Notes under the pieces: generated by a model
The model's input: the letters and a program-made list of their open reading frames with translations, nothing else
What the model was told of the DNA's origin: nothing
Database searches by the model: none
Program-made: the position numbers and the translations under genes
IMG/VR virus record: IMGVR_UViG_3300036781_000158
Location: 1 to 46,892 of that record
DNA: 46,892 bases
Source: a virus
Direction: 5' to 3' (one strand)
Shown: piece after piece, positions 1 through 46,892 of the stretch
How the letters are laid out: every line of letters begins with the position of its first letter
How positions within the stretch are numbered: position 1 is the stretch's first letter

Positions 1-168
1 GGCATCTTGACCCGCACTGATCTTGCAATTGGGTTCCTCATAGTCGAGGGCGGGTCAGTTGTGATCAGACATGAAGAGCATAACGGCATTTGCTTGCCGC
101 CCGGCAATTACTACGTGGGCCGCCAGGTTGAGAGTGCTGGCGCGGAAGAACGCATTGTGAGGGATTGA
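1..168 (+). CDS. Partial phage protein, C-terminal 55 residues
   Basis: Frame 1 is open from the first base and ends in TGA at 166-168, so only the last 55 residues of a gene that starts outside the window are present. The end reads as a beta-rich strand pattern followed by LPPGNYYVGRQVE and a charged tail. This resembles, from memory, small proteins that sit directly upstream of tetrapeptide-repeat proteins like the next gene. The next start codon follows after 3 bases, so the two are probably co-transcribed. Function unknown. Confidence 0.6.
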   Translation, partial: GILTRTDLAIGFLIVEGGSVVIRHEEHNGICLPPGNYYVGRQVESAGAEERIVRD

Positions 169-171
169 TCC

Positions 172-1290
172 ATGGTCAAAATTAAAAAACTGACACTTGA
201 GCAAGAACGCGAGTTGCCACGCTTTCGTGAGCATTGGCGTGCAATCGGGCTTGATACCTCGCCTATTGACCCGGTAGCCGCACGCAAAGCCGTATGTGAT
301 CTCTATATCGCTGGTGGCATGGAGAAACCAAAGGCAGTAATCGTGTTGGCATCGCCAATGGCGTGCCTGATCGCAAATGCCTTTTGTGAGAATAAAGGAG
401 ACCAGTTGAGGAACCAATTGAGGGACCAGTTGAGGGACCAATTATGGGACCAGTTGAGGAATCAGTTGTGGGACCAGTTGGGGAACCAGTTGGGGGAGGG
501 GGACCAGTTGAGGAACCAGTTGTGGGACCAGTTGGGTGACCGGTTATGGGACCAGTTGAGGAACCAGTTGTGGGATCAGTTGTGGGACCAGTTGAGGAAC
601 CAGTTGTGGGACCAGTTGAGGAACCAGTTGGGGGACCAGCTGCATCAAACAACATATTTTATCGGCGGGCAAGATGCATTTTGGTTATCGTTTTATGACT
701 TTAGTGAGACTATTGGGGCACCATTTAACAAAAGCACTAAGACTCACTTCGATGCCTATAAAAACTATGCGCAAACTTGCGGATGGTTGTACCCCTACAA
801 GTCAATTGCCTTCGTTTCAGATCGCTCGGCAGAACTTCACTTTGATGCTCAACGTCGATTGCATTGCGCGACCGGCATGGCGGCAAAATTCCGTGATGGC
901 TGGGGCATACACTCTTGGCACGGCTTACGGATACCGGCACGGCTCATCGATGAGCGCGACAAGATCACCCCACTTACAATCGCAGCAGAAGAAAATGCAG
1001 AATTGCGCCGTGTAGCTTTGGAAATATACGGCTTTGACCGCTATTTAGCCGAATGCGATGCTAAGGTGATTTCCAAGGATGAACTGCATGGACAACCGCG
1101 AAGGCTCCTGGAAATCAAAGTCGGTGGCGACACTATTCGCATCATTGAAGTAATGAACGGTTCGCTTGAACCGGATGGAACGCGACGGCGGTTTCACCTT
1201 GGCGCGATGCCCGGCAACACGCCACAAGAGGTTGTGGCCGCCAGTTACGGGATCAATCCAAAGGTTTACCAAGAAGCAGTGAGGACATGA
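172..1290 (+). CDS. DQL/NQL tetrapeptide-repeat protein (DUF6745-like)
   Basis: 372 aa, ATG start with a GAGGG-type ribosome binding site about 8 bases upstream. Residues 1-72 form a charged N-terminal domain (MVKIKKLTLEQE). Residues about 74-160 are about 20 tandem tetrapeptides of the form [D/N]-Q-L-[R/W/G]. Residues 165-372 form a globular C-terminal domain with a FYDFSETIG segment, WHGLRIPARLI, and a C-terminal beta-rich stretch ending in PKVYQEAVRT. The architecture matches what I recall of DUF6745-type proteins found in bacteria and phages; that family name is from memory. Molecular function is unknown. A repeat with period 4 and leucine at every third position could form a regular solenoid or amphipathic stack. 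The repeat makes the antisense frame open too, but that is a by-product. Confidence 0.75.
   Translation: MVKIKKLTLEQERELPRFREHWRAIGLDTSPIDPVAARKAVCDLYIAGGMEKPKAVIVLASPMACLIANAFCENKGDQLRNQLRDQLRDQLWDQLRNQLWDQLGNQLGEGDQLRNQLWDQLGDRLWDQLRNQLWDQLWDQLRNQLWDQLRNQLGDQLHQTTYFIGGQDAFWLSFYDFSETIGAPFNKSTKTHFDAYKNYAQTCGWLYPYKSIAFVSDRSAELHFDAQRRLHCATGMAAKFRDGWGIHSWHGLRIPARLIDERDKITPLTIAAEENAELRRVALEIYGFDRYLAECDAKVISKDELHGQPRRLLEIKVGGDTIRIIEVMNGSLEPDGTRRRFHLGAMPGNTPQEVVAASYGINPKVYQEAVRT
391..645 (+). repeat. Tandem 12-bp coding repeats, GACCAGTTGWGG type
   Basis: About 20 head-to-tail copies of a 12-bp unit (GACCAGTTGAGG, AACCAGTTGTGG and close variants) inside the preceding gene, encoding DQLR, NQLW and similar tetrapeptides. 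Higher-order 24-bp units (RNQLWDQL) recur, as expected from expansion by slippage or unequal recombination. One copy is interrupted by an insert near 494-501 that adds GEG without breaking the frame. Copy number is likely to vary between related phages. Confidence 0.9.
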
Positions 1291-1400
1291 AAATTGATGC
1301 AAACGCAATGAAGCGTTACGGTAAAATGTCTCTCTCAAGAGAGGAGCTGCCTAACTACGCTACGCAACGCAACAGCTACCGAAGGAGAATTCCCAAGTGA
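1287..1400 (+). CDS. Possible 37-aa basic peptide gene bridging two genes
   Basis: An ATG at 1287 overlaps the previous stop as ATGA, and the TGA at 1398-1400 overlaps the next GTG start as GTGA. The frame between is open for 37 codons (MKIDANAMKRYGKM at the start, RRRIPK at the end). The tight overlaps at both ends argue for translational coupling. The peptide is basic and has no recognised motif, and part of it is encoded by the CGCAACGC spacer array, so it could be fortuitous. Confidence 0.4.
   Translation: MKIDANAMKRYGKMSLSREELPNYATQRNSYRRRIPK
1351..1380 (+). repeat. CGCNN pentamer array, copy 1
   Basis: A short run of phase-5 units (CTACGCTACGCAACGCAAC) ends in AGCTACC just before the AAGGAG ribosome binding site of the gene at 1397. 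It is preceded by a small hairpin (CTCTC-AA-GAGAG, 1332-1343). It is the smallest of three related arrays, all placed immediately upstream of, or after, genes in this rightward block. Confidence 0.6.
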
Positions 1401-1960
1401 AAACGGCAATTGCTCATCTCAAAAGTATCAGCCCGTATTCGCAGTCTCGCGCCCATCAAGCCGACAAACTCAACCGCGAGACTGGCGAGGAATACGAGGA
1501 ACGTACATGGCGCGAAAAATGCCATGTTGACAGCGCCGGTTACATCACGATTCCGCCGATGGCGTTCAAACAAGGACTTGACCGCGCCGCCCAGATGCTC
1601 GGCTTACAAATCCCCGGCAAGGGCAAGACGACATACACAAAGTTTTTTCTCTCCGGTGTCATGTGCATCGACCCTCTCACCTTACCAGAGAAAGCAGAAA
1701 CAGTACGCGGCGAGCGCATCCACGCGAACGTCGACGGCAAGCGCGGCTCGGGCAAACGTGTCTTTCGCACGTTTCCCTGCATTGACGAATGGCGCGGCAA
1801 TGTGACGTTCCACGTCATCGCCGATGAAATCACGCAAGATGTGTTCGAGCGTGTGCTCGCGCAATCGGGCAGTTTTGTGGGGATTGGCCGCTTCAGGCCC
1901 GAGAATGGCGGCTATTTTGGCCGCTTCAAGATCGAGAAAGTCGAGTGGACAACCGGATAA
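1397..1960 (+). CDS. Conserved phage protein of unknown function
   Basis: 187 aa with a GTG start; AAGGAG at 1382-1387 is well spaced. The N-terminus MKTAIAHLKSISPYSQSR, the middle segment WREKCHVDSAGYITIPPMAF and the C-terminal glycine-rich motif GIGRFRPENGGYFGRF are a pattern I recall from many phage hypothetical proteins. The glycine-rich end, preceded by alternating strands, is reminiscent of RAMP/Cas7-like folds, but this is only an impression and no catalytic residue is evident. It lies between two pentamer arrays in the rightward early-type block, so a DNA or RNA transaction role is possible. Confidence 0.65.
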   Translation: MKTAIAHLKSISPYSQSRAHQADKLNRETGEEYEERTWREKCHVDSAGYITIPPMAFKQGLDRAAQMLGLQIPGKGKTTYTKFFLSGVMCIDPLTLPEKAETVRGERIHANVDGKRGSGKRVFRTFPCIDEWRGNVTFHVIADEITQDVFERVLAQSGSFVGIGRFRPENGGYFGRFKIEKVEWTTG

Positions 1961-1963
1961 TGC

Positions 1964-2083
1964 CACGCGACGCGACACAGCGCAACGCGCCCCCGCGCAA
2001 CGCCTCGCAACGAATACCCAAATTATCATCGCACCGCTGCGCGCCGCCTCGCGCCGCAACACAACGCTCCGCAACGACTACCT
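1964..2083 (+). repeat. CGCNN pentamer array, copy 2
   Basis: The spacer between two genes is a run of five-base units beginning CGC (CGCAA, CGCCT, CGCGC, CGCTC and similar). It is broken only by a short AT stretch near 2013-2029, and ends CGCAACGACTACC just before the next ribosome binding site. The same ending recurs in copy 3. No good open frame explains it, so it is non-coding, periodic and GC-rich. Confidence 0.75.
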
Positions 2084-2098
2084 TCATGAGGCCTGAAA

Positions 2099-2611
2099 AT
2101 GCTCAAAGCACCGGAATTCAAGCAATCGAAAACCACGCAACTGATCTATGAAATGATGGTCCATGCTTCCCAATCAAAGATCAAATTGGTGACATGGATC
2201 GAGCTGCAAGATGCGACTGGGAAAAGTCGTGATGATATAAGCGGATCTCTCCAAACGGCAATGCGGCGCATGATTTCCGACCACGGTATTGTTTTTGAAA
2301 ACGAACGCAACATTGGCTATCGCGTCATGGAGAACCACGAACTCGCAGATGTTGGGCAACGCGCTATCCAGCGCTCGCGCACGCAACAGCGCGGGGGGCT
2401 AAAAAAGATGAATTGCGCTGAGATCGAGAAGCTAGACGCCACCGAACGCGTCCGGTATTTCACGCGCCGCAGCGTGCTCGAACTGGGCCTTGCATCAAGC
2501 CAAACGCGCACGATCAAGAACGTGGATCAGATGGTCATGCGCAAGCATAACGAGTTGACCGGAGAGGAGCAACTTGCGGCGATCAAGGACGCCCTAACCG
2601 GGAAACGATGA
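2099..2611 (+). CDS. Hypothetical protein, possible DNA-binding
   Basis: 170 aa, ATG preceded by ATGAGG. The N-terminal 80 residues have a winged-helix-like pattern: a helix-rich LIYEMMVHASQSKI, a TGKSRDDISGSLQTAMRRM segment that could be a recognition helix, then a beta turn IVFENERNIGYRVM that could be the wing. The C-terminal half is a mixed helical region with many charges. It is the last rightward gene before the terminator at 2745. No family recognised; the wHTH reading is inference from residue pattern only. Confidence 0.6.
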   Translation: MLKAPEFKQSKTTQLIYEMMVHASQSKIKLVTWIELQDATGKSRDDISGSLQTAMRRMISDHGIVFENERNIGYRVMENHELADVGQRAIQRSRTQQRGGLKKMNCAEIEKLDATERVRYFTRRSVLELGLASSQTRTIKNVDQMVMRKHNELTGEEQLAAIKDALTGKR

Positions 2612-2740
2612 ATTTACCTCCGCCTCGCTCCGCATCGCTCCGCGACGCAACGCCTCGCAACGACTACCAAGATTTACCTCCGCATCGCCTCGCCTCGCTT
2701 CGCTACGCCCCACGGCGCGACACCACGCAACGCAACGAAC
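2612..2740 (+). repeat. CGCNN pentamer array, copy 3
   Basis: After the stop at 2611 the DNA is again five-base phased (CGCCTCGCTCCGCATCGCTC and so on). It contains CGCAACGACTACC like copy 2, and the sequence TTTACCTCCGC occurs twice, showing internal duplication. It runs up to the terminator hairpin. No gene is visible in this stretch. Confidence 0.75.
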
Positions 2741-2744
2741 AAAA

Positions 2745-2774
2745 CCCCCCGCCTAGCTTTCGCTAGACGGGGGG
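2745..2774. terminator. Bidirectional intrinsic terminator between convergent units
   Basis: A 13-bp stem (CCCCCCGCCTAGC pairing with GCTAGACGGGGGG, one G-T pair) closes a TTTC loop. On the minus strand it is followed by a TTTTG run, as expected for a Rho-independent terminator of the leftward late genes. The A-rich flank on the plus side makes it usable for the rightward genes as well, although no T-run follows on the plus strand. It sits exactly between the convergent transcription units. Confidence 0.85.
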
Positions 2775-2798
2775 AAGTTGTCCGACAATTGCGGAATT

Positions 2799-3164
2799 TT
2801 AGGATTCTGGGCCGGCGATGAAACACCTAATATATTGAACATTCTCGCCGTTCATGACCGGCCAGACTACGGCGCGACCAATACGATTATTACTACTGAC
2901 CACCGTACTTTCAGGCACGTTCCACCATCGGCCGTTGATACGAACGCGGAATGGATTGTCCGGATCGGTTGTACGCTCCCAGTCTGGACTATCGATCGAG
3001 AAGCCATCCGCAAAAGAACAGCATTGACCGCGGAGCTTGTTGGTCAGGGTATTGAACCACGCCCTAATCCCAGGATCGACTTGCGCGAACTGTCCGTTAT
3101 CACGCGCCATGGCTTCCCACGCCGCAAAAACAAAAGAGATAATTACCAGCCATCGAATGATCAT
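2799..3164 (-). CDS. Secreted small protein, function unknown
   Basis: 121 aa, the last gene of the leftward block. It starts with a clear signal peptide (MIIRWLVIISFVFAAWEAMA). The mature part contains NKLRGQCCSFADG, then VRINGRWWNVPES and a C-terminal IRCFIAGPES. Paired cysteines (QCC and RCF) suggest a disulphide in the periplasm. The pattern is one I associate with small secreted proteins common in Bradyrhizobium-like bacteria and their phages. It lies 3 bases after the peptidase gene, so a role in lysis or in the cell envelope is possible. Confidence 0.7.
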   Translation of the reverse strand: MIIRWLVIISFVFAAWEAMARDNGQFAQVDPGIRAWFNTLTNKLRGQCCSFADGFSIDSPDWERTTDPDNPFRVRINGRWWNVPESTVVSSNNRIGRAVVWPVMNGENVQYIRCFIAGPES

Positions 3165-3167
3165 GAT

Positions 3168-3566
3168 TTAATGCCTTCGTCTAGTTCGCCTCAATCGTTC
3201 CCCGTCATCAATGTGGCCCGCATCTCGGAATGACCGGCCGTTTCTTAGACCATAGCGCTTTGCGAGCCGATCCACACTATCCGTATACATGATAGGAACA
3301 GTTTTTCCCCATCCGCGCTGATCAAAGTCACATGCCGCACCTGAGTAATGCCGCGAGCCTGAAACATGCCCGCCGCGAGCGTAGCAGCCAATATGCCGGG
3401 GCGTGTAGCCCATCGAGATAAGGCCCTCTATGAAGCCCTGGAAGCGACTAGCGATGCTGGCTGCTATCATGATCGGAATATGTGCTGCGGTTTGAACCGT
3501 GATGATAGAACCGGCCAACGCTGGCGAGTTGAGAACAAGAAAAATGATGACAATGACAATTCGCAT
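3168..3566 (-). CDS. Secreted M15-like peptidoglycan peptidase
   Basis: 132 aa with an N-terminal signal peptide (MRIVIVIIFLVLNSPALA). The core has SRHYSGAACDFD (His73 and Asp80) and DAGHID (His118), the expected zinc ligands of M15-family D-Ala-D-Ala carboxypeptidases and L-Ala-D-Glu endopeptidases. These cut cross-links or stem peptides of peptidoglycan in the periplasm. The short length fits a minimal phage endolysin domain. It is one of two cell-wall enzymes in the lysis region, the other being at 6601-7179, and probably reaches the wall by Sec export. Confidence 0.75.
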   Translation of the reverse strand: MRIVIVIIFLVLNSPALAGSIITVQTAAHIPIMIAASIASRFQGFIEGLISMGYTPRHIGCYARGGHVSGSRHYSGAACDFDQRGWGKTVPIMYTDSVDRLAKRYGLRNGRSFRDAGHIDDGERLRRTRRRH

Positions 3567-4139
3567 TTATCGATCCTTGTATCGCCTGAGAACAACCCTT
3601 GATCGCACGCGCTCTGGTAAACCTTTTGCATTGTGATGCACGCGCGGAATTCCAAGCGCAATCCTGATTTGATCCAAAGGATTGCAGTTGTAATATCCGG
3701 TTGTAAAAATATCCATTTCCTGTTCATCAACGTTTGGATCGTCGAACCAGTCTGAAGTTATCGGAATATGCACCGGCTCGATCGGCCATGACGTTTGCCT
3801 GATAATTCCATCCCCGACGAATTGCTGCGCTAAACCCTGGATGACAGTTCGCTTGCCGGCAAACTTCCCGCCTACGTTCTCGCGATTGCGATCGACCCAT
3901 ATCCAACAAGTTCCGTTTAGAATATGTCGCCAATTGTAAGCCGTGATATGCAGATCATCGCCGACGTAGATATACCTTCGGCCGTCCGATCCGGTAACTG
4001 CTGAAGTAATTTTCTGCAAGAAATAGTCGGTCGAATCTGGAATGCTGACAATCGCCCAATACTCAAATGGCATAAGCACGATTGCAGTCACGACAATCCA
4101 GAGACATGCATCTCTAATTCGAACTGACATTGGCGTCAC
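3567..4139 (-). CDS. Membrane-anchored hypothetical protein
   Basis: 190 aa. The reading frame starts at GTG 4139, overlapping the upstream stop as GTGA; an ATG at 4130 is an alternative. One strong transmembrane segment (ACLWIVVTAIVLMPFEYWAIV) near the N-terminus is followed by a soluble domain with RYIYVGDD, NWRHILNGTCWIWVDR and an Arg-rich C-terminus. The cysteine- and Trp-rich middle and its pairing with the next gene, which has the same topology, suggest two related envelope proteins. No family recognised. Confidence 0.65.
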   Translation of the reverse strand: MTPMSVRIRDACLWIVVTAIVLMPFEYWAIVSIPDSTDYFLQKITSAVTGSDGRRYIYVGDDLHITAYNWRHILNGTCWIWVDRNRENVGGKFAGKRTVIQGLAQQFVGDGIIRQTSWPIEPVHIPITSDWFDDPNVDEQEMDIFTTGYYNCNPLDQIRIALGIPRVHHNAKGLPERVRSRVVLRRYKDR

Positions 4140-4633
4140 TTCTCAGGTAGGGTTGTAAATTTTATATCCGGCCCGACTTGAGTAATCGGGATATCCAGAA
4201 ACTCCTGTACCCAGTTGCAGTACCAGAACGAAGTTGCTCGATAGATTGTCGGACCCGGCGGCACGTCATGTGACAGAGGCCATGCGGGAGGATTCCACTC
4301 ACTCTGTCCAAGTTTTACTTCATACGATGATCCAGCCTGCGCTGGCCGCGAGAGGACAGGCCAGATGAGTTGCGATAGACTGTCATCTCCGCTTATGATC
4401 TCAATTTGAATTGTTCCTTGGCACCTCCTGGTCAGAGGCGTTGTGATCCAGTGAACCTCTATTCCTTGTCCGGCATGCGTTGGCTTTATCGTACCGGAAA
4501 GGCGTATCCAGGGAGGCGTATTATCAAACGCCATCCACGCAATCGGGCCAATGATAAAGATTGCGAACGAGGCGGCGATTATTTGACTTACCAGCGAGAA
4601 ATATCGCTTTTGTCTCATCAAATACAAGATCAT
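4136..4633 (-). CDS. Membrane-anchored hypothetical protein
   Basis: 165 aa; start and stop overlap both neighbours (ATGA at 4630-4633). N-terminal transmembrane segment (IIAASFAIFIIGPIAWMAF), then a beta-rich exported domain with WIRLSGTIKPTHAGQ, TRRCQGTIQIEI and SFWYCNWVQEF. Two cysteines could form a disulphide in the periplasm. Together with the 190-aa gene downstream it may form an envelope complex. Function unknown. Confidence 0.65.
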   Translation of the reverse strand: MILYLMRQKRYFSLVSQIIAASFAIFIIGPIAWMAFDNTPPWIRLSGTIKPTHAGQGIEVHWITTPLTRRCQGTIQIEIISGDDSLSQLIWPVLSRPAQAGSSYEVKLGQSEWNPPAWPLSHDVPPGPTIYRATSFWYCNWVQEFLDIPITQVGPDIKFTTLPEK

Positions 4634-4845
4634 AAGAACAGCGCCTTAACGATTTTGTTAATTACGTCTCGCGCCATGTATATCCCGACAATGATTCCGA
4701 ATGCCCAATAAGAGATGCGCCACAACAGCGTGAATGTTCCCTTGTATAGTGTCCATTCATTCAGCATCTTGCGGACAAGACTATTCTCAGGCGGTTCCAG
4801 TGTACGCTCAAGCCACTTTTCCCTGCGGGGCTGATCGTCATTCAC
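4630..4845 (-). CDS. Small membrane protein, holin-like candidate
   Basis: 71 aa with a charged N-terminal half (MNDDQPRREKWLERTLEPPE) and one central-to-C-terminal transmembrane segment (TLLWRISYWAFGIIVGIYMA), ending in a short hydrophobic, lysine-containing tail. Such single-span proteins in a phage lysis region can be holins, antiholins or anchors. It overlaps the next gene by four bases and abuts the previous one. Assignment is by size and position only. Confidence 0.55.
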   Translation of the reverse strand: MNDDQPRREKWLERTLEPPENSLVRKMLNEWTLYKGTFTLLWRISYWAFGIIVGIYMARDVINKIVKALFL

Positions 4846-5148
4846 TTAGGCGGGCTCTCGATCGTCCATAGATTCTTGTAGTCTGATTGCCGCCTCTGCA
4901 TTTCGCGCAATGAATGAATTGGCACGAGCCCCAAGGATATCTTTGTTGTCAATTCCGCCGTCAATATCCTTTGCGATCTGATCGAACACGGGATGCAATT
5001 GCGTTAAAGCTTTCTTAATCGTCGGGGCTGCACCAATGATGCCAGCCGCTATCTCAATCCAGGTCGAAAGAGAGATTGAACCTAGAGCGGCGCTGATCGA
5101 GACACCCTGCGTCATGACGGGGATAAGGGCGAGGATGAGGGCTTCCAT
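4846..5148 (-). CDS. Small hydrophobic protein, unknown
   Basis: 100 aa. The N-terminal 60 residues are hydrophobic with two possible membrane segments (ALILALIPVMTQGVSISAAL and WIEIAAGIIGAAPTIKKAL), followed by an acidic helical tail ending DDREPA. It starts one base into the stop of the upstream gene and ends directly before the start of the next. Possibly holin-like or an envelope-associated lysis accessory protein; no family recognised. Confidence 0.55.
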   Translation of the reverse strand: MEALILALIPVMTQGVSISAALGSISLSTWIEIAAGIIGAAPTIKKALTQLHPVFDQIAKDIDGGIDNKDILGARANSFIARNAEAAIRLQESMDDREPA

Positions 5149-5462
5149 TACTGCACCTTAGGCATTGGCTTGATTTCAATTTCGACCTGGAATAATCCCT
5201 CCCTCCTCGACTTGGAGCTTAAGCGCTTGATCAAGTATCGATTAGCGCCAACCGCGAAGATCGTTCCCGGATGAGCACGGGCCTCGAACACCTGCCTTGC
5301 CACCTCGATTGTAAGAGGTGGCGACATTTCTTCAGCGATGGCGCGGCCGATAAAAAAGGATGCCACACCAACAATTAGGCCGATGATCATAGCCACGAAA
5401 ACAACAAGCCGGAAGATCGACCGCGGAACGGTTGAATACAGCCACCATTCCTCGTCGATCAT
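5148..5462 (-). CDS. Single-span membrane protein, unknown
   Basis: 104 aa. One transmembrane segment (LVVFVAMIIGLIVGVASFF) near the N-terminus is followed by a soluble domain with IEVARQVFEARAHPGTIF and a basic end. The start overlaps the stop of the 54-aa gene upstream (TCATGA), so the two are translationally coupled. Topology predicts an exported C-terminal domain, or a cytoplasmic one if the membrane segment is inverted. No function can be read from it. Confidence 0.6.
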   Translation of the reverse strand: MIDEEWWLYSTVPRSIFRLVVFVAMIIGLIVGVASFFIGRAIAEEMSPPLTIEVARQVFEARAHPGTIFAVGANRYLIKRLSSKSRREGLFQVEIEIKPMPKVQ

Positions 5463-5623
5463 GACTTAGCCTGTGGCGCCATGGCCTCATAGGCTTTCAC
5501 GACTGCCGTCGCCACCTCGATTGCAATCGGCTGCGTGATGTACATTTCGGCCAACTTGCCATGCGCCCTAGCGGCCAGCAAGACGGCATCAACCGCCGCA
5601 TCCATTTGAGCTTGAGTTGCCAT
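5459..5623 (-). CDS. 54-aa small helical protein
   Basis: Translation from ATG at 5623 gives 54 residues starting MATQAQMDAAVDAVLLAARA and ending MAPQAKS, with TGA overlapping the next ATG. AGGGAGA lies about 10 bases upstream as ribosome binding site. The sequence contains IEVATAVVKAYEAM, which echoes IEVARQVFEA in the 104-aa protein encoded just downstream. The two may share a short helical motif by duplication or interact. Function unknown. Confidence 0.7.
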   Translation of the reverse strand: MATQAQMDAAVDAVLLAARAHGKLAEMYITQPIAIEVATAVVKAYEAMAPQAKS

Positions 5624-5649
5624 AGTCTTGTCTCCCTGTCAGGTTGAGA

Positions 5650-5892
5650 TTACCGCGAATGCGGAAATAATCCACCGCCGCCTAGGCATGAAATGAGAGC
5701 AAAGCAAATATAGATTACGAATATCGCAATCACCGCCCAAAGGACAATATTAATTGCTGACCCGATGACTGTACCGCCAGCCCCGAGTTGTGACAAGATG
5801 AACGGCAATAACAGGCGTAGAATGCCGATAATTGCCGCCACGATCACAAGGTAGACTAGAAGCTGTTCTACCCATTGGAGTGAAAAACACAT
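5650..5892 (-). CDS. Two-span small membrane protein, holin candidate
   Basis: 80 aa with two strong transmembrane segments (LLVYLVIVAAIIGILRLLL and INIVLWAVIAIFVIYICFAL) and a glycine-rich end (CLGGGG). Two-span proteins of this size encoded beside lysis enzymes are often holins, which form the membrane lesion that triggers lysis. The lack of a charged N-terminal or C-terminal cluster is less typical, so an alternative is a generic phage membrane protein. Confidence 0.6.
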   Translation of the reverse strand: MCFSLQWVEQLLVYLVIVAAIIGILRLLLPFILSQLGAGGTVIGSAINIVLWAVIAIFVIYICFALISCLGGGGLFPHSR

Positions 5893-5895
5893 GCC

Positions 5896-6261
5896 TTATC
5901 CCCCGGCTTTGACAGCCTGATATGCCTTTTGCGCCGCGACAACAGACGCCGCGGTAGCGGTTGCGGCCGACGCCACGTCGGTCGGCACCTGTTGGCACCA
6001 TGCCACAATCGAGGCATTCGCCGCAGCAAAAGCCGGGCCGGCTTTCTTGCTGCCGGCCGACACCTGGACGAGAAGGCCGGCGATCGTCTGGAGCGCGCCG
6101 CAGTTCTGCGCGACCACGGGCGCAGTTGCTGCAATGTCGGCATTGATGATGGCAATGCCACTCTGAAAGTTGGTCGATCCAGTCTGAAGTGAGGCGAGTT
6201 GAGCGGTAGAGCAGCCGGCTAGGGATAGGGACGAGACGGCACAAAATAGCAAGTTTCGCAT
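5896..6261 (-). CDS. Lipoprotein, possible spanin-like lysis accessory
   Basis: 121 aa. The start MRNLLFCAVSSLSLAGCST has a clear signal peptide with lipobox LAGC, predicting lipid attachment at Cys17. The mature protein is Ala-rich and helical with two cysteines (QNCGAL, AWCQQV). Outer-membrane lipoproteins in lysis cassettes can act as o-spanins, but those are usually shorter and proline-rich, so that role is only possible. Similar Ala-rich lipoproteins are, from memory, common in alphaproteobacterial phages. Confidence 0.65.
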   Translation of the reverse strand: MRNLLFCAVSSLSLAGCSTAQLASLQTGSTNFQSGIAIINADIAATAPVVAQNCGALQTIAGLLVQVSAGSKKAGPAFAAANASIVAWCQQVPTDVASAATATAASVVAAQKAYQAVKAGG

Positions 6262-6277
6262 GGTGTCCTCCTGTGTT

Positions 6278-6604
6278 TTAGTGGCTTACGACCTTGTCGC
6301 TCGGGTTGGCCGCCGCAATGGCGGGAGTTGTGATGATCTTTGACACGTCGGGATTAGCTGCAACCGCAGTAATCTGCGATGCCGGACTTGCCGACTGCGA
6401 AGCAATGTATCCAGCGACAACCGGCGTAATAAGACCGATCAGCACAACGGCATCGCTGACAAATGTCCCGAAACTGTTGATGATGGCTGTGACCTGATCA
6501 GGATTGATCTTAGTGCTAAGACCGAACATTGCGATTGCGCCGGCCGCGAAGCTGGCGACATGCCGCGTGGCGGCAAGCACCTGAGCGGAAGTGGGAAGGT
6601 TCAT
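6278..6604 (-). CDS. Putative holin, two transmembrane segments
   Basis: 108 aa from ATG 6604, overlapping the lysozyme stop as ATGA. Membrane segments are AASFAAGAIAMFGL-like (residues about 14-30) and VVLIGLITPVVAGYIAS (about 53-69), separated by a short polar loop containing NPDQVTAIINSFGTF, followed by a hydrophilic C-terminus. Direct coupling to the lysozyme-family gene upstream makes this the best holin candidate. A much longer open frame reading back through the lysozyme gene is fortuitous. Confidence 0.65.
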   Translation of the reverse strand: MNLPTSAQVLAATRHVASFAAGAIAMFGLSTKINPDQVTAIINSFGTFVSDAVVLIGLITPVVAGYIASQSASPASQITAVAANPDVSKIITTPAIAAANPSDKVVSH

Positions 6605-7179
6605 GTGGTTTCCTTGAATGTGATGGACTTGTCCATGTTCATCATGCTGATAAGGAGTGCGGCGCATCCGAGTTGATGGTCGACGGCTTTCGAATCGTAA
6701 TGTCCATCGGCAATATATTTGCCTTTGACGTACTGATTTGTAGCAGCCCAGAGGTACGGCGATGGAACGCCGCGGTTGGCATAGCCTAGGCCGTTGTATT
6801 CCTCGAGGAGAACAAGTGCGCCGCCGATTGTCCAATCTGTCCAGAGCGCGGCATACGGCGGGCAATTCGTCAACGCATCGATTGCGGCGTCCTCCCAACT
6901 CTTAAACGGCCCGCGCCCGCGTGGAATATGGATTGAGGCTTTGTTCCAAGGATCGCCTTGAGCTAGATTAGCAAGCCAGCTTTGCGATGCTTCGCGCTCG
7001 TGAATTACAGCGATAATATACCAAGGGACGCCGGTCGCTGTCTCAACAGTCTGATAGCGCTCTTTTGCGGCAACCAGTCGCTTTGCGACTTGATCGATCG
7101 TCGATTGTAGCGCGGGCACAATATGAACATTAGACCAGCGCTTGGCTTCAGCGACTTTGAGTGCGGCGATGTCGGTCAT
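6601..7179 (-). CDS. Endolysin, lysozyme-family protein (COG5526 type)
   Basis: 192 aa. After a helical start the sequence has IIAVIHEREASQSW (candidate catalytic Glu61 within HEREAS), LAQGDPWNKASIHIPRGRGP, LEEYNGLGYANRGVPSPYLW and YVKGKYIADGHY. This series of motifs is what I know from the phage and bacterial lysozyme family that hydrolyses peptidoglycan glycan strands. No signal peptide is present, so export through a holin is expected; the holin candidate follows with a four-base overlap. Confidence 0.8.
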   Translation of the reverse strand: MTDIAALKVAEAKRWSNVHIVPALQSTIDQVAKRLVAAKERYQTVETATGVPWYIIAVIHEREASQSWLANLAQGDPWNKASIHIPRGRGPFKSWEDAAIDALTNCPPYAALWTDWTIGGALVLLEEYNGLGYANRGVPSPYLWAATNQYVKGKYIADGHYDSKAVDHQLGCAALLISMMNMDKSITFKETT

Positions 7180-7376
7180 ACTGGTTCACCAATGATTTCG
7201 CAGCGGGATTCTATTTTAACTGGTCCATGCTCATGTTCCATGAATTTTCGAAAACTTTCAACAGCTTCAGGACGAGCCGCCTCACATGATTCCTTAGTGG
7301 GGAATTTATCCTTGAACGATCCATCGCCATGCTGACCAGAGGCAAGAACGAATATGACAACGATTGTGAACATCAT
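7176..7376 (-). CDS. Small secreted protein
   Basis: 66 aa with an N-terminal hydrophobic signal (MMFTIVVIFVLASG) and a polar mature domain with two cysteines (KESCEAARPEAVESF and ESRCEIIGEPV). It overlaps both neighbours by four bases, so it belongs to the operon between the collar fibre and the endolysin. Small Cys-paired exported proteins of this kind are frequent in alphaproteobacterial phages. Function unknown. Confidence 0.65.
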   Translation of the reverse strand: MMFTIVVIFVLASGQHGDGSFKDKFPTKESCEAARPEAVESFRKFMEHEHGPVKIESRCEIIGEPV

Positions 7377-8302
7377 GTTTTTATGACGAAAATGCCGCTC
7401 ATAAGCGCAGGGGGCATGAGATTATGAGGATCGTTATTTCCAAACGCATTCCCGGTAAATGATCCGGCCAATGAAAAGTCAACATCGACAAATCCAGCAA
7501 TTGTTGCAACACTTACGTTGAAACTAGTCTGACTAACACTTGCTTGCGCAGTGGCTCGTTCCGGCTTACCACTAGGCCATGACGGCGTACCCAAAGTAAC
7601 AGCTCCAGACGGCGTTATCACAGGCAATTCATTGGACAAAAGAGTATGTTCGGATTCACCTCCGGACGCGCCTAGTGTGTTTCCATCAACGCCGCCGGAC
7701 GAGTGAAGCGTAATACGTCCCGTGCCTTGATTGAGGCCGGCCGGCATACGGCCACGCAAATCGGGAAGCGTATTGCCTCCTAAGAATGTATTCAGCGCTG
7801 CATAAGTCGTCGCGTTGAATGTCGATCCGTCTAGATTGAGATATGGCAATACCGTACAGGCGGAGACCCACGCCGGCAATGCGGTTAAATACCAGAGTTC
7901 AACCAGCCCGGTGCGGCCTAGGTTTTTGAATTTCACGTCCGTTCCATCCGAATAAACATCGGACGGCTCGCCGGGAGGAAGGCCGATAACTTTACCCGAT
8001 CCGGTCGTAAGCGTCACGACAAATGCGCCAGATGTATTGTTTTCCACCGTCCAAAACTTGACGATTGCGGGCAACGTGACGGTTATATTAGTGCTTATGG
8101 TTCCTGAGAAACGGAGCACTGAGTTTTGAGCCTGAGTGATAGATAGCGTGACCGGCGATCCGCTCAAAGAAACAGAAGCGACACCTCCGAAGGCTGAATC
8201 CAGAATGTTGAAGTCGCCGTTTACGGGAGTGTCCCAAACCCCCACATCCCCGCCTCGAACGGGCAAAGATAGCTGTAAATTAATACTAGTTGGGTCAGAC
8301 AT
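7373..8302 (-). CDS. Tail fibre with phage collar domain
   Basis: 309 aa. ATG at 8302 is chosen because GGAG lies nine bases upstream; a frame extension from TTG 8317 has no ribosome binding site. N-terminal segment MSDPTSINLQLSLPVRGGDVG is typical of virion attachment regions; a beta-rich middle follows. LPDLRGRMPAGLNQG with an NLMPP near the C-terminus is the phage tail collar signature found at receptor-binding tips. It probably forms a trimeric fibre. Its 5' side faces the opposite-strand HNH gene. Confidence 0.8.
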   Translation of the reverse strand: MSDPTSINLQLSLPVRGGDVGVWDTPVNGDFNILDSAFGGVASVSLSGSPVTLSITQAQNSVLRFSGTISTNITVTLPAIVKFWTVENNTSGAFVVTLTTGSGKVIGLPPGEPSDVYSDGTDVKFKNLGRTGLVELWYLTALPAWVSACTVLPYLNLDGSTFNATTYAALNTFLGGNTLPDLRGRMPAGLNQGTGRITLHSSGGVDGNTLGASGGESEHTLLSNELPVITPSGAVTLGTPSWPSGKPERATAQASVSQTSFNVSVATIAGFVDVDFSLAGSFTGNAFGNNDPHNLMPPALMSGIFVIKT

Positions 8303-8338
8303 CGTGTATAGCTCCAAGCTTCCAAGGGGAGATTCTAC

Positions 8339-9019
8339 ATGCCCAAGGCATTGAATATTAACCTAGGTCAGAGGTTCGGACAACTAGTTGTTATAGAGCG
8401 TGCCAACAATGTTCCAAAGGCGCGCAATATTATGTGGTCTTGTAAGTGCGATTGCGGAAACATGACCACGGTTGCCGCTTCCAATCTCGGTAGAACATTA
8501 AGTTGTGGATGTTTGGCGATAGATACTGCACGAGCATTGTTGACTGGAAACACCAATAACAGAACCCACAATATGAGTCATACGGACGAGCATAACATTT
8601 GGTGCGCAATGCAAAATCGTTGCACTAATCCCAATGCTCCAAAATATAAAAACTATGGAGAGAGAGGCATAAAGATATGCGATAGATGGCAGGATTTTTC
8701 CAACTTCTACGCCGATATGAGAAACCGTCCATCAAAGAAGCACTCCATTGATCGCATTGACAATGACGGCAATTACGAACCTGGAAATTGCCGATGGGTC
8801 ACCAATATCGTTCAAAGTAGGAATAAGAGCACCAATAAAGTTGTAGAACTCAACGGGATAAAACTTTGCATTGTAGAGTGGTGCGAAGTCATGGGCATTC
8901 GACGCGGTAAAATTTACGAAATGACAAAAACAGGACGAACGAAAAACAAATCAAGATCGATAGAAGAAGTCCTGAATATTCTCTACAAGCGTTTTTTAGA
9001 TAACCAATCCGTTTCATGA
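8339..9019 (+). CDS. Free-standing HNH homing endonuclease with zinc motif
   Basis: 226 aa, on the plus strand inside the leftward operon. GGGGAG lies eight bases before the ATG. Residues 34-58 carry a zinc-binding pattern (SCKCDCG and SCGCLA). Residues 80-125 match the NIWCAMQNRCTNP and YGERGIKICDRW motifs, and residues 135-153 (HSIDRIDNDGNYEPGNCRW) form the HNH-type catalytic core. A C-terminal helical DNA-binding segment (residues about 170-200) ends the protein. It would nick or cut a DNA site in genomes lacking the gene. It lies between two intact genes and its codon use looks more AT-rich than the neighbours, which fits recent transfer. Confidence 0.9.
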   Translation: MPKALNINLGQRFGQLVVIERANNVPKARNIMWSCKCDCGNMTTVAASNLGRTLSCGCLAIDTARALLTGNTNNRTHNMSHTDEHNIWCAMQNRCTNPNAPKYKNYGERGIKICDRWQDFSNFYADMRNRPSKKHSIDRIDNDGNYEPGNCRWVTNIVQSRNKSTNKVVELNGIKLCIVEWCEVMGIRRGKIYEMTKTGRTKNKSRSIEEVLNILYKRFLDNQSVS

Positions 9020-9045
9020 TTCTTTCCTACTTCATTATCGTTCTG

Positions 9046-10587
9046 TTATTGGGCTGGTGGCCCTGGAATGTTTTGCTGGTTCTGATCGGCTTGGCTTGTG
9101 CCGGGAGATTGCAGTGCTCGAAAGATACTTCCGGGCGGCATATTGATTCCGGCGTTATTAAGCCAATTACTAAGATTTCCGACTGAATTAGCAAACACGG
9201 AAAATCGCGCCGGGTTGCCAGGATTGGCTTGTAATGCGCGAAGATTGTCAGAAGCAGCCTGCATTGATTTTGCCAGAGGAGCACGCGAACGAACCATTTC
9301 TCCCAATGCTTCGGCTTGTCGTGCCGTGAGAGCATTCCCGAGTTTCTTGACCATCCATCCTGCAGCAGGAACAACCGCACCCATTGGTCCGGCGGCTATA
9401 ACACCAGTCCCACCGGCAATAAACGAATGCATACCTCCGCCGCCGCCTAGCATATTGCCAACCGCACGCAAGACATTCCCCGGCGCAGTACCTTTGGCAA
9501 TCTGATTCATCTGGTCAATTTCGTCGGTAGAAAAACCACGCTGCAACTTAGGATTTCTTAGTATGGTCTTAACCTGCTGCCGGATTGCGTTGTCTAGATT
9601 TTGTCCAGAATTGGCCGTAGATGCATTAAGCTCCGCAAGATCAATCTTGCCTTGTACCATCTCGGAACGTTTAGCCGCGGCATAATTTTTATTAGCCTCT
9701 TTGATAATGCCAGATATTTCAGTTGCTTGTTCCGGCGTACCTCGAATGATCGACCCGAGCGGAATATTTTCGAAGAAATTTCCCAATGCTTCATTAGCAC
9801 GAGAAGCAGCCAATCTCTCGGTTTGATCAGGTGATTTTGCGACGTTTCCCAACTTGCGCTGAACTGTTCTATAATTGTTGACAGTGAAAACTCCATCGTC
9901 AGGAATATCAGTTAGTTTACCTAGAACGCCAAAGGTTTTTGGCGCTAAAATTTCGTCTATTCCATCCTCATTGAGTTTGCTCATAAGCCCAGTCGTTGTA
10001 TTTCGAATTGACTGTGGAGACAATTCAAGACCTTGAGACTTTGCTGTGTCATATCCGGCTCCAGCGGCTTGCTTTAACTGCTTTACGCTTGGGGCGGCAA
10101 TCGGAGGTGCAGGAGATGTTGGAACGGGACCATTGGCACGAAAGCCTTTTGGAGCAAGCCCCATCATGGCCGTATCGACATCGCTTTTAGCTTGCTCGTA
10201 GGGAATGCCGGTAAGCGCAGAGTATGGATGACCGATCAGCGAGCGAGCGGCACCTGTAACGGGACTTCCGATCAATCCGGCAACCGCGCCAAGTCCTTCT
10301 CCGGTATCAATGGCCTGATTTTGCACCTCGCCCATGGTTCCCATGAACGACGGCGCAGCCGCGGCGCGAGCATAGGCCGCGTGCTTTGCTTCAGAGAACG
10401 GATTCAGCGCTTCTCCGATCTTCGTAAGTGCCGATTGCCCTGCGCTGTAAATCTCATGCGGTACATCGGTAAATGCGGATTTTAGTTGGCTTTGAGATTC
10501 ATCGGTAACAGGAATAGCGCCCCATTGTGCCGGACCTTCATCTACTGGGATTGCGCCCCATGACGCTGGATTATTATCATCGGCCAT
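9046..10587 (-). CDS. Probable internal virion / ejection protein
   Basis: 513 aa. The N-terminus repeats a WGAIPV motif twice (PASWGAIPVDE and PAQWGAIPV). Long helical stretches follow (residues about 160-370), then a glycine-rich hydrophobic segment (FIAGGTGVIAAGPMGAVVPA) that could cross a membrane, and a Gln/Pro-rich end. Large helical virion proteins with one hydrophobic patch encoded beside the tail genes are typical of short-tailed phages that eject internal proteins with DNA. No direct family match, so this is inference from composition and position. Confidence 0.5.
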   Translation of the reverse strand: MADDNNPASWGAIPVDEGPAQWGAIPVTDESQSQLKSAFTDVPHEIYSAGQSALTKIGEALNPFSEAKHAAYARAAAAPSFMGTMGEVQNQAIDTGEGLGAVAGLIGSPVTGAARSLIGHPYSALTGIPYEQAKSDVDTAMMGLAPKGFRANGPVPTSPAPPIAAPSVKQLKQAAGAGYDTAKSQGLELSPQSIRNTTTGLMSKLNEDGIDEILAPKTFGVLGKLTDIPDDGVFTVNNYRTVQRKLGNVAKSPDQTERLAASRANEALGNFFENIPLGSIIRGTPEQATEISGIIKEANKNYAAAKRSEMVQGKIDLAELNASTANSGQNLDNAIRQQVKTILRNPKLQRGFSTDEIDQMNQIAKGTAPGNVLRAVGNMLGGGGGMHSFIAGGTGVIAAGPMGAVVPAAGWMVKKLGNALTARQAEALGEMVRSRAPLAKSMQAASDNLRALQANPGNPARFSVFANSVGNLSNWLNNAGINMPPGSIFRALQSPGTSQADQNQQNIPGPPAQ

Positions 10588-10590
10588 AAT

Positions 10591-13569
10591 TTAGGGCTTT
10601 CGATATGGTTTGCCATCACTGGAAGTGAACGTACTGCCAGACGGCAATGCATCATATTCCGATTTACTATGGACTATAGTAGCGCCGCCGCCACTTGGAG
10701 CATATGAATCTCCAGACTGCTTTAGCCGGTCCATGATTTCACGAGTTTTAGGAGCGATAAATTGTTGTGGATCGTGGCTGGTTCTCATACCTTCGTTGTA
10801 TTGATTGCTGAGAGCATTAAGGCGACCCTCCACGAGCTTTTCAACTTCCTTGCCTTTCGACAAAGAAACGGACGAGGGAGTATTAAGTCCGAATATCTTT
10901 CCCCACGCTTCGCGATCAGCCAAAGCGCTTCCGCTACCGGCGAACACTTTTGCACCTTCGTCGGCAACAGCCTTTGAGGCCACTTCAAGTTGCCCTAACT
11001 TGTCCTGCGCCTGCTTTGACGTGAGACCTTGCGAAGTTAGAAAATTGTACACTTCATTTAGACTTTTATACTGTCCTAGGTGTAATTCCTGTGACAATCT
11101 CAGATATTCATCCATGTGCTGCGCCCATGTATTCATTGCAGCAATGTTCTGTCCGCCACCTCCCTGCGTCCCAACTGCGAAGAAATTTGCAGTCTTTTGA
11201 CGCCTTCCATAGGCACTTTCATCAATGTTTGAATCGTATTCGTGAAGTTTATCCATAAGGTACATATTATGAGGATTGTTACGTCCTTGTGGAAGAAACT
11301 TTTCTCGTCCATCCGACATTGCCTTAACTCGATTAGCATCAGCAGTCGTCATGCCTTCGAGAACTTCAGGATGAACCCAACTCGGAGGAGGATTTGATAC
11401 AAATATGGCATTGGCCGGCAAGCCGGTATCTTCCGCAGGCGCGGCTGCCGCCGTCTTATCCGCAGATGGCGGCGCAGATGTATCAGTAGCGTTCGGTCCT
11501 GGGATGACGTAGTTTGGCTGTTGTGGCTTAGGTGGCTGATCGCCTACCGTCCCATCTGAATTGATGACAGTCGTTTCCCCGGTCAATGGATTAATCTTGA
11601 TTAGCTTCTGTCCATACATACCCTGTACGACATGGAACGCCGGCCGATTTGCCTGTTGTTCCCTTACGTTCTCTTGCTGCTCTTTCAACCCATAATTTTT
11701 TGTAAATTGATCTGCCTGTTGGGCAAGCCGCTTGGCCTCGATGTTGACTTGACGATCTTTCTGAGCCTGCGTCCGAGACGTATCCAGGCTCTTGACGCCC
11801 TGAAGCGCTCCTTGTCCGATATTGGTCAAAGCGAACGGCGACGTGCCTCCCATAATCCCGAGGCCGGCCGCGATCAGGGCACGGCGGGTATCGGTCAGCG
11901 GCGCGCCGAATAGCGTCTGTTCTTGCGGTGAACTAGTACCGTCAGGGGAAGGGGGAGCAAATCCAGACCCACTCCCACCGACATAGGCCATGGGGAAGGG
12001 AGACGCAGACTGCCCGCCGGTAATTTCAGGCGGGAGCGGATAGTCACTCTGAGGTGCAGGGGGAGGCTCGCTAGGGGCCTGCGGCGGGAAGCCTGCATCA
12101 GACTGCAAGGCAGGATTAGTCCAATCCACGGGCTTGCCTAGACCAGCGGCGTCGGCATCTATGACCGGGAGGGGGCTGGACACGCTCGCCGGCCGATTGA
12201 ACATATCAGAAGCGTCTTGGACCTCCTGCCAGCGGTTATCGAAACTTGGCGCGGTAAGTTGGGAAAAGTCGTCCGCGACAGTACCGCCGGGAGCGTAGCC
12301 CTTGAGGCCGCTTCGGATCGAGCGAACAGCGGAAACGAAACCGCCGTCCTCGAACGACTTGCCTTTTAGGCCGCTCAATTGCCTGATCAGGTCCGAATAT
12401 GGGCTGGCCTGTTGCTGCGCCGGGGGAAGGAACGATGCGGTAGGCTTATGTTGCTGTACATTCCCGATCTGCACTCGGGGAATAAATCCCTGAGTGTCCA
12501 TGAAGTTAGTCGCACCGCCGTCCGCATAGCCAATCCGGCCGCCGTCCTTCGAATAGGAGGGATAATAGCCATATCCGGGCTGGTAGGCTGGATATGACCC
12601 CGCCGCATAGGGGTTCTGCGGGAAGTAATTGCCCGCTACAGGTGTCGAGCTGTAACCAGTGCTTCCAGTGGAACCTCCGAACAGCGATCCTAGGCCAGCC
12701 GCAGCGCCGGGATAACCGGACAAGAGGCCCGCGCCGGCAATCCCAAGCCCTGCAATCTGACTAAGCAAATTAGGGCCGGGGCTCGTCGTGGTCGCCGTGC
12801 CCTGCGTCGTGCCGCCCAATGCGCCGGCTGCGGGGATGTCGATCCCAGCGAGGAACTGCGCTTGCTGGTAGGGATATGCTAGTTGCTGCTGGTATTGCTG
12901 GTAGGCTGCATTCAGCCCAGCTTGGCTGGTTTGCTGCTCTAGGCCGCCCGCCCCGATTTGAGCTTGCGCGCCCTGTAGCGCTGCGTTTTGCGCTTCCCCG
13001 CCCAAGTTGCCATAGGTGTATGCAGCCTGACTTTGGGCCGCCCGATCGGCCTGCGCTGCCGATAGGGCTTGATTGTAATTCTGGCTTTGCAGCCCGGCCA
13101 AAGTCGCGCCGGAAGCAAGCCCCTGTTGCCGCGCCAACTCGGATTGCGCTACGCCGACGCGGTCGCCGCCGAGCGCGCCCTGTAGGGCCGCATTGCCGAG
13201 AACTTGCTGCTGTTGCTGCCCGTTGGTTTCATTGATGTTCGCCATCGTCGAGTTGATGACGTTTTGCTGAAACGGATTGAGATAAGAGGAAATTTGATTA
13301 GCTGTAATCGGGGCCGCGCCAGAAGTCGCATAGTTCGCCGCTTGATTGATGTATGGCTGTGCCGTTCCAACGGCCGCGTTCGTGTTGGCAATCCCGCTTT
13401 GCTGAGTTGACGAAAGAGGGGAGACCAACTGCCCGGTATAGGCTTGATACGGAGTTGACGCAGCGTTTGACGCCAAGCCGAGAATGCTTTGCAGAGATTG
13501 TTGCGCAGCGGAACTCGGCGCGTAGCTGCTGCTGCTTTGCTGCGTCGTGGTATTGGTCTTGCCGCCCAT
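10591..13569 (-). CDS. Large structural or ejection protein with DGG motifs
   Basis: 992 aa. The first 280 residues are Gln/Ala/Ser-rich and helical; residues about 280-350 are Gly/Tyr/Pro-rich. The motifs KDGGRIGYADGG, FEDGGFVSAVRSI and YAPGGTV recur, which I associate with structural proteins of alphaproteobacterial short-tailed phages. The C-terminal 400 residues are helical with a TPSSVSLSKGKEVEKLVEGR segment. Probably a virion internal protein or DNA-ejection factor that also interacts with the 513-aa product encoded just downstream. No enzyme motif seen. Confidence 0.55.
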   Translation of the reverse strand: MGGKTNTTTQQSSSSYAPSSAAQQSLQSILGLASNAASTPYQAYTGQLVSPLSSTQQSGIANTNAAVGTAQPYINQAANYATSGAAPITANQISSYLNPFQQNVINSTMANINETNGQQQQQVLGNAALQGALGGDRVGVAQSELARQQGLASGATLAGLQSQNYNQALSAAQADRAAQSQAAYTYGNLGGEAQNAALQGAQAQIGAGGLEQQTSQAGLNAAYQQYQQQLAYPYQQAQFLAGIDIPAAGALGGTTQGTATTTSPGPNLLSQIAGLGIAGAGLLSGYPGAAAGLGSLFGGSTGSTGYSSTPVAGNYFPQNPYAAGSYPAYQPGYGYYPSYSKDGGRIGYADGGATNFMDTQGFIPRVQIGNVQQHKPTASFLPPAQQQASPYSDLIRQLSGLKGKSFEDGGFVSAVRSIRSGLKGYAPGGTVADDFSQLTAPSFDNRWQEVQDASDMFNRPASVSSPLPVIDADAAGLGKPVDWTNPALQSDAGFPPQAPSEPPPAPQSDYPLPPEITGGQSASPFPMAYVGGSGSGFAPPSPDGTSSPQEQTLFGAPLTDTRRALIAAGLGIMGGTSPFALTNIGQGALQGVKSLDTSRTQAQKDRQVNIEAKRLAQQADQFTKNYGLKEQQENVREQQANRPAFHVVQGMYGQKLIKINPLTGETTVINSDGTVGDQPPKPQQPNYVIPGPNATDTSAPPSADKTAAAAPAEDTGLPANAIFVSNPPPSWVHPEVLEGMTTADANRVKAMSDGREKFLPQGRNNPHNMYLMDKLHEYDSNIDESAYGRRQKTANFFAVGTQGGGGQNIAAMNTWAQHMDEYLRLSQELHLGQYKSLNEVYNFLTSQGLTSKQAQDKLGQLEVASKAVADEGAKVFAGSGSALADREAWGKIFGLNTPSSVSLSKGKEVEKLVEGRLNALSNQYNEGMRTSHDPQQFIAPKTREIMDRLKQSGDSYAPSGGGATIVHSKSEYDALPSGSTFTSSDGKPYRKP

Positions 13570-13570
13570 A

Positions 13571-14089
13571 TCAGTGTGACCTTTCGCGCCGGTCTTCGAG
13601 GATCACGTCCTCGGGAGGCGGATAAACAAAAAAGCTCCCGCACTCGGAAAGCTGTTGCCGATATAGACGTACTTTGGCCGCTGTTCTTTTCGTGCTGATT
13701 ACGCCGATGATTAGTTTAGTCTTGAGCCGATCGGCAAGCGCCTTGGCATAGGAGATAAGCGCTTTCGAATGACCGGACGATCGGTGCTCTGGATGCACGA
13801 AGTTGAAAAACTCATCAAGCGTCCAATCGTCCGAGTACCATTGCGAACCTATACCCATCATGATCGCGCCTTCCAGCGCGACTGGCGCTCCAATCACGCC
13901 AATAAACCCGCGCCAGCCGAGATCATCCGGGCTGATCTTCTCGGGATGCAGACACCTATCAAGGTGATACCTGACTTTTCGCTCGGACATTTTGCCAATG
14001 CCATTTTCGGCATGTAGCATGTTCATCAATATCCAAAGCTGACTTTCATCGGCCGGCGATGCGGGACGAACGATTGAGGAGGAGGTCAT
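13571..14089 (-). CDS. GNAT-family acetyltransferase
   Basis: 172 aa. The start SSIVRPASPADESQLW is typical of GNAT proteins, and FFNFVHPEHRSSGHSKALI (residues about 95-112) is the acetyl-CoA-binding loop with its following helix. The cofactor would be acetyl-CoA; the acceptor is unknown and could be a host protein, a phage protein or a small molecule. GNATs at this place beside structural genes occur in several phages, and some act on host proteins. It starts after a 41-base gap and ends two bases before the 992-aa gene. Confidence 0.8.
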   Translation of the reverse strand: MTSSSIVRPASPADESQLWILMNMLHAENGIGKMSERKVRYHLDRCLHPEKISPDDLGWRGFIGVIGAPVALEGAIMMGIGSQWYSDDWTLDEFFNFVHPEHRSSGHSKALISYAKALADRLKTKLIIGVISTKRTAAKVRLYRQQLSECGSFFVYPPPEDVILEDRRERSH

Positions 14090-14130
14090 TACGTTTCTCT
14101 AAAAACCCGACAATAAGCTGCGATGACATT

Positions 14131-14526
14131 CTATCCGGTATCCCTTGTACATTTGCGACACGTCTTCAGATCAATATCTTCTCCTTCGTCAAATTGAGTG
14201 ACGATTGCGGTATCGCGTACATCAATTTCCAATGGAACGCGCCAATAGATCGGTCCTTTTCGGTATCTAAAGTAATCATTCAATTGGTCAATCATCTTCC
14301 TGGCGCATAAGTGTTTGATAATTTTATTATCTGCCGGGCGGCATGTTTTATGTGAATGGATTTCAACATAATCATGCTCTCCCTGCTTTCCTTCTCGCTG
14401 GTCAGGAAGTTTATTAATCCAGCGCCGAAGTTCCATGAAGGAAGGATGCCACAAGTGAGGAATCGTAAATTCATTCACCGTCTCGATTGATTCAACCGTC
14501 TTTACGTCGTCATGCGGAAAAAGCAT
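14131..14526 (-). CDS. Hypothetical protein, Cys/His-containing
   Basis: 131 aa from ATG 14526, which has GAGGG seven bases upstream; a TTG at 14532 is the alternative. The sequence has HLWHPSFMELRRWINKL, a HDYVEIHSHKTCR segment and a C-terminal DLKTCRKCTRD. The CRKC plus upstream His/Cys residues could bind zinc. No family recognised. It lies between the ART-like gene and the GNAT gene. Confidence 0.6.
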   Translation of the reverse strand: MLFPHDDVKTVESIETVNEFTIPHLWHPSFMELRRWINKLPDQREGKQGEHDYVEIHSHKTCRPADNKIIKHLCARKMIDQLNDYFRYRKGPIYWRVPLEIDVRDTAIVTQFDEGEDIDLKTCRKCTRDTG

Positions 14527-14536
14527 TTTCAAACCC

Positions 14537-15946
14537 TCATTTCTTTTTCGGCCCAGGAAGTGATTTTAGTTTCTTGACTGTCTTAGCGCGCGTGTGTTTC
14601 ACGAAGGCATCGAGGATATCATGGCCTCTCTGCATGTCGCCTTTGCCGATTTGCAAAACGATATGAGGCGGAATTATCATTTCACCTCCCGCCGCGACGA
14701 TATCGACCGGGCCAGACCCGCCGCGGGCAAACTTGGGCGGCCTTGGAGCGTTCATTAACTTCGGCATTTGCGGCCGAACACTGTGAATATGTGGCATGGT
14801 CGATCCATATGGACCCATGCCGAACAGTCTGGACAGGGAATGCGCGCCTGCGAGGCTGTTGCCCTGACCTACCGCCGACACCGTATCGGCCGGCAGGACA
14901 TAGCTTCCTCCCTTGACGCCCATCGGCAACCGATCGGTTCGTCCCGGAACCGGGGAATGAATGAACCCGGAATGCTCCAGATTCCATGCCCCCGATCGAG
15001 CGTAGAACGGGAGTACGTTCCCGCCGCTGGCGTATTTTTCGCCGTTTTTCATTCCATATTTCCTCAAAATGTCGATTAAACGATCATTGTGAATGATCAC
15101 ATCTTTGTCTGAAGTGACAATTCCAGGGATTCCGTTTTTATCGAGATATTTTCTAGCGCCTTGTTGATTTGTAGAAATAGTCGGATCGTTCAATATCTCT
15201 CGCCATTTCGGCGTATCGACATTCAGCAAAGTTTCCATGGCATCTTTGCCAGTAAGTCTCTTTCGCATAAAAGACGGAAGGTCCGCCCCCGGATCAATGC
15301 CGGCCGCATCTAGCGCGGCTTGCACATGCGGTTGTTTAGAGAGTGGCTCGTCCCAATGCAGCATTGTTGCCGGATCAGCCGCAATATCGGCCTCATAAAC
15401 TTTACCAGATGGAAAATACTGTTGTTGAATTGCCGCGGCTTTTGGTTCCTGTTGCGTAAAATAAATTCCCTCTCCGCGGTAGTTATGACCGATGCCAGTA
15501 CCAACCTTGCTCATATCGAATGCATCAAAGTCATGTGGTGATGCATGATAGGCCCGCATGCCGCTACCAAGCACGGTCCCGGGACCAGCCCCTCCACCTC
15601 GCGGGGCTTCTGTGATCATTTGTGCTAGACCGATTGCCCGGTTCATTCCCTCATCACTGGTCGGATCGAGATTGCCTTTCCAGACTTCACCCGGAACCGA
15701 TAATGCGCTGACCGCATTCTGTCCGAGGCCGTATAGCTTTTGCGCCACGTAATTCGAGAACGGATTATCAGCGATCGGATTAGGATTCCCCGGCGACATG
15801 ACCGGATCAACAGTACCGCCGTCATCGAACCCGCGCTGAACCCGGTAAGCCGCGGCAAGCGCTTGCTTTTGCGGATGACCGGCCTTGATCATCTCGGAGA
15901 CATTTTGGTGAAATGCCTGCTCTGATTTAGATTTATTGAGTGGCAT
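14537..15946 (-). CDS. Virion-type protein with ADP-ribosyltransferase-like domain
   Basis: 469 aa. Residues 1-40 (MPLNKSKSEQAFHQNVSEMI, AGHPQKQALAAAYRVQR) match the start of many phage virion-associated proteins. Residues 131-298 resemble the ADP-ribosyltransferase-like domain seen in phage polyvalent proteins: AYHASPHDFDAFDMSKVGTG (His134), RGEGIYFT (157-164), a VYEADI strand, and the end segment YLDKNGIPGIVTSDKDVII. Such domains transfer ADP-ribose from NAD to protein targets. The remainder is structural, with YASGGNV and FARGGSGPVDIVAAGGEMI. If packaged it could modify host proteins on entry. I cannot identify the catalytic Glu with certainty, so activity is unproven. Confidence 0.65.
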   Translation of the reverse strand: MPLNKSKSEQAFHQNVSEMIKAGHPQKQALAAAYRVQRGFDDGGTVDPVMSPGNPNPIADNPFSNYVAQKLYGLGQNAVSALSVPGEVWKGNLDPTSDEGMNRAIGLAQMITEAPRGGGAGPGTVLGSGMRAYHASPHDFDAFDMSKVGTGIGHNYRGEGIYFTQQEPKAAAIQQQYFPSGKVYEADIAADPATMLHWDEPLSKQPHVQAALDAAGIDPGADLPSFMRKRLTGKDAMETLLNVDTPKWREILNDPTISTNQQGARKYLDKNGIPGIVTSDKDVIIHNDRLIDILRKYGMKNGEKYASGGNVLPFYARSGAWNLEHSGFIHSPVPGRTDRLPMGVKGGSYVLPADTVSAVGQGNSLAGAHSLSRLFGMGPYGSTMPHIHSVRPQMPKLMNAPRPPKFARGGSGPVDIVAAGGEMIIPPHIVLQIGKGDMQRGHDILDAFVKHTRAKTVKKLKSLPGPKKK

Positions 15947-15947
15947 A

Positions 15948-16313
15948 TCAGTTCACCAGATAATAGAGAAACGTTTCGGTGCCCGCCGCGGCGGCGCCGC
16001 TGGCTGTCGAGACGACAAATCCGGACCCCGGCGTAAGCGTAGAGACGTAGGGAGATTTTGTACTGCCGATCAGAGTTCCGGCGCTTGCGTTGGTCGGGAT
16101 TATAACCACGCCTCTCGTGGCAGAGGTGACGTTAGTCTCCGATACCGATACTGTTGCCGACGCTCCGAATGTGAATGTCCCAATAACGCGCGGGAACAAG
16201 CTGGCGACCAACTGATAGAGGTTGCCTAGCTGGACGCTGATATTCTTCGTCGCGGTGATTAAATCGGTAAGGCTTCCGCCTCCCATTTGCGTAAATGAAT
16301 TAGGATCGCTCAT
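15948..16313 (-). CDS. Small beta-rich structural protein
   Basis: 121 aa with an N-terminal helix (SLTDLITATKNISVQLGNLY) followed by a beta-rich Ser/Thr/Gly domain (FTFGASATVSVSETNVTSA). This layout, a helical anchor plus a beta sandwich, is common for head or tail decoration and for minor virion proteins. It overlaps the upstream 677-aa gene by four bases and ends two bases before the ART-domain gene. Role inferred from composition and neighbours only. Confidence 0.6.
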   Translation of the reverse strand: MSDPNSFTQMGGGSLTDLITATKNISVQLGNLYQLVASLFPRVIGTFTFGASATVSVSETNVTSATRGVVIIPTNASAGTLIGSTKSPYVSTLTPGSGFVVSTASGAAAAGTETFLYYLVN

Positions 16314-18343
16314 CGCCGGCCATCAACTCCCCAACGATATCGAGGCAGCCCCATGCGCCAGAAACTACCGACATCCGTGCTTTCAATCCGCCATTTCAGC
16401 ATTCGTCCGCGAAGCCTTGTCGAAACATACTGCGATGCCTGCATGACCGTATAAGGACCAGCAATCATGGGCGTGGCAGTCGGATAATCGACCATGGTAA
16501 GCATCATCTGGACATTCGCGCCCTGCGATCCGTTGAACAATCCCCATTTCATGTCAGGAATGAACTGATCGACAAAGGCAAAATTTTCCGCGTCTCCAAT
16601 GATTGCAAAGCCGCTCTCGAAGAATGAATCCATTGCTTGCCCGTCAGCGTCGAGGCTGGTTTCATGCTGAAAGATCAACTTTTGCGCCGATGCGCCAACC
16701 GGAGGGCCCAGAATGCCCTGATCGATCCATGCCGTGCGGGACAGCGTCCCATAGTCCCATGGCGTATTTGGTTCTGAGAGGTTTACCTTGACGTATTTAT
16801 CGCACTCGCCCGTGCCACCGGAAAGAGAAGGATAATAGAACGCCACCTCATTGAAACCGCTGTTCGATGCCGCGACGCATTTGTTTTGATGTGCCGTATC
16901 CAAGTCCTGGAACACGACATCCCATACCGAGCACGGAAGCACGGTCGCGCCGCTCGAAGTGAGCATGTAGAAGTTTTCCTGGCTCATCCAGAACACGGAA
17001 CCGCGCAAAGTTGTCATGGCGTGCGGCCCGACTAGACCGCAGCCGAAACCAATCTGGTTGAACGAGAAAATCAGCGGGTAGCCGATGTACTGCATCGCCC
17101 ATATGCCGACATCTGTCCAAATTAATCCCTGTTGTGCGGCTTGCAATGCTCCAATGATGGCTGATCCAGTAGGGATATGAAAGTCGCCGGCTTGCGTTTG
17201 CGAGGTAACTGTCCAATTGGTGAAGTCGAGAATGTTAGACCAGCGTACCAACAGAGGGTCTTGTTGCGTACTGCCGATCGGCGTTGAGCCATAGGCGACA
17301 AGTATCTGCTCTGGCATTGCGACGAAAATGCCACTGTTGAATGCCGGGGCGGTTGCGACCAAGGCGAGGTTGCCAAATCCAGAGTTAGGCTCCCATGAAT
17401 AGATGCCGCCATTCTTGGGACAAGCGACAACAATCTCGCCCCAGTTATCGATTGTCCAATCCGTTGTCGTGATTGGTGTTCCGGTATCTGGAGACGGAAT
17501 AACGCCCGTTCCATAACCGCCGTCGCCGTATCCTCCGAGGCCATATCCAGATCCAACGGGAGGGGGTCCAAGTGAGATGTAGTAAACGAACTCCACATCA
17601 CCGCCATTCATATCGAACGTAGCCGTTGACGTGGCTTGATTGCTTGCCGTGATCGTGAAGGTGTTCACGCTGCCGACGGCGTTGACGATATAGCCGCCCT
17701 GAATTGTTACTCCGCCGCCCGTGGTCGGAATGACAAAGTCGAACCTATCTCCTACCAACTGCCCATGATCGTTGAGAGTGACGGTAACAGTTGCCGAATC
17801 CAAGGTTGTGTCGAACTGTGGAACCGCACCGCCTGTAGTTACGGGAGCAGTTGCCGGAGTGGCCGTGTCGATCTGATACTGATTTGCCCCGGTTATGTTG
17901 ATGATCGGATAAAGGCCATTGACGATAATTCCGCCTACCGACACCGGCGTATTGAGAAATACCGCGTCGAATGTGGTCAAGTTGCTTGTGTTGGAATCGT
18001 CAATGGTGACGATTGATGATCCGATAGTCGTGGTAAAGCTCGGAGCAACATCGGAGATTGAAGTCTGCGGAGTAAGGTCGATCAGAGACCCGGCCGTGAT
18101 AACTCCGAATTGAGTAGAGGTGCCTACCGCGAGATGCTTGATGCTGTTCAAATCCTCCCATGCATGCAGGCACCTCGGAATGTCCGATAGAACATTGAGA
18201 TAGTACCGCGTCCATCCACCCAGCTTTTCGACTAGGCCGCCACGATGGCGGATAAGATTACTGGCCGATATGCCGGTCGTGTTTAGTGTCGGCGTCCATT
18301 CCGAGTTGACGCCTGGAATAAGTCTAAGGTCGGCAAACGGCAT
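16310..18343 (-). CDS. Probable tail hub / packaged-DNA stabilisation protein (gp10-like)
   Basis: 677 aa. The start MPFADLRLIPGVNSEWTPTL and the following GLVEKLGGW and SIKHLAVGTSTQFGV segments are what I recall of podovirus hub proteins functionally like P22 gp10. The middle is beta-rich; the C-terminal half has a beta-propeller-like WSNILDFTNWT and WMSQENFYMLTSSG. Position immediately downstream of an adaptor-like gene fits a portal-tail connector assembly. Family assignment is by memory of such sequences and could be checked with profile searches. Confidence 0.6.
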   Translation of the reverse strand: MPFADLRLIPGVNSEWTPTLNTTGISASNLIRHRGGLVEKLGGWTRYYLNVLSDIPRCLHAWEDLNSIKHLAVGTSTQFGVITAGSLIDLTPQTSISDVAPSFTTTIGSSIVTIDDSNTSNLTTFDAVFLNTPVSVGGIIVNGLYPIINITGANQYQIDTATPATAPVTTGGAVPQFDTTLDSATVTVTLNDHGQLVGDRFDFVIPTTGGGVTIQGGYIVNAVGSVNTFTITASNQATSTATFDMNGGDVEFVYYISLGPPPVGSGYGLGGYGDGGYGTGVIPSPDTGTPITTTDWTIDNWGEIVVACPKNGGIYSWEPNSGFGNLALVATAPAFNSGIFVAMPEQILVAYGSTPIGSTQQDPLLVRWSNILDFTNWTVTSQTQAGDFHIPTGSAIIGALQAAQQGLIWTDVGIWAMQYIGYPLIFSFNQIGFGCGLVGPHAMTTLRGSVFWMSQENFYMLTSSGATVLPCSVWDVVFQDLDTAHQNKCVAASNSGFNEVAFYYPSLSGGTGECDKYVKVNLSEPNTPWDYGTLSRTAWIDQGILGPPVGASAQKLIFQHETSLDADGQAMDSFFESGFAIIGDAENFAFVDQFIPDMKWGLFNGSQGANVQMMLTMVDYPTATPMIAGPYTVMQASQYVSTRLRGRMLKWRIESTDVGSFWRMGLPRYRWGVDGRR

Positions 18344-18347
18344 AGGA

Positions 18348-19064
18348 TCAGGCTCGCGGTGGCGTGGCGATTGGCGCTGGTTGCATACTGGTCCAGCCTT
18401 GTGCGGCGTACTTCTTGCGATTTTCCTCCGTGTTGGCCGAACTGAATGCGGCTTGATACTTGGCTTCCCAGGTCATTGCCATCTTCGGATCGTCTGCCGC
18501 CGCGCCGTAGTTTTTGAGATAGCCTGCGCTAAAGACCATGGCCGCATCAAAGAAAAGATCAGGAAGGTAGAGCGTTAGATACGTTGTCGTGTTGATTGCC
18601 GACAACGGTATCGGCCGGATCGTTCCAATCACCTCGATCGTATAGCCAGCATCGGGAGGTGGCCCGACGATGATAGTCTGGTCGGTTATCATGCCGTAGT
18701 ATTTCGGGACGGACGGCGTGGTAGGAGCCGTTTCGCTTCCCCATACCGCATCAATGAAATCGCGCGTTGTTGCGACCAGTTGATTGGGGTTGTTCGTGGT
18801 CATGACCGGAGTATAGACATTGAACCCGTTGGTCACCACGAAGCGACCAGAGGCCGGAATTGGCAATGTGAAGTTTCGGCTGTTGGCGGTAAGCGTAGTC
18901 GAGGAATCCCTCACCACGGTCGAAAGCAAGTCCAGCTCGCGATAGCAGCGTTGTTCCGCGTCATCGATAATGCTCGGCAATTCGGTCACAAAATTAGGAT
19001 CGGTCGGTGGCAGAACAAGCGTGTTCGCCAGTGCCGTGACGAATGTCGAGTAGGTGTAGGACAT
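18348..19064 (-). CDS. Phage adaptor-like protein
   Basis: 238 aa. Starts MSYTYSTFVTALANTLVLPP, then FVTELPSIIDDAEQRCYREL, RNFTLPIPASGRFVV and a long C-terminal helix-rich end. The order (helical N-terminus, LP.II.DAE.R.YRELD, then beta strands) matches proteins annotated as phage adaptor or neck proteins that join portal and tail. It sits between the tail spike and the hub gene, as expected for a connector component. Confidence 0.65.
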   Translation of the reverse strand: MSYTYSTFVTALANTLVLPPTDPNFVTELPSIIDDAEQRCYRELDLLSTVVRDSSTTLTANSRNFTLPIPASGRFVVTNGFNVYTPVMTTNNPNQLVATTRDFIDAVWGSETAPTTPSVPKYYGMITDQTIIVGPPPDAGYTIEVIGTIRPIPLSAINTTTYLTLYLPDLFFDAAMVFSAGYLKNYGAAADDPKMAMTWEAKYQAAFSSANTEENRKKYAAQGWTSMQPAPIATPPRA

Positions 19065-19076
19065 TGATTATCCGGA

Positions 19077-22055
19077 TCAGGTGATGTTGAAGTTTCCGAC
19101 GTTTACAATGTGAGAACTTCCGCCAGTGATACTCACTCCAGAGAATCCATAACTTCCTATCACGGTAAAGTTTCCACCAGTCGAAGCATTCAATGCTACA
19201 TTTCCGCCCATTTCACATGCGGAGAAACAAGTCCATACCGCATGATCGACAGTGCTTGGTTGAGAAAAGACGCATCCTTCAAATACCGTCAATGCTTGCC
19301 CGAATGCCGTATCGTTGATTTCGACTGCATGAGTGTAAAATCCGCTAAAGTCGCACTGTAAAAAATGGTTCTCCTGCACGGCATTGGCAACGGACGCATC
19401 CTGTCTATAACCAGCAGTTGCCGTATATGATCCATCCCCCTGATCGAATTTGTTTCGTATGTACCAATTGGCAGAGGTGGAAAACAGCATATAATCATAG
19501 CCCCGAATTACACAATTTTCGACTAGACAATCCGTGCCTTCCATGAAAAGCGCCGCATGTCCACCTAATATATTGCAATCCCTGATTACGTTTCCTAAAC
19601 CAAAGACGTGAACAACATTATTAGTTGGATGAGAGACTTGATTGACAATTGAAATGTTTATAAGTCCAGCATAAAAGCAAGTACTGTCAAAAGTAACAGT
19701 CGTCACGGTATCGACATTTGTAAAAAGAGCCGTTCCGCGTTCATGGCCGGAGCCCCACAATTGAACTGATTGTTTCAATACAATTCCACCAGGAATGTAA
19801 TAACTTCCAGGAGGAACCAACAAGACGCCACCGGCTCCTAAATTTGCCGCCATTGCATCAATGGCGGCTTGAAAAGCCGCGGTGTCGTCGGTTCCGCCGT
19901 CTCCGACTACACCAAACGCTTTGACCGACACATACGGAAGCGGACTTCCGCTTGCCAGCGACGTACCAATTATCTGATTGGATACCCTTGCCGTCCCGAC
20001 AACGTCGAGAGGTTCACCGGGAGAAGTCGTGCCGATGCCGACATTGCCCGACCCATCGATTGCAACATGATAGGTTCCCTGCGTTGCGAACAGCAATCCG
20101 CCGCCAACAACATTAGCTATTGTTGCGCTAAAAGTAGCTCCATCAACAAAGTCGATGGCGCTTCCGAAATTATTCGTACTTTGATGTGATGTAAGTATTA
20201 AACTATTAACTCCGGTAGTTGTCTCAAAAATTCCTGCGGTTCCGGAAGAATCCAGCACATGAAACTTGGCAGATGGCGACATCGTGCCGACGCCGACATT
20301 GCCGCCAGTGAAAGCCATACTTGGAAGAGTATTGCTGTTAGCAATATCATAAATTCCGAGTACATCAACTCCGCCGCCGCCGCCATCGCTGTCGAGTCCG
20401 AAAAAGTATTTGAAAACTCCAGCCGTCTGATATCCAATAATAGCATAATTTCCAGACGTATTTGCAGCACGATTAATTACCATTTGCGCATTAGTTGCTG
20501 AAATGGTTTGAACCGAACCATTGAATGTCAGGGCACTCGAAACTCCAAACACTCCTGATCCATTGGTGAATGGAATTCGATTGGCCGTCGTTGCAGCAAG
20601 TTGACCAACGCTATAATCGCCAGTGGCCGGAACAACCGCGCCGGTCCTGGTATTGAAAGATGAAACACTGCCTACCGATCCAATAGAGCCTACCGTTGCA
20701 TTCTTGTAAGCCGATGCCGCCGCATCCCAGATCAGAACAAGATCACTTGCACCACTAGGCGAGGCTTTGTTCGCCAATGCCGTGATGTTATAATTTAGGG
20801 TCAAATCTGCTGAAAGCGCCCCGCCGCCGGTAAGCCCGGTCGCCGTATTGACCGCTCGAGTGGTCGGAACTGCACCGATTGCAGCCGGCGTAATCGTGGT
20901 CGGAGCCGCGGCCGTAATACGGCCTTGCTGGTCCACGGTAAACGTGCTGACCGCCGACGCAGTACCATAGGAACCGGGAGTTACCGCGGTGTTAGCCAGC
21001 GTAAAGGTTCGATCGGCCGATAGGTCGCCGCCTCCGGTCAGCCCCGTGCCCGCGGTGAGCGTTCGGCTCGTTGGCACCACGCCAAGGCCAGAAACCGAGA
21101 TTGCCACGCTGGACGCAGAGGTAATTTGCCCCTGCGTATTGACCGCCACCTGGGCGACGTGCGTGCTATCGCCGTAGGTAGAGGCCCCAACCCCGGTTGC
21201 CGTAATGGCAAACGAACGATCGGCGGAAAGATCACCGCCACCCGTCAAGCCCGTGCCTGCCGACAAGGTCCGCGTAGTCGGAACCGCCCCGATGGCGGCC
21301 GGCGTAATGGTAGCATTCGAGGCCGCGGTCAGCCGGCCTTGGGCGTCTACCGTGAACGTGGGTGATTGCGAGGACGAGCCGTAGGAGGTCGCCACGACTG
21401 CGGTATTGGCCAGAGAGAGCGTCAGCGTTCCCGAGGTGGTGATTGTGCCGCCGCCCGAAAGGGCTGTCCCTGCGGTAATCCCGACGCTTGTGACGGTGCC
21501 AGTTGTCGCCCATCCGGTCGCAAAGTCCGCATTGCTGGTCTTGACCAGACCTTGCCCGGTCGTTCCGCCAGCCGGTACTGCGCCTGATCCCGCGGTCGCT
21601 TCCGCTATGGTCGAATAGTACGTGTTGCCATCACTGGAATTGTAAAGCGCCAGCCGATAGGTTGTCGCGTCCGGGGAGACCTGATGCGTCAGGCCGCCGA
21701 TCGACTTGTAGAAGTTGGCAAGCGTAGCCTTGGCGGGAGTGTCTCCCGATGAATCGTTGATGACCACGGCATCGGCGGCAACCGGATCGGTCTTTTCCGT
21801 AAGAACGTCCGGGTTCATCGAAAGGCTTAGATTGGCGTTGAGCATCCCGCCACCTGCCAACCCGCCAGAATTCGGCGTGCTGATAGTGCGCGTTGACGGA
21901 ACGCTTCCCGCTCCTCCCGAGGCAAAGTCGGCAATCTGCGTTGCAGTAACGGACTGAGAAACGCCACTGTTAGACGTTTCGAAAAGAGTAGTACCGCTAA
22001 GACTGCCGACAAGTGGCGGCAGTGCGGGAATGGTGCCGGGTACCGGATCGGACAT
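19077..22055 (-). CDS. Large tail spike/fibre with collagen-like and beta-helix domains
   Basis: 992 aa from ATG 22055, sharing its A with the preceding TGA. Residues 1-110 attach to the virion. Residues about 190-430 are beta-repeats (GTGLTGGGDLSADRTF and variants at least three times) of the phage tail fibre type. Residues about 570-670 contain GNVGVGTMSPSAKFHV and GNVGIGTTSPGEPLDV repeats. Residues about 690-990 form a parallel beta-helix with the AFGVVGDGGTDDTAAFQ motif of pectate-lyase-like folds. It probably binds or cleaves a surface polysaccharide. Catalytic residues cannot be named by eye. Confidence 0.85.
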   Translation of the reverse strand: MSDPVPGTIPALPPLVGSLSGTTLFETSNSGVSQSVTATQIADFASGGAGSVPSTRTISTPNSGGLAGGGMLNANLSLSMNPDVLTEKTDPVAADAVVINDSSGDTPAKATLANFYKSIGGLTHQVSPDATTYRLALYNSSDGNTYYSTIAEATAGSGAVPAGGTTGQGLVKTSNADFATGWATTGTVTSVGITAGTALSGGGTITTSGTLTLSLANTAVVATSYGSSSQSPTFTVDAQGRLTAASNATITPAAIGAVPTTRTLSAGTGLTGGGDLSADRSFAITATGVGASTYGDSTHVAQVAVNTQGQITSASSVAISVSGLGVVPTSRTLTAGTGLTGGGDLSADRTFTLANTAVTPGSYGTASAVSTFTVDQQGRITAAAPTTITPAAIGAVPTTRAVNTATGLTGGGALSADLTLNYNITALANKASPSGASDLVLIWDAAASAYKNATVGSIGSVGSVSSFNTRTGAVVPATGDYSVGQLAATTANRIPFTNGSGVFGVSSALTFNGSVQTISATNAQMVINRAANTSGNYAIIGYQTAGVFKYFFGLDSDGGGGGVDVLGIYDIANSNTLPSMAFTGGNVGVGTMSPSAKFHVLDSSGTAGIFETTTGVNSLILTSHQSTNNFGSAIDFVDGATFSATIANVVGGGLLFATQGTYHVAIDGSGNVGIGTTSPGEPLDVVGTARVSNQIIGTSLASGSPLPYVSVKAFGVVGDGGTDDTAAFQAAIDAMAANLGAGGVLLVPPGSYYIPGGIVLKQSVQLWGSGHERGTALFTNVDTVTTVTFDSTCFYAGLINISIVNQVSHPTNNVVHVFGLGNVIRDCNILGGHAALFMEGTDCLVENCVIRGYDYMLFSTSANWYIRNKFDQGDGSYTATAGYRQDASVANAVQENHFLQCDFSGFYTHAVEINDTAFGQALTVFEGCVFSQPSTVDHAVWTCFSACEMGGNVALNASTGGNFTVIGSYGFSGVSITGGSSHIVNVGNFNIT

Positions 22056-22423
22056 CAATTGAATCCTGGTGTCGTGTTGATTTCGAGAATTCTCGTTATG
22101 CCGTCATCCGTAAGGCGCACGACGAGATTATCCTGAATGCGGTTGCTCGGGACTTCCGCGCTGTACATTTCCGGCCGCGGGTTGAGAACGGGAACCGGAT
22201 CTGGAGGAAGAATAAGTGTGCGAAGTTGTATCTGCGGAACATCGAGACAAGTGCGCGTGCAAACTAAAAGCCGAAGGTTGACGAGACGATTGCCCTGCCA
22301 TTGGTTCTGCCATCTCAAATCGCGGAGATTGTAAGTCATCCCGCATCGATCGCACACTCCTAGAGCGCGAGGCGAAGTCGAGCTGACAAAGCCACGGCCG
22401 GTTGGATGTAGCGGACCACTCAT
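22055..22423 (-). CDS. Small zinc-finger-like structural protein
   Basis: 122 aa. Two metal-binding cysteines near the N-terminus (VCDRCGMTYNLRDLRWQ), and two more at VCTRTCLDVPQIQL, give a likely Cys4 zinc site. The rest, LILPPDPVPVLNPRPE, is a motif series I know from short phage proteins encoded beside the adaptor and tail genes. Start overlaps the HNH stop by ATGA. A structural role in head-tail joining is likely but unproven. Confidence 0.7.
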   Translation of the reverse strand: MSGPLHPTGRGFVSSTSPRALGVCDRCGMTYNLRDLRWQNQWQGNRLVNLRLLVCTRTCLDVPQIQLRTLILPPDPVPVLNPRPEMYSAEVPSNRIQDNLVVRLTDDGITRILEINTTPGFN

Positions 22424-22953
22424 CCCACTCTCGCAAACTCTTTCCCGAACACTTCAGCCGCTTTGCGTAAATACGCCTCAGACGCCTCATTAGGATCATC
22501 GAAAATCCCTACATAGAAAGTAATTCTCTTACCATTTATTGTCGCTCCTATCGCCGCCTCATAGCGACCGCTCTTCCTTAAACGTACACCCTTATATCCA
22601 GATTTATTGCGAGGAGGACAACGCATATTTGCGTTATTCTGCGTCTGGTTTACTTCGCGTAAGTTTAAAATTCGATTGTTTTTCCTGTTAGTATCCTTGT
22701 GATCGATATCCTGAGATGGCCAAACACCATTTTGATACAGCCACGCTAGTTGCTGCGCATAATATTGCTTGTCGTTTATTGTTATAACAATGTAGCCCTT
22801 ATTATTCACACATCCAGCGACTCCCTTAGCTCTCCTCCACCGACGCTCTTTCCATATAAATATTCCGGTATCTGGATCGTAATCCAGATGTTCACGAAGC
22901 GAAGCTGCATCAAGCATCTCTCGCTTCTCTGTATTGTTTCTTTTGTCACTCAT
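22420..22953 (-). CDS. Free-standing HNH homing endonuclease with AP2 domain
   Basis: 177 aa from ATG 22953 (an ATGA overlap with the adaptor gene stop); the frame can be extended into that gene but the overlap start is far more plausible. The N-terminus contains LDYDPDTGIFIWKER. The HNH_3-type centre has QQLAWLYQNGVWPSQDIDHKDTN (DHKDTNRKNN). The C-terminus GYKGVRLRKSGRYEAAI with FDDPNEASEAYLRKA is an AP2-type DNA-binding domain. It is inserted in an otherwise coupled pair of virion genes and would cleave homing-free alleles there. Codon use is more AT-rich than the neighbours. Confidence 0.9.
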   Translation of the reverse strand: MSDKRNNTEKREMLDAASLREHLDYDPDTGIFIWKERRWRRAKGVAGCVNNKGYIVITINDKQYYAQQLAWLYQNGVWPSQDIDHKDTNRKNNRILNLREVNQTQNNANMRCPPRNKSGYKGVRLRKSGRYEAAIGATINGKRITFYVGIFDDPNEASEAYLRKAAEVFGKEFARVG

Positions 22954-23627
22954 GAGTAGTAACTTTGCACTCCAGGGACTATGTATGTAGGAACATTCTC
23001 CGTGTCCTGAGTGGCCGCAATCTGCCACGCCCGCTGATAGTCAGTACCGCGCAACTGTTCTAATTGCGGCGCGTAGATGCGCGACAGACGATGCGAAAGC
23101 CCCGACACGAATGCGTCATACCAGCGGTATTGAATTTCTGGCTGTTGCGCTTGCGTGTAGTTTGCGTCCTGCGTTCGCCGGCAACGGTAATAACTTAGAA
23201 CGTCCGTGCTGTCATTCGGCACGGCCCATAGCGTGATCGTCGGGGCCACAAGCCGGTCGAACCAAAACACAGACGGCGTGTTCTGAATTGTCTTGTCGGG
23301 ATAGGACGCATATTCCGACCGTGAAATCGGGAAGATCAGCCGATCGGTAGCACCGGATGGTGTGATGTAGGCATCCAGGATCATGACCGTTGTAGGATCG
23401 ACTGCATAGGTTGCCGTGCCTGCGACCAACGCCGTTGTCACAAGGTCAACTTCCCACAAGTTGACTTGCAAATTTGCCCATTCAACCAGGAGGAGGTTGG
23501 TTTCCATCCGGGCATTGATGAGATGCTCCGCGAGTATTTCAGGACGGCGGATTTGAAGCCTCGCGAACGCGGATAGAACAACCTCGCCAACCGAAGGTGC
23601 AAAAGTGAAAGTCCCGGAGGTTGCCAT
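22950..23627 (-). CDS. Head-tail adaptor / gp4-like tail accessory protein
   Basis: 225 aa. The pattern VGEVVLSAFARLQIRRPEIL, METNLLLVEWANLQVNLWEV, TTVMILDAYI and YRWYDAFVSGLSHRLSRIYA matches proteins of podovirus genomes that I associate with P22 gp4-like tail accessory factors joining the portal to the tail. Its stop overlaps the HNH gene start. Start ATG 23627 is 11 bases after the previous stop. Confidence 0.7.
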   Translation of the reverse strand: MATSGTFTFAPSVGEVVLSAFARLQIRRPEILAEHLINARMETNLLLVEWANLQVNLWEVDLVTTALVAGTATYAVDPTTVMILDAYITPSGATDRLIFPISRSEYASYPDKTIQNTPSVFWFDRLVAPTITLWAVPNDSTDVLSYYRCRRTQDANYTQAQQPEIQYRWYDAFVSGLSHRLSRIYAPQLEQLRGTDYQRAWQIAATQDTENVPTYIVPGVQSYYS

Positions 23628-23638
23628 GATTGATGACT

Positions 23639-25741
23639 TTACGAATGAAGCCGCAAGCGAAGCGGTACGACGGCAGGAGCCGAGGATACAATTCCAAGGT
23701 CAGTTGCAATCTCAAGCGTTACGGTTCCTGTTCCCGATGCGCTAGACATTGATGCAGTCAGTTGATTATCTACCAGCCAAACACTTCCGCCGTTTGGCAA
23801 ATCAAGATTACTGTCCGCCCCCGCAGCTCCAGTGACCCCCGATGGGGTAATTGTCCTCACCCCAGGAACCGTCATATCAATGGACATTGGATAGGTGGCT
23901 TGGGTATTTTGGGGCTTATAGATAACAAATGGATCATCTAGGGTGAACGTACCCGCAGAATATCCAGAAGTGACAGTTACCTTGATACTTACCACCTGAC
24001 CATCGATTTTGATTTGATGGTCGGGATTCTCAAATCCGATATCCCCCGAATAGGTCTCTTTCCATTGAGAAAACATCGGTCTTGAGGGAGTGACATTAGA
24101 CCACGAAACCGCATCATCACATCCAGTACACCCCGAAAAGGTGAAGTTTACAGGCGGAGCGGCGTTTGCTGAGATAGTTGTCGCGGGGGATACCGGAGAC
24201 GGGAATCCTCCACTCTGATCCGTCTGAATATAAAGCGTAGTTCCATCATCATAAATATCAAGCACCTTAAACGCCGTATTCTCGATACTTGTCCTACTGC
24301 CAATATAAAAATAACGGTTTGGAGTAGCCCATTGTGGAGGCTCTCCCGTACCCCCACTAAGTGCCCGAGAAATAATTCCCCCCGACATGGAGTATCCACC
24401 GGACCCTGTTAAGTCAGTCTCTTTAACCCCCCCAACAATCAATTGACCGGCGAAGGTTGAATCGCTGATATTGGCCGAGTCACAAACTGAGTATGATGTT
24501 GGACCTAAGTTTACTTCAGTAGGAAATGCACTATTGGTGGCGGTTAGATTTCTAGGAGTTCCGTTAAGTTCAAACGTGATTGTGACATTGTCGAAAACAA
24601 GATTATTTGGCTGAGAACTAAATACAATAAACCCCCGAACCGTTGAATTTGACAGCGAGAATGTTTCAGTTCCCTTGTCTAACTCCCATAAGATATCGCA
24701 AGTGATCCCACTCATGGTGAGACTGCGCTGCATCGAGCAATTCAAACCAAAAGCTTCGAATGTTGAGTTATTGACAGTAATGTCCTTTCCACCCGCATTC
24801 ATCACTGTCGGAGTTGACCGAAAATTTACATCGTTCCAAACCTGCGTATTGTTCCAATTTTGATTGATTAGATACAACGTCGCAGGGCCACCAAGACTGA
24901 AGGAGCCACCCGTATAAGTGGGTGCCCCAGTTCCGGGAGTTCCAGCGGACCATTGAGGCCAAGTCGATTTATAAGAGTTTTTGAGAGGTGCCGAGAGTGT
25001 AACGGTATGAGCGCTCGTATCTATTGAACTGATATAAACCCACTCATTGAAATAGAGATTTGGTGGATTGCCAAATCCCTGAATATCATAACCCGTCATC
25101 CATGCCCAGGTATTCGCGGTGTACTTTGATTCGTCCCCTGGAGTCACAAAATGCAGAACTGTTTGTCCAGCACTAATAGTCTGGATCAAACTCTCGGCTG
25201 TGTTGTCATTGAAAAGAGGAACGCCATTTATGTTAAGAGTACAACCATTGCCGGAACCTAACATATCAGTAAGAACCGGACTGCCGGAGCCGTTGACTGT
25301 TAAGCTGTTAAGACCAAGTCCAATTTGAGTTCCGCTTCCACTGCGAGCAAAACAATATCGTCCAGCAGGAATTATCAGAACACAATCTAACCCGGCCTGA
25401 TCGGTATTCATATCCAGAAACGCGCCGGAGTCGTCAGTGCCCCACTCAACCTGCTTACTGGCTGATGCATAGGTTTGAGTTGCGTTCTGATCGAGAACTA
25501 TTGTCTGCTGACCGACCGAAAAACTACCTACAGAGTTTATCGTACAAAGTAATGCGCCATCTGGATTCCCACCAGATGCCGGTATCCAATCCTGTACAGC
25601 GATTTTCTTGCTTACGTCCCCGCCAGAAAATGTGTTAGAGAAGATGACAAGATTTGAACTGCCAGATACAAACGACACAGTTAAAGTTTGAAGCTGACCA
25701 TCACCAACAGCACCGTAATCGGTTTTAATATTTTTTGACAT
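23639..25741 (-). CDS. Second beta-helix tail spike
   Basis: 700 aa. Starts MSKNIKTDYGAVGDGQLQTL, an AVGDG motif typical of pectate-lyase-like tail spikes, and continues through WGTDDSGAFLDMNTDQAGLD, many short Asn-rich turns (NNTQVWNDVNF and VFDNVTITFEL) and several Ser/Thr-rich strands typical of a right-handed beta-helix. The C-terminal 150 residues are a separate beta-sandwich. Together with the 992-aa spike it gives the phage two candidate depolymerase-type receptor-binding proteins. Base composition is more AT-rich than the neighbouring structural genes, suggesting module exchange. Confidence 0.75.
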   Translation of the reverse strand: MSKNIKTDYGAVGDGQLQTLTVSFVSGSSNLVIFSNTFSGGDVSKKIAVQDWIPASGGNPDGALLCTINSVGSFSVGQQTIVLDQNATQTYASASKQVEWGTDDSGAFLDMNTDQAGLDCVLIIPAGRYCFARSGSGTQIGLGLNSLTVNGSGSPVLTDMLGSGNGCTLNINGVPLFNDNTAESLIQTISAGQTVLHFVTPGDESKYTANTWAWMTGYDIQGFGNPPNLYFNEWVYISSIDTSAHTVTLSAPLKNSYKSTWPQWSAGTPGTGAPTYTGGSFSLGGPATLYLINQNWNNTQVWNDVNFRSTPTVMNAGGKDITVNNSTFEAFGLNCSMQRSLTMSGITCDILWELDKGTETFSLSNSTVRGFIVFSSQPNNLVFDNVTITFELNGTPRNLTATNSAFPTEVNLGPTSYSVCDSANISDSTFAGQLIVGGVKETDLTGSGGYSMSGGIISRALSGGTGEPPQWATPNRYFYIGSRTSIENTAFKVLDIYDDGTTLYIQTDQSGGFPSPVSPATTISANAAPPVNFTFSGCTGCDDAVSWSNVTPSRPMFSQWKETYSGDIGFENPDHQIKIDGQVVSIKVTVTSGYSAGTFTLDDPFVIYKPQNTQATYPMSIDMTVPGVRTITPSGVTGAAGADSNLDLPNGGSVWLVDNQLTASMSSASGTGTVTLEIATDLGIVSSAPAVVPLRLRLHS

Positions 25742-25747
25742 TTGTTA

Positions 25748-26386
25748 TTACCAATTGCTATAGCCACTAGGAACTGAATGTACATATGACGAGCCGCCGA
25801 AATTCGCTGTCCACACGTCACCATTGGCTTCGCCCTCCACCGCAGCAAAAATAGCCCCGGTTATTGGAGGGGTCCCAATGACCCCACCACCAACACCTGT
25901 GGCCGGATCACCAGTTGGATGAGTATTCCAATCCCCGGCATTTTTTCGGAACCATACCAATCCCGCACCTAAATCCACAGCCATACTGATAATGTCGCCG
26001 GTTGTATAGGTTGGGATAATCACGCCCGAACAATTAAAAGCGCTACTATCCCCGTAAACAGCAAGGCTGTTGGCATTATTGCCAAGAAACGAACCTCCAT
26101 CAGGCACAAACGAAGAATTACAGAGGCCAACGCCGTCGTTACCACCACCTGATGCTGAATTAGTAAGCGTGAACTCTGCATAATATTGGCCGGTCGAGTG
26201 TGAGGCAATCGATGTCACCGCTGTAGCGTTTCCTGAACCGGAGCCAGATGTAGCAATTAAATTCCCCCCAGACAACGTAATGTGCGTACTCTTATTTGAT
26301 GGATTAAATGTAGTAGTCGTGCCACCACCACTAACCACCCTCCCCCAGCCAGCGTTGTTCCATCCGACCGTCGAGGACCAGCCCAT
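25748..26386 (-). CDS. SPRY (B30.2)-like virion protein
   Basis: 212 aa. After an N-terminal Trp/Gly-rich anchor (MGWSSTVGWNNAGWGRVV), residues about 30-212 follow the SPRY pattern: STGQYYAEFTL, a VGLCNSSF strand, GDIISMAVDLGAGLVWFRK, NTHPTGDPATGVGGG, and the final WTANFGGSSYVHSVPSGY. SPRY domains bind proteins or glycans; in phage virions they probably take part in host-surface recognition. It sits between the second spike and the repeat-rich 728-aa protein. Confidence 0.8.
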   Translation of the reverse strand: MGWSSTVGWNNAGWGRVVSGGGTTTTFNPSNKSTHITLSGGNLIATSGSGSGNATAVTSIASHSTGQYYAEFTLTNSASGGGNDGVGLCNSSFVPDGGSFLGNNANSLAVYGDSSAFNCSGVIIPTYTTGDIISMAVDLGAGLVWFRKNAGDWNTHPTGDPATGVGGGVIGTPPITGAIFAAVEGEANGDVWTANFGGSSYVHSVPSGYSNW

Positions 26387-26389
26387 AGG

Positions 26390-28576
26390 CTAAATCCAAT
26401 CAATCGCGCCGGTGAGATCGCCGGCCGCAACTGCCGTTGTGTCGCTGTCCGCCTGAAGTTTAGTTATCCCGTAGGATACACCTGTCCCAAGCCATTTTCC
26501 GTATCTGAATGATTTCGAGTAACCAGTTCCGGCAGCAATAGGGATTGTCCAGACTGGAGTATCTGATCCAACGGTCGGGGATGTTGCGTTGTAAATCTTC
26601 ATAAAAACAGAATACGCAGCGACATTGAAAACATCAATTTCAACCATGGCTCCCGCCGACGCCTTCAAAACGACCGCAGAGGGAGTTCCGCTGGCCGAAA
26701 CAACGCGCGAGGATGTTGCCCCGTTCGACTGAGACTGAATCTTGTTCGAAACAGGCTGATCGGTCGGCAAGCAAACTTGCTGCGCGTTTTCGGAAGATAT
26801 GGTTGCAAATGCTGATAACAGATTTGAAAGCTGACTGGAATCAACCGACACCGTTCCGATGTTCACCCCGGAATTAGTTGTCAACTTTCCAATAGCATTG
26901 GTCCCGGCCGCAAGTGTGACCTGCCCGGTACTATCGCTTGCGATCGTAACTCGTTGAACGCCAGTACCGGAAACGCCGTTGCCCATCGTGGTGGCAACGC
27001 CATTCATCTCGGCAACATTGACCGATATGTTGCTTGCCGTTGAGCCGTCAAGGCTCACACTAAGCTGGTTGGACGAATTGACGTTTGCACCACGCTCGTT
27101 TCCACCCGCATCACGAATTGTCGTGTATTGATTGCGGTTAGCCGACATCCGCACAAAGCCGAAACTATTCTCCGTAATAGAAGTCGGCGTTACGTCATCG
27201 AAGCAAGCGGCCATAGGTGAGTTAACGCCAGCATTGGCACTGGCGGAATTCATAGTCGAAACTGGAGCAGTTGCAGACGCTACTTGAGTCGCGAAAGTGC
27301 CAGTGCCGACCACAGTCGCATTCAGGCTTGCCGCAGTGGCTTGCGTGACTGCGGTAGTCGAACCGCTGTCGGCGATAACATGGCCGACTACGTTCGCGCC
27401 GGCTGCAAGTTTAATCTGTCCAGTGCTGTCACTTGCAATTGTAACTCGTTGAACGCCAGTGCCAGAGACGCCATTGCCCATAGTAACGGCGACACCATTA
27501 ATTTCGGCAGTATTAGTCGATATGTTGCTCGCTGTTGAACCATCGATGCTCACACTGAGCTGATTAGACGAGTTGACGTTGACGCCGCGTTCGTTGCCGG
27601 CCGCATCGCGAATCGTTGCGTATTGATTTCGGTTCGCCGACATTCGAATGAAACCGAAGCTATTCTCCGAAATTGCAGTCGGTGACACATCATCAAAACA
27701 AGCCGCCATCGGCGCGTTCACGCCGGCATTTGCGCTTGCCGAGTTCATCGTTGAAACGGGAGCGGTAGCAGACGCCACCTGCGATGCGAAAGTGCCTGTT
27801 CCGACCACGGTAGCGTTCAAACTCGCGGCCGTGGCCTGAGTTACGGCGATCGTCTGCCCCGACGCAATCTTGGCAATCGTTCTGAGATCGCCAGTCAGAT
27901 TTTGACTAAGAGGATTTTGCGTTCCATCTGTATAAGACGGCGCAGAAGTCGTGGCCTCTGCCGAGCTATTAAGGGTGCCACTGAATGACGCTGTTGTTAG
28001 AAGATTACCAGCGTCATCGACTTGCAGCGCTACTTGCTGTCCGTTGGTAAGCGAAGGCGGGGATGAATTAAAAACACCGGCAGTAAGAATAGACCCCGTT
28101 TGCGCTGTACCAGGACTTATAGGACCACTCCCAACGGCAAGCGTTCTGAGATTGCCGGTCAGGGTTTGACTAAGAGGATTTGAGGTTCCTTCGCTATAGG
28201 ACGGTGCGGAAGCCGTCGCATTGGCCGCAGTATCAACAGTGCCGCTGAATGACGCCGTTGTAAGAAGGTTTCCAGCATCATCAACTTGAAGTGCAACTTG
28301 CTGACCATCAGTCAGCGTCGGAGGAGACGAATTGAAGATACCAGCAGTAAGAATTGAGCCTGTTTGCGCCGTATCGGGCTGCACCGGACCATTGCCGGCG
28401 ACTGCCAGATTTCCGAGACCATCAACCGCGGCGATATTGACGCCGTTTACGCCAAGGATTTTAACCGTTCCGATCTGCACGTCGCTTCCCGACAACTCAA
28501 CAGGAAGCGGATTGGTAGCAGTGGCCGGCGTCTCGGTGTCAACTCCGAGAAGCAATGCCTTAATGGCGTCTGACAT
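26390..28576 (-). CDS. Virion protein with two nested internal duplications
   Basis: 728 aa, Ala/Ser/Thr/Val-rich, probably beta. Repeat A has a period of 88 residues (copies at about 61-148 and 149-235; TAQTGSILTAGIFNSSPP is common). Repeat B has a period of 165 residues (about 245-409 and 410-560; TQATAASLNATVVGTGTFA common). The C-terminal 160 residues are unique and end in DLTGAIDWI. It belongs to the tail/spike module and could be a fibre shaft or a decoration protein. Function unknown. Confidence 0.7.
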   Translation of the reverse strand: MSDAIKALLLGVDTETPATATNPLPVELSGSDVQIGTVKILGVNGVNIAAVDGLGNLAVAGNGPVQPDTAQTGSILTAGIFNSSPPTLTDGQQVALQVDDAGNLLTTASFSGTVDTAANATASAPSYSEGTSNPLSQTLTGNLRTLAVGSGPISPGTAQTGSILTAGVFNSSPPSLTNGQQVALQVDDAGNLLTTASFSGTLNSSAEATTSAPSYTDGTQNPLSQNLTGDLRTIAKIASGQTIAVTQATAASLNATVVGTGTFASQVASATAPVSTMNSASANAGVNAPMAACFDDVSPTAISENSFGFIRMSANRNQYATIRDAAGNERGVNVNSSNQLSVSIDGSTASNISTNTAEINGVAVTMGNGVSGTGVQRVTIASDSTGQIKLAAGANVVGHVIADSGSTTAVTQATAASLNATVVGTGTFATQVASATAPVSTMNSASANAGVNSPMAACFDDVTPTSITENSFGFVRMSANRNQYTTIRDAGGNERGANVNSSNQLSVSLDGSTASNISVNVAEMNGVATTMGNGVSGTGVQRVTIASDSTGQVTLAAGTNAIGKLTTNSGVNIGTVSVDSSQLSNLLSAFATISSENAQQVCLPTDQPVSNKIQSQSNGATSSRVVSASGTPSAVVLKASAGAMVEIDVFNVAAYSVFMKIYNATSPTVGSDTPVWTIPIAAGTGYSKSFRYGKWLGTGVSYGITKLQADSDTTAVAAGDLTGAIDWI

Positions 28577-28582
28577 TTTATA

Positions 28583-29233
28583 TTATCTTCCAGAGATGCC
28601 GGCTTGCAGGATTATCAGTTCCGCTGATCCGGTACCTGAATTGATAGTCAGGCGAACCGCAGCAACCGGGATGATGATGTTGCTATCGAGCGTAGTCGCC
28701 TTTGACGCAAGCGCGCTTACCGAAAACGGAACCGGAAAGCCAAGCGGATCAGGATAGGTGTTGGTCGGATCGCTGTAGGTGTATTCGACCGTGTAGTTCA
28801 CAGTCCCAGTTACGATTACCGCCAAGCCGATATTGATCGGCGTTACGTGCCAGTTGACCAGCTTCCAGGGCGATGAGCCTATGCTGCTCGTGCCGGCCGT
28901 AATTGCGGCCGCCGTAGCGCCAGAAACCGCAATACGGGTAATAGTCTTGAAGTCCTGCGTGGTCGAAACCGTGTAGGGCGATGCATTGCCGCCAGCGACA
29001 ATCTCTTGCAGTGCTGACCCGCCCTGCGTGGTCCCATAGACCGTATATGAGATGGCACCGTCATTGCCATTGCCGGTGATGAGAACGCGCCGTGCCGTAT
29101 CGAGCGTTGCCACACCGCCAGCCGCAGACGCGCCATTGATCGTCAAGTTGCCGGCTCCGAGCGGAGTCTGCGTCAAAGCGATAGCGTTCGCCGATGCTCC
29201 CGTTAGGGAATACTGGACGTATAATGGATTCAT
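28583..29233 (-). CDS. Beta-rich virion protein
   Basis: 216 aa. Starts with MNPLYVQYSLTGASANAIAL; the ATG overlaps the stop of the small upstream frame by one base (TGATG). Strands such as ARRVLITGNGNDGAISYTVY, LVNWHVTPINIGLAVIV and a C-terminal AELIILQAGISGR indicate a beta-sandwich. Similar proteins are encoded near capsid genes in phages of this type. Role in head or tail decoration is inferred from position. Confidence 0.6.
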   Translation of the reverse strand: MNPLYVQYSLTGASANAIALTQTPLGAGNLTINGASAAGGVATLDTARRVLITGNGNDGAISYTVYGTTQGGSALQEIVAGGNASPYTVSTTQDFKTITRIAVSGATAAAITAGTSSIGSSPWKLVNWHVTPINIGLAVIVTGTVNYTVEYTYSDPTNTYPDPLGFPVPFSVSALASKATTLDSNIIIPVAAVRLTINSGTGSAELIILQAGISGR

Positions 29234-29451
29234 CAGTCTTTTCCGATTCCGGGAAACTTCCGATGTACTGCGGCGCGAACCTTGGCCTTTTCGGCCGGCG
29301 ATCCGTTCTGCGACACGCGCGCTAGGGCATTCCTAGCGTGGTTTTTATCTTCGATTGGATATCGCCGAGTACCGGGAAAGACGAAACTCTTTCCCGGTAA
29401 CTCTTTTCGTTCCTGATAGGTCAGGCGTCCGCCGTCTTTGTAACAACCGCC
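29233..29451 (-). CDS. Conserved small protein frame with no standard start codon
   Basis: In frame directly after the TGA of the preceding 81-aa gene, 72 codons remain open and stop exactly at the next ATG (TGATG). The sequence contains KDGGRLTYQERKELPGKSFV, RRYPIEDKNHARNALARVSQ and KVRAAVHRKFPGIGKD, a strongly recognisable phage small-protein pattern. No ATG, GTG or TTG lies in frame before the conserved part; the only near-cognate option is CTG at 29424. It may be reached by read-through of TGA, by a CTG start, or be a gene split by a point mutation. Confidence 0.6.
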   Translation of the reverse strand, partial: GGCYKDGGRLTYQERKELPGKSFVFPGTRRYPIEDKNHARNALARVSQNGSPAEKAKVRAAVHRKFPGIGKD

Positions 29452-29697
29452 TCAACCATCCCCCGTGGAATCGGCCGACGTATTGTGCGCGGAAGTAAAC
29501 GGGTTTTTGTCCGATCCGACGCGCCCGCCGCGGGCGCGCTTGTCCATACGCATCTTGGCCTTCTCGCCATGGACCTTGCCCATGTGCTTCTTGACCCGGC
29601 CGCCGCGCTTCTTTTCGTCGGCTTCCTTCGCGACGTTGGACTCGCCGCCGGCATAGTACACGCGCCCGCCCATTGCCTTCTTATGACGAGACTTCAT
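29452..29697 (-). CDS. Basic DGG/GGR-type virion-associated protein
   Basis: 81 aa, very Lys/Arg-rich: MKSRHKKAMGGRVYYAGGES, then KKRGGRVKKHMGKVHGEK and a final NPFTSAHNTSADSTGDG. This type of small basic protein with GGR motifs is common between capsid and tail genes in alphaproteobacterial phages. It may bind DNA or act in assembly. It is followed, in frame and after a single TGA, by the conserved frame 29233-29451, so the natural product could be longer. Confidence 0.7.
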   Translation of the reverse strand: MKSRHKKAMGGRVYYAGGESNVAKEADEKKRGGRVKKHMGKVHGEKAKMRMDKRARGGRVGSDKNPFTSAHNTSADSTGDG

Positions 29698-29709
29698 TTC
29701 AAGCTCCTA

Positions 29710-30657
29710 TCAAGTTGCCGCAACTGCGAGGCCAGACGTGTTGCCGGTCGGCACCGCGCCATCCACATAGATCGGACCAGTCGAGGCATAGACCGTCGCG
29801 CCGTGGCTGGAACAATACTGCAAGAGCACGGACCCGCCGGCCGAAGCATTGACCGTGAACGCAACGGTCATTGCCGTAGCACCGGAATCCGTGGAGTTGA
29901 GGAACGTACAGTTCTTGAATAGAGCAAACCGATCTATGCCGCCCGAGGCTACCAGCACATGCAGGTCGGCCGCATCGCTCACATCGGCGAGGAAGATGCA
30001 GCTATCGAACACATTGCGCGGAGTGTGATTGGTAAACTCCAGAGATGCATTCGCGCTAGTCGCCCGAACCACGGTATCGAGGCCGATCGTGCAGCGAGAG
30101 AACGTGTTCTCGCCCGTTGTTCCATCCACGACAAGAGACCGGCTTCCCGCTTGTGCCGCAGCCGTGGCATGACCCATGCCTGCGAAAAAGCAGTTCTCGT
30201 ATCGGTTGCGCCCGCCGCTATCAATCCAGCAGATTTGCGTCGAGGCGTCGTTGAAACCGTGGAAGGTTCCGATGTTCTGGAAGATACATTCCGATCCGGT
30301 GACGTTGACCAGCGGCGAGAACACGGCCGATCCGGTTTGCGAAATGCGAGCACGCGCTTGGCTGTTGAGGGGAGGAGCAAGGCCAATCAGATGCGTCTTG
30401 CCCTTGCTCCATGCCACAGTGGCTGTAACGTGTACCGTGCCACTTAGAAACACGACATCGTTATTGCCATCAACGCAGAGCGCCAAAGCCTGCGTTAGCG
30501 TCTTGAGCGGGTCTTGCGGGCCTCCGGTGTTTCCATCGGAGCCGCCGGATTCGCTCACGAAAAAGTAGTTTCCCGTGAACGGTGGCAATCCGGAAACGCC
30601 GTAGAGTGGCATTCCGAATTGCCCGGAGATGTTCTCTCCACCTGTCGTGTAGGCCAT
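29710..30657 (-). CDS. Parallel beta-helix virion protein near capsid
   Basis: 315 aa. The start TGGENISGQFGMPLYG is followed by YFFVSESGGSDGNTG and PLKTLTQALALC, then repeated strand-turn units ending in small polar turns (NRYENCFFAG, NTFSRCTIGLD, NVFDSCIFLAD and LFKNCTFLNS). The N/D-x-C/I-x-F rhythm every 20-25 residues is characteristic of a right-handed parallel beta-helix. Lying directly downstream of the capsid gene, it may be a head-decoration or fibre protein rather than a spike. Confidence 0.7.
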   Translation of the reverse strand: MAYTTGGENISGQFGMPLYGVSGLPPFTGNYFFVSESGGSDGNTGGPQDPLKTLTQALALCVDGNNDVVFLSGTVHVTATVAWSKGKTHLIGLAPPLNSQARARISQTGSAVFSPLVNVTGSECIFQNIGTFHGFNDASTQICWIDSGGRNRYENCFFAGMGHATAAAQAGSRSLVVDGTTGENTFSRCTIGLDTVVRATSANASLEFTNHTPRNVFDSCIFLADVSDAADLHVLVASGGIDRFALFKNCTFLNSTDSGATAMTVAFTVNASAGGSVLLQYCSSHGATVYASTGPIYVDGAVPTGNTSGLAVAAT

Positions 30658-30705
30658 GAAGTTGTCCTTTTATCCGCCGAAATCCCGCGGCGATCGTCGG
30701 GAGGC

Positions 30706-31623
30706 TTACGAAGTCGGGAAGCTCGCGTACATCGCGCGAGGATCGTCATAGTTGAATGATTCGCGCATGTAGCCCTTGACCAGCAAGTTGTCAGTCGAGA
30801 ATTCGACCGACATATCGCTCTCGTAAGGAACGCGCGTCATGTGATTGAGGCCGCCCTTGCTGAGATCGGTCTTGAGGAACCATGCGAACTGCGACGTCAG
30901 ATAATTCCAGACGGTATAGCCGTCAGGAATGCCGCCCTGTACCGACAGAATGGCATTGACATCGTTCATCGCAGTGCCCGGCCGTAGTTCGGTCTTCAGC
31001 AACCGGACCGCGATCGGTTCCAACTGGGATGGAACCACAAGCCGCTGCGCGTGCAGGTCCATCTTCTGATTGGCGTTGTCGACGAAATTGGCGTTGATCG
31101 CAACTTGTCCATTGAGCAGAGACGCCTCGTTGAGATCGACATCCGGCGATGGCCGGTTGGCGAACGTGGACCCAGTCACAGGATGCACGCCAAACAGCGA
31201 AACGCCATCGCCGCCGACCGTTGGATCAATCGTCGTGCCGTTATTGAGAACGGCCGCGGCGTTGATTTCGGAAGTGCGGTTGAATGCCTCCATCAATCCC
31301 ATGACCGAGGGTCCGAAGTCTGACTTGTAGAGATTGTCATCGATCGCCGGGCGCGTGATGGCAAAGCCGACGCCCCACTCTAGGTGCTGCTGATTATAAA
31401 CATAGAGCTGACCAGGAGTGTTATCGAAGGAAGTCGTGCCGCCTTCTGTCTTGAGCCGCGCCGTCGAGAGATAACGGGTAGCGGTCGATCGTTCTAGCGC
31501 AAGATTCGAATTGCGTGACTTGTAGATTAGGTCGCGCTTTTTCGGAAGCTGCGGATACTTTCCGGTGATCTCAAAGAGACCCGGCTGAAGGAAAGTATAA
31601 ATCTGTGGGAGTGCGATAGGCAT
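30706..31623 (-). CDS. Major capsid protein
   Basis: 305 aa. The pattern TRYLSTARLKTEGGTTSFDN, QLYVYNQQHLEWGVGFAITR, AFNRTSEINAAAVLNNGTT and LKTELRPGTAMNDVNAI is that of a HK97-fold capsid protein from phages of this group. Position between the scaffold and accessory genes on one side and decoration genes on the other fits. It is probably the shell protein; there is no protease gene that would indicate maturation cleavage. Confidence 0.8.
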   Translation of the reverse strand: MPIALPQIYTFLQPGLFEITGKYPQLPKKRDLIYKSRNSNLALERSTATRYLSTARLKTEGGTTSFDNTPGQLYVYNQQHLEWGVGFAITRPAIDDNLYKSDFGPSVMGLMEAFNRTSEINAAAVLNNGTTIDPTVGGDGVSLFGVHPVTGSTFANRPSPDVDLNEASLLNGQVAINANFVDNANQKMDLHAQRLVVPSQLEPIAVRLLKTELRPGTAMNDVNAILSVQGGIPDGYTVWNYLTSQFAWFLKTDLSKGGLNHMTRVPYESDMSVEFSTDNLLVKGYMRESFNYDDPRAMYASFPTS

Positions 31624-31637
31624 GGTTCAATGCTCCC

Positions 31638-32231
31638 TTAACCGACAGACGTGAGTTGCTTGCGGCTCCAATTATTTGGAGCAACAACAGCCCAGTTGTA
31701 GTTCGATGCGTTGTCGGTTCCGGGAGACCCCGGAGGAGCGACCTGCGACCAGAGACTGACGATACGAAACGGCAGAGTGTCGGTCGTATCGATCGTCCCC
31801 TGATGCAGAGAGTAGGCAGACTGTCCGCTTAGATTACTCCCCGTCCCAGTCGCCAACTGAATGTTGGCGTTGATATCGCCGAGCGCGATCGGAAGCAGGT
31901 CCGATTGCGCGACAAAAGTAAGGTCAGGATCGGTGATGATGTAGGCTTCGATATCTCCGGTCGAAGTCGCCGTGAGATAATTCGGCCGCCATACAGTCTG
32001 TCCGATCGTGGCGTTGAGGTACTTGCAACCCCAGAAAATGCCGGCGATCTGCACCGTGGATGCGGTCGCTACATCGATATACCCGGTATTGAGCGGAATA
32101 ACCGCATCGCCCGTGTAGAAGTTGTGGGCGTTGTCCGATTTGATTTTCATGACGGTCAGCCCGAACGTGGGCGATCCGCCGTCTTGCCTGCCAAGCGGCT
32201 GAAAGCCGAATGGCGCATTGACATTGCTCAT
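31638..32231 (-). CDS. Capsid accessory / decoration-like protein
   Basis: 197 aa from ATG 32231; an upstream extension to 32297 lacks conserved features. The start MSNVNAPFGFQPLGRQDGGS with FYTGDAVIPLNTGYI and a C-terminal SLWSQVAPPGSPGTDNASNY is a pattern I recall from head proteins encoded directly upstream of capsid genes. Probably a head stabilising protein. Its start is preceded by a weak AGGG and a 300-base non-coding region. Confidence 0.65.
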   Translation of the reverse strand: MSNVNAPFGFQPLGRQDGGSPTFGLTVMKIKSDNAHNFYTGDAVIPLNTGYIDVATASTVQIAGIFWGCKYLNATIGQTVWRPNYLTATSTGDIEAYIITDPDLTFVAQSDLLPIALGDINANIQLATGTGSNLSGQSAYSLHQGTIDTTDTLPFRIVSLWSQVAPPGSPGTDNASNYNWAVVAPNNWSRKQLTSVG

Positions 32232-32531
32232 CGCGCATAGGCCCTGAGTTGCCGACCAATGTGCGAACCTCGCACCTCGATCGAACGGCTCTGTCACGGC
32301 CCGCGACAGCGATTAAATTGTATGGATTAGGGCGTCCCGCCCGAGCAGAGAGCAGCTAAAAGCTCAATCTGCCATCATTTCTTAAATCATCATAAGGCGT
32401 AAGTGGCCTCGACTGGTGGCCAGTTATTCCCCGGCTGTGGCCACTCCGCGCATCCGCGAAGCGTGGTACAAAGTTGCCGGGACAGATGTGTGCTGCATAT
32501 CGAAACCTTGCACACCCACGCCCTATGATGA
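32232..32531. other. 300-base structured gap upstream of capsid accessory gene
   Basis: No convincing open frame. The stretch has a short hairpin (CTGTC...GACAG, 32291-32309), a GGGCG/CGCCC hairpin at 32330-32342, and three TGGCC elements between 32402 and 32445. The latter include a 7-bp inverted repeat AGTGGCC...GGCCACT and a central CTGG-TGG-CCAG hairpin. It probably holds regulatory signals for strong capsid expression (a promoter or processing site), but I see no clear -35/-10 pair. Confidence 0.4.
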
Positions 32532-33125
32532 TCACTCTTCGTCATCTTCCGGAATTGGTATATACCGCTCCGTCGATCTTCGCAAGCCCGTTACGCGGCG
32601 AGCGCTCGGATGCTGTGTATCGAGCTTGATTGCATCCGCAACACCGCCCAACATGCGCTCCTCGTTGCCGCGCACTGCCCGAAGGGCTGCCAGTTGCTCC
32701 TCCTCGCGCGCCTGCAGGGTCAATTCCATCGGCCGCCAGTAGAGGCCAAGCCCCTCGACCGTAATGTGTTCGGTCGCAGTCTCGGGCATGAACATGCCGG
32801 GGAACCAATCGGCCGGTACGGGCTCCCATCCATTGGCGAGAAAGCCTTGCACGCGCTGCATTTCAGGCTTGCCGGCGTTCTCATGAGTAATCCACTGGAG
32901 CGATACGCCGTCCGGGATGAGATTCGGCGGAATGTGGAATTTGTCGTAATGCGCGCCTGTGCGCGTGCGCGTCTTGCTCCGCGCCCGACCAAGAGCGTCA
33001 TTGATCTTGCTTTCGCGTGCCGTCGCCGTGCGGATTGGCTCCTCGCGGAGCGGATGAAGGCGCGGCCGGCCGGGAGAGCGGCGCTGCGGAGGTGTCGGGC
33101 TTTCAAAAGTCGTTTCATCGGTCAT
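32532..33125 (-). CDS. Hypothetical protein of the capsid region
   Basis: 197 aa. The N-terminal 50 residues are proline/arginine-rich and probably disordered (PPQRRSPGRPRLHPL). The body has WITHENAGKPEMQRVQGFLA, EPVPADWFPGMFMPE and GLGLYWRPMELTLQAREEEQ. The ribosome binding site GAGGAGGAATAAC overlaps the end of the 53-aa gene upstream. Proteins of this shape are common before the capsid gene in such phages, but I do not know a function. Confidence 0.65.
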   Translation of the reverse strand: MTDETTFESPTPPQRRSPGRPRLHPLREEPIRTATARESKINDALGRARSKTRTRTGAHYDKFHIPPNLIPDGVSLQWITHENAGKPEMQRVQGFLANGWEPVPADWFPGMFMPETATEHITVEGLGLYWRPMELTLQAREEEQLAALRAVRGNEERMLGGVADAIKLDTQHPSARRVTGLRRSTERYIPIPEDDEE

Positions 33126-33128
33126 TTG

Positions 33129-33290
33129 TTATTCCTCCTCACGTAGGAGTTCCATAAGTTCCGATATGGTCGGGTTGGAATACTTCAATTTTCGATAGTA
33201 GTTCATTTCCATGGTGTTCTCAATTGCTTCCGTGAGTTTTACTCCAGGCTTTGGCGCAATCTTAAAACTAGTGCCCCATTCATCGGTCAT
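33129..33290 (-). CDS. 53-aa small protein
   Basis: ATG at 33290 gives MTDEWGTSFKIAPKPGVKLT, then a helix MEMNYYRKLKYSNPTISELM and an acidic end LLREEE. GAGGA lies nine bases upstream. The gene's end carries the strong ribosome binding site of the next gene, so the two are tightly coupled. It fills an otherwise empty space between the scaffold and the 197-aa gene. Function unknown. Confidence 0.75.
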   Translation of the reverse strand: MTDEWGTSFKIAPKPGVKLTEAIENTMEMNYYRKLKYSNPTISELMELLREEE

Positions 33291-33303
33291 TGGTCAGATC
33301 CTC

Positions 33304-34311
33304 TCAGGCTCCAGGTTTGCGTAGCTTGTCAGGCACGGCATGGTTCTCTTGCGCCAACTTAGCCTTGTTGCGAGCATAGCCGGCAACCGTGCCATATCCA
33401 TCCTGCTCCAGTTGCTTCGCAAATGCGTGCTCCTCCGCGGTTAGTTCGACCACAGAAGATGACGACTTGCCATTCGAATTCGGGACATCTCGGGAAACTG
33501 GGGCGGCCACAATGCGCGTCCTTTGCGGTTGACGTTCGGGCTCTGCCTCTGGCTCTGGTTCGGCATAACCCATGAACTGATCGAGGAACTGGAAATAGCC
33601 GTCCGTGCCGCGCTTGTGCCCGGCGCGAATGGCTCGAGCATAGGCCACGCTCAATTCCTGATTAAGGTTCGGATCGATCAGAACCTCCTTGTGCTCGGTC
33701 AGCCAGGATCGTTCCTTCGGAAGCAACTTCGGATCACTCGCAATCGCCGCATCGAGATCGACCGGGGCTTGTATTGGCCTTTCTTCCCTTTTGGCTTTGC
33801 GCTCGTCGGCCTCTGAATCAAACCGCGCCTTGGCTTCTTCAAGCCCAACCAGCCGGCTTGAAGCGCGCGCGAGCTTCCGGTAGGCATCTTTCGCGCCCTT
33901 GAAATCGCCGGCCTCATTAAGCCGTTCGATATCGTTGCTGGCCGCATCCTCTTCCTGTTGCGCGGCTGCAATAGCATTGGCGAGCGAATCCGCCTGTGCA
34001 TCTTCGGCCGCTGACCGATGCTGCCGAACCTCTTGCGCCGCATCGCTGGCGCGCTTTTCAGCCTCTACACGCCGTCGCGTTTCTTCCGCAATCCGCGCTT
34101 CGGAAGTTTCCCGCGCCGTCTTGGCCGCTTCCAGCTGATCGGCCGCGACCTTTACCGCATCGTCGTCTGGTTCGGGAGCAGGCTCCGCTTTAACAATCTC
34201 GGGCTCGGGTTCTGCTATTGGCTGCGCCGGTGCAAGGTTGATTGCAATAGGCTCATCGCCCGGCACCGCGGCAATATCTTCCGGCTTGGAAAGTGCTCTT
34301 AGTTTGGGCAT
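33304..34311 (-). CDS. Probable scaffolding protein
   Basis: 335 aa, rich in Glu/Ala/Lys. The N-terminus is Pro/Glu-rich; residues about 55-185 form a long charged coiled coil (ETSEARIAEETRRRVEAEKR, ADERKAKREERP); the C-terminal third is helical with an end KLAQENHAVPDKLRKPGA. Position between portal and capsid and the coiled-coil composition match phage scaffolding proteins that guide prohead assembly and then leave. No protease motif. Confidence 0.65.
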   Translation of the reverse strand: MPKLRALSKPEDIAAVPGDEPIAINLAPAQPIAEPEPEIVKAEPAPEPDDDAVKVAADQLEAAKTARETSEARIAEETRRRVEAEKRASDAAQEVRQHRSAAEDAQADSLANAIAAAQQEEDAASNDIERLNEAGDFKGAKDAYRKLARASSRLVGLEEAKARFDSEADERKAKREERPIQAPVDLDAAIASDPKLLPKERSWLTEHKEVLIDPNLNQELSVAYARAIRAGHKRGTDGYFQFLDQFMGYAEPEPEAEPERQPQRTRIVAAPVSRDVPNSNGKSSSSVVELTAEEHAFAKQLEQDGYGTVAGYARNKAKLAQENHAVPDKLRKPGA

Positions 34312-34315
34312 GGCC

Positions 34316-34744
34316 TCACCGCTTCTGATGCGTGATGATCGACGGATCGCTGATCTTCATATCGATCAAGGTGTCCTGGATCAGCCGGCAATCCGTGCCG
34401 TTGATCTGAAGCCGCCGCGTATTGCCGGGCTGAAACAACACCCAATCCCCCACCTCGACGTTCTGCCCGGCAAAAACATTGTCAGTGTCATCCGCAAAAG
34501 CCAGCGGACCTTTCTTGAGCACCACGCCCAACACGCTCTGCCAGACATCCTCCCGGATGTTCTGATCGGGTCGCCAGATGCCGCCCGCCGTCTTGGCCGG
34601 GGCGATGTAAACCCCGAGCAGCACGCGATTGGAGTAAACGTGCTCCTTGGACAAATCGCCAACCGCATCAAAGATAGCTTTCTTCGGATCGTCGGCCGAA
34701 GCCAACTGGTTCAACCGGCCGCCGATGTTTGCTTGCATAGTCAA
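34316..34744 (-). CDS. Phage GroES-like co-chaperonin
   Basis: 142 aa, likely starting at TTG 34744 (AAGGAG eight bases upstream, overlap TTGA with the previous stop); ATG 34738 is an alternative. VLLGVYIAPAKTAGGIW (residues 41-57) matches a GroES beta-barrel followed by the mobile loop (GGI motif), then REDVWQSVLGVVLKKGP, VEVGDWVLFQPGN and a C-terminal beta strand, the GroES fold. It would cap the host GroEL, as T4 gp31 does for capsid folding. It sits just before the scaffold and capsid genes, which fits a capsid-folding role. Confidence 0.8.
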   Translation of the reverse strand: MTMQANIGGRLNQLASADDPKKAIFDAVGDLSKEHVYSNRVLLGVYIAPAKTAGGIWRPDQNIREDVWQSVLGVVLKKGPLAFADDTDNVFAGQNVEVGDWVLFQPGNTRRLQINGTDCRLIQDTLIDMKISDPSIITHQKR

Positions 34745-34977
34745 CTGAGAATCTCCTTAACCCGAGAAATCAACTGCGATTGATATAAGTTGTCATCAAT
34801 TTCCGCCCTTGTAAAAAGCAATCGATCATTCGACCTTATTGATGCCTTTTGTGGTGAAATCCAGATGGAATCGTCGAAATGATTTATCCAGATGGCACCA
34901 TCCCGGATATTTATGGATGGATCGTTTTTCAGTTTGTCTAACATAGATTGACGAATTTCTTCGATGGATATTGGCAT
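34741..34977 (-). CDS. Hypothetical protein
   Basis: 78 aa: MPISIEEIRQSMLDKLKNDP, then a beta segment GAIWINHFDDSIWISPQ and a helical end NLYQSQLISRVKEIL. It overlaps the GroES-like gene by four bases and follows a small gene with one spare base, so it is coupled. The two W-I-x motifs in a DSIWIS context resemble those of the next small gene (GSIWMGIEI), suggesting a shared fold. Function unknown. Confidence 0.65.
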   Translation of the reverse strand: MPISIEEIRQSMLDKLKNDPSINIRDGAIWINHFDDSIWISPQKASIRSNDRLLFTRAEIDDNLYQSQLISRVKEILS

Positions 34978-34978
34978 T

Positions 34979-35188
34979 TTAGTGTACCGATCCTATCAAA
35001 AGTTTGAGTGAAGACTGAATACAATCCGAAAACCTGTGATCCAAAATCGCATCCGTCATTTCATCCGGCGAGGAAAACAACTGCGTTACATTCCCAGAAT
35101 CCTCGCCCGCAATCTCGATGCCCATCCATATCGACCCATCGTCGATCGGAAAGAGATAGATAAGCGTCCTATCATCACCGTTTGGCAT
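34979..35188 (-). CDS. Hypothetical protein related to its neighbour
   Basis: 69 aa from ATG 35188; an earlier ATG at 35275 would read through the 59-aa gene and is unlikely. The sequence MPNGDDRTLIYLFPIDDGSI, WMGIEIAGEDSGNVTQLF and DAILDHRFSDCIQSSLKLLI shows an IDDGSIWMGIE core like FDDSIWIS of the neighbour. The pair probably arose by duplication. It overlaps the end of the 59-aa gene by 14 bases. Function unknown. Confidence 0.6.
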   Translation of the reverse strand: MPNGDDRTLIYLFPIDDGSIWMGIEIAGEDSGNVTQLFSSPDEMTDAILDHRFSDCIQSSLKLLIGSVH

Positions 35189-35354
35189 TCTTTCCGTAAG
35201 CCTTGATTTTTTCAAGCCGGCCTTCTCCGGAGAGCGACCCTGCGTGCATCTTCGGGAACGATTTGCGTCGGCCATCGAAATCCGGTCCTTTGCTCTCTGC
35301 CTTCATTCTCGCAGTTCGCTTTATAGCCTCGCCGGCATAAGGAATTTTCTTCAC
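35175..35354 (-). CDS. 59-aa basic small protein
   Basis: Reads from GTG 35354, overlapping the upstream stop as GTGA, with GGGAG eight bases upstream. Product starts (M)KKIPYAGEAIKRTARMKAES, then GPDFDGRRKSFPKMHAGSLS and GRLEKIKAYGKNAKR. The FPKMHAGS...GRLEKIKAYGK pattern is one I recall from small phage proteins in capsid clusters. Basic, possibly DNA- or capsid-interior-binding. Function unknown. Confidence 0.75.
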   Translation of the reverse strand: MKKIPYAGEAIKRTARMKAESKGPDFDGRRKSFPKMHAGSLSGEGRLEKIKAYGKNAKR

Positions 35355-35542
35355 TTCATCATCTCCCTGTAACAGTCGTCCATGATCTTCTGCGCCAACT
35401 CAATTCCCGTCAACACACCCTCCCTTCGATTGAACTGAGAGAAATCCGCCGACCCTCTCAGTTCCAGGAAAGTCTCATGATGCGCCTCTTGCAGCCGCGT
35501 TCTGATCGACTGTAGAAGGGCGTCAATCACGCGGCGTTCCAT
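35351..35542 (-). CDS. Hypothetical small protein
   Basis: 63 aa from ATG 35542, preceded by weak CCGG and overlapping the previous gene by 20 bases. Helix-rich: MERRVIDALLQSIRTRLQEA, then ETFLELRGSADFSQFNRREG and a C-terminal helix ending REMMK. An in-frame extension upstream to 35692 would duplicate the coding of the previous gene in another frame and is probably spurious. Function unknown. Confidence 0.6.
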   Translation of the reverse strand: MERRVIDALLQSIRTRLQEAHHETFLELRGSADFSQFNRREGVLTGIELAQKIMDDCYREMMK

Positions 35543-35741
35543 CCGGAAGTCTAGTGATCGCCACATTCGCCCACATCGCATTGGAACGATGATCGCGAAT
35601 GACAAGTATCTTATCAAGGCCTTCCGGTAATTCAGTTTCGAGAACCTGACCATATACCTTTGCAGCAAACATAACGCGAGCCATGCGATCAATCTGCTCG
35701 TCAGTCGGCTTTAGATATTCGTAAGTCGATGAATGCATCAT
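35523..35741 (-). CDS. Hypothetical small protein
   Basis: 72 aa from ATG 35741 (or 35738), with GGGGA nine bases upstream. Sequence MMHSSTYEYLKPTDEQIDRM, then ARVMFAAKVYGQVLETELPE and a C-terminal NAMWANVAITRLPDGTPRD. The helix-strand pattern DKILVIRDHRSNAMWANVAI suggests a small alpha/beta domain. One base separates it from the next gene downstream in the operon. Function unknown. Confidence 0.65.
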   Translation of the reverse strand: MMHSSTYEYLKPTDEQIDRMARVMFAAKVYGQVLETELPEGLDKILVIRDHRSNAMWANVAITRLPDGTPRD

Positions 35742-35742
35742 A

Positions 35743-36105
35743 TCACTTCCCCTTAGTGTACTTCTGCGAATTCTCGTCCGATCGCCTGGACCACGCCTTG
35801 GTATCGCGGCCCGCGATGTAATCAACCCGGCCGCCGGACTTGCGCACCATGCCGGGAACCGGAGGACCCCCTCCACCCCCGGCCGCCGCCGGGAAAGGAA
35901 CCGGAGCAGCCGGGGGGATTCCGGATGGCGGAGGTAATCGGGGGGCTGAGGGCCCCGCCATCGGAACGGGAACGGGTACAGGCTGATCCTGGCCTTTCGG
36001 CGCAACGATCACGTTGACATTCGTATGCGGCTTCTTGTGCTCGCCGAGCATAGCTCGCATCTTCGATTTGTTGGATGTGGCGGCTTCGAATTTATGCGGG
36101 TGCAT
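35743..36105 (-). CDS. Proline-rich basic protein with GGR motif
   Basis: 120 aa from ATG 36105 with GGAGG eight bases upstream. N-terminal MHPHKFEAATSNKSKMRAML is followed by a long Pro/Val/Gly-rich low-complexity stretch and a basic end containing VRKSGGRVDYIAGRDTKAW. The SGGR motif and the basic end resemble other small structural proteins of this genome (KDGGR and GGRV elsewhere). Probably a flexible virion or assembly protein. Confidence 0.6.
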   Translation of the reverse strand: MHPHKFEAATSNKSKMRAMLGEHKKPHTNVNVIVAPKGQDQPVPVPVPMAGPSAPRLPPPSGIPPAAPVPFPAAAGGGGGPPVPGMVRKSGGRVDYIAGRDTKAWSRRSDENSQKYTKGK

Positions 36106-36394
36106 CGTCTGGTCCTCCTGGATCGCGCGTCGTATGACTGAGAACATCGTTCAGTTTGCGTTCTATTATTTTAGGTTTGATGGATTCGATCGCCCCTAGT
36201 ATTTCATAGAAATTAAGTTCCGGCGTCGAGAGCAAATCGAAAATACTACCATTTCCGCCTACAGCGATAAGAACCACTGACTCGATATCTCCACGTTCCG
36301 CTCGATCGGCAAGCTCGCGAAGACTGTCGGCGATATCAGGACGCGATAATCCAGAAACGATATCGACGCCTGGAAGTAAATGCACCTCGCCCAC
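36092..36394 (-). CDS. Hypothetical protein
   Basis: 100 aa from GTG 36394. The sequence starts (M)GEVHLLPGVDIVSGLSRPD, continues with SLRELADRAERGDIESVVLI and ends PGGPDDAPA. The strand-helix pattern with ESVVLIAVGGNGSIFDLLS suggests a small alpha/beta fold; the ADRAERGDIESVVLI segment is a pattern I know from small bacterial and phage hypothetical proteins. It lies between portal and the Pro-rich protein and overlaps the latter by 14 bases. Confidence 0.6.
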   Translation of the reverse strand: MGEVHLLPGVDIVSGLSRPDIADSLRELADRAERGDIESVVLIAVGGNGSIFDLLSTPELNFYEILGAIESIKPKIIERKLNDVLSHTTRDPGGPDDAPA

Positions 36395-36398
36395 GTTC

Positions 36399-38618
36399 TT
36401 ACTGCCCCAAAACCGTGCCAGCCGCGGTCAGCGTATTACCGACCAACGGCTGCGCATCGGGATGAATGGCAATCTCAGCCGCAAGTCGCAGTACATCGTT
36501 CTGTTGCTGCAATGCGGCCAGCCGCTCCTTCGAGGCTCGATCGGCCGCGCTATCCTGCAACTTGGCCATTTCGATTTGGTTCTTTAGCCGCATGTCCATC
36601 AGGTTCATTTGCGCTTGCTGGTCGCCTTGCTTGGCCTTCAGTGTCAATTCCATCAACTTCGGATCAGGCGGTTGCTGTTGCGGTTGTGCCTGACTTTCAT
36701 CCTTCAGCATACCCTCTGGATCAATTCCAATCACGCGCAAACAGAACTTCTCAACAGCCATCAAATCATAAGCATCCGGATGCTGTTGCGCCATAGCGCG
36801 CAAGGCTTGCGCGATCATAATGCGCTGGAAATGGGTAGGATTGTTCGGATCGGCAACCGGGATGAGGTCGTTATCTTCCAACGCCTTCAAAAACTGATCC
36901 TTTTTCCAAGGCATCGCCGGCTTTTTATTATGCCGCCAGAATGCCTCTGGATCTTCCTTGAATCGCTCTTTCAGCAACTTGAACTCCTCGCCCTGCGAGA
37001 TGAACAGCCGCTTGTGAACGGTGTTTAGAACCTTCGTCGCCTGCTCTATCAATGCAATCGTCGTCCCTACCGGCGCGTCCTGCCGGCCTTCCCCGACATT
37101 CGTTTCCGCCGTTCCCCCGACCCGCTGCGCGACCTGTTCGAGGTGATCAATGAACGCCGCAAAACCGCCACTCAAATCGCTGTATGGCATCGGCATGACG
37201 GCGTCTTGAATCTTCATCCCATTCGTTTCGATCGGCTGAAACGATCCAGGTCCGACCCGGAAGTTGTTCGTGTTCTGCCGACCGGCTTGCTTCGCAATCA
37301 ACCCGCCGGGAAAATTCTTCGCCATCCCGAGGTCGATTGCTTCCCGCCACGCCGCGGTCAGCGTCACAGCGAGATTGCCGAGAATATGCACCAGCCCAAC
37401 TGCATAGAAACCCAAGGCCCGCACGAAGGGAAAGTCCACGAAGAACGTCTTGGGCATGCACAGAAAGTCGCCCTCGATCCAATTCCGCCTTACCGCCAAC
37501 ACGGCCCGCGACTGCCTCTCGATCGTCACCACATAAGGAACATGCAACCCGGTTTCCTTCCCCTTGTCCTTGTGCTCATAACCCTCGATATTCAGTTCGC
37601 AATAGCACTCGTAAATCTCATAATCCGAATCCTGCGGCCTCGTCGGCTGGATCGTCACGCCATGCACTTGCGCCTTGGCCTGATCCACCGCATTCGAATC
37701 GACATACGTCGGTTGTGCCAGCGGTACGTCCCGATAAGCCCCGACAATCTGCATTCTCTTGAGTGTAGACGACCGCATCTTGATGCGATGCGTAATGCGG
37801 CCGGCGTTCTTCAGGTCGGTCGCGTTGTTCGAAACGATCAAATCTTCCGCGTTGACACTCTCGCTTACCGGCCTTTGCCGGAGCGGACAGTTGTAGACTT
37901 TCTTGAACCCCTGCCCGGATAATCCAACACTAAACAACATCCGGTCCGTATCTGGATAATACTCCGACGCGGTGACTGTGAGATAGTGATTGAAGTCCGT
38001 CTCCAGCGCATCGGCAAGATCATCCTGCACAACAGTCGGAGAAAGCGGTTGAGGTGGCGGCGCGGGAGGGGGTTGTGGCGGTTGTGGTTGAGGTGCTTGA
38101 ATTGGAGGACCGCCATTGTGACCAATCCCGATTGGTTTGAGGGTACTATCGTTCCTGATCTTGACCGGGCCGGCCGCGGGCAGCATTTCCCCATATGCAT
38201 TCGCCTGAAAGCGCAACGTCGCTTCGGCCAACAACGGATGCCGCGTGCGCGACATGCCTTCCAACGGCGCACTCGAATTGCCTACGTCTGACGCCGGCTC
38301 CTCGACCTTGAACCCGAGCAACTTGATCGCCTGCGCCCGCGTCTGCTTCCACTCATCCCTTGATTGATCGTCGGCCTGTATCCCGTCAATCAAATCATTG
38401 CCGATCCTGGCAAGCTCGCCGTCGTCGATTTCAAGTGCAAGATTGGCGTAAAAGTCAGGATCGGTTTCAGTGGTAGCAGCGATGGCCGGACTGAGATTGA
38501 CCGACGCGCTCCCGTCGGGATGTTCGGTCGTTACGGCGTCCGGCAACTTGGTATCAACTTCGGCCGGTGGAAGGGATTGCGGCGGAGGAAACGGATATCG
38601 GATGACGTTAGGGGGCAT
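36399..38618 (-). CDS. Portal protein
   Basis: 739 aa, a size typical of P22-like and related podovirus portals. After a Pro-rich start, motifs WKQTRAQAIKLLGFKVEEPA, EGMSRTRHPLLAEATLRFQA and EMLPAAGPVKIRND are followed by a Pro/Gln-rich insertion (PQPQPPQPPPAPPPQP), then YDVP-type strands, and a C-terminal Gln/Lys-rich coiled coil (KQGDQQAQMNLMDMRLKNQI). It forms the 12-fold channel at one vertex through which DNA is packaged and ejected. No strong ribosome binding site is visible. Confidence 0.8.
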   Translation of the reverse strand: MPPNVIRYPFPPPQSLPPAEVDTKLPDAVTTEHPDGSASVNLSPAIAATTETDPDFYANLALEIDDGELARIGNDLIDGIQADDQSRDEWKQTRAQAIKLLGFKVEEPASDVGNSSAPLEGMSRTRHPLLAEATLRFQANAYGEMLPAAGPVKIRNDSTLKPIGIGHNGGPPIQAPQPQPPQPPPAPPPQPLSPTVVQDDLADALETDFNHYLTVTASEYYPDTDRMLFSVGLSGQGFKKVYNCPLRQRPVSESVNAEDLIVSNNATDLKNAGRITHRIKMRSSTLKRMQIVGAYRDVPLAQPTYVDSNAVDQAKAQVHGVTIQPTRPQDSDYEIYECYCELNIEGYEHKDKGKETGLHVPYVVTIERQSRAVLAVRRNWIEGDFLCMPKTFFVDFPFVRALGFYAVGLVHILGNLAVTLTAAWREAIDLGMAKNFPGGLIAKQAGRQNTNNFRVGPGSFQPIETNGMKIQDAVMPMPYSDLSGGFAAFIDHLEQVAQRVGGTAETNVGEGRQDAPVGTTIALIEQATKVLNTVHKRLFISQGEEFKLLKERFKEDPEAFWRHNKKPAMPWKKDQFLKALEDNDLIPVADPNNPTHFQRIMIAQALRAMAQQHPDAYDLMAVEKFCLRVIGIDPEGMLKDESQAQPQQQPPDPKLMELTLKAKQGDQQAQMNLMDMRLKNQIEMAKLQDSAADRASKERLAALQQQNDVLRLAAEIAIHPDAQPLVGNTLTAAGTVLGQ

Positions 38619-38694
38619 TGGATATCATCGCAAATCTGGAAAACACCTTGTAACTCCATCCGTAGCCGACGACACGAAGCATATGACAACTTAA

Positions 38695-39042
38695 CTATTG
38701 CGCTGCTCTTATCTTAAAAACTGTTTCAGTCGAAGCTTTCTGCTTTCCAAGAGGATAAGTGAGGTCGTATTTTGGCACCGCTCCCGAAATTGCAAATAGT
38801 AAGCTGCTGAAAGTATCAGTTTCCCAATTTTGTGGGCGACTGAGCCATCGGCAGACAATATCCGAGGTTTTACCCATGCGGCTCGCAAGAGATGCTTGAG
38901 TGAGGCCACTCTTTTTGAATTCATGAATTACAATGTCGTATGCGCGCTGGCGATTGCGCGCATTAATGTAGCCAAAAGTACCTAGTGAGATTTTTTCGTT
39001 GCCAGTTGGCTTAGGCAGCACGGTAGTTTGTGAGGTATTCAT
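38695..39042 (-). CDS. XRE-like HTH regulator within the packaging module
   Basis: 115 aa from ATG 39042, with GGAG nine bases upstream (AGAGGAGATCATCTCA). Residues about 48-75 read KKSGLTQASLASRMGKTSDI and VCRWLSRPQNWETDTF, an HTH with recognition helix and the Leu-rich continuation typical of XRE-family proteins. It lies between the large terminase and the portal gene and may adjust expression of the late operon from inside it, or simply be a recent insertion. Spacing (56 bases to TerL) is larger than elsewhere in the operon. Confidence 0.75.
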   Translation of the reverse strand: MNTSQTTVLPKPTGNEKISLGTFGYINARNRQRAYDIVIHEFKKSGLTQASLASRMGKTSDIVCRWLSRPQNWETDTFSSLLFAISGAVPKYDLTYPLGKQKASTETVFKIRAAQ

Positions 39043-39097
39043 TGAGATGATCTCCTCTAGATCGCCGCCAGCACGTAAGCCGTTATGAGTATCTCCA

Positions 39098-41725
39098 TCA
39101 ATCCGAAGTCCCATACAACGGTGCAAGCTTCGGCTTGAACAGCATCTCATCGTAAACCATCGCATCATGTTCGTGACTATGCGAGATCAAACCATTGTCT
39201 CTCAGATACTTGATCGCCTGCGTCGTCGAATCCGTCAAATCCCTAAACCGCCCCTTGGGAAACTCCCGACATTCCTCGATCACAAGGTCAGCCCATTCCT
39301 TGTCCGGCGCGTAAACCAACCCCTGCGCAAACGCAGGCTCTACCGCATGCGCCCGTGAAACCTTATCGCCCTCCGGTGTCACCAGCCGTATTCCCCAACC
39401 CTCATCGCCATGCAGCCGCCTTAGCTCCTGCGCCGCAGACATGCCGGACGCTTTCGATTCAACCAACAGCAAATCCACCTTGAACTTCTTGCACGAATAC
39501 GCAAGCCACTCGACCAATCCCCACTTCGAACTCGTCCGCTCGAAATAATCATGATCTTTCTCGTCAGGCTTGCGATCGATCCGCACGCCATGCAGCTCGA
39601 GAAACTTCCGCCACGCCCAAACCAACATGGCCTTGGGCCGGCCGTTGGTATCGCGGAACACACCCCAGATCGTGCAAGCCGATGGGTCGTTCTCCTCTTT
39701 CTCAGTGTACGCCGTGTCAGCCGAAGCCAGCAAAAACTCAAATGCAGGAAACTCCGGACTGGGCCAATCCTGCCAATACGTCTCCTTGATAATCCCGCCT
39801 TCCGCCAGCGTCGGCAATTGCTGCAACCGTCCCGAGGCCATGTACGGCCCGAGGCCGATCTTCAGAGCATGAACTTCCTTCGGCCCGAAACGCTCGGGCC
39901 ACATCAACTCATTCTCTTCGGTCCTGGGATCTTCCCAGACTTGTTCTGGTTCGCCCTCCTCATCCCACTTCAAAACTGTAACACAATGCCGCCGCGTGTC
40001 GTGCTCCATCGGGACCATGTAATGAACCCAGTCCTCATAGTCCGACGACTTCGTTATCTGCCCCGAGATATCCTCACCATGCAACCGCTGCATATTGACC
40101 ACGATCGCGCTTTGCTTCGGATCGTTCAAGCGCGTGGTCTTTATTTCATTCCACCAGTTCGTCGCCGTTAGCCGATCAGCTTCGGATTCAACTTCTTCCG
40201 TATTGTGTGGATCATCGCAATTGGCGCAAACTATACTTGACACGTTGTCGCCACAACACATATTACCATTGTCACGTACAGTTATGCAGTACGTCTCAGG
40301 AGGTAAATCATGCACCAACTCAATACCGACAACACGCAAGAAACTTGGCGAAATGTCGTCGGGTTCGAAAGGCTTTACGAAGTTTCCAGCTTCGGCCGCA
40401 TCAAGAGCATATCGAGGCCGCGAAACGATAAACTGTTTGTTCTCAAAGAACGAATTCTCTCTATCCTCATCAACAAAGGATATCCCCGCGTCACCATGAG
40501 ACGGAACGGAAAAACTCATTACCTGTTTTGCCATCAACTCGTGGCCCAAGCCTTTATAGGACAACCGCCACAAGGATGCGAAGTGCGCCACAAAGACGGA
40601 AACCGAACTAATCCTCGATTGGATAATCTCGAATACGGAACGCGATCGCAAAATATCGCCGATTGCAAAAAACACGGCAACTTTCGCAACGGAGCCTCTC
40701 ACCTTACAGAAGAAATTGTCTTGCAAATCGCGGCAAGACCGAACGATACCGCGGCAGTACTCGCTAAAGAATTCAACATTTCCCGAGGAACCATATCCGG
40801 CATTAGAAACGGCCGATGGTGGAAACACCTCAACATTCCCAAGCGAAGCTACATCAGACGCGGAGACGAACATCCCGCTAGACGCGGCAAGCAAATCGTC
40901 CCCAACTCGGAGTAATCCAGCCTCTACATACCCTCGCGATGTTAAAACACGATGATCAGCCGTACACTCTAGTCGCGTACCATCGCCAATCAATATCTTC
41001 AGCAAAGGACGTGGCGGGTTGGTATGCCAACCAATCACGTCCTTTAACTCAAATGCATCCAATGACCGATTATAGGACCACACTCGCGTCTCGCGACGTT
41101 GCTTTACAATATCGCCAATCTCAACAGGACCAGATTCCGTAACGATCGTTTGATGATATGGAAAGCAATTGATGATATCGCCACCAATCCCGAGCAGCGA
41201 ACCCCCAACCGACGACGCAATCCGCTGGCCGCCGGTAACCAAGTCAAAGTGCTCTTTTGTGTTCTGATCGTCGGCGATCCTGACTTCTTTCCCCCACCGT
41301 TCCTGATACCACGGGCTGAGAATAACCCGCCGCGTGGCATTAGAGTTTTCGAACGAAAGCTTCTGCCCGTACGATCCACACAGAAACCTGACCTGGTTTC
41401 CCGACCAGAACGACTTTTCTCGCCGCGTCCACGTCCACGCCGGCCAGCAAATCGAAGTAACAGTCGTCTTGCCCGTACGCGGCGGCATGTTGATGAGCAA
41501 ACGCTTGATCTGCCCTTCCGTTACCGCTTGCAAGTGCTCGCATAACCCATCGATTACCCATGACGGCTGATATCGCGCCGGATTGATGTAAGGCCAAGCG
41601 CCCTCGACAAAATCAATTAAGTTTGTCTCTAGCCTTTCCGTCTCCCGTAGAAACCGCATCCTTTGCGTCGCCAAGGCCAAGGACTTGAGTCTCGGATCGG
41701 ATGTAGTCTGCAAGCTCATCGGCAT
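39098..41725 (-). CDS. terL: Terminase large subunit containing an intein
   Basis: 875 aa precursor, predicted 559 aa after splicing. Walker A NMPPRTGKTT lies at residues 79-88. The intein (187-502) is inserted in Walker B, between GIGGDIIN and CDDPHN. The C-terminal nuclease domain has ASADTAY (Asp670), LLVESKASG (Glu756) and RDLTDSTTQ (Asp829, Asp832), giving the expected metal-binding acidic residues. The protein translocates DNA into the prohead and cuts the concatemer. The N-terminus is uncertain: ATG 41725 overlaps terS by 113 bases with no clear ribosome binding site, and starts further in are possible because conservation begins near residue 31. Splicing must occur for a working ATPase. 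Confidence 0.85.
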   Translation of the reverse strand: MPMSLQTTSDPRLKSLALATQRMRFLRETERLETNLIDFVEGAWPYINPARYQPSWVIDGLCEHLQAVTEGQIKRLLINMPPRTGKTTVTSICWPAWTWTRREKSFWSGNQVRFLCGSYGQKLSFENSNATRRVILSPWYQERWGKEVRIADDQNTKEHFDLVTGGQRIASSVGGSLLGIGGDIINCFPYHQTIVTESGPVEIGDIVKQRRETRVWSYNRSLDAFELKDVIGWHTNPPRPLLKILIGDGTRLECTADHRVLTSRGYVEAGLLRVGDDLLAASSGMFVSASDVASLGNVEVFPPSAVSNAGYGSSGNVEFFSEYCRGIVRSCRDLQDNFFCKVRGSVAKVAVFFAIGDILRSRSVFEIIQSRISSVSVFVAHFASLWRLSYKGLGHELMAKQVMSFSVPSHGDAGISFVDEDRENSFFENKQFIVSRPRYALDAAEAGNFVKPFEPDDISPSFLRVVGIELVHDLPPETYCITVRDNGNMCCGDNVSSIVCANCDDPHNTEEVESEADRLTATNWWNEIKTTRLNDPKQSAIVVNMQRLHGEDISGQITKSSDYEDWVHYMVPMEHDTRRHCVTVLKWDEEGEPEQVWEDPRTEENELMWPERFGPKEVHALKIGLGPYMASGRLQQLPTLAEGGIIKETYWQDWPSPEFPAFEFLLASADTAYTEKEENDPSACTIWGVFRDTNGRPKAMLVWAWRKFLELHGVRIDRKPDEKDHDYFERTSSKWGLVEWLAYSCKKFKVDLLLVESKASGMSAAQELRRLHGDEGWGIRLVTPEGDKVSRAHAVEPAFAQGLVYAPDKEWADLVIEECREFPKGRFRDLTDSTTQAIKYLRDNGLISHSHEHDAMVYDEMLFKPKLAPLYGTSD
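40237..40303 (+). promoter_or_regulatory. Candidate promoter and ribosome binding site of the antisense HNH gene
   Basis: On the plus strand, a perfect -35 TTGACA (40237-40242) is followed after 18 bases by TATTAC (40261-40266; 4 of 6 to consensus). A perfect Shine-Dalgarno AGGAGG (40298-40303) lies six bases before ATG 40310. All of this is inside the minus-strand codons for the intein C-terminal splicing blocks; the AGGAGG is antisense to the Pro-Pro codons of DLPPETYC. This indicates that the endonuclease is transcribed and translated independently of terL. Confidence 0.65.
40310..40915 (+). CDS. HNH homing endonuclease nested antisense inside the TerL intein
   Basis: 201 aa. An N-terminal NUMOD4-like DNA-binding motif (WRNVVGFERLYEVSSFGRI, residues 13-31) is followed by an HNH core: LFCHQLVAQAF (His75) and EVRHKDGNRTNPRLDNLEYG (His94, Asn98, Asn106). 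A C-terminal helix-turn-helix (DTAAVLAKEFNISRG, residues 146-160) follows. It would cut intein-less terL alleles and cause homing. Codon boundaries coincide with those of the intein frame on the other strand, so every TTA, CTA or TCA codon would stop TerL. All 14 Leu codons (CTC, CTT, CTG, TTG) and 11 Ser codons (TCC, TCT, TCG, AGC) avoid them, whereas these triplets occur freely out of frame. Confidence 0.9.
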   Translation: MHQLNTDNTQETWRNVVGFERLYEVSSFGRIKSISRPRNDKLFVLKERILSILINKGYPRVTMRRNGKTHYLFCHQLVAQAFIGQPPQGCEVRHKDGNRTNPRLDNLEYGTRSQNIADCKKHGNFRNGASHLTEEIVLQIAARPNDTAAVLAKEFNISRGTISGIRNGRWWKHLNIPKRSYIRRGDEHPARRGKQIVPNSE

Positions 41726-42137
41726 TCATCTTGTCAAAAGCACCGGCTTTTCCAACTTCGTGCTTGTTCACGTCGTTCCACTGCCGGAAGCGGCGGTTCT
41801 TAAGCCAGAAGATGCAAGCTACAACATCCGGCGGAACGTGCTCGCGATAGGGGATTTGTTCAACGCCGTTCTCGTACCGGACAAACTTGATCGAATCGAA
41901 CGTGTATCCGATCGCACGGTGATACAGACTACGCTCTACGCGCTCGTCCAGCGCATCCTTGCCCGTCTTGAGCGCAGCGAGGAAATCCGGATGTTCGTGC
42001 TTCCAGTTTCCAATAGTTCTCAGCGCCACTTCGAAGAAGTCCGCAATCTCTATATCGGTCGCCCCGAGATTGCAGAGTTTTTCCGCTTGCGCCGCGTACT
42101 CGGGCCGATAATTGGTCGGCCTGCCTCGTTCTGCCAT
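41613..42137 (-). CDS. terS: Terminase small subunit
   Basis: 174 aa, ATG 42137. An N-terminal HTH (GRPTNYRPEYAAQAEKLCNL, then DIEIADFFEVALRTIGNWKH, residues about 25-50) binds the packaging site. A helical oligomerisation region follows (KTGKDALDERVERSLYHRAI), and a C-terminal portion ENGVEQIPYREHVPPDVVAC with IFWLKNRRFRQWNDV is typical of this family. It selects phage DNA and regulates TerL. Its gene overlaps the predicted start of terL. The inverted repeats directly upstream (42168-42291) could include the packaging recognition site. Confidence 0.85.
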   Translation of the reverse strand: MAERGRPTNYRPEYAAQAEKLCNLGATDIEIADFFEVALRTIGNWKHEHPDFLAALKTGKDALDERVERSLYHRAIGYTFDSIKFVRYENGVEQIPYREHVPPDVVACIFWLKNRRFRQWNDVNKHEVGKAGAFDKMNADELADYIRSETQVLGLGDAKDAVSTGDGKARDKLN

Positions 42138-42167
42138 TTCATCACCTTATCTTTGTAACGAAAACCT

Positions 42168-42256
42168 GCGACTCCGCAGGATTCGGTGTTGTCCCGTTGC
42201 CTTTGCCTTTGCCCAAGGGCGCTACCGGACAATCATCGAACTCCCTGCGGAGTCGC
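42168..42256. promoter_or_regulatory. Nested inverted repeats upstream of terS
   Basis: A perfect 13-bp inverted repeat GCGACTCCGCAGG (42168-42180) and CCTGCGGAGTCGC (42244-42256) encloses a second repeat, TTGTCC and GGACAA, and an inner GCCC-AA-GGGC hairpin. The whole can fold as one long cruciform or RNA hairpin. It lies 30 bases upstream of the small terminase start. Plausible roles are a packaging (pac) site, a transcript-processing site or an operator; no T-run makes a terminator unlikely. Confidence 0.75.
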
Positions 42257-42270
42257 CCAACACGGAGCGA

Positions 42271-42291
42271 CTTCAATGGTCTTCATTGAAG
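42271..42291. promoter_or_regulatory. Second hairpin upstream of terS
   Basis: CTTCAATG-GTCTT-CATTGAAG, an 8-bp perfect stem with a five-base loop, immediately before the end of the small basic gene at 42296. It has no following T-run on the minus strand. Together with the 13-bp repeat it makes the 158-base terS leader unusually structured. No gene is visible between 42138 and 42295. Confidence 0.65.
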
Positions 42292-42295
42292 GCTA

Positions 42296-42520
42296 CTACC
42301 GCGTATGCCTATGTCGTAATAGCCAAAGCCGCGCCCTAAACAGGAGAAGTTCCATATAGAGGCGCGCACGCGTAAAATAAAGACGCCGCTTCATTCGGCC
42401 AACTTCACGCATTATCGCCCTAACCACCCTGGCCTTATGCTCTGGCTTTACAATCCATTCTCCAGTTGTCGGATTGATCATGAAAATAGATTGATGATTA
42501 GGAACCAGCTTTTCTATCAC
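42296..42520 (-). CDS. Small basic protein
   Basis: 74 aa from GTG 42520, with GGAGG ten bases upstream. Sequence starts (M)IEKLVPNHQSIFMINPTTGE, then WIVKPEHKARVVRAIMREVG and an Arg-rich hydrophobic end (LYFTRARLYMELLLFRARLW). The C-terminal amphipathic, basic helix might bind nucleic acid or a membrane. It is the gene directly before the terS leader. Function unknown. Confidence 0.6.
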   Translation of the reverse strand: MIEKLVPNHQSIFMINPTTGEWIVKPEHKARVVRAIMREVGRMKRRLYFTRARLYMELLLFRARLWLLRHRHTR

Positions 42521-42523
42521 TTC

Positions 42524-42826
42524 TCAACTCCTCCATCCATCGTCGAAGTGATAGTAAGTCCAGACTGCGAAATCAGTATCGCATATTTTGCATTTAGGAA
42601 TCGAATCGCCTATCTTCGGCTCCGGTTGCTGCCAATTCCCCAAGTCCTGCGATTTTAAAGGATCACCATAATTAACATCGTGTTGAAGCTGGCAAATGCG
42701 ATGACCATTCATACAAGTCATCCACTCGCCGGCCTTGGCGTAAGTCCGGAGCTTGACGTGCTGCTTCGTCAATTGGCGTCGATTCAGCGCCGTTGATGTC
42801 ATCAAATTTCTAACAAAATTTAGCAA
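42524..42826 (-). CDS. Cysteine-rich zinc-binding-like protein
   Basis: 100 aa from 42826, or 92 aa from ATG 42802. A Cys/His pattern in the second half (WMTCMNGHRICQLQHD and IPKCKICDTDFAVW) gives four cysteines and two histidines as a likely zinc-ribbon. The C-terminal FAVWTYYHFDDGWRS is conserved-looking. The gene is followed by a GTG start four bases downstream and so is in the operon. It might be a small regulator or DNA-binding protein. No family recognised. Confidence 0.65.
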   Translation of the reverse strand: MLNFVRNLMTSTALNRRQLTKQHVKLRTYAKAGEWMTCMNGHRICQLQHDVNYGDPLKSQDLGNWQQPEPKIGDSIPKCKICDTDFAVWTYYHFDDGWRS

Positions 42827-42862
42827 TCACATCCCCTCCCAATACTTGCACCAATTCGTGAA

Positions 42863-43078
42863 TTATTCGGGCGGGGTCTGATACACCCCGCCCGCCTCAA
42901 TCCCGTCGCCTGCAGGGATTGAGTCAGCAACCAAGTCAAAAGGCGACTTGTATATGTTCGGATCGGTTGCCCACATAAGCGATTGTTGAGCAAGGTAGAG
43001 TTGATCATACTGCGGGACCGGATCGGATTTCCTTAGGGCAATCCCAATCCGGTCCAACTCTCTTTGAATGAAACTCAT
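42863..43078 (-). CDS. Hypothetical protein
   Basis: 71 aa from ATG 43078, overlapping the stop of the protease-like gene by ATGA. The sequence starts MSFIQRELDRIGIALRKSDP, continues with YDQLYLAQQSLMWATDPNIY and ends GIEAGGVYQTPPE. It has one N-terminal amphipathic helix and is otherwise irregular. A small upstream extension to 43105 is possible but has no support. Function unknown. Confidence 0.65.
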   Translation of the reverse strand: MSFIQRELDRIGIALRKSDPVPQYDQLYLAQQSLMWATDPNIYKSPFDLVADSIPAGDGIEAGGVYQTPPE

Positions 43079-43704
43079 CGCGCATTCTCCCAATACTTGC
43101 ACCAATATCCAGGGTCTATTCGCCCAACAACGACTTCACAATTGTGCTGACCGTAATGTTCGCAGTTCCCGCATCTGGTCGCCGGCGAGCCCCTAGAATA
43201 CCGCGCGATAGCCTTCGAGACCTTGGGTGCAGTACCGGCCGCGATGATAGCACGAAGGAGCGATTCATCTCGGGGCTTGGCACGGTAGGGGACCAGATCG
43301 AGGTTTCGGGGCGATCTAACGATCCGCTCGTGCTCGGTTGCTTTGATGTAGGGTCTGAGGGCTCGTTCGTACTCATCATCATTAACCTTCGCTAACTTTA
43401 ACTTCGCGCGTTCCGCGACGTTGCCGTAGTCTTTGTGAGCCGTAGCGTATGGCTTCTGTTCGTTGTCGATCGCCCATTTCTCCGCGCTCTCATGCGCGAC
43501 CAGAAACGGAATGACATTTACTTGACGATCGCCGATGCGAAGTGACGAAGGAATGTGCCGATCAATGTAGACCATCTTACCATCCGTGCTGTAGCCCGCG
43601 AGATACGCAATGTCATAGTTGCGGTTGATGTTGACAGGACCGGGAACGGCGCGGCCCTTTACCAGCTCGGGCTTGCCGCTGGCTCGAGGATCACCGGAGG
43701 ACAT
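43075..43704 (-). CDS. Protease-like domain fused to a HiPIP-like Cys motif
   Basis: 209 aa. Residues about 25-150 resemble a phage metal-dependent hydrolase-like domain: YDIAYLAGYSTDGKMVYIDR, then PFLVAHESAEKWAIDNEQKP (His-Glu, an HExxE-like variant) and ATAHKDYGNVAERAKLKLAK. The C-terminus RCGNCEHYGQHNCEVVVGRI with DPGYWCKYWENA supplies four cysteines in the spacing of high-potential iron-sulphur-like small proteins. Both parts are known to me separately in alphaproteobacterial phages; the fusion suggests they act together. The role, perhaps in head assembly or host takeover, is not established. Confidence 0.6.
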   Translation of the reverse strand: MSSGDPRASGKPELVKGRAVPGPVNINRNYDIAYLAGYSTDGKMVYIDRHIPSSLRIGDRQVNVIPFLVAHESAEKWAIDNEQKPYATAHKDYGNVAERAKLKLAKVNDDEYERALRPYIKATEHERIVRSPRNLDLVPYRAKPRDESLLRAIIAAGTAPKVSKAIARYSRGSPATRCGNCEHYGQHNCEVVVGRIDPGYWCKYWENAR

Positions 43705-43878
43705 TCATGAAGTTTCTTTGAGAGTAGAAAAAATCGCATCCCAGTCCAGTTCGACGATAACATCCGAGGTTTCAATAAACACCAGTTCTTTGACGCTTTG
43801 CAAATCCGGGTCACCCAATTGCTCATCTACAAAAACAACCTCAACTGCGTCCGGCGACCTACACATTATATGTTCCAT
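43705..43878 (-). CDS. Small acidic protein
   Basis: 57 aa from ATG 43878, coupled to the previous stop as TAATG. Sequence starts MEHIMCRSPDAVEVVFVDEQ, then LGDPDLQSVKELVFIETSDV and ends DAIFSTLKETS. The beta-alpha-beta pattern with acidic character suggests a compact domain. A longer frame back to 43938 overlaps the 106-aa gene and is less likely. It lies directly upstream of the protease-like gene. Function unknown. Confidence 0.6.
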   Translation of the reverse strand: MEHIMCRSPDAVEVVFVDEQLGDPDLQSVKELVFIETSDVIVELDWDAIFSTLKETS

Positions 43879-44198
43879 TACAGCGTGACGCAGCGGTTTT
43901 GGATACCGCTGCATTCTTCGGTGCGACCCGAGGGACAAAGGGGAGAGGCCGGAATTACTCCCGGCGTAGGCGTCTGAACCGGATAGGACAGCGGAGCTGC
44001 GTTGACCGTCGCCGGGAAATAGCCAATCGAGAGGTTGTTCATCTGGATCAGTGCTTCCCCGTCAATCAAACCAACATTCATTTTTGAACAACCTTCCATA
44101 GTCGTCCGGTAAACTACAAAGACATAAGGAACACCCAAACGATAAATGGGCTCGGGATAGTACTCGGCCTTGGCAGGATCGGCAAAGATCATCCTCAA
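43878..44198 (-). CDS. Hypothetical protein
   Basis: 106 aa from ATG 44198, overlapping the stop of the basic protein by ATGA. The sequence has EPIYRLGVPYVFVVYRTTME and GCSKMNVGLIDGEALIQMNN, then a Pro/Thr-rich stretch and a C-terminal CPSGRTEECSGIQNRCV with three cysteines. Probably a small structural or exported protein, though no signal peptide is obvious. Function unknown. Confidence 0.6.
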   Translation of the reverse strand: MRMIFADPAKAEYYPEPIYRLGVPYVFVVYRTTMEGCSKMNVGLIDGEALIQMNNLSIGYFPATVNAAPLSYPVQTPTPGVIPASPLCPSGRTEECSGIQNRCVTL

Positions 44199-44395
44199 CT
44201 GCGCTTCAGTTTCAGCAGAGTATACCGAAAATCGAGACGGATCTTCTGCAAATTCAGGATCAGCAGCGTCAAAAGCAATCGAAATTTAGCACGGCGCGCA
44301 ATTCGCGTGAATGCGCGCGTGAGCTTCCTTCTTTGCTCCAAAGTGAAATCTTGTGTCTGTTCTGTTGGCTTTGACAACAGCACTTCCTCTTTCAA
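44195..44395 (-). CDS. Small basic protein, first after the 58-bp repeats
   Basis: 66 aa from TTG 44395; GTG 44383 is an alternative. The sequence starts (M)KEEVLLSKPTEQTQDFTLEQ and continues RRKLTRAFTRIARRAKFRLL and LTLLILNLQKIRLDFRYTLL. It is very basic and helical, with a hydrophobic centre that could be a membrane or coiled-coil segment. A start with weak ribosome binding fits regulated translation. It lies downstream of the two long repeats at 44442-44579. Confidence 0.5.
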   Translation of the reverse strand: MKEEVLLSKPTEQTQDFTLEQRRKLTRAFTRIARRAKFRLLLTLLILNLQKIRLDFRYTLLKLKRS

Positions 44396-44441
44396 ATAAT
44401 ATCCACATCAAAATCGGGTAGAGGCGATACCGGATGACACA

Positions 44442-44579
44442 TTAGGCAACCCGATCCATGTCACGTGGGGTGGGGAGAAACATGGACCGGGTCACCACTC
44501 TGCCGCTCAGGCAACATCAACTTAGGCAACCCGATCCATGTCACGTGGGGTGGGGAGAAACATGGACCGGGTCACCACT
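44442..44579. repeat. Two perfect 58-bp direct repeats, each containing an inverted repeat
   Basis: Identical 58-bp copies at 44442-44499 and 44522-44579 (period 80) begin TTAGGCAACCCGATCCATG and end GGTCACCACT. Each has an 11-bp stem, CCCGATCCATG with CATGGACCGGG (one mismatch), around a 20-bp loop holding CACGTG and GGGGTGGGGA. The duplicated palindromic structure in a gap of about 250 bases upstream of the leftward gene block suggests paired operators, a replication or recombination site, or a promoter control region. Confidence 0.9.
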
Positions 44580-44651
44580 GCGAGCGCGGTGGGGTGCAGG
44601 GGGATGCGGTTTGCGCTCGTGGCAAAATTAGCGCAGATATTGTCCCGCCGG

Positions 44652-45176
44652 TCAAGGCAGTTTCAACAGCCTAAACACCGCGCCACGTTCGACGAGGCCA
44701 GACCGAATCCAACCAGCCCGCGCGGCATAATCACGCAATCCGGCGATCAGCGCGGCCCGAGCCCGGCCGTTGCGAAGCTTGTGCTGACCGTCCAAGTCGC
44801 GCAACGGCCGTTCCTCAATCACCACTGCCAACACAATCTTTAGCGTCGGATCGCCGCGTTTGGCCCGGATCGCCCAAACATCAACCCACTCTCTATACCT
44901 TGCAATCGCGTCCAGGACGCGCACGGGCTCGTTGGACGACTTGGAACGATCGGCCCTTTCCCAAGTAGCCGGTCGCAGCATAAGCTCGCCAGCGATCGAC
45001 CTGAAGGCCAAGGCGATATCTTCGGCCGCAGCAAGTTCCTCCGGTCCAATCTGGTGCCGGTCGAGCAGCCGGCCGATAGGCGACGGGCGTTGTTTGAGAA
45101 CGGTCAGTCCCGTTCCTGGAACGCCGGAACGTTCGATTTTACGGACACTTCTCAGCATTGTGGTGAGGTTTGACAT
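44652..45176 (-). CDS. Conserved alphaproteobacterial phage protein
   Basis: 174 aa from ATG 45176. The body RSGVPGTGLTVLKQRPSPIG, then DRHQIGPEELAAAEDIALAF and RVLDAIARYREWVDVWAI has a mostly helical, charged pattern, ending GLRDYAARAGWIRSGLVERG. I recall proteins of this family near regulatory regions of prophages of Rhizobiales. The helical regular pattern may include DNA binding, but no HTH is clear. It is first in the leftward block and diverges from the rightward operon starting at 45455. Confidence 0.7.
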   Translation of the reverse strand: MSNLTTMLRSVRKIERSGVPGTGLTVLKQRPSPIGRLLDRHQIGPEELAAAEDIALAFRSIAGELMLRPATWERADRSKSSNEPVRVLDAIARYREWVDVWAIRAKRGDPTLKIVLAVVIEERPLRDLDGQHKLRNGRARAALIAGLRDYAARAGWIRSGLVERGAVFRLLKLP

Positions 45177-45227
45177 ACATCGGACCCTATGTATTTTTTG
45201 GATGAAAAGCAACAAATTGGGAACACA

Positions 45228-45419
45228 ATGGTCGACGAACTACCGTTTTTTCTACAGGAGGAAGCCCTAAAGCCTTTTATTTCCATCGACTTAATGCAGT
45301 CGACGACTCCCATCACAACTACCGGAACACAAATCGAACATCTCCCTAAACTAATACCTCTTGTAACCTACACTGTTACAATTCGTGATTGGACGGGTAG
45401 GACAATCTGGCCTACATAA
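45228..45419 (+). pseudogene. Short frame resembling the start of a P63C-domain protein
   Basis: 63 codons from ATG 45228 with no good ribosome binding site. The N-terminal segment DELPFFLQEEALKPFISIDL with STTPI resembles the beginning of P63C-domain proteins I recall from bacteria and phages. Those proteins continue for several hundred residues, which is not the case here: the frame ends RDWTGRTIWPT. It may be a truncated remnant, or an unrelated small protein. The likeness is from memory and not strong. Confidence 0.35.
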
Positions 45420-45454
45420 GACGTACTGAAACACGATACAGAGGGAACAAGATC

Positions 45455-45610
45455 ATGACCGAACTTTCCATCGGAGATAGGGTTCAAGGCGGGTATGGCG
45501 AGGATCGCGATATTGGTACAGTTCTCGAAATCCACGACAACAAGGCACTTGTAGGTTGGCGATCCGGTGTGAACACTTGGACGCCAATCGCGGACTTGGA
45601 GATAATCTAA
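45455..45610 (+). CDS. 51-aa small beta protein
   Basis: ATG 45455 with GAGGGA nine bases upstream. The protein MTELSIGDRVQGGYGEDRDI, then GTVLEIHDNKALVGWRSGVN and TWTPIADLEII is a single beta barrel-like domain of the KOW/SH3 type, common in phage small proteins. Its stop overlaps the next start as TAATG. First gene of a coupled rightward operon (45455-46220). Function unknown; RNA or protein binding is plausible. Confidence 0.75.
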   Translation: MTELSIGDRVQGGYGEDRDIGTVLEIHDNKALVGWRSGVNTWTPIADLEII

Positions 45611-45807
45611 TGACCACCGATCGCACATGGGAAATCAAGGTACAAGTGAACGGGAAGTGGGAAGCGCGCACGGTAACGCTTGCCCAATATCGGGCGGAGT
45701 TAGATGCGCGTGCGGCCATGACGAAACCGATCATGGATGCATGGCGACGAGGCGACATTGCAGCGTGCGAAGCGGCACAAAAGTCCATGAGAGAAAAAGT
45801 ATCATGA
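45610..45807 (+). CDS. Hypothetical small protein
   Basis: 65 aa from ATG 45610, sharing the A of the previous TAA (TAATG). Sequence MTTDRTWEIKVQVNGKWEAR, then VTLAQYRAELDARAAMTKPI and MDAWRRGDIAACEAAQKSMR. A short beta segment is followed by two helices. Ends in TGA overlapping the next ATG. Translationally coupled member of the small operon; function unknown. Confidence 0.75.
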   Translation: MTTDRTWEIKVQVNGKWEARTVTLAQYRAELDARAAMTKPIMDAWRRGDIAACEAAQKSMREKVS

Positions 45808-46001
45808 CCTCCCTCCAATACCGTTCGGCGCTTGCCGAGTTGGGGCTGACCCAACTCGGGGCGGCCCGAGTGTTCGGGGTTGCCGGCCGCACTTCGCGCC
45901 GTTGGGCGTCTGGCGAGGCGTCCATTCCGACGATCGTGATCAAGGTTTTGAAGCTCGCCATTGCCCGCAGGGTTTTGCTTCGGGATATCGAGCAGGCTTA
46001 G
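45804..46001 (+). CDS. HTH regulator, XRE/antirepressor-like small protein
   Basis: 65 aa from ATG 45804 (overlap ATGA). MTSLQYRSALAELGLTQLGA, then ARVFGVAGRTSRRWASGEAS and IPTIVIKVLKLAIARRVLLR matches the compact HTH proteins I know from phages (LTQ.GAAR..GV..RTSRRW pattern). It probably binds an operator in the adjacent control region or acts as a transcriptional switch for the rightward operon. Last-but-one gene of the operon; the membrane protein follows ten bases later. Confidence 0.8.
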   Translation: MTSLQYRSALAELGLTQLGAARVFGVAGRTSRRWASGEASIPTIVIKVLKLAIARRVLLRDIEQA

Positions 46002-46010
46002 GAGAAAGAA

Positions 46011-46220
46011 ATGATGACACGAGCAGCTTGGACCGCATTTTTAATCAGCATATTCGTATTCTTCAGTCATGTCGCCCCCGATTCCGCGAAAGCTGTTGAT
46101 ATGCAACTGACGAGCGAAAGCCACGTTGCGAATGACGATAGCCGTCAGTTGGTAGGTGGCACATTTTTCGTATTCGGTTTAGGGATTATACTCGCAGTAT
46201 TGTGTATACGAAGGGAGTAG
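46011..46220 (+). CDS. Small two-span membrane protein
   Basis: 69 aa from ATG 46011 (or 46014), with AGGAG about 8 bases upstream. The N-terminus is a signal-like segment (TAFLISIFVFFSHVAPD) and the C-terminus a second hydrophobic helix (GTFFVFGLGIILAVLC) before RRE. Could be inserted in the inner membrane with both ends in the cytoplasm. It ends 43 bases before the CACTGTCAG array. Superinfection exclusion or host-interaction roles are possible guesses. Confidence 0.6.
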   Translation: MMTRAAWTAFLISIFVFFSHVAPDSAKAVDMQLTSESHVANDDSRQLVGGTFFVFGLGIILAVLCIRRE

Positions 46221-46560
46221 ACTGGAATGGATACAGCATTGGTTACATTCTCAGACAAATCCCCACTGTCAGGGAATCTATTATCCCCTCCCCTATTTTC
46301 CCATATATTCTCCTTTCGTTCTCATTATTACTAATCTTTAACATCTTATAACTACTTTCCTGACAGTGGGAAATATATATATATATATCATTGATATATA
46401 TAAGAAAAAGCCTAAAATAATTTCCTGACAGTGGCCCTGACAGTGGGACGGCAGTAGTATACCAGAAATTGTATTCCATTGCACTATCTACCCTAGACAT
46501 ACGCCCACTGTCAGCACTGTCAGCCACTGTCAGGACCCATTTTCCTGACAGTGCTACCCA
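46221..46560. other. Candidate replication origin with eight CACTGTCAG iterons and an AT tract
   Basis: The 9-mer CACTGTCAG occurs on the plus strand at 46264, 46506, 46515 and 46525, and as its complement CTGACAGTG at 46360, 46425, 46437 and 46545. Several pairs form 12-bp inverted repeats (CCCACTGTCAGG with CCTGACAGTGGG). Between them lies an AT-rich tract (46372-46402, alternating AT), which could melt. Iterons plus an AT tract beside a probable primase/helicase gene are the usual features of a phage or plasmid origin. A reading frame across this stretch (46243-46527, minus) appears fortuitous. Confidence 0.7.
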
Positions 46561-46892
46561 TCATTTTACCATCGAATAGAAGTAGGATGACCCCCCTCCG
46601 TTCTTGCGGGCATCCTTTTCGACCATCACCTCCTCCGTCCCGATGGTCAGCGTTTTGAGAACCTCTTCCACATCTCGCGCCTTGTATTTATGAGCGAGCT
46701 TCCGCAGCAAGTCCCTGCGCCTTACCCTTCCCTCTCCCCCGAGCGCCCGCTTGATGGCATTGACGATCGACTGGTTCTCACTATCCGCGATATAGAGGTT
46801 TGCCCCCCTAATCATGGTTTCAGTCGACCACATGGCCAGTTGCCGCGCCCAAATCATCGTCTCAAGACCTATTTCCATATGCCCCTGCCCGA
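46561..46892 (-). CDS. C-terminus of a probable replication protein (DUF3987/primase-helicase-like)
   Basis: The frame is open to the right edge of the window, so only the final 110 residues are seen; the first ATG inside the window (46878) is not the real start. The visible part MIWARQLAMWSTETMIRGAN is followed by ENQSIVNAIKRALGGEGRVR, RRDLLRKLAHKYKARDVEEV and a beta end KNGGGSSYFYSMVK. The winged-helix-like layout with RRDLLRKL.HKYKARDVEEV is what I recall at the C-terminus of DUF3987 and related phage replicative primase-helicases. The adjoining iteron array supports a replication role. Confidence 0.5.
   Translation of the reverse strand, partial: GQGHMEIGLETMIWARQLAMWSTETMIRGANLYIADSENQSIVNAIKRALGGEGRVRRRDLLRKLAHKYKARDVEEVLKTLTIGTEEVMVEKDARKNGGGSSYFYSMVK

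Follow-up and report, generated by a model that had tools for sequence, protein, structure and literature searches.

A phage terminase intein carrying a putative antisense homing-endonuclease gene in codon phase with its host frame, with evidence for a recurrent class of such inteins

The sequence analyzed here, referred to as the window, is positions 1 to 46,892 of the IMG/VR record IMGVR_UViG_3300036781_000158, which derives from an uncultured virus. Its minus strand carries terL, the gene of the large terminase subunit, as a single contiguous and stop-free frame of 875 codons, which contains a 316-residue insert with the features of an intein. On the plus strand, antisense within this intein, lies an intact open reading frame (ORF) for a NUMOD4-HNH protein. 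The features of the locus, together with those of a second case described below, are collected in Table 1.

Table 1. Features of the terL locus in the window and of the corresponding locus in phage BUCT618 (positions in each record; a slash in a motif marks the insertion or splice site).
Feature	Position	Strand	Evidence or remark
terL ORF, intein-interrupted, 875 aa	39098..41725	-	Terminase_6C, 8.3e-5; psiM2_ORF9 terminase, 3e-12
TerL N-extein, C-terminal end GGDIIN, Walker B region	41168..41725	-	By-eye alignment with uninvaded L004 (GGDVILVDDPHN) and L002
Predicted intein, 316 aa, Cys1 to Asn316	40220..41167	-	TIGR01445, PF14890, PDB mini-inteins, Foldseek
Intein blocks A and B, residues 1-84, Cys1, T69xxH72	40916..41167	-	Alignment; pLDDT about 87-96 over residues 51-90
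Intein blocks F and G, residues 286-316, VHDL...VCAN/C	40220..40312	-	pLDDT 82-89 over residues 271-290
TerL C-extein, starting C(+1)DDPHN	39098..40219	-	Alignment with uninvaded relatives
Putative homing-endonuclease gene, NUMOD4-HNH, 201 aa, codon phase same as terL	40310..40915	+	Domain matches, I-HmuI
Shine-Dalgarno sequence AGGAGG, 6 nt 5' of ATG	40298..40303	+	Sequence; comparison with MuF class
Candidate sigma-70 promoter TTGACA-16-CATATT, 10/12	40237..40264	+	-10 end 45 nt before ATG
BUCT618 TerL ORF (L005)	2459-4828		Contains the antisense HNH ORF
BUCT618 antisense HNH ORF	3176-3847		

The insert corresponds to TerL residues 187-502, from the Cys1 codon at 41165-41167 to the Asn316 codon at 40220-40222. 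We place it in Walker B because uninvaded relatives run through the site as GGDVIL/VDDPHN, compared with GGDIIN[intein]CDDPHN in the window; one of them (L004) reads GGDVILVDDPHN across the position of the insertion. Both this homologue and L002 are devoid of the intein. The insertion is in frame at a conserved site of the host gene, the nearest relatives with an empty site sharing only about 48-55% identity with the window TerL. The residues expected of an intein are in place, namely the nucleophile Cys1, a block A/B TxxH (T69, H72), Asn316 and Cys+1. The penultimate His of block G is replaced by Ala (and by Ser in BUCT618). This His is usual but not universal, and efficient inteins such as Npu DnaE, which ends in SN, do without it.

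Profile and structure searches agree with this assignment. The intein_Nterm model TIGR01445 matches TerL at 8e-7, exceeding its curated cutoff, and PF14890 matches both ends of the intein at 2.3e-5, under its gathering score. The N-terminal part resembles the PDB sequences of solved mini-inteins (best 2.6e-5). An AlphaFold model built on an alignment of 35 inteins has a mean pLDDT of 55, with values up to 96 in the splicing blocks and very low confidence across residues 110-268. When this model was submitted to Foldseek, the top PDB matches were all intein splicing domains, with the Mtu RecA inteins as the best (4.2e-4, TM scores modest), consistent with a Hint fold. Domain searches of the TerL frame reported no endonuclease domain, so that the insert does not conform to a canonical endonuclease-containing intein. 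A scan of the window against Rfam at gathering thresholds returned no intron and no other family, and a tRNA search of the window returned none. Taken together, intein models and empty-site relatives bear out the initial annotation, which had read TerL as interrupted in Walker B by an intein with blocks A, B, F and G, and the insert is predicted to splice.

The antisense ORF was previously described as an intact gene for a 201-aa NUMOD4-HNH-HTH protein. Its first two domains are well supported (NUMOD4, 8e-13 and 48.8 bits against a cutoff of 23.4; HNH_3, 2.8e-13 and 49.7 bits against 24.8), while the C-terminal HTH match is weak (0.013) and under cutoff. Residues 13-126 of the protein resemble I-HmuI (PDB 1U3E) at 1.3e-8, and about 2,080 phage records match it by tblastn (E up to 1e-5). 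The gene spans the interval between blocks A/B and F. Its ATG pairs with the His codon of VHDL, the block F motif, and its stop codon lies just past block B. The Shine-Dalgarno sequence, which had been noticed before, is the complement of the two intein Pro codons that follow VHDL. The candidate sigma-70 promoter is not significant as a match on its own (1 found against 1.4 expected in 1.9 kb); its 45-nt spacing is also found in five relatives of the MuF class described below.

The codon boundaries of the terL and HNH frames coincide, as had been claimed. In this phase TTA, CTA and TCA in the HNH gene would be stops in terL, and none of its 14 Leu and 11 Ser codons uses them, even though these triplets occur 16 and 6 times (22 in total) in its other two frames, again in agreement with the earlier reading. 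The chance of such an open antisense frame from codon usage alone is P about 0.013-0.015 (about 0.015 when the codon usage is that of the phage itself), and 5 of 80 NUMOD4-HNH viral relatives are antisense-open over the matched stretch, none of the five with recognizable intein flanks. The openness of the HNH gene by itself is thus only mildly unlikely and, given this P, the case rests on the open frame lying inside TerL and on its recurrence. A scan of viral contigs with the single window protein gave no close relatives, and no further antisense-intein case was present among the 80 NUMOD4-HNH loci, suggesting that this branch is rare; only two cases were found, the window and BUCT618.

The second case belongs to a phage that is in culture. 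The terL gene of Escherichia phage BUCT618 (OM735461.1) contains an intein with an antisense NUMOD4-HNH ORF of 223 aa, in the same codon phase and unannotated in its record. By our reading of the alignments, the insertion site is three residues upstream of that in the window. A TerL 98% identical to that of BUCT618 (L006) has an empty site, GFGG/AIIIDDPHK, against GFGG[intein]CIIIDDPHK in BUCT618, suggesting that the insert is precise and either recent or mobile. The position of the antisense start is shared with the window; the promoter match is weak and a clear Shine-Dalgarno sequence is absent. E. coli genomes contained nothing resembling the BUCT618 terL or its intein.

A search with the window intein also led to Klebsiella phage RCIP0054, in which the intein of a MuF-like head gene harbors, in antisense, the gene of an unrelated protein composed of an HTH and a DUF559/MTES_1575-like nuclease; the best of these domain matches were obtained with other members of its family. 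Nucleases of this type were found in 113 phage records by tblastn and, among the matches listed, were mostly annotated as head protein or hypothetical. Across phage and IMG/VR loci, including those from profile scans with two narrow nuclease alignments, 85 copies are nested in antisense inside long host ORFs, or 57 once near-duplicates are removed. The codon phase is the same in 85 of 85, no other alternative frame being used. Among 53 host ORFs scanned, Intein_splicing is matched by 52 and Phage_Mu_F by 46. On bacterial genome contigs, which by record title represent several phyla, all seven matches are nested.

Two non-nested exceptions were found. One (L041) is an intact free-standing nuclease copy with 12 antisense stops, and serves as a natural negative control; the other (L143) is damaged. 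In ten loci examined, the forbidden Leu and Ser codons (TTA, CTA, TCA) number zero. A median of 92% of the intein is overlapped by the nuclease gene (46 loci), whose start is opposite block F and whose stop usually falls among the first intein residues. The inspected records annotate only the host gene, with the exception of that of phage Snoke, which annotates the intein. One further intein (L017) is without a nested gene. A comparison of one nuclease of the class (L030) with PDB gave no sequence match. The host-frame motif EDFHGDG was considered as a conserved intein feature and set aside, as it lies opposite a conserved AVE motif of the nuclease, of which it may be no more than a shadow.

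Signals for the expression of the antisense gene recur in this MuF class at the positions seen in the window. Among 48 inteins with a recognizable block F, 40 have the ATG opposite a block F residue. The block F His is encoded by CAT in 40 of 42, with a background of 422:447, and the block F Leu by CTC in 31 of 42 against a background of 24% (p = 1e-11, a value that ignores shared ancestry). This CTC places GAG(G) about 8-9 nt 5' of the ATG, and where block F does not have the Leu, Ser codons give GGAGG-like sequences. Within the 111 nt upstream, the mean of the highest sigma-70 score is 8.60, compared with 7.19 +/- 0.15 when codons are shuffled, and on the opposite strand it equals the null; matches of at least 9/12 occur in 46% of MuF loci against 11% in the null. 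As these promoter and codon tests treat the loci as independent, the relatedness of the loci makes their p-values too optimistic. The -10 end lies 26 nt before the ATG in ten loci and 45 nt in five, and four loci (L133, L140, L173 and L188) have perfect consensus promoters. The 45-nt spacing, the Shine-Dalgarno sequence and the start on block F are shared by the window. In MuF inteins, the coding sequence of block F carries both the Shine-Dalgarno sequence and the start codon of the antisense gene, and sigma-70 promoters lie upstream at fixed spacing; the nuclease is probably expressed from these signals.

We also compared divergence in the overlap between pairs of loci. For 36 nested MuF pairs whose nucleases share about 50% identity, divergence at third positions is 0.515, compared with 0.681 in 206 control pairs of similar identity, which belong to a different nuclease family (NUMOD4-HNH). 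Against a null that presumes saturated synonymous sites, host-frame identity is 0.39 versus 0.28 in the nested pairs (1.38 times) and 0.22 versus 0.24 in the NUMOD4-HNH controls (0.93 times). Within the MuF class, it reaches 1.67 times the null over blocks A/B, versus 1.16 times in the middle. By the former value, double coding of functional residues is shown for splicing blocks A and B, and in the MuF class only. The initial annotation had claimed real double coding for the window itself. There, the overlapped stretch of the intein shares 16.5% identity with that of BUCT618, against a null of 19.2 +/- 2.4%, and the AlphaFold model is of very low confidence over it. This stretch looks like filler that would need only to stay open, so that double coding of functional residues is supported for MuF blocks A/B only.

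Several other explanations of the locus have to be weighed. An ordinary HNH gene, or a spurious ORF, could lie opposite an open terL frame by chance, as the modest P from codon usage and the antisense-open NUMOD4-HNH relatives would allow. Two domains of the ORF nevertheless exceed curated cutoffs, the host ORF is a TerL with an intein, and BUCT618 and 57 non-redundant MuF loci repeat the layout with no change of phase; we reject chance, which this recurrence contradicts, as very improbable. Still less probable, to the point of being negligible, is an RNA intron of group I. Although some nuclear rDNA introns of this group carry endonuclease genes in antisense (PMC9548176), the insert keeps the terL frame open, intein models and folds match its ends, and the window gave no group I RNA structure at Rfam gathering thresholds, on which ground this reading was rejected. 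Two further candidates were discarded, a split intein in a fractured gene because host and intein form a single 875-aa ORF, and a hidden HNH insertion of the ShiLan type because intein blocks are present.

A free-standing HNH gene might instead have entered a mini-intein linker as a passenger, homing alone or targeting another site and not serving the intein. Such NUMOD4-HNH genes are common in phages (2080 records), and the opposite stretch of the window intein looks unconstrained. The HNH gene, however, sits where canonical inteins have their endonuclease, between blocks B and F, it has its start on block F like the genes of the MuF class, and the BUCT618 comparison has intein and gene jointly absent at a precise site, so we regard a passenger as unlikely. 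The intein could also be a decayed relic that disrupts TerL, in a phage that is defective or uses another terminase. Consistent with decay are the terminal VCAN, with its atypical penultimate residue, the PF14890 score under gathering, and the origin of the record as an uncultured viral contig; set against these, Cys1, T69xxH72, Asn316 and Cys+1 are all retained in a frame open over 875 codons, and we consider a relic improbable.

The preferred reading, which we hold with considerable confidence, is that the insert is a mobile intein with an autonomous antisense NUMOD4-HNH homing-endonuclease gene between its splicing blocks, for which splicing, expression and homing are predicted. From the minus strand, the contiguous intein would excise itself from the TerL precursor by splicing. 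From the plus strand, the HNH protein would be made from an autonomous gene whose start codon and Shine-Dalgarno sequence, like its candidate promoter, lie inside the C-terminal coding part of the intein. The endonuclease would then cut an intein-less terL at the Walker B site, and repair of the cut gene would copy the whole intein. The two genes can share this DNA because their codon phase is common, and the terL frame stays open because the HNH gene avoids TTA, CTA and TCA by means of synonymous Leu and Ser codons. The shared phase may itself be explained by the fact that in no other antisense phase are all host-frame stops matched by codons that have a synonymous substitute; as all three triplets are replaceable in this way, any nuclease could be accommodated.

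In conclusion, the new intein organization put forward by the initial annotation, with a separate antisense endonuclease gene in the same phase, is supported and belongs to a recurrent class, not a single instance. We think it quite likely that this is a widespread phage intein class with an autonomous antisense mobility enzyme, in which the splicing blocks of MuF inteins double as parts of the enzyme gene (A/B as its C-terminal coding region, F as Shine-Dalgarno sequence and start, F-G as promoter region), a single DNA segment thereby specifying two proteins and a control region across its two strands, that the class has at least two origins, with unrelated nucleases, and that the window falls in the NUMOD4-HNH branch. 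An antisense endonuclease under separate control would change the ways in which the mobility of an intein can be regulated, one example being collision with transcription of the structural gene. Long antisense overlapping genes are a contested subject in bacteria and phages, and these inteins offer natural, testable examples; the MuF class offers dozens of independent-looking sequences for measuring constraint on both strands. Automated annotation misses such antisense genes.

Like canonical endonuclease-containing inteins of the PI-SceI type, the elements described here have Hint-type blocks A, B, F and G, an endonuclease between B and F and a conserved host site; there, however, the endonuclease is within the intein polypeptide, whereas here its gene stands apart, on the other strand. 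To our knowledge, the endonucleases of inteins have hitherto been described as domains in frame with the intein, within a single polypeptide, and full-text searches of the open-access literature gave no description of an antisense endonuclease inside an intein. In the split inteins of fractured phage genes, a free-standing endonuclease gene lies between the halves, a layout that we also saw in three loci (L022, L025 and L026). Splicing element and endonuclease are separate products of one locus there too, but here intein and host gene form one contiguous frame. I-HmuI, which the window protein matches in its NUMOD4-HNH sequence, is the enzyme of a group I intron and not of an intein.

Also comparable are the ShiLan domain and the Pacc40 insertion, a hidden out-of-frame HNH in a phage methylase (PMC11855218). 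In these, a hidden HNH gene likewise overlaps an open phage host frame and behaves as a mobile insert, but alternate frames are used, there is no detectable intein or intron, the HNH frames are reported to lack a recognizable ribosome-binding site, and the word "antisense" does not occur in the paper; the window has a recognizable intein, an antisense HNH gene and a ribosome-binding site. In nuclear rDNA group I introns with antisense homing-endonuclease genes (PMC9548176), the mobility gene is also antisense to the splicing element and separately expressed, as we predict here, yet the overlapped strand is non-coding intron RNA, whereas here it also encodes a continuous protein. Inteins and homing endonucleases are both known and, judged against the open-access literature, their antisense organization appears to be new.

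The portal, virion structural, DNA-ejection and major-head-like genes of the window form, together with that of TerL, a structural module encoded on the minus strand, and the HNH gene lies on the opposite strand.

Coordinates and strands of the structural genes of the window and of the features of L003, a compared locus with an intein in TerL
Feature	Position	Strand
Portal protein	window 36399-38618	minus
Virion structural protein	window 16310-18343	minus
DNA-ejection protein	window 10591-13569	minus
Major-head-like protein	window 9046-10587	minus
TerL with intein	L003:5986-8883	
Nested HNH ORF, 353 aa	L003:6611-7672	that of TerL, different frame

Among inteins of MuF-type capsid genes with an antisense HTH and DUF559/MTES_1575-like nuclease gene (the MuF class), the record of Escherichia phage Snoke annotates the intein of the capsid morphogenesis gene and leaves the nested antisense nuclease ORF unannotated. 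When 53 host ORFs of this class were scanned for domains, Phage_portal was matched in five, besides their other matches, and an ADP-ribosyltransferase family in two, indicating that the MuF-class intein is also present in fused, multi-domain MuF proteins. Separately, the MuF-type genes of a Scytonema contig (L203) and of L150 appear to have, upstream of the intein with the antisense gene, an additional C-terminal splicing region that resembles that of an intein.

In Lactobacillus CL2, Campylobacter CC_R7 and Salmonella AKM_NP4 (L022, L025 and L026), truncated host genes end in the N-terminal part of an intein and are followed by separate ORFs, an arrangement that looks like split inteins of fractured genes.

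At four further loci, where the host protein is a terminase in one case and a helicase in three, a contiguous intein holds an ORF on the sense strand, shifted to phase 1: Gordonia phage Clown (L018, with an HNH match), Corynebacterium phi673 (L019, with a DUF559 match), Pseudomonas MR14 (L024) and Vibrio 1.088.O (L028). Endonucleases out of frame with their intein may be a common arrangement. The TerL intein of L003 occupies an insertion site identical to that of the window's intein; its HNH ORF overlaps the intein in sense, as a counterpart to the antisense arrangement of the window.

Follow-up and report, generated by a model that had tools for sequence, protein, structure and literature searches.

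How a viral terminase gene can encode an intein on one strand and an intact endonuclease on the other, and how far the two readings reach into each other, is the question raised by this locus. The window (the whole stretch of DNA analysed, a virus record of 46,892 bases) carries the gene for the terminase large subunit (TerL) on its minus strand, interrupted by an intein, and within that intein an HNH homing-type endonuclease gene lies on the plus strand. A first-pass annotation had proposed that the dual coding enters the splicing domain at both ends of the HNH gene and thereby limits how either protein can evolve. The features concerned are as follows.

39098-41725, minus strand: TerL open reading frame, an intein-containing precursor of 875 aa (PHROG 38, E 4e-69; Terminase_6C)
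40220-41167, minus strand: intein of 316 aa, TerL C187 to N502 (Pfam Intein_splicing, E 1.8e-6; 19-member family)
40940-40981, minus strand: block B proper, intein residues 63-76, with C68, T69 and H72 invariant in the family alignment
40886-40915, minus strand: LLRVGDDLLA, the strand that follows block B (intein residues 85-94); its DNA also encodes the HNH C-terminus
40313-40885, minus strand: intein linker as read in sense, complementary to the HNH gene, with no sign of protein-level selection (family dN/dS below)
40220-40312, minus strand: C-terminal splicing block, intein residues 286-316, with T292, C294 and N316 invariant in the family alignment
40237-40264, plus strand: candidate HNH promoter TTGACA-N16-CATATT, predicted, inside the C-terminal splicing block
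40298-40303, plus strand: HNH Shine-Dalgarno AGGAGG, antisense to the TerL Pro475-Pro476 codons
40310-40915, plus strand: HNH homing-type endonuclease gene, 201 aa, antisense in codon register to intein residues 85-286 (NUMOD4, HNH_3)
40340-40498, plus strand: NUMOD4 DNA-binding motif of the HNH, aa 11-63 (E 8e-13)
40529-40654, plus strand: HNH_3 nuclease domain, aa 74-115 (E 2.8e-13)
40712-40795, plus strand: weak helix-turn-helix-like segment of the HNH C-terminal part, aa 135-162 (HTH_11, E 0.013, below the curated cut-off)
40880-40891, plus strand: HNH RRGK, aa 191-194, the end of the tail conserved in the window's clade (HPARRGK)
40892-40915, plus strand: last HNH codons QIVPNSE plus stop TAA, facing LLRVGDDL, with poor conservation of the HNH protein

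The insertion point in the window is ...GGDIIN/C-DDPHN (a slash marks the junction here and below), beside the TerL Walker B motif, and the insert has C1, CTxxH, TYC, N316 and Cys at +1. Its Intein_splicing score (28.3 bits) lies below the Pfam curated cut-off of 35.8. Across the family, which was recovered via patterns for the intein/TerL junction and the C-terminal splicing block, the same profile matches 19 of 19 inteins at E values up to 0.1. The family's own intein profile matches solved inteins at E 1e-15, and C1, C68-T69, H72 and N316 are invariant across the 19 members, with Cys at +1 in each. The HNH protein scores above the curated cut-offs for both of its domains (NUMOD4, 48.8 versus 23.4 bits; HNH_3, 49.7 versus 24.8 bits), both domains match 15 of 15 family HNHs, and the HNH profile matches the I-HmuI structure (PDB 1u3e) at E 3.1e-20. 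Elsewhere in the window, a second HNH-type gene (22420-23028, minus strand; HNH_3 E 9e-14, AP2 E 1.9e-6) is not nested in another gene, and a DUF6745 protein is encoded at 172-1290 on the plus strand (E 7.6e-45).

The plus-strand frame might be suspected of being a chance antisense ORF, open by accident, since GC-rich genes often have open antisense frames in register, and TerL holds other long antisense ORFs. The HNH and TerL frames of the window are indeed in exact codon register, position 1 of one lying opposite position 3 of the other. Given the window's own codon usage, the probability that the HNH would lack sense-strand stops is 0.017. The same arrangement recurs in about 13 independent TerL-intein lineages with an intact antisense HNH, with identical register in all (phase 0), among them the isolated Escherichia phage BUCT618, in which the antisense HNH is unannotated; over 13 loci the joint log10 P under local codon usage is -30, uncorrected for relatedness. 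Of 12 free-standing homologues, 11 have 3-17 codons whose complement would read as a stop in the opposing frame, and the exception has 75% G+C. The antisense HNHs also cluster apart from the 12 free-standing phage HNHs (a single change, a value as low being reached in 0 of 500 shuffles), with modest support for a single group (62/84; 66% of bootstraps; only 12 free-standing rows). This clustering fits a single origin of the arrangement without proving it.

The pattern of substitution differed by region. In the N-extein and both splicing blocks, differences between relatives peak at sense position 3; where the HNH gene overlaps, the peak moves to sense position 1, which is the HNH wobble position. 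Between loci L101 and L103, for example, differences at sense positions 1/2/3 number 4/2/37 in the N-extein versus 48/9/15 in the HNH core, and pooling seven pairs gives 774/290/392 for the HNH core versus 219/170/410 for the splicing blocks (Fisher p 7e-38 for the difference in position bias, sites treated as independent). By the Nei-Gojobori method, dN/dS is 0.11-0.31 in the HNH frame and 1.3-1.6 in the sense linker (five pairs each), compared with 0.08-0.22 in the extein. Where the HNH is broken (L105 versus L103) the bias vanishes (1/4/4 at positions 1/2/3) and HNH dN/dS is 2.2, on few changes. The switch of strand in the substitutions, together with the dN/dS values, therefore marks the endonuclease as the product on which selection acts in the linker region; the sense linker is a passenger that has to stay open. 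A single ORF with two curated domains, orthologous genes across 13 lineages and purifying selection on the HNH frame all speak against a chance ORF; this explanation is refuted by the selection test, and we consider it vanishingly improbable.

Antisense-HNH inteins occupy two neighbouring TerL Walker-B sites, one GFGG/CIIIDDP-like and the other directly before a DDPHN-like motif, and an HNH-less relative (L107) is found at a third TerL site, SITG/CDAG. The same two positions also hold many ordinary inteins ending in VHN/C that have no HNH on the opposite strand (viral contig loci L021-L100). Intein presence is patchy among close relatives. For BUCT618, mobility is seen by comparison. Intein-free alleles in IMG/VR have best TerL segments 98% and 96% identical to that of BUCT618, and the former (locus L010, 92% in DNA) reads GFGG-AIIIDDP versus GFGG/intein/CIIIDDP in BUCT618, so that the intein-free allele has alanine where BUCT618 has the intein and then Cys. 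For the window TerL, only distant intein-free homologues were found. A search of IMG/VR for close relatives returned nothing with the HNH alone as query and one unrelated locus with the intein alone. The BUCT618 TerL had no near match in E. coli genomes, its plasmid relatives being all intein-free, and a block-F pattern search of bacterial and archaeal genomes yielded no further antisense-HNH inteins.

Successive stages of decay are also represented. L105 (3679-4722) has the intein of L103, but one stop (at intein residue 236) interrupts its antisense HNH, while the sense frame stays open; the decayed L106 retains only the C-terminal part of the HNH, and L098 retains an HNH remnant. The mini-inteins L050, L080 and L107 have 142, 135 and 154 residues, respectively, within a family range for such forms of 135-166 aa. 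These relatives bear on two further explanations. The HNH could be kept for another phage function, such as a packaging-associated HNH or phage competition, rather than for homing; some phages have HNH proteins that can assist the terminase (PMC11855218), and this intein is located in TerL. Relatives with a missing or broken HNH nevertheless persist (L050, L080, L098, L105, L107), presence is patchy as described, and the combination of NUMOD4 and HNH_3 is of the I-HmuI homing type, so we regard a non-homing role as unlikely. The insert could alternatively be a non-splicing one of the ShiLan-domain type, in which an out-of-frame HNH resides in a tolerated read-through loop, and the idea of an HNH hidden in an open insert is shared with that system (PMC11855218). 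Here, however, both Hint halves, C1, CTxxH, T-(F/Y)-C and the N/C junction are conserved under purifying selection at position 3, the mini forms reduce to Hint alone, and the insert interrupts the TerL Walker B motif, all of which makes a non-splicing insertion very unlikely.

The locus is thus, very probably, a mobile TerL intein whose homing endonuclease is a separate, opposite-strand NUMOD4-HNH gene placed between the halves of the splicing domain. The anatomy, the family, the strand-switched selection, the intein-free alleles and the decay series are observed; because the two components belong to known types (class 1 inteins and I-HmuI-type HNHs), we infer splicing, expression, cutting and homing as follows. 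On the sense strand, the whole 316-codon insert would be translated within TerL, and the two Hint halves would fold and splice it out; the sense linker of about 190 residues would merely be the complement of the endonuclease gene and would have to avoid stops. The other strand would supply the endonuclease, its transcript perhaps starting at a promoter inside the C-terminal splicing block and its translation running from an ATG that faces a conserved His to a stop that faces the strand after block B. The endonuclease would then presumably cut intein-free TerL alleles at the Walker-B site, into which the intein would be copied by repair.

The start of the HNH gene lies within the C-terminal splicing block. 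As the first-pass annotation had noted, the ATG (40310-40312) is antisense to His472 (CAT), and this holds beyond the window: a CAT His lies opposite the ATG in 13 of 13 independent intact loci, just before the T-(F/Y)-C motif and, across all intact members, 25-30 residues before the intein end. The Shine-Dalgarno had likewise been placed opposite the two prolines of DLPPETYC, which is correct for the window; this placement is particular to it, since in other loci the ribosome-binding site usually lies opposite the T-(F/Y)-C codons, with the window (AGGAGG opposite Pro-Pro) and L090 (GGAGG) as variants. Further upstream, 9 of the 11 independent HNH-bearing inteins that contain NHN encode it as AAT-CAT-AAY, so that the opposite strand reads TATGAT; 2 of 18 other TerL inteins do so (p 2.5e-4, without correction for relatedness), although in the exteins there CAT makes up about half and AAT 39% of the usage. 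The TATGAT box lies about 34-40 nt before the HNH ATG (e.g., L101, L087 and L109), and no overall enrichment was seen for a -35 box anchored to it (2.69 versus 2.54). The window intein is without NHN and would instead use TTGACA-N16-CATATT, which matches the consensus at 10 of 12 positions and is the best candidate in the 130 nt upstream, with 2% of shuffles as good and 1 found versus 1.3 expected in the region.

A promoter embedded in the splicing block is plausible. Extending this to a fully embedded gene, with -10 box, ribosome-binding site, start and stop all in the complement of splicing-domain codons, is tentative, and we are somewhat more inclined to doubt it than to accept it. If it holds, selection for endonuclease expression would act on which codons the splicing blocks use. 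The two genes would thereby be bound to each other, and HNH loss would occur mainly by internal deletion or nonsense.

At the other end of the gene, HNH residues 193-201 and the stop (GKQIVPNSE and TAA, 40886-40915, plus strand) lie exactly opposite TerL residues 280-271, so the reported reading of these codons as LLRVGDDLLA on the other strand is exact to the base, and the stop TAA (40913-40915) is, as reported, the complement of TTA, the codon for Leu271. Dual coding thus enters the splicing domain at both ends, and it does so family-wide, with ATGs opposite the CAT His and stops within the splicing half. The overlapped segment had been named the end of block B. A strand of the splicing domain is indeed overlapped, but it is the one (consensus L..(G)D.L) that follows block B proper (TADHRVLT, centred on H72), which the HNH gene of the window stops short of and does not overlap. 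The HNH stop is opposite intein residue 85 or 86 in nine loci including the window, opposite residue 87 in the decayed L106, and further in, opposite residues 53-82, in the remaining loci.

The description of LLRVGDDLLA as a conserved motif was not supported in full: LLRVGDD is not strictly conserved, and invariant positions in the family end at A83. The GD pair is found in only 4 of 15 antisense-HNH inteins versus 26 of 39 other inteins, mostly of TerL (p 0.014, relatedness ignored); the motif is therefore less conserved in antisense-HNH inteins than elsewhere, and the BUCT618 clade has HLANALNL in its place. The segment itself is retained: five of five HNH-reduced mini-inteins keep the stretch opposite the HNH tail while losing the HNH sequence beyond.

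On the endonuclease side, conservation of the C-terminus varied by clade. With the conserved Leu as anchor of the alignment, the strand bias flips at the eight L..GD.L codons. In the window's clade (the window, L087 and L090), ARRGK and HPARRGK are invariant and the five-codon bin at RRGK has 8 differences at position 1 versus 2 at position 3, whereas the last seven HNH codons are poorly conserved; the codons facing LRVGDDLL have 14 differences at position 1 and 15 at position 3, with identities of 0.42 (sense) and 0.33 (antisense). Over the same eight codons the BUCT618 clade keeps the HNH protein (antisense identity 0.73), and both proteins are kept in L109/L076 (0.88/0.88) and L101/L103 (0.88/1.0).

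These clades bear differently on whether the overlap is passive, that is, whether the HNH functionally ends at HPARRGK and translation simply runs on to the first TTA, CTA or TCA, with selection there on the splicing strand only. The window's clade fits such a reading, having no HNH bias and its lowest HNH identity over the last eight codons, as do the varying length and domain content of HNH tails across the family (stops opposite residues 53 to 86) and the L081/L095/L100 clade, in which the part of the tail past residue 86 varies as splicing sequence does (position 3-dominated). Against it stand the HNH protein kept in the BUCT618 clade, L109/L076 and L101/L103 (antisense identity 0.73-1.0, with a tilt to position 1) and the clustering of stops at residue 85/86 in nine loci. 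We consider a passive overlap quite possible and lean only slightly against it.

The proposal that the overlap limits both proteins fared unevenly. In its favour, the splicing strand is kept in all mini-inteins, and a natural exchange affected both genes: between L081/L099 and L095, the flanks and the remainder of the splicing blocks share 98-100% identity, and a block of about 250 nt over the HNH C-terminus (intein nt about 235-470) has been replaced by recombination, altering the splicing strand after block B from VEARLLKAGDVVP to IPADILGPTSGRVII, so both proteins change together in this comparison. Not in its favour are the missing strand bias in the last HNH codons of the window's clade and the substitution counts, which show no clear dip over the eight overlap codons in the seven pairs (47 differences versus 56 expected), so that a general double constraint on the overlap is not shown. 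The overlap at 40886-40915 is real dual coding, needed more consistently by the splicing side than by the endonuclease side.

Among known systems, canonical mobile inteins resemble the family in having a bipartite Hint domain that is interrupted at the same place between blocks B and F, in being inserted into a conserved active-site motif, in their patchy distribution and in having mini-intein derivatives. It is not itself a canonical endonuclease-containing intein: the sense linker matches no endonuclease family and the HNH is on the opposite strand. Canonical elements carry the endonuclease as an in-frame domain, whereas here it is a separate gene product outside the intein polypeptide. In fractured genes, split inteins have a free-standing endonuclease between their halves. 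There too the endonuclease is its own gene between intein halves, but host gene and intein are physically split, whereas the intein here stays one polypeptide because the HNH complement is open.

Homing inteins have so far been described with an in-frame fused endonuclease or, recently, with a same-strand, out-of-frame HNH. The terminase intein of Gordonia phage Clown (L005, 2385-3524, plus strand) contains an HNH-like frame that overlaps the insert as here, but on the same strand and out of frame. Hidden out-of-frame HNH insertions of the ShiLan type, known from phage methylases (Genes 2025, PMC11855218), similarly overlap an open insert read in another frame; their HNH is on the same strand and they are without a detectable splicing domain, whereas the present gene is antisense, in codon register and inside a splicing domain, and the family does not belong to that type. 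Group I introns with antisense homing endonuclease genes are known from myxomycete rDNA (I-DsqI, PMC9548176), where the endonuclease gene in a self-splicing element is expressed from the other strand; those are RNA introns in a non-coding rRNA gene, so without dual protein coding. The HNH profile has its best solved relative in I-HmuI of the phage SPO1 intron, whose gene runs in sense orientation inside a group I intron, unlike the antisense HNH of the window. We found no report in the open-access literature of an antisense endonuclease inside an intein, such reports being for group I introns only. Standard annotation misses the antisense HNH, as in BUCT618, and searching the complement of intein linkers offers a rule for finding more cases. 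The family is widespread and provides a naturally replicated example of antisense dual coding over a long stretch, in which selection can be read for each strand, with natural knock-outs and deletions, and its opposite-strand endonuclease would constitute a third way of combining splicing with mobility.

Follow-up and report, generated by a model that had tools for sequence, protein, structure and literature searches.

For most tailed phages we know of no described replication origin. In satellite phage P4, the alpha protein, a DnaG-unlike primase with an SF3-type helicase, binds the repeats of its own origin (ori/crr), an arrangement to which the locus studied here can be likened by description only, as a primase-helicase with its own origin repeats. 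Among the closest described systems are the Rep-ori modules of SaPIs and PICIs, where, in the sections of the sources cited here, the origin comes directly after the initiator gene and has two groups of short, element-specific iterons about an AT-rich region (PMC6092414, PMC7581432). A mark of such modules is autonomous replication of origin plus initiator, and an E. coli PICI pri-ori has been put to a maintenance test on a non-replicating vector. For SaPI Rep and for SCCmec Cch2 it is the C-terminal domain that binds short repeats located immediately 3′ of the gene, according to the cited part of PMC7581432. PrimQH and the all3500-type primases of mobile elements join an archaeo-eukaryotic-type primase to DUF3987-type ATPases and have a C-terminal winged helix predicted to recognise the origin (cited sections of PMC5862659), and in S. 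thermophilus phage Sfi21 a short noncoding element of the replication module acts as origin (PMC6356513, cited in part).

Here we describe a repeat array in a 46,892-base IMG/VR virus record, analysed over its full length and called the window below. Its layout shows two marks of PICI origins, namely the 3′ position and the two iteron sets about an AT-rich region: the array lies immediately 3′ of a primase-helicase gene, with the nearest iteron 10 nt from the stop codon, and iterons 1 and 2 are separated from iterons 3 to 8 by the AT-rich stretch, with uneven spacing. Unlike the SaPI/PICI systems, the array belongs to a tailed phage, primase and helicase form one Prim-Pol/DUF3987 protein, and the arrangement is known from sequence alone. 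As with Cch2, the repeats sit just downstream of a helicase gene, binding being proposed here; Cch2, however, is a Primase_Cterm/D5-type helicase with three 5-nt iterons in the cited part of PMC7581432, whereas the present locus combines DUF3987 with eight 9-mers. The sections of PMC5862659 cited above name no iteron arrays for the PrimQH and all3500-type proteins, while one is present here. The likeness to the Sfi21 origin, again by description, lies in a short noncoding element within a tailed-phage replication module.

The array and its neighbouring gene

The sequence-only reading had described four direct and four inverted copies of a 9-mer within 290 bases around an alternating AT tract, some pairs extending to perfect 12-bp inverted repeats, next to the C-terminus of a probable primase/helicase, and all of these features were recovered. 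Specifically, an exact-match scan of the window returned eight copies of CACTGTCAG, four per strand, at 46264-46553 and none elsewhere (Table 1). They lie in a 340-nt noncoding gap flanked by converging genes, a 69-aa ORF ending at 46220 and a minus-strand ORF ending at 46561. Six of the eight copies are preceded by C, and perfect inverted pairs of 12-13 nt are present (I4, I5, I8). The stretch between copies 2 and 3, which holds the alternating AT tract, is 16% GC against 40% for the entire gap. With at most one mismatch allowed, the motif has 15 sites in the window against 6.5 expected, the seven outside the array being scattered. When the window was shuffled 50 times with dinucleotides preserved, the count of any 9-mer per 300 nt never exceeded three; the array exceeds chance expectation.

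Table 1. Features of the array in the window, and motifs of post-primase arrays in relatives
Record	Feature	Position	Strand	Basis
Window	Iteron 1, CACTGTCAG	46264..46272	+	exact match
Window	Iteron 2, CACTGTCAG	46360..46368	-	exact match
Window	AT-rich stretch (16% GC) separating iteron 2 from iteron 3, where melting is proposed	46369..46424	.	base composition
Window	Iteron 3, CACTGTCAG	46425..46433	-	exact match
Window	Iteron 4, CACTGTCAG	46437..46445	-	exact match
Window	Iteron 5, CACTGTCAG	46506..46514	+	exact match
Window	Iteron 6, CACTGTCAG	46515..46523	+	exact match
Window	Iteron 7, CACTGTCAG	46525..46533	+	exact match
Window	Iteron 8, CACTGTCAG, closest to primase stop codon	46545..46553	-	exact match
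Window	Prim-Pol/DUF3987 primase-helicase gene, 3′ end; codes for the C-terminal segment predicted as winged helix and proposed to read the iterons	46561..46890	-	sequence comparison, fold models
Birtae	Post-primase array, TTCTAATGG ×8			≤1 mismatch
nyashin_LB6	Post-primase array, GTTGTATGG ×11			≤1 mismatch
Mcat11	Post-primase array, TGCAGACAA ×9			≤1 mismatch
Rhizobium phage 16-3	Post-primase array, GCGTGACAA ×15			≤1 mismatch
L163	Post-primase array, GAGCGTGCA ×8			≤1 mismatch
L162	Post-primase array, TTGCAACAG ×7			≤1 mismatch
L160	Post-primase array, TAATTCCAA ×6			≤1 mismatch

The further claim that such repetition is unlike the rest of the window held in part: the array is the sole mixed-orientation cluster over threshold, but same-strand repeats at ~401-620 and ~2500-2700 score comparably or higher. 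The former is a dense in-frame tandem repeat of the CAGTTGAGG type, with 16 same-strand copies in a single 300-nt interval, inside a gene for a DUF6745 protein (172-1290, + strand). The latter is GC-rich, and GC-rich repeats of the CGCAACGC/CCGCCTCGC kind are found on one strand between genes at ~1320-1390, 1970-2090 and 2600-2700.

Two familiar origin types were considered and rejected. The DnaA box has the consensus TTWTNCACA, and the motif is, as had been claimed, not such a box: 45901-46892 contains no exact one, and the two one-mismatch sites both fall outside the array, which speaks against a DnaA-dependent origin of the oriC type. Iteron plasmid origins consist of evenly spaced direct repeats, whereas the present copies, read from the primase side, run +---+++- at uneven intervals.

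The minus-strand ORF beside the array runs off the window; the 109 aa encoded within it share 98% identity with the C-terminus of a protein from a near relative, the 12.9-kb contig L007/L047, which carries the whole primase gene and part of the array. The full-length gene matches phrog_3022, DNA primase, and its domains are Prim-Pol (E 3e-21) and DUF3987 (E 2.4e-7); no solved structure was retrieved with the primase sequence as query. L047 has more long ORFs on the primase strand, by eye a replication module (three of them were scanned for domains: the primase, the C-terminal part of a helicase and a 102-aa ORF), in which the primase comes last and is followed by the array. The contig ends within the array, and all four iterons visible there are retained. 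Between the window and L047 the array has one change in 119 shared nt against 14 in 340 for the adjoining coding DNA, a contrast too small to lean on. L047 also has ~257 nt between primase stop and array that are absent from the window (L047 12530-12786 versus window 46553-46577), with a ~25-nt direct repeat at the flanks and, by eye, a short minus-strand ORF.

Arrays behind related primase genes

A tblastn search identified 161 phage records with a relative of the primase, all below 60% identity. Loci were fetched for 21 named and 89 viral-contig records (80 kept of 216 confirmed, and nine of nine from a second set), and 109 loci (the 21 named, L047 and 87 of the 89 viral-contig loci) were sorted into 22 groups at 75% identity, L104 and L153 being excluded from the grouping as their gene is cut at its end. 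The array scan covered 37 of the 109 loci, at least one per group, and, in 300-nt scan windows, compared recurring 9-mers (up to one mismatch tolerated) with shuffles; a match had z ≥5 and five or more copies, with two or more on each strand, a threshold chosen after a first look.

Arrays were found at 0 to +700 nt from the primase stop in 10 of the 22 groups (21/256 scan windows), or in 9 of 21 when L047, which belongs to the positive groups, is left aside. At 2.5 kb or more upstream of the stop there were none (0/22 groups, 0/935 scan windows), and four of 22 groups had one in the 2.5 kb before the stop (4/925 scan windows, three of which overlap the stop). Further down, the yield was two of 20 groups at +700 to +1600 (3/303) and three of 20 beyond +1600 (3/533). 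Pooled, 21/256 against 10/2696 scan windows gives a Fisher p of 5e-16, but the group counts are the fairer measure, since scan windows overlap, several loci were scanned in some groups and the threshold was set after a first look. At the same threshold, 12 of the 22 groups had no match at 0 to +700, several of them close to the phage type. These include the groups of Vibrio 1.030/H188, H40-1/C7, pCB2051-A, RcSpartan, Serratianator, Kakheti25/KL1, KLB29, 033B and Lucius (z 3.9), as well as the large CRP-901-like group, where arrays lie further down in some members.

Fifteen arrays, that of the window included, were mapped relative to the primase stop, and in 11 of them the first copy lies -5 to +28 nt from it; in the remaining four (Ssp-JY40, PmaS-R3, L134 and L139) it lies at +386 to +1496. 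GC content is below that of the array's own locus in all 15, as is common for intergenic DNA. The motif differs between lineages (Table 1), and no correlation is seen between motif likeness and the identity of the primases (Spearman 0.09, p 0.29). Mixed-orientation clusters occupy one place each in the window, in complete Achromobacter phage nyashin_LB6 (OQ817840) and in 48 of 60 kb of phage 16-3 (DQ500118), each time behind the primase. The 16-3 protein, p101, carries an annotation of similarity to a RecA-family ATPase, and its match covers query residues 11-210 alone, which is the Prim-Pol part, so the array pattern may reach beyond DUF3987 helicases.

Other comparisons returned little. No comparable mixed-orientation array of exact 9-mers was seen in relatives by portal gene (MW202675 over its full length; parts of CRP-901, RW and HTVC027P). 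A DNA similarity search with the array region gave nothing useful in phages, the sole match being 30 nt in two Burkholderia phages at E 0.7, and nothing in plasmids. Scanning viral contigs for two nearby copies of CACTGTCAG yielded 51 stretches, of which, besides L047, nine had at least three copies per 500 nt; eight of these nine (L056 not among them) were rejected as looking like tandem, coding or simple repeats. We found no reports of such arrays with DUF3987 or Prim-Pol phages in the open-access literature.

A predicted winged helix as possible motif reader

Fold models suggest that the helicase core of the primase-helicase is MCM-like and that its C-terminus forms a winged helix. Taken as a whole, the full-length model is weak (mean pLDDT 52), but its residues 330-646 match MCM helicases with a VIA Z of ~17. 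The C-terminal piece modelled alone (mean pLDDT 62) has its elements in winged-helix order and matches known folds of this class at Z ~10, with an rmsd of 1.5 over 63 residues for 9f27; Foldseek alone gave this piece no match under E 0.08.

It is likely that the neighbouring primase-helicase itself reads the motif and acts as initiator; the relatives point both ways. One natural pair fits the winged helix as reader: L159 and L167 are 95% identical in the body of the protein and 61% in the winged-helix segment, and their motifs are AATTCCAAC and GCAATGAAA, respectively, whereas L159 and L073, with 87% body and 88% winged-helix identity, have a motif in common. Against this, L160 has the same motif as L073 and L159 despite 64-68% winged-helix identity. 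In SaPIs and PICIs the initiator is an AAA+ helicase whose C-terminus binds the iterons; here an MCM-like core and a winged helix are predicted, and across nine relatives the motif does not track winged-helix identity (Spearman 0.01; with body identity allowed for, partial Mantel r -0.06, 1236 of 2000 permutations being at least as high as observed). Post hoc, the winged helix has LVA or LVT in the AATTCCA relatives L073, L159 and L160 and LVR in L162-L167, whose motifs contain TGCA or GCAATG, a split that may reflect chance or ancestry.

Origin reading and alternatives

Taken together, the recurrence of arrays in relatives, the domain layout and the published SaPI, PICI and SCCmec precedent support the earlier proposal of a replication origin, with a phage-encoded initiator as the better of the two options that it had named (the other being an unusual host factor), and we put the probability of an origin of the self-loading-helicase kind at roughly 70%. 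The adjacent gene encodes a Prim-Pol primase fused to a DUF3987 helicase, predicted to be an MCM-like AAA+ enzyme, and to a predicted C-terminal winged helix; the latter would bind the CACTGTCAG iterons that directly follow the gene. Iterons of both orientations flanking the AT-rich stretch could then seat helicase rings, this stretch would melt, and the primase-helicase itself would unwind and prime. GC skew, which had been suggested as a check, lent the proposal no support: the cumulative curve falls along the window with no clean turn at the array, and skew is -0.17 at 46.0-46.9 kb and near zero to slightly positive on the L047 coding strand, so that it neither supports nor excludes an origin here.

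The array might also be an origin whose iterons are read by another DNA-binding protein of phage or host, which then recruits the primase-helicase. Motif sharing independent of winged-helix identity over the nine relatives would fit such a reader, as would the small HTH-type genes annotated next to the primase in some relatives (CRP-901 gp12; KL1) and a small XRE-like helix-turn-helix ORF seen by eye at 45805-46001 (+) of the window. We nevertheless regard it as rather unlikely: SaPI Rep and Cch2 use their own C-terminal domain on iterons (cited part of PMC7581432), the L159/L167 motif change accompanies a divergent winged helix on a nearly constant body, and the L047 gene that directly precedes the primase gave no match to Pfam and is by eye a zinc-ribbon. 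Still less probable is an operator or promoter-control region bound by a transcription regulator. Promoter-like sites do occur on the + strand at 46391 and 46545 (four found in the stretch against 2.2 expected), yet the flanking genes converge, which places the array behind both, and the window has no second exact-copy site of the kind that a phage-wide promoter element would leave.

Phage 16-3 bears on this alternative and on a further one, an attachment site with arm-type sites for an integrase: in its record, attP (30.5-30.8 kb) and the operators of the C repressor (35.6-36.5 kb) are marked ~26 and ~20 kb, respectively, from the array at ~56.2-56.6 kb, so the 16-3 array is neither. Short repeats in both orientations over ~290 nt do resemble attP arms, and in Moraxella phage Mcat11 an attL is annotated 249 nt past the primase stop; matches to PF00589 or PF00239, however, were found in neither of two records (the window and L047, both possibly fragments), and we hold this reading to be very improbable. 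The Mcat11 attL (L178, 3801-3813) lies just behind the post-primase array, and some phages may thus place attachment and origin functions close together. That the array has no part in replication, being a partition site, a decoy or a spreading repeat there by accident, would agree with the lack of arrays after the primase in 12 of 22 groups, but recurrence at one position with unrelated motifs is not expected of a spreading repeat, nor are exact copies present elsewhere in the window, and we give this possibility hardly any weight.

Returning to the origin reading, it is tempting to extend it to a broad set of tailed phages with SaPI/PICI-type origins, in which a protein made of Prim-Pol, MCM-like helicase and winged helix has its own iterons directly downstream, with a motif that is lineage-specific and can be switched with the rest of the protein nearly unchanged (L159 versus L167); we consider the case for this generalisation evenly balanced. 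If the rule holds, origin and initiator could be read from sequence in phages with a Prim-Pol primase of this type, and natural motif switches such as L159/L167 would offer a direct handle on how the initiator winged helix chooses its DNA word. If true, phages and their satellites would also be linked by a common origin design. PICIs are satellites reliant on a helper phage, with no head and packaging set of their own; the element in the window is itself not a PICI, since it encodes its own large and small terminase subunits and portal. The large-subunit gene (39098-41725, - strand) appears to bear an intein: terminase matches are split at about residues 185 and 503, and residues 201-489 give a weak, sub-cutoff Pfam intein match.
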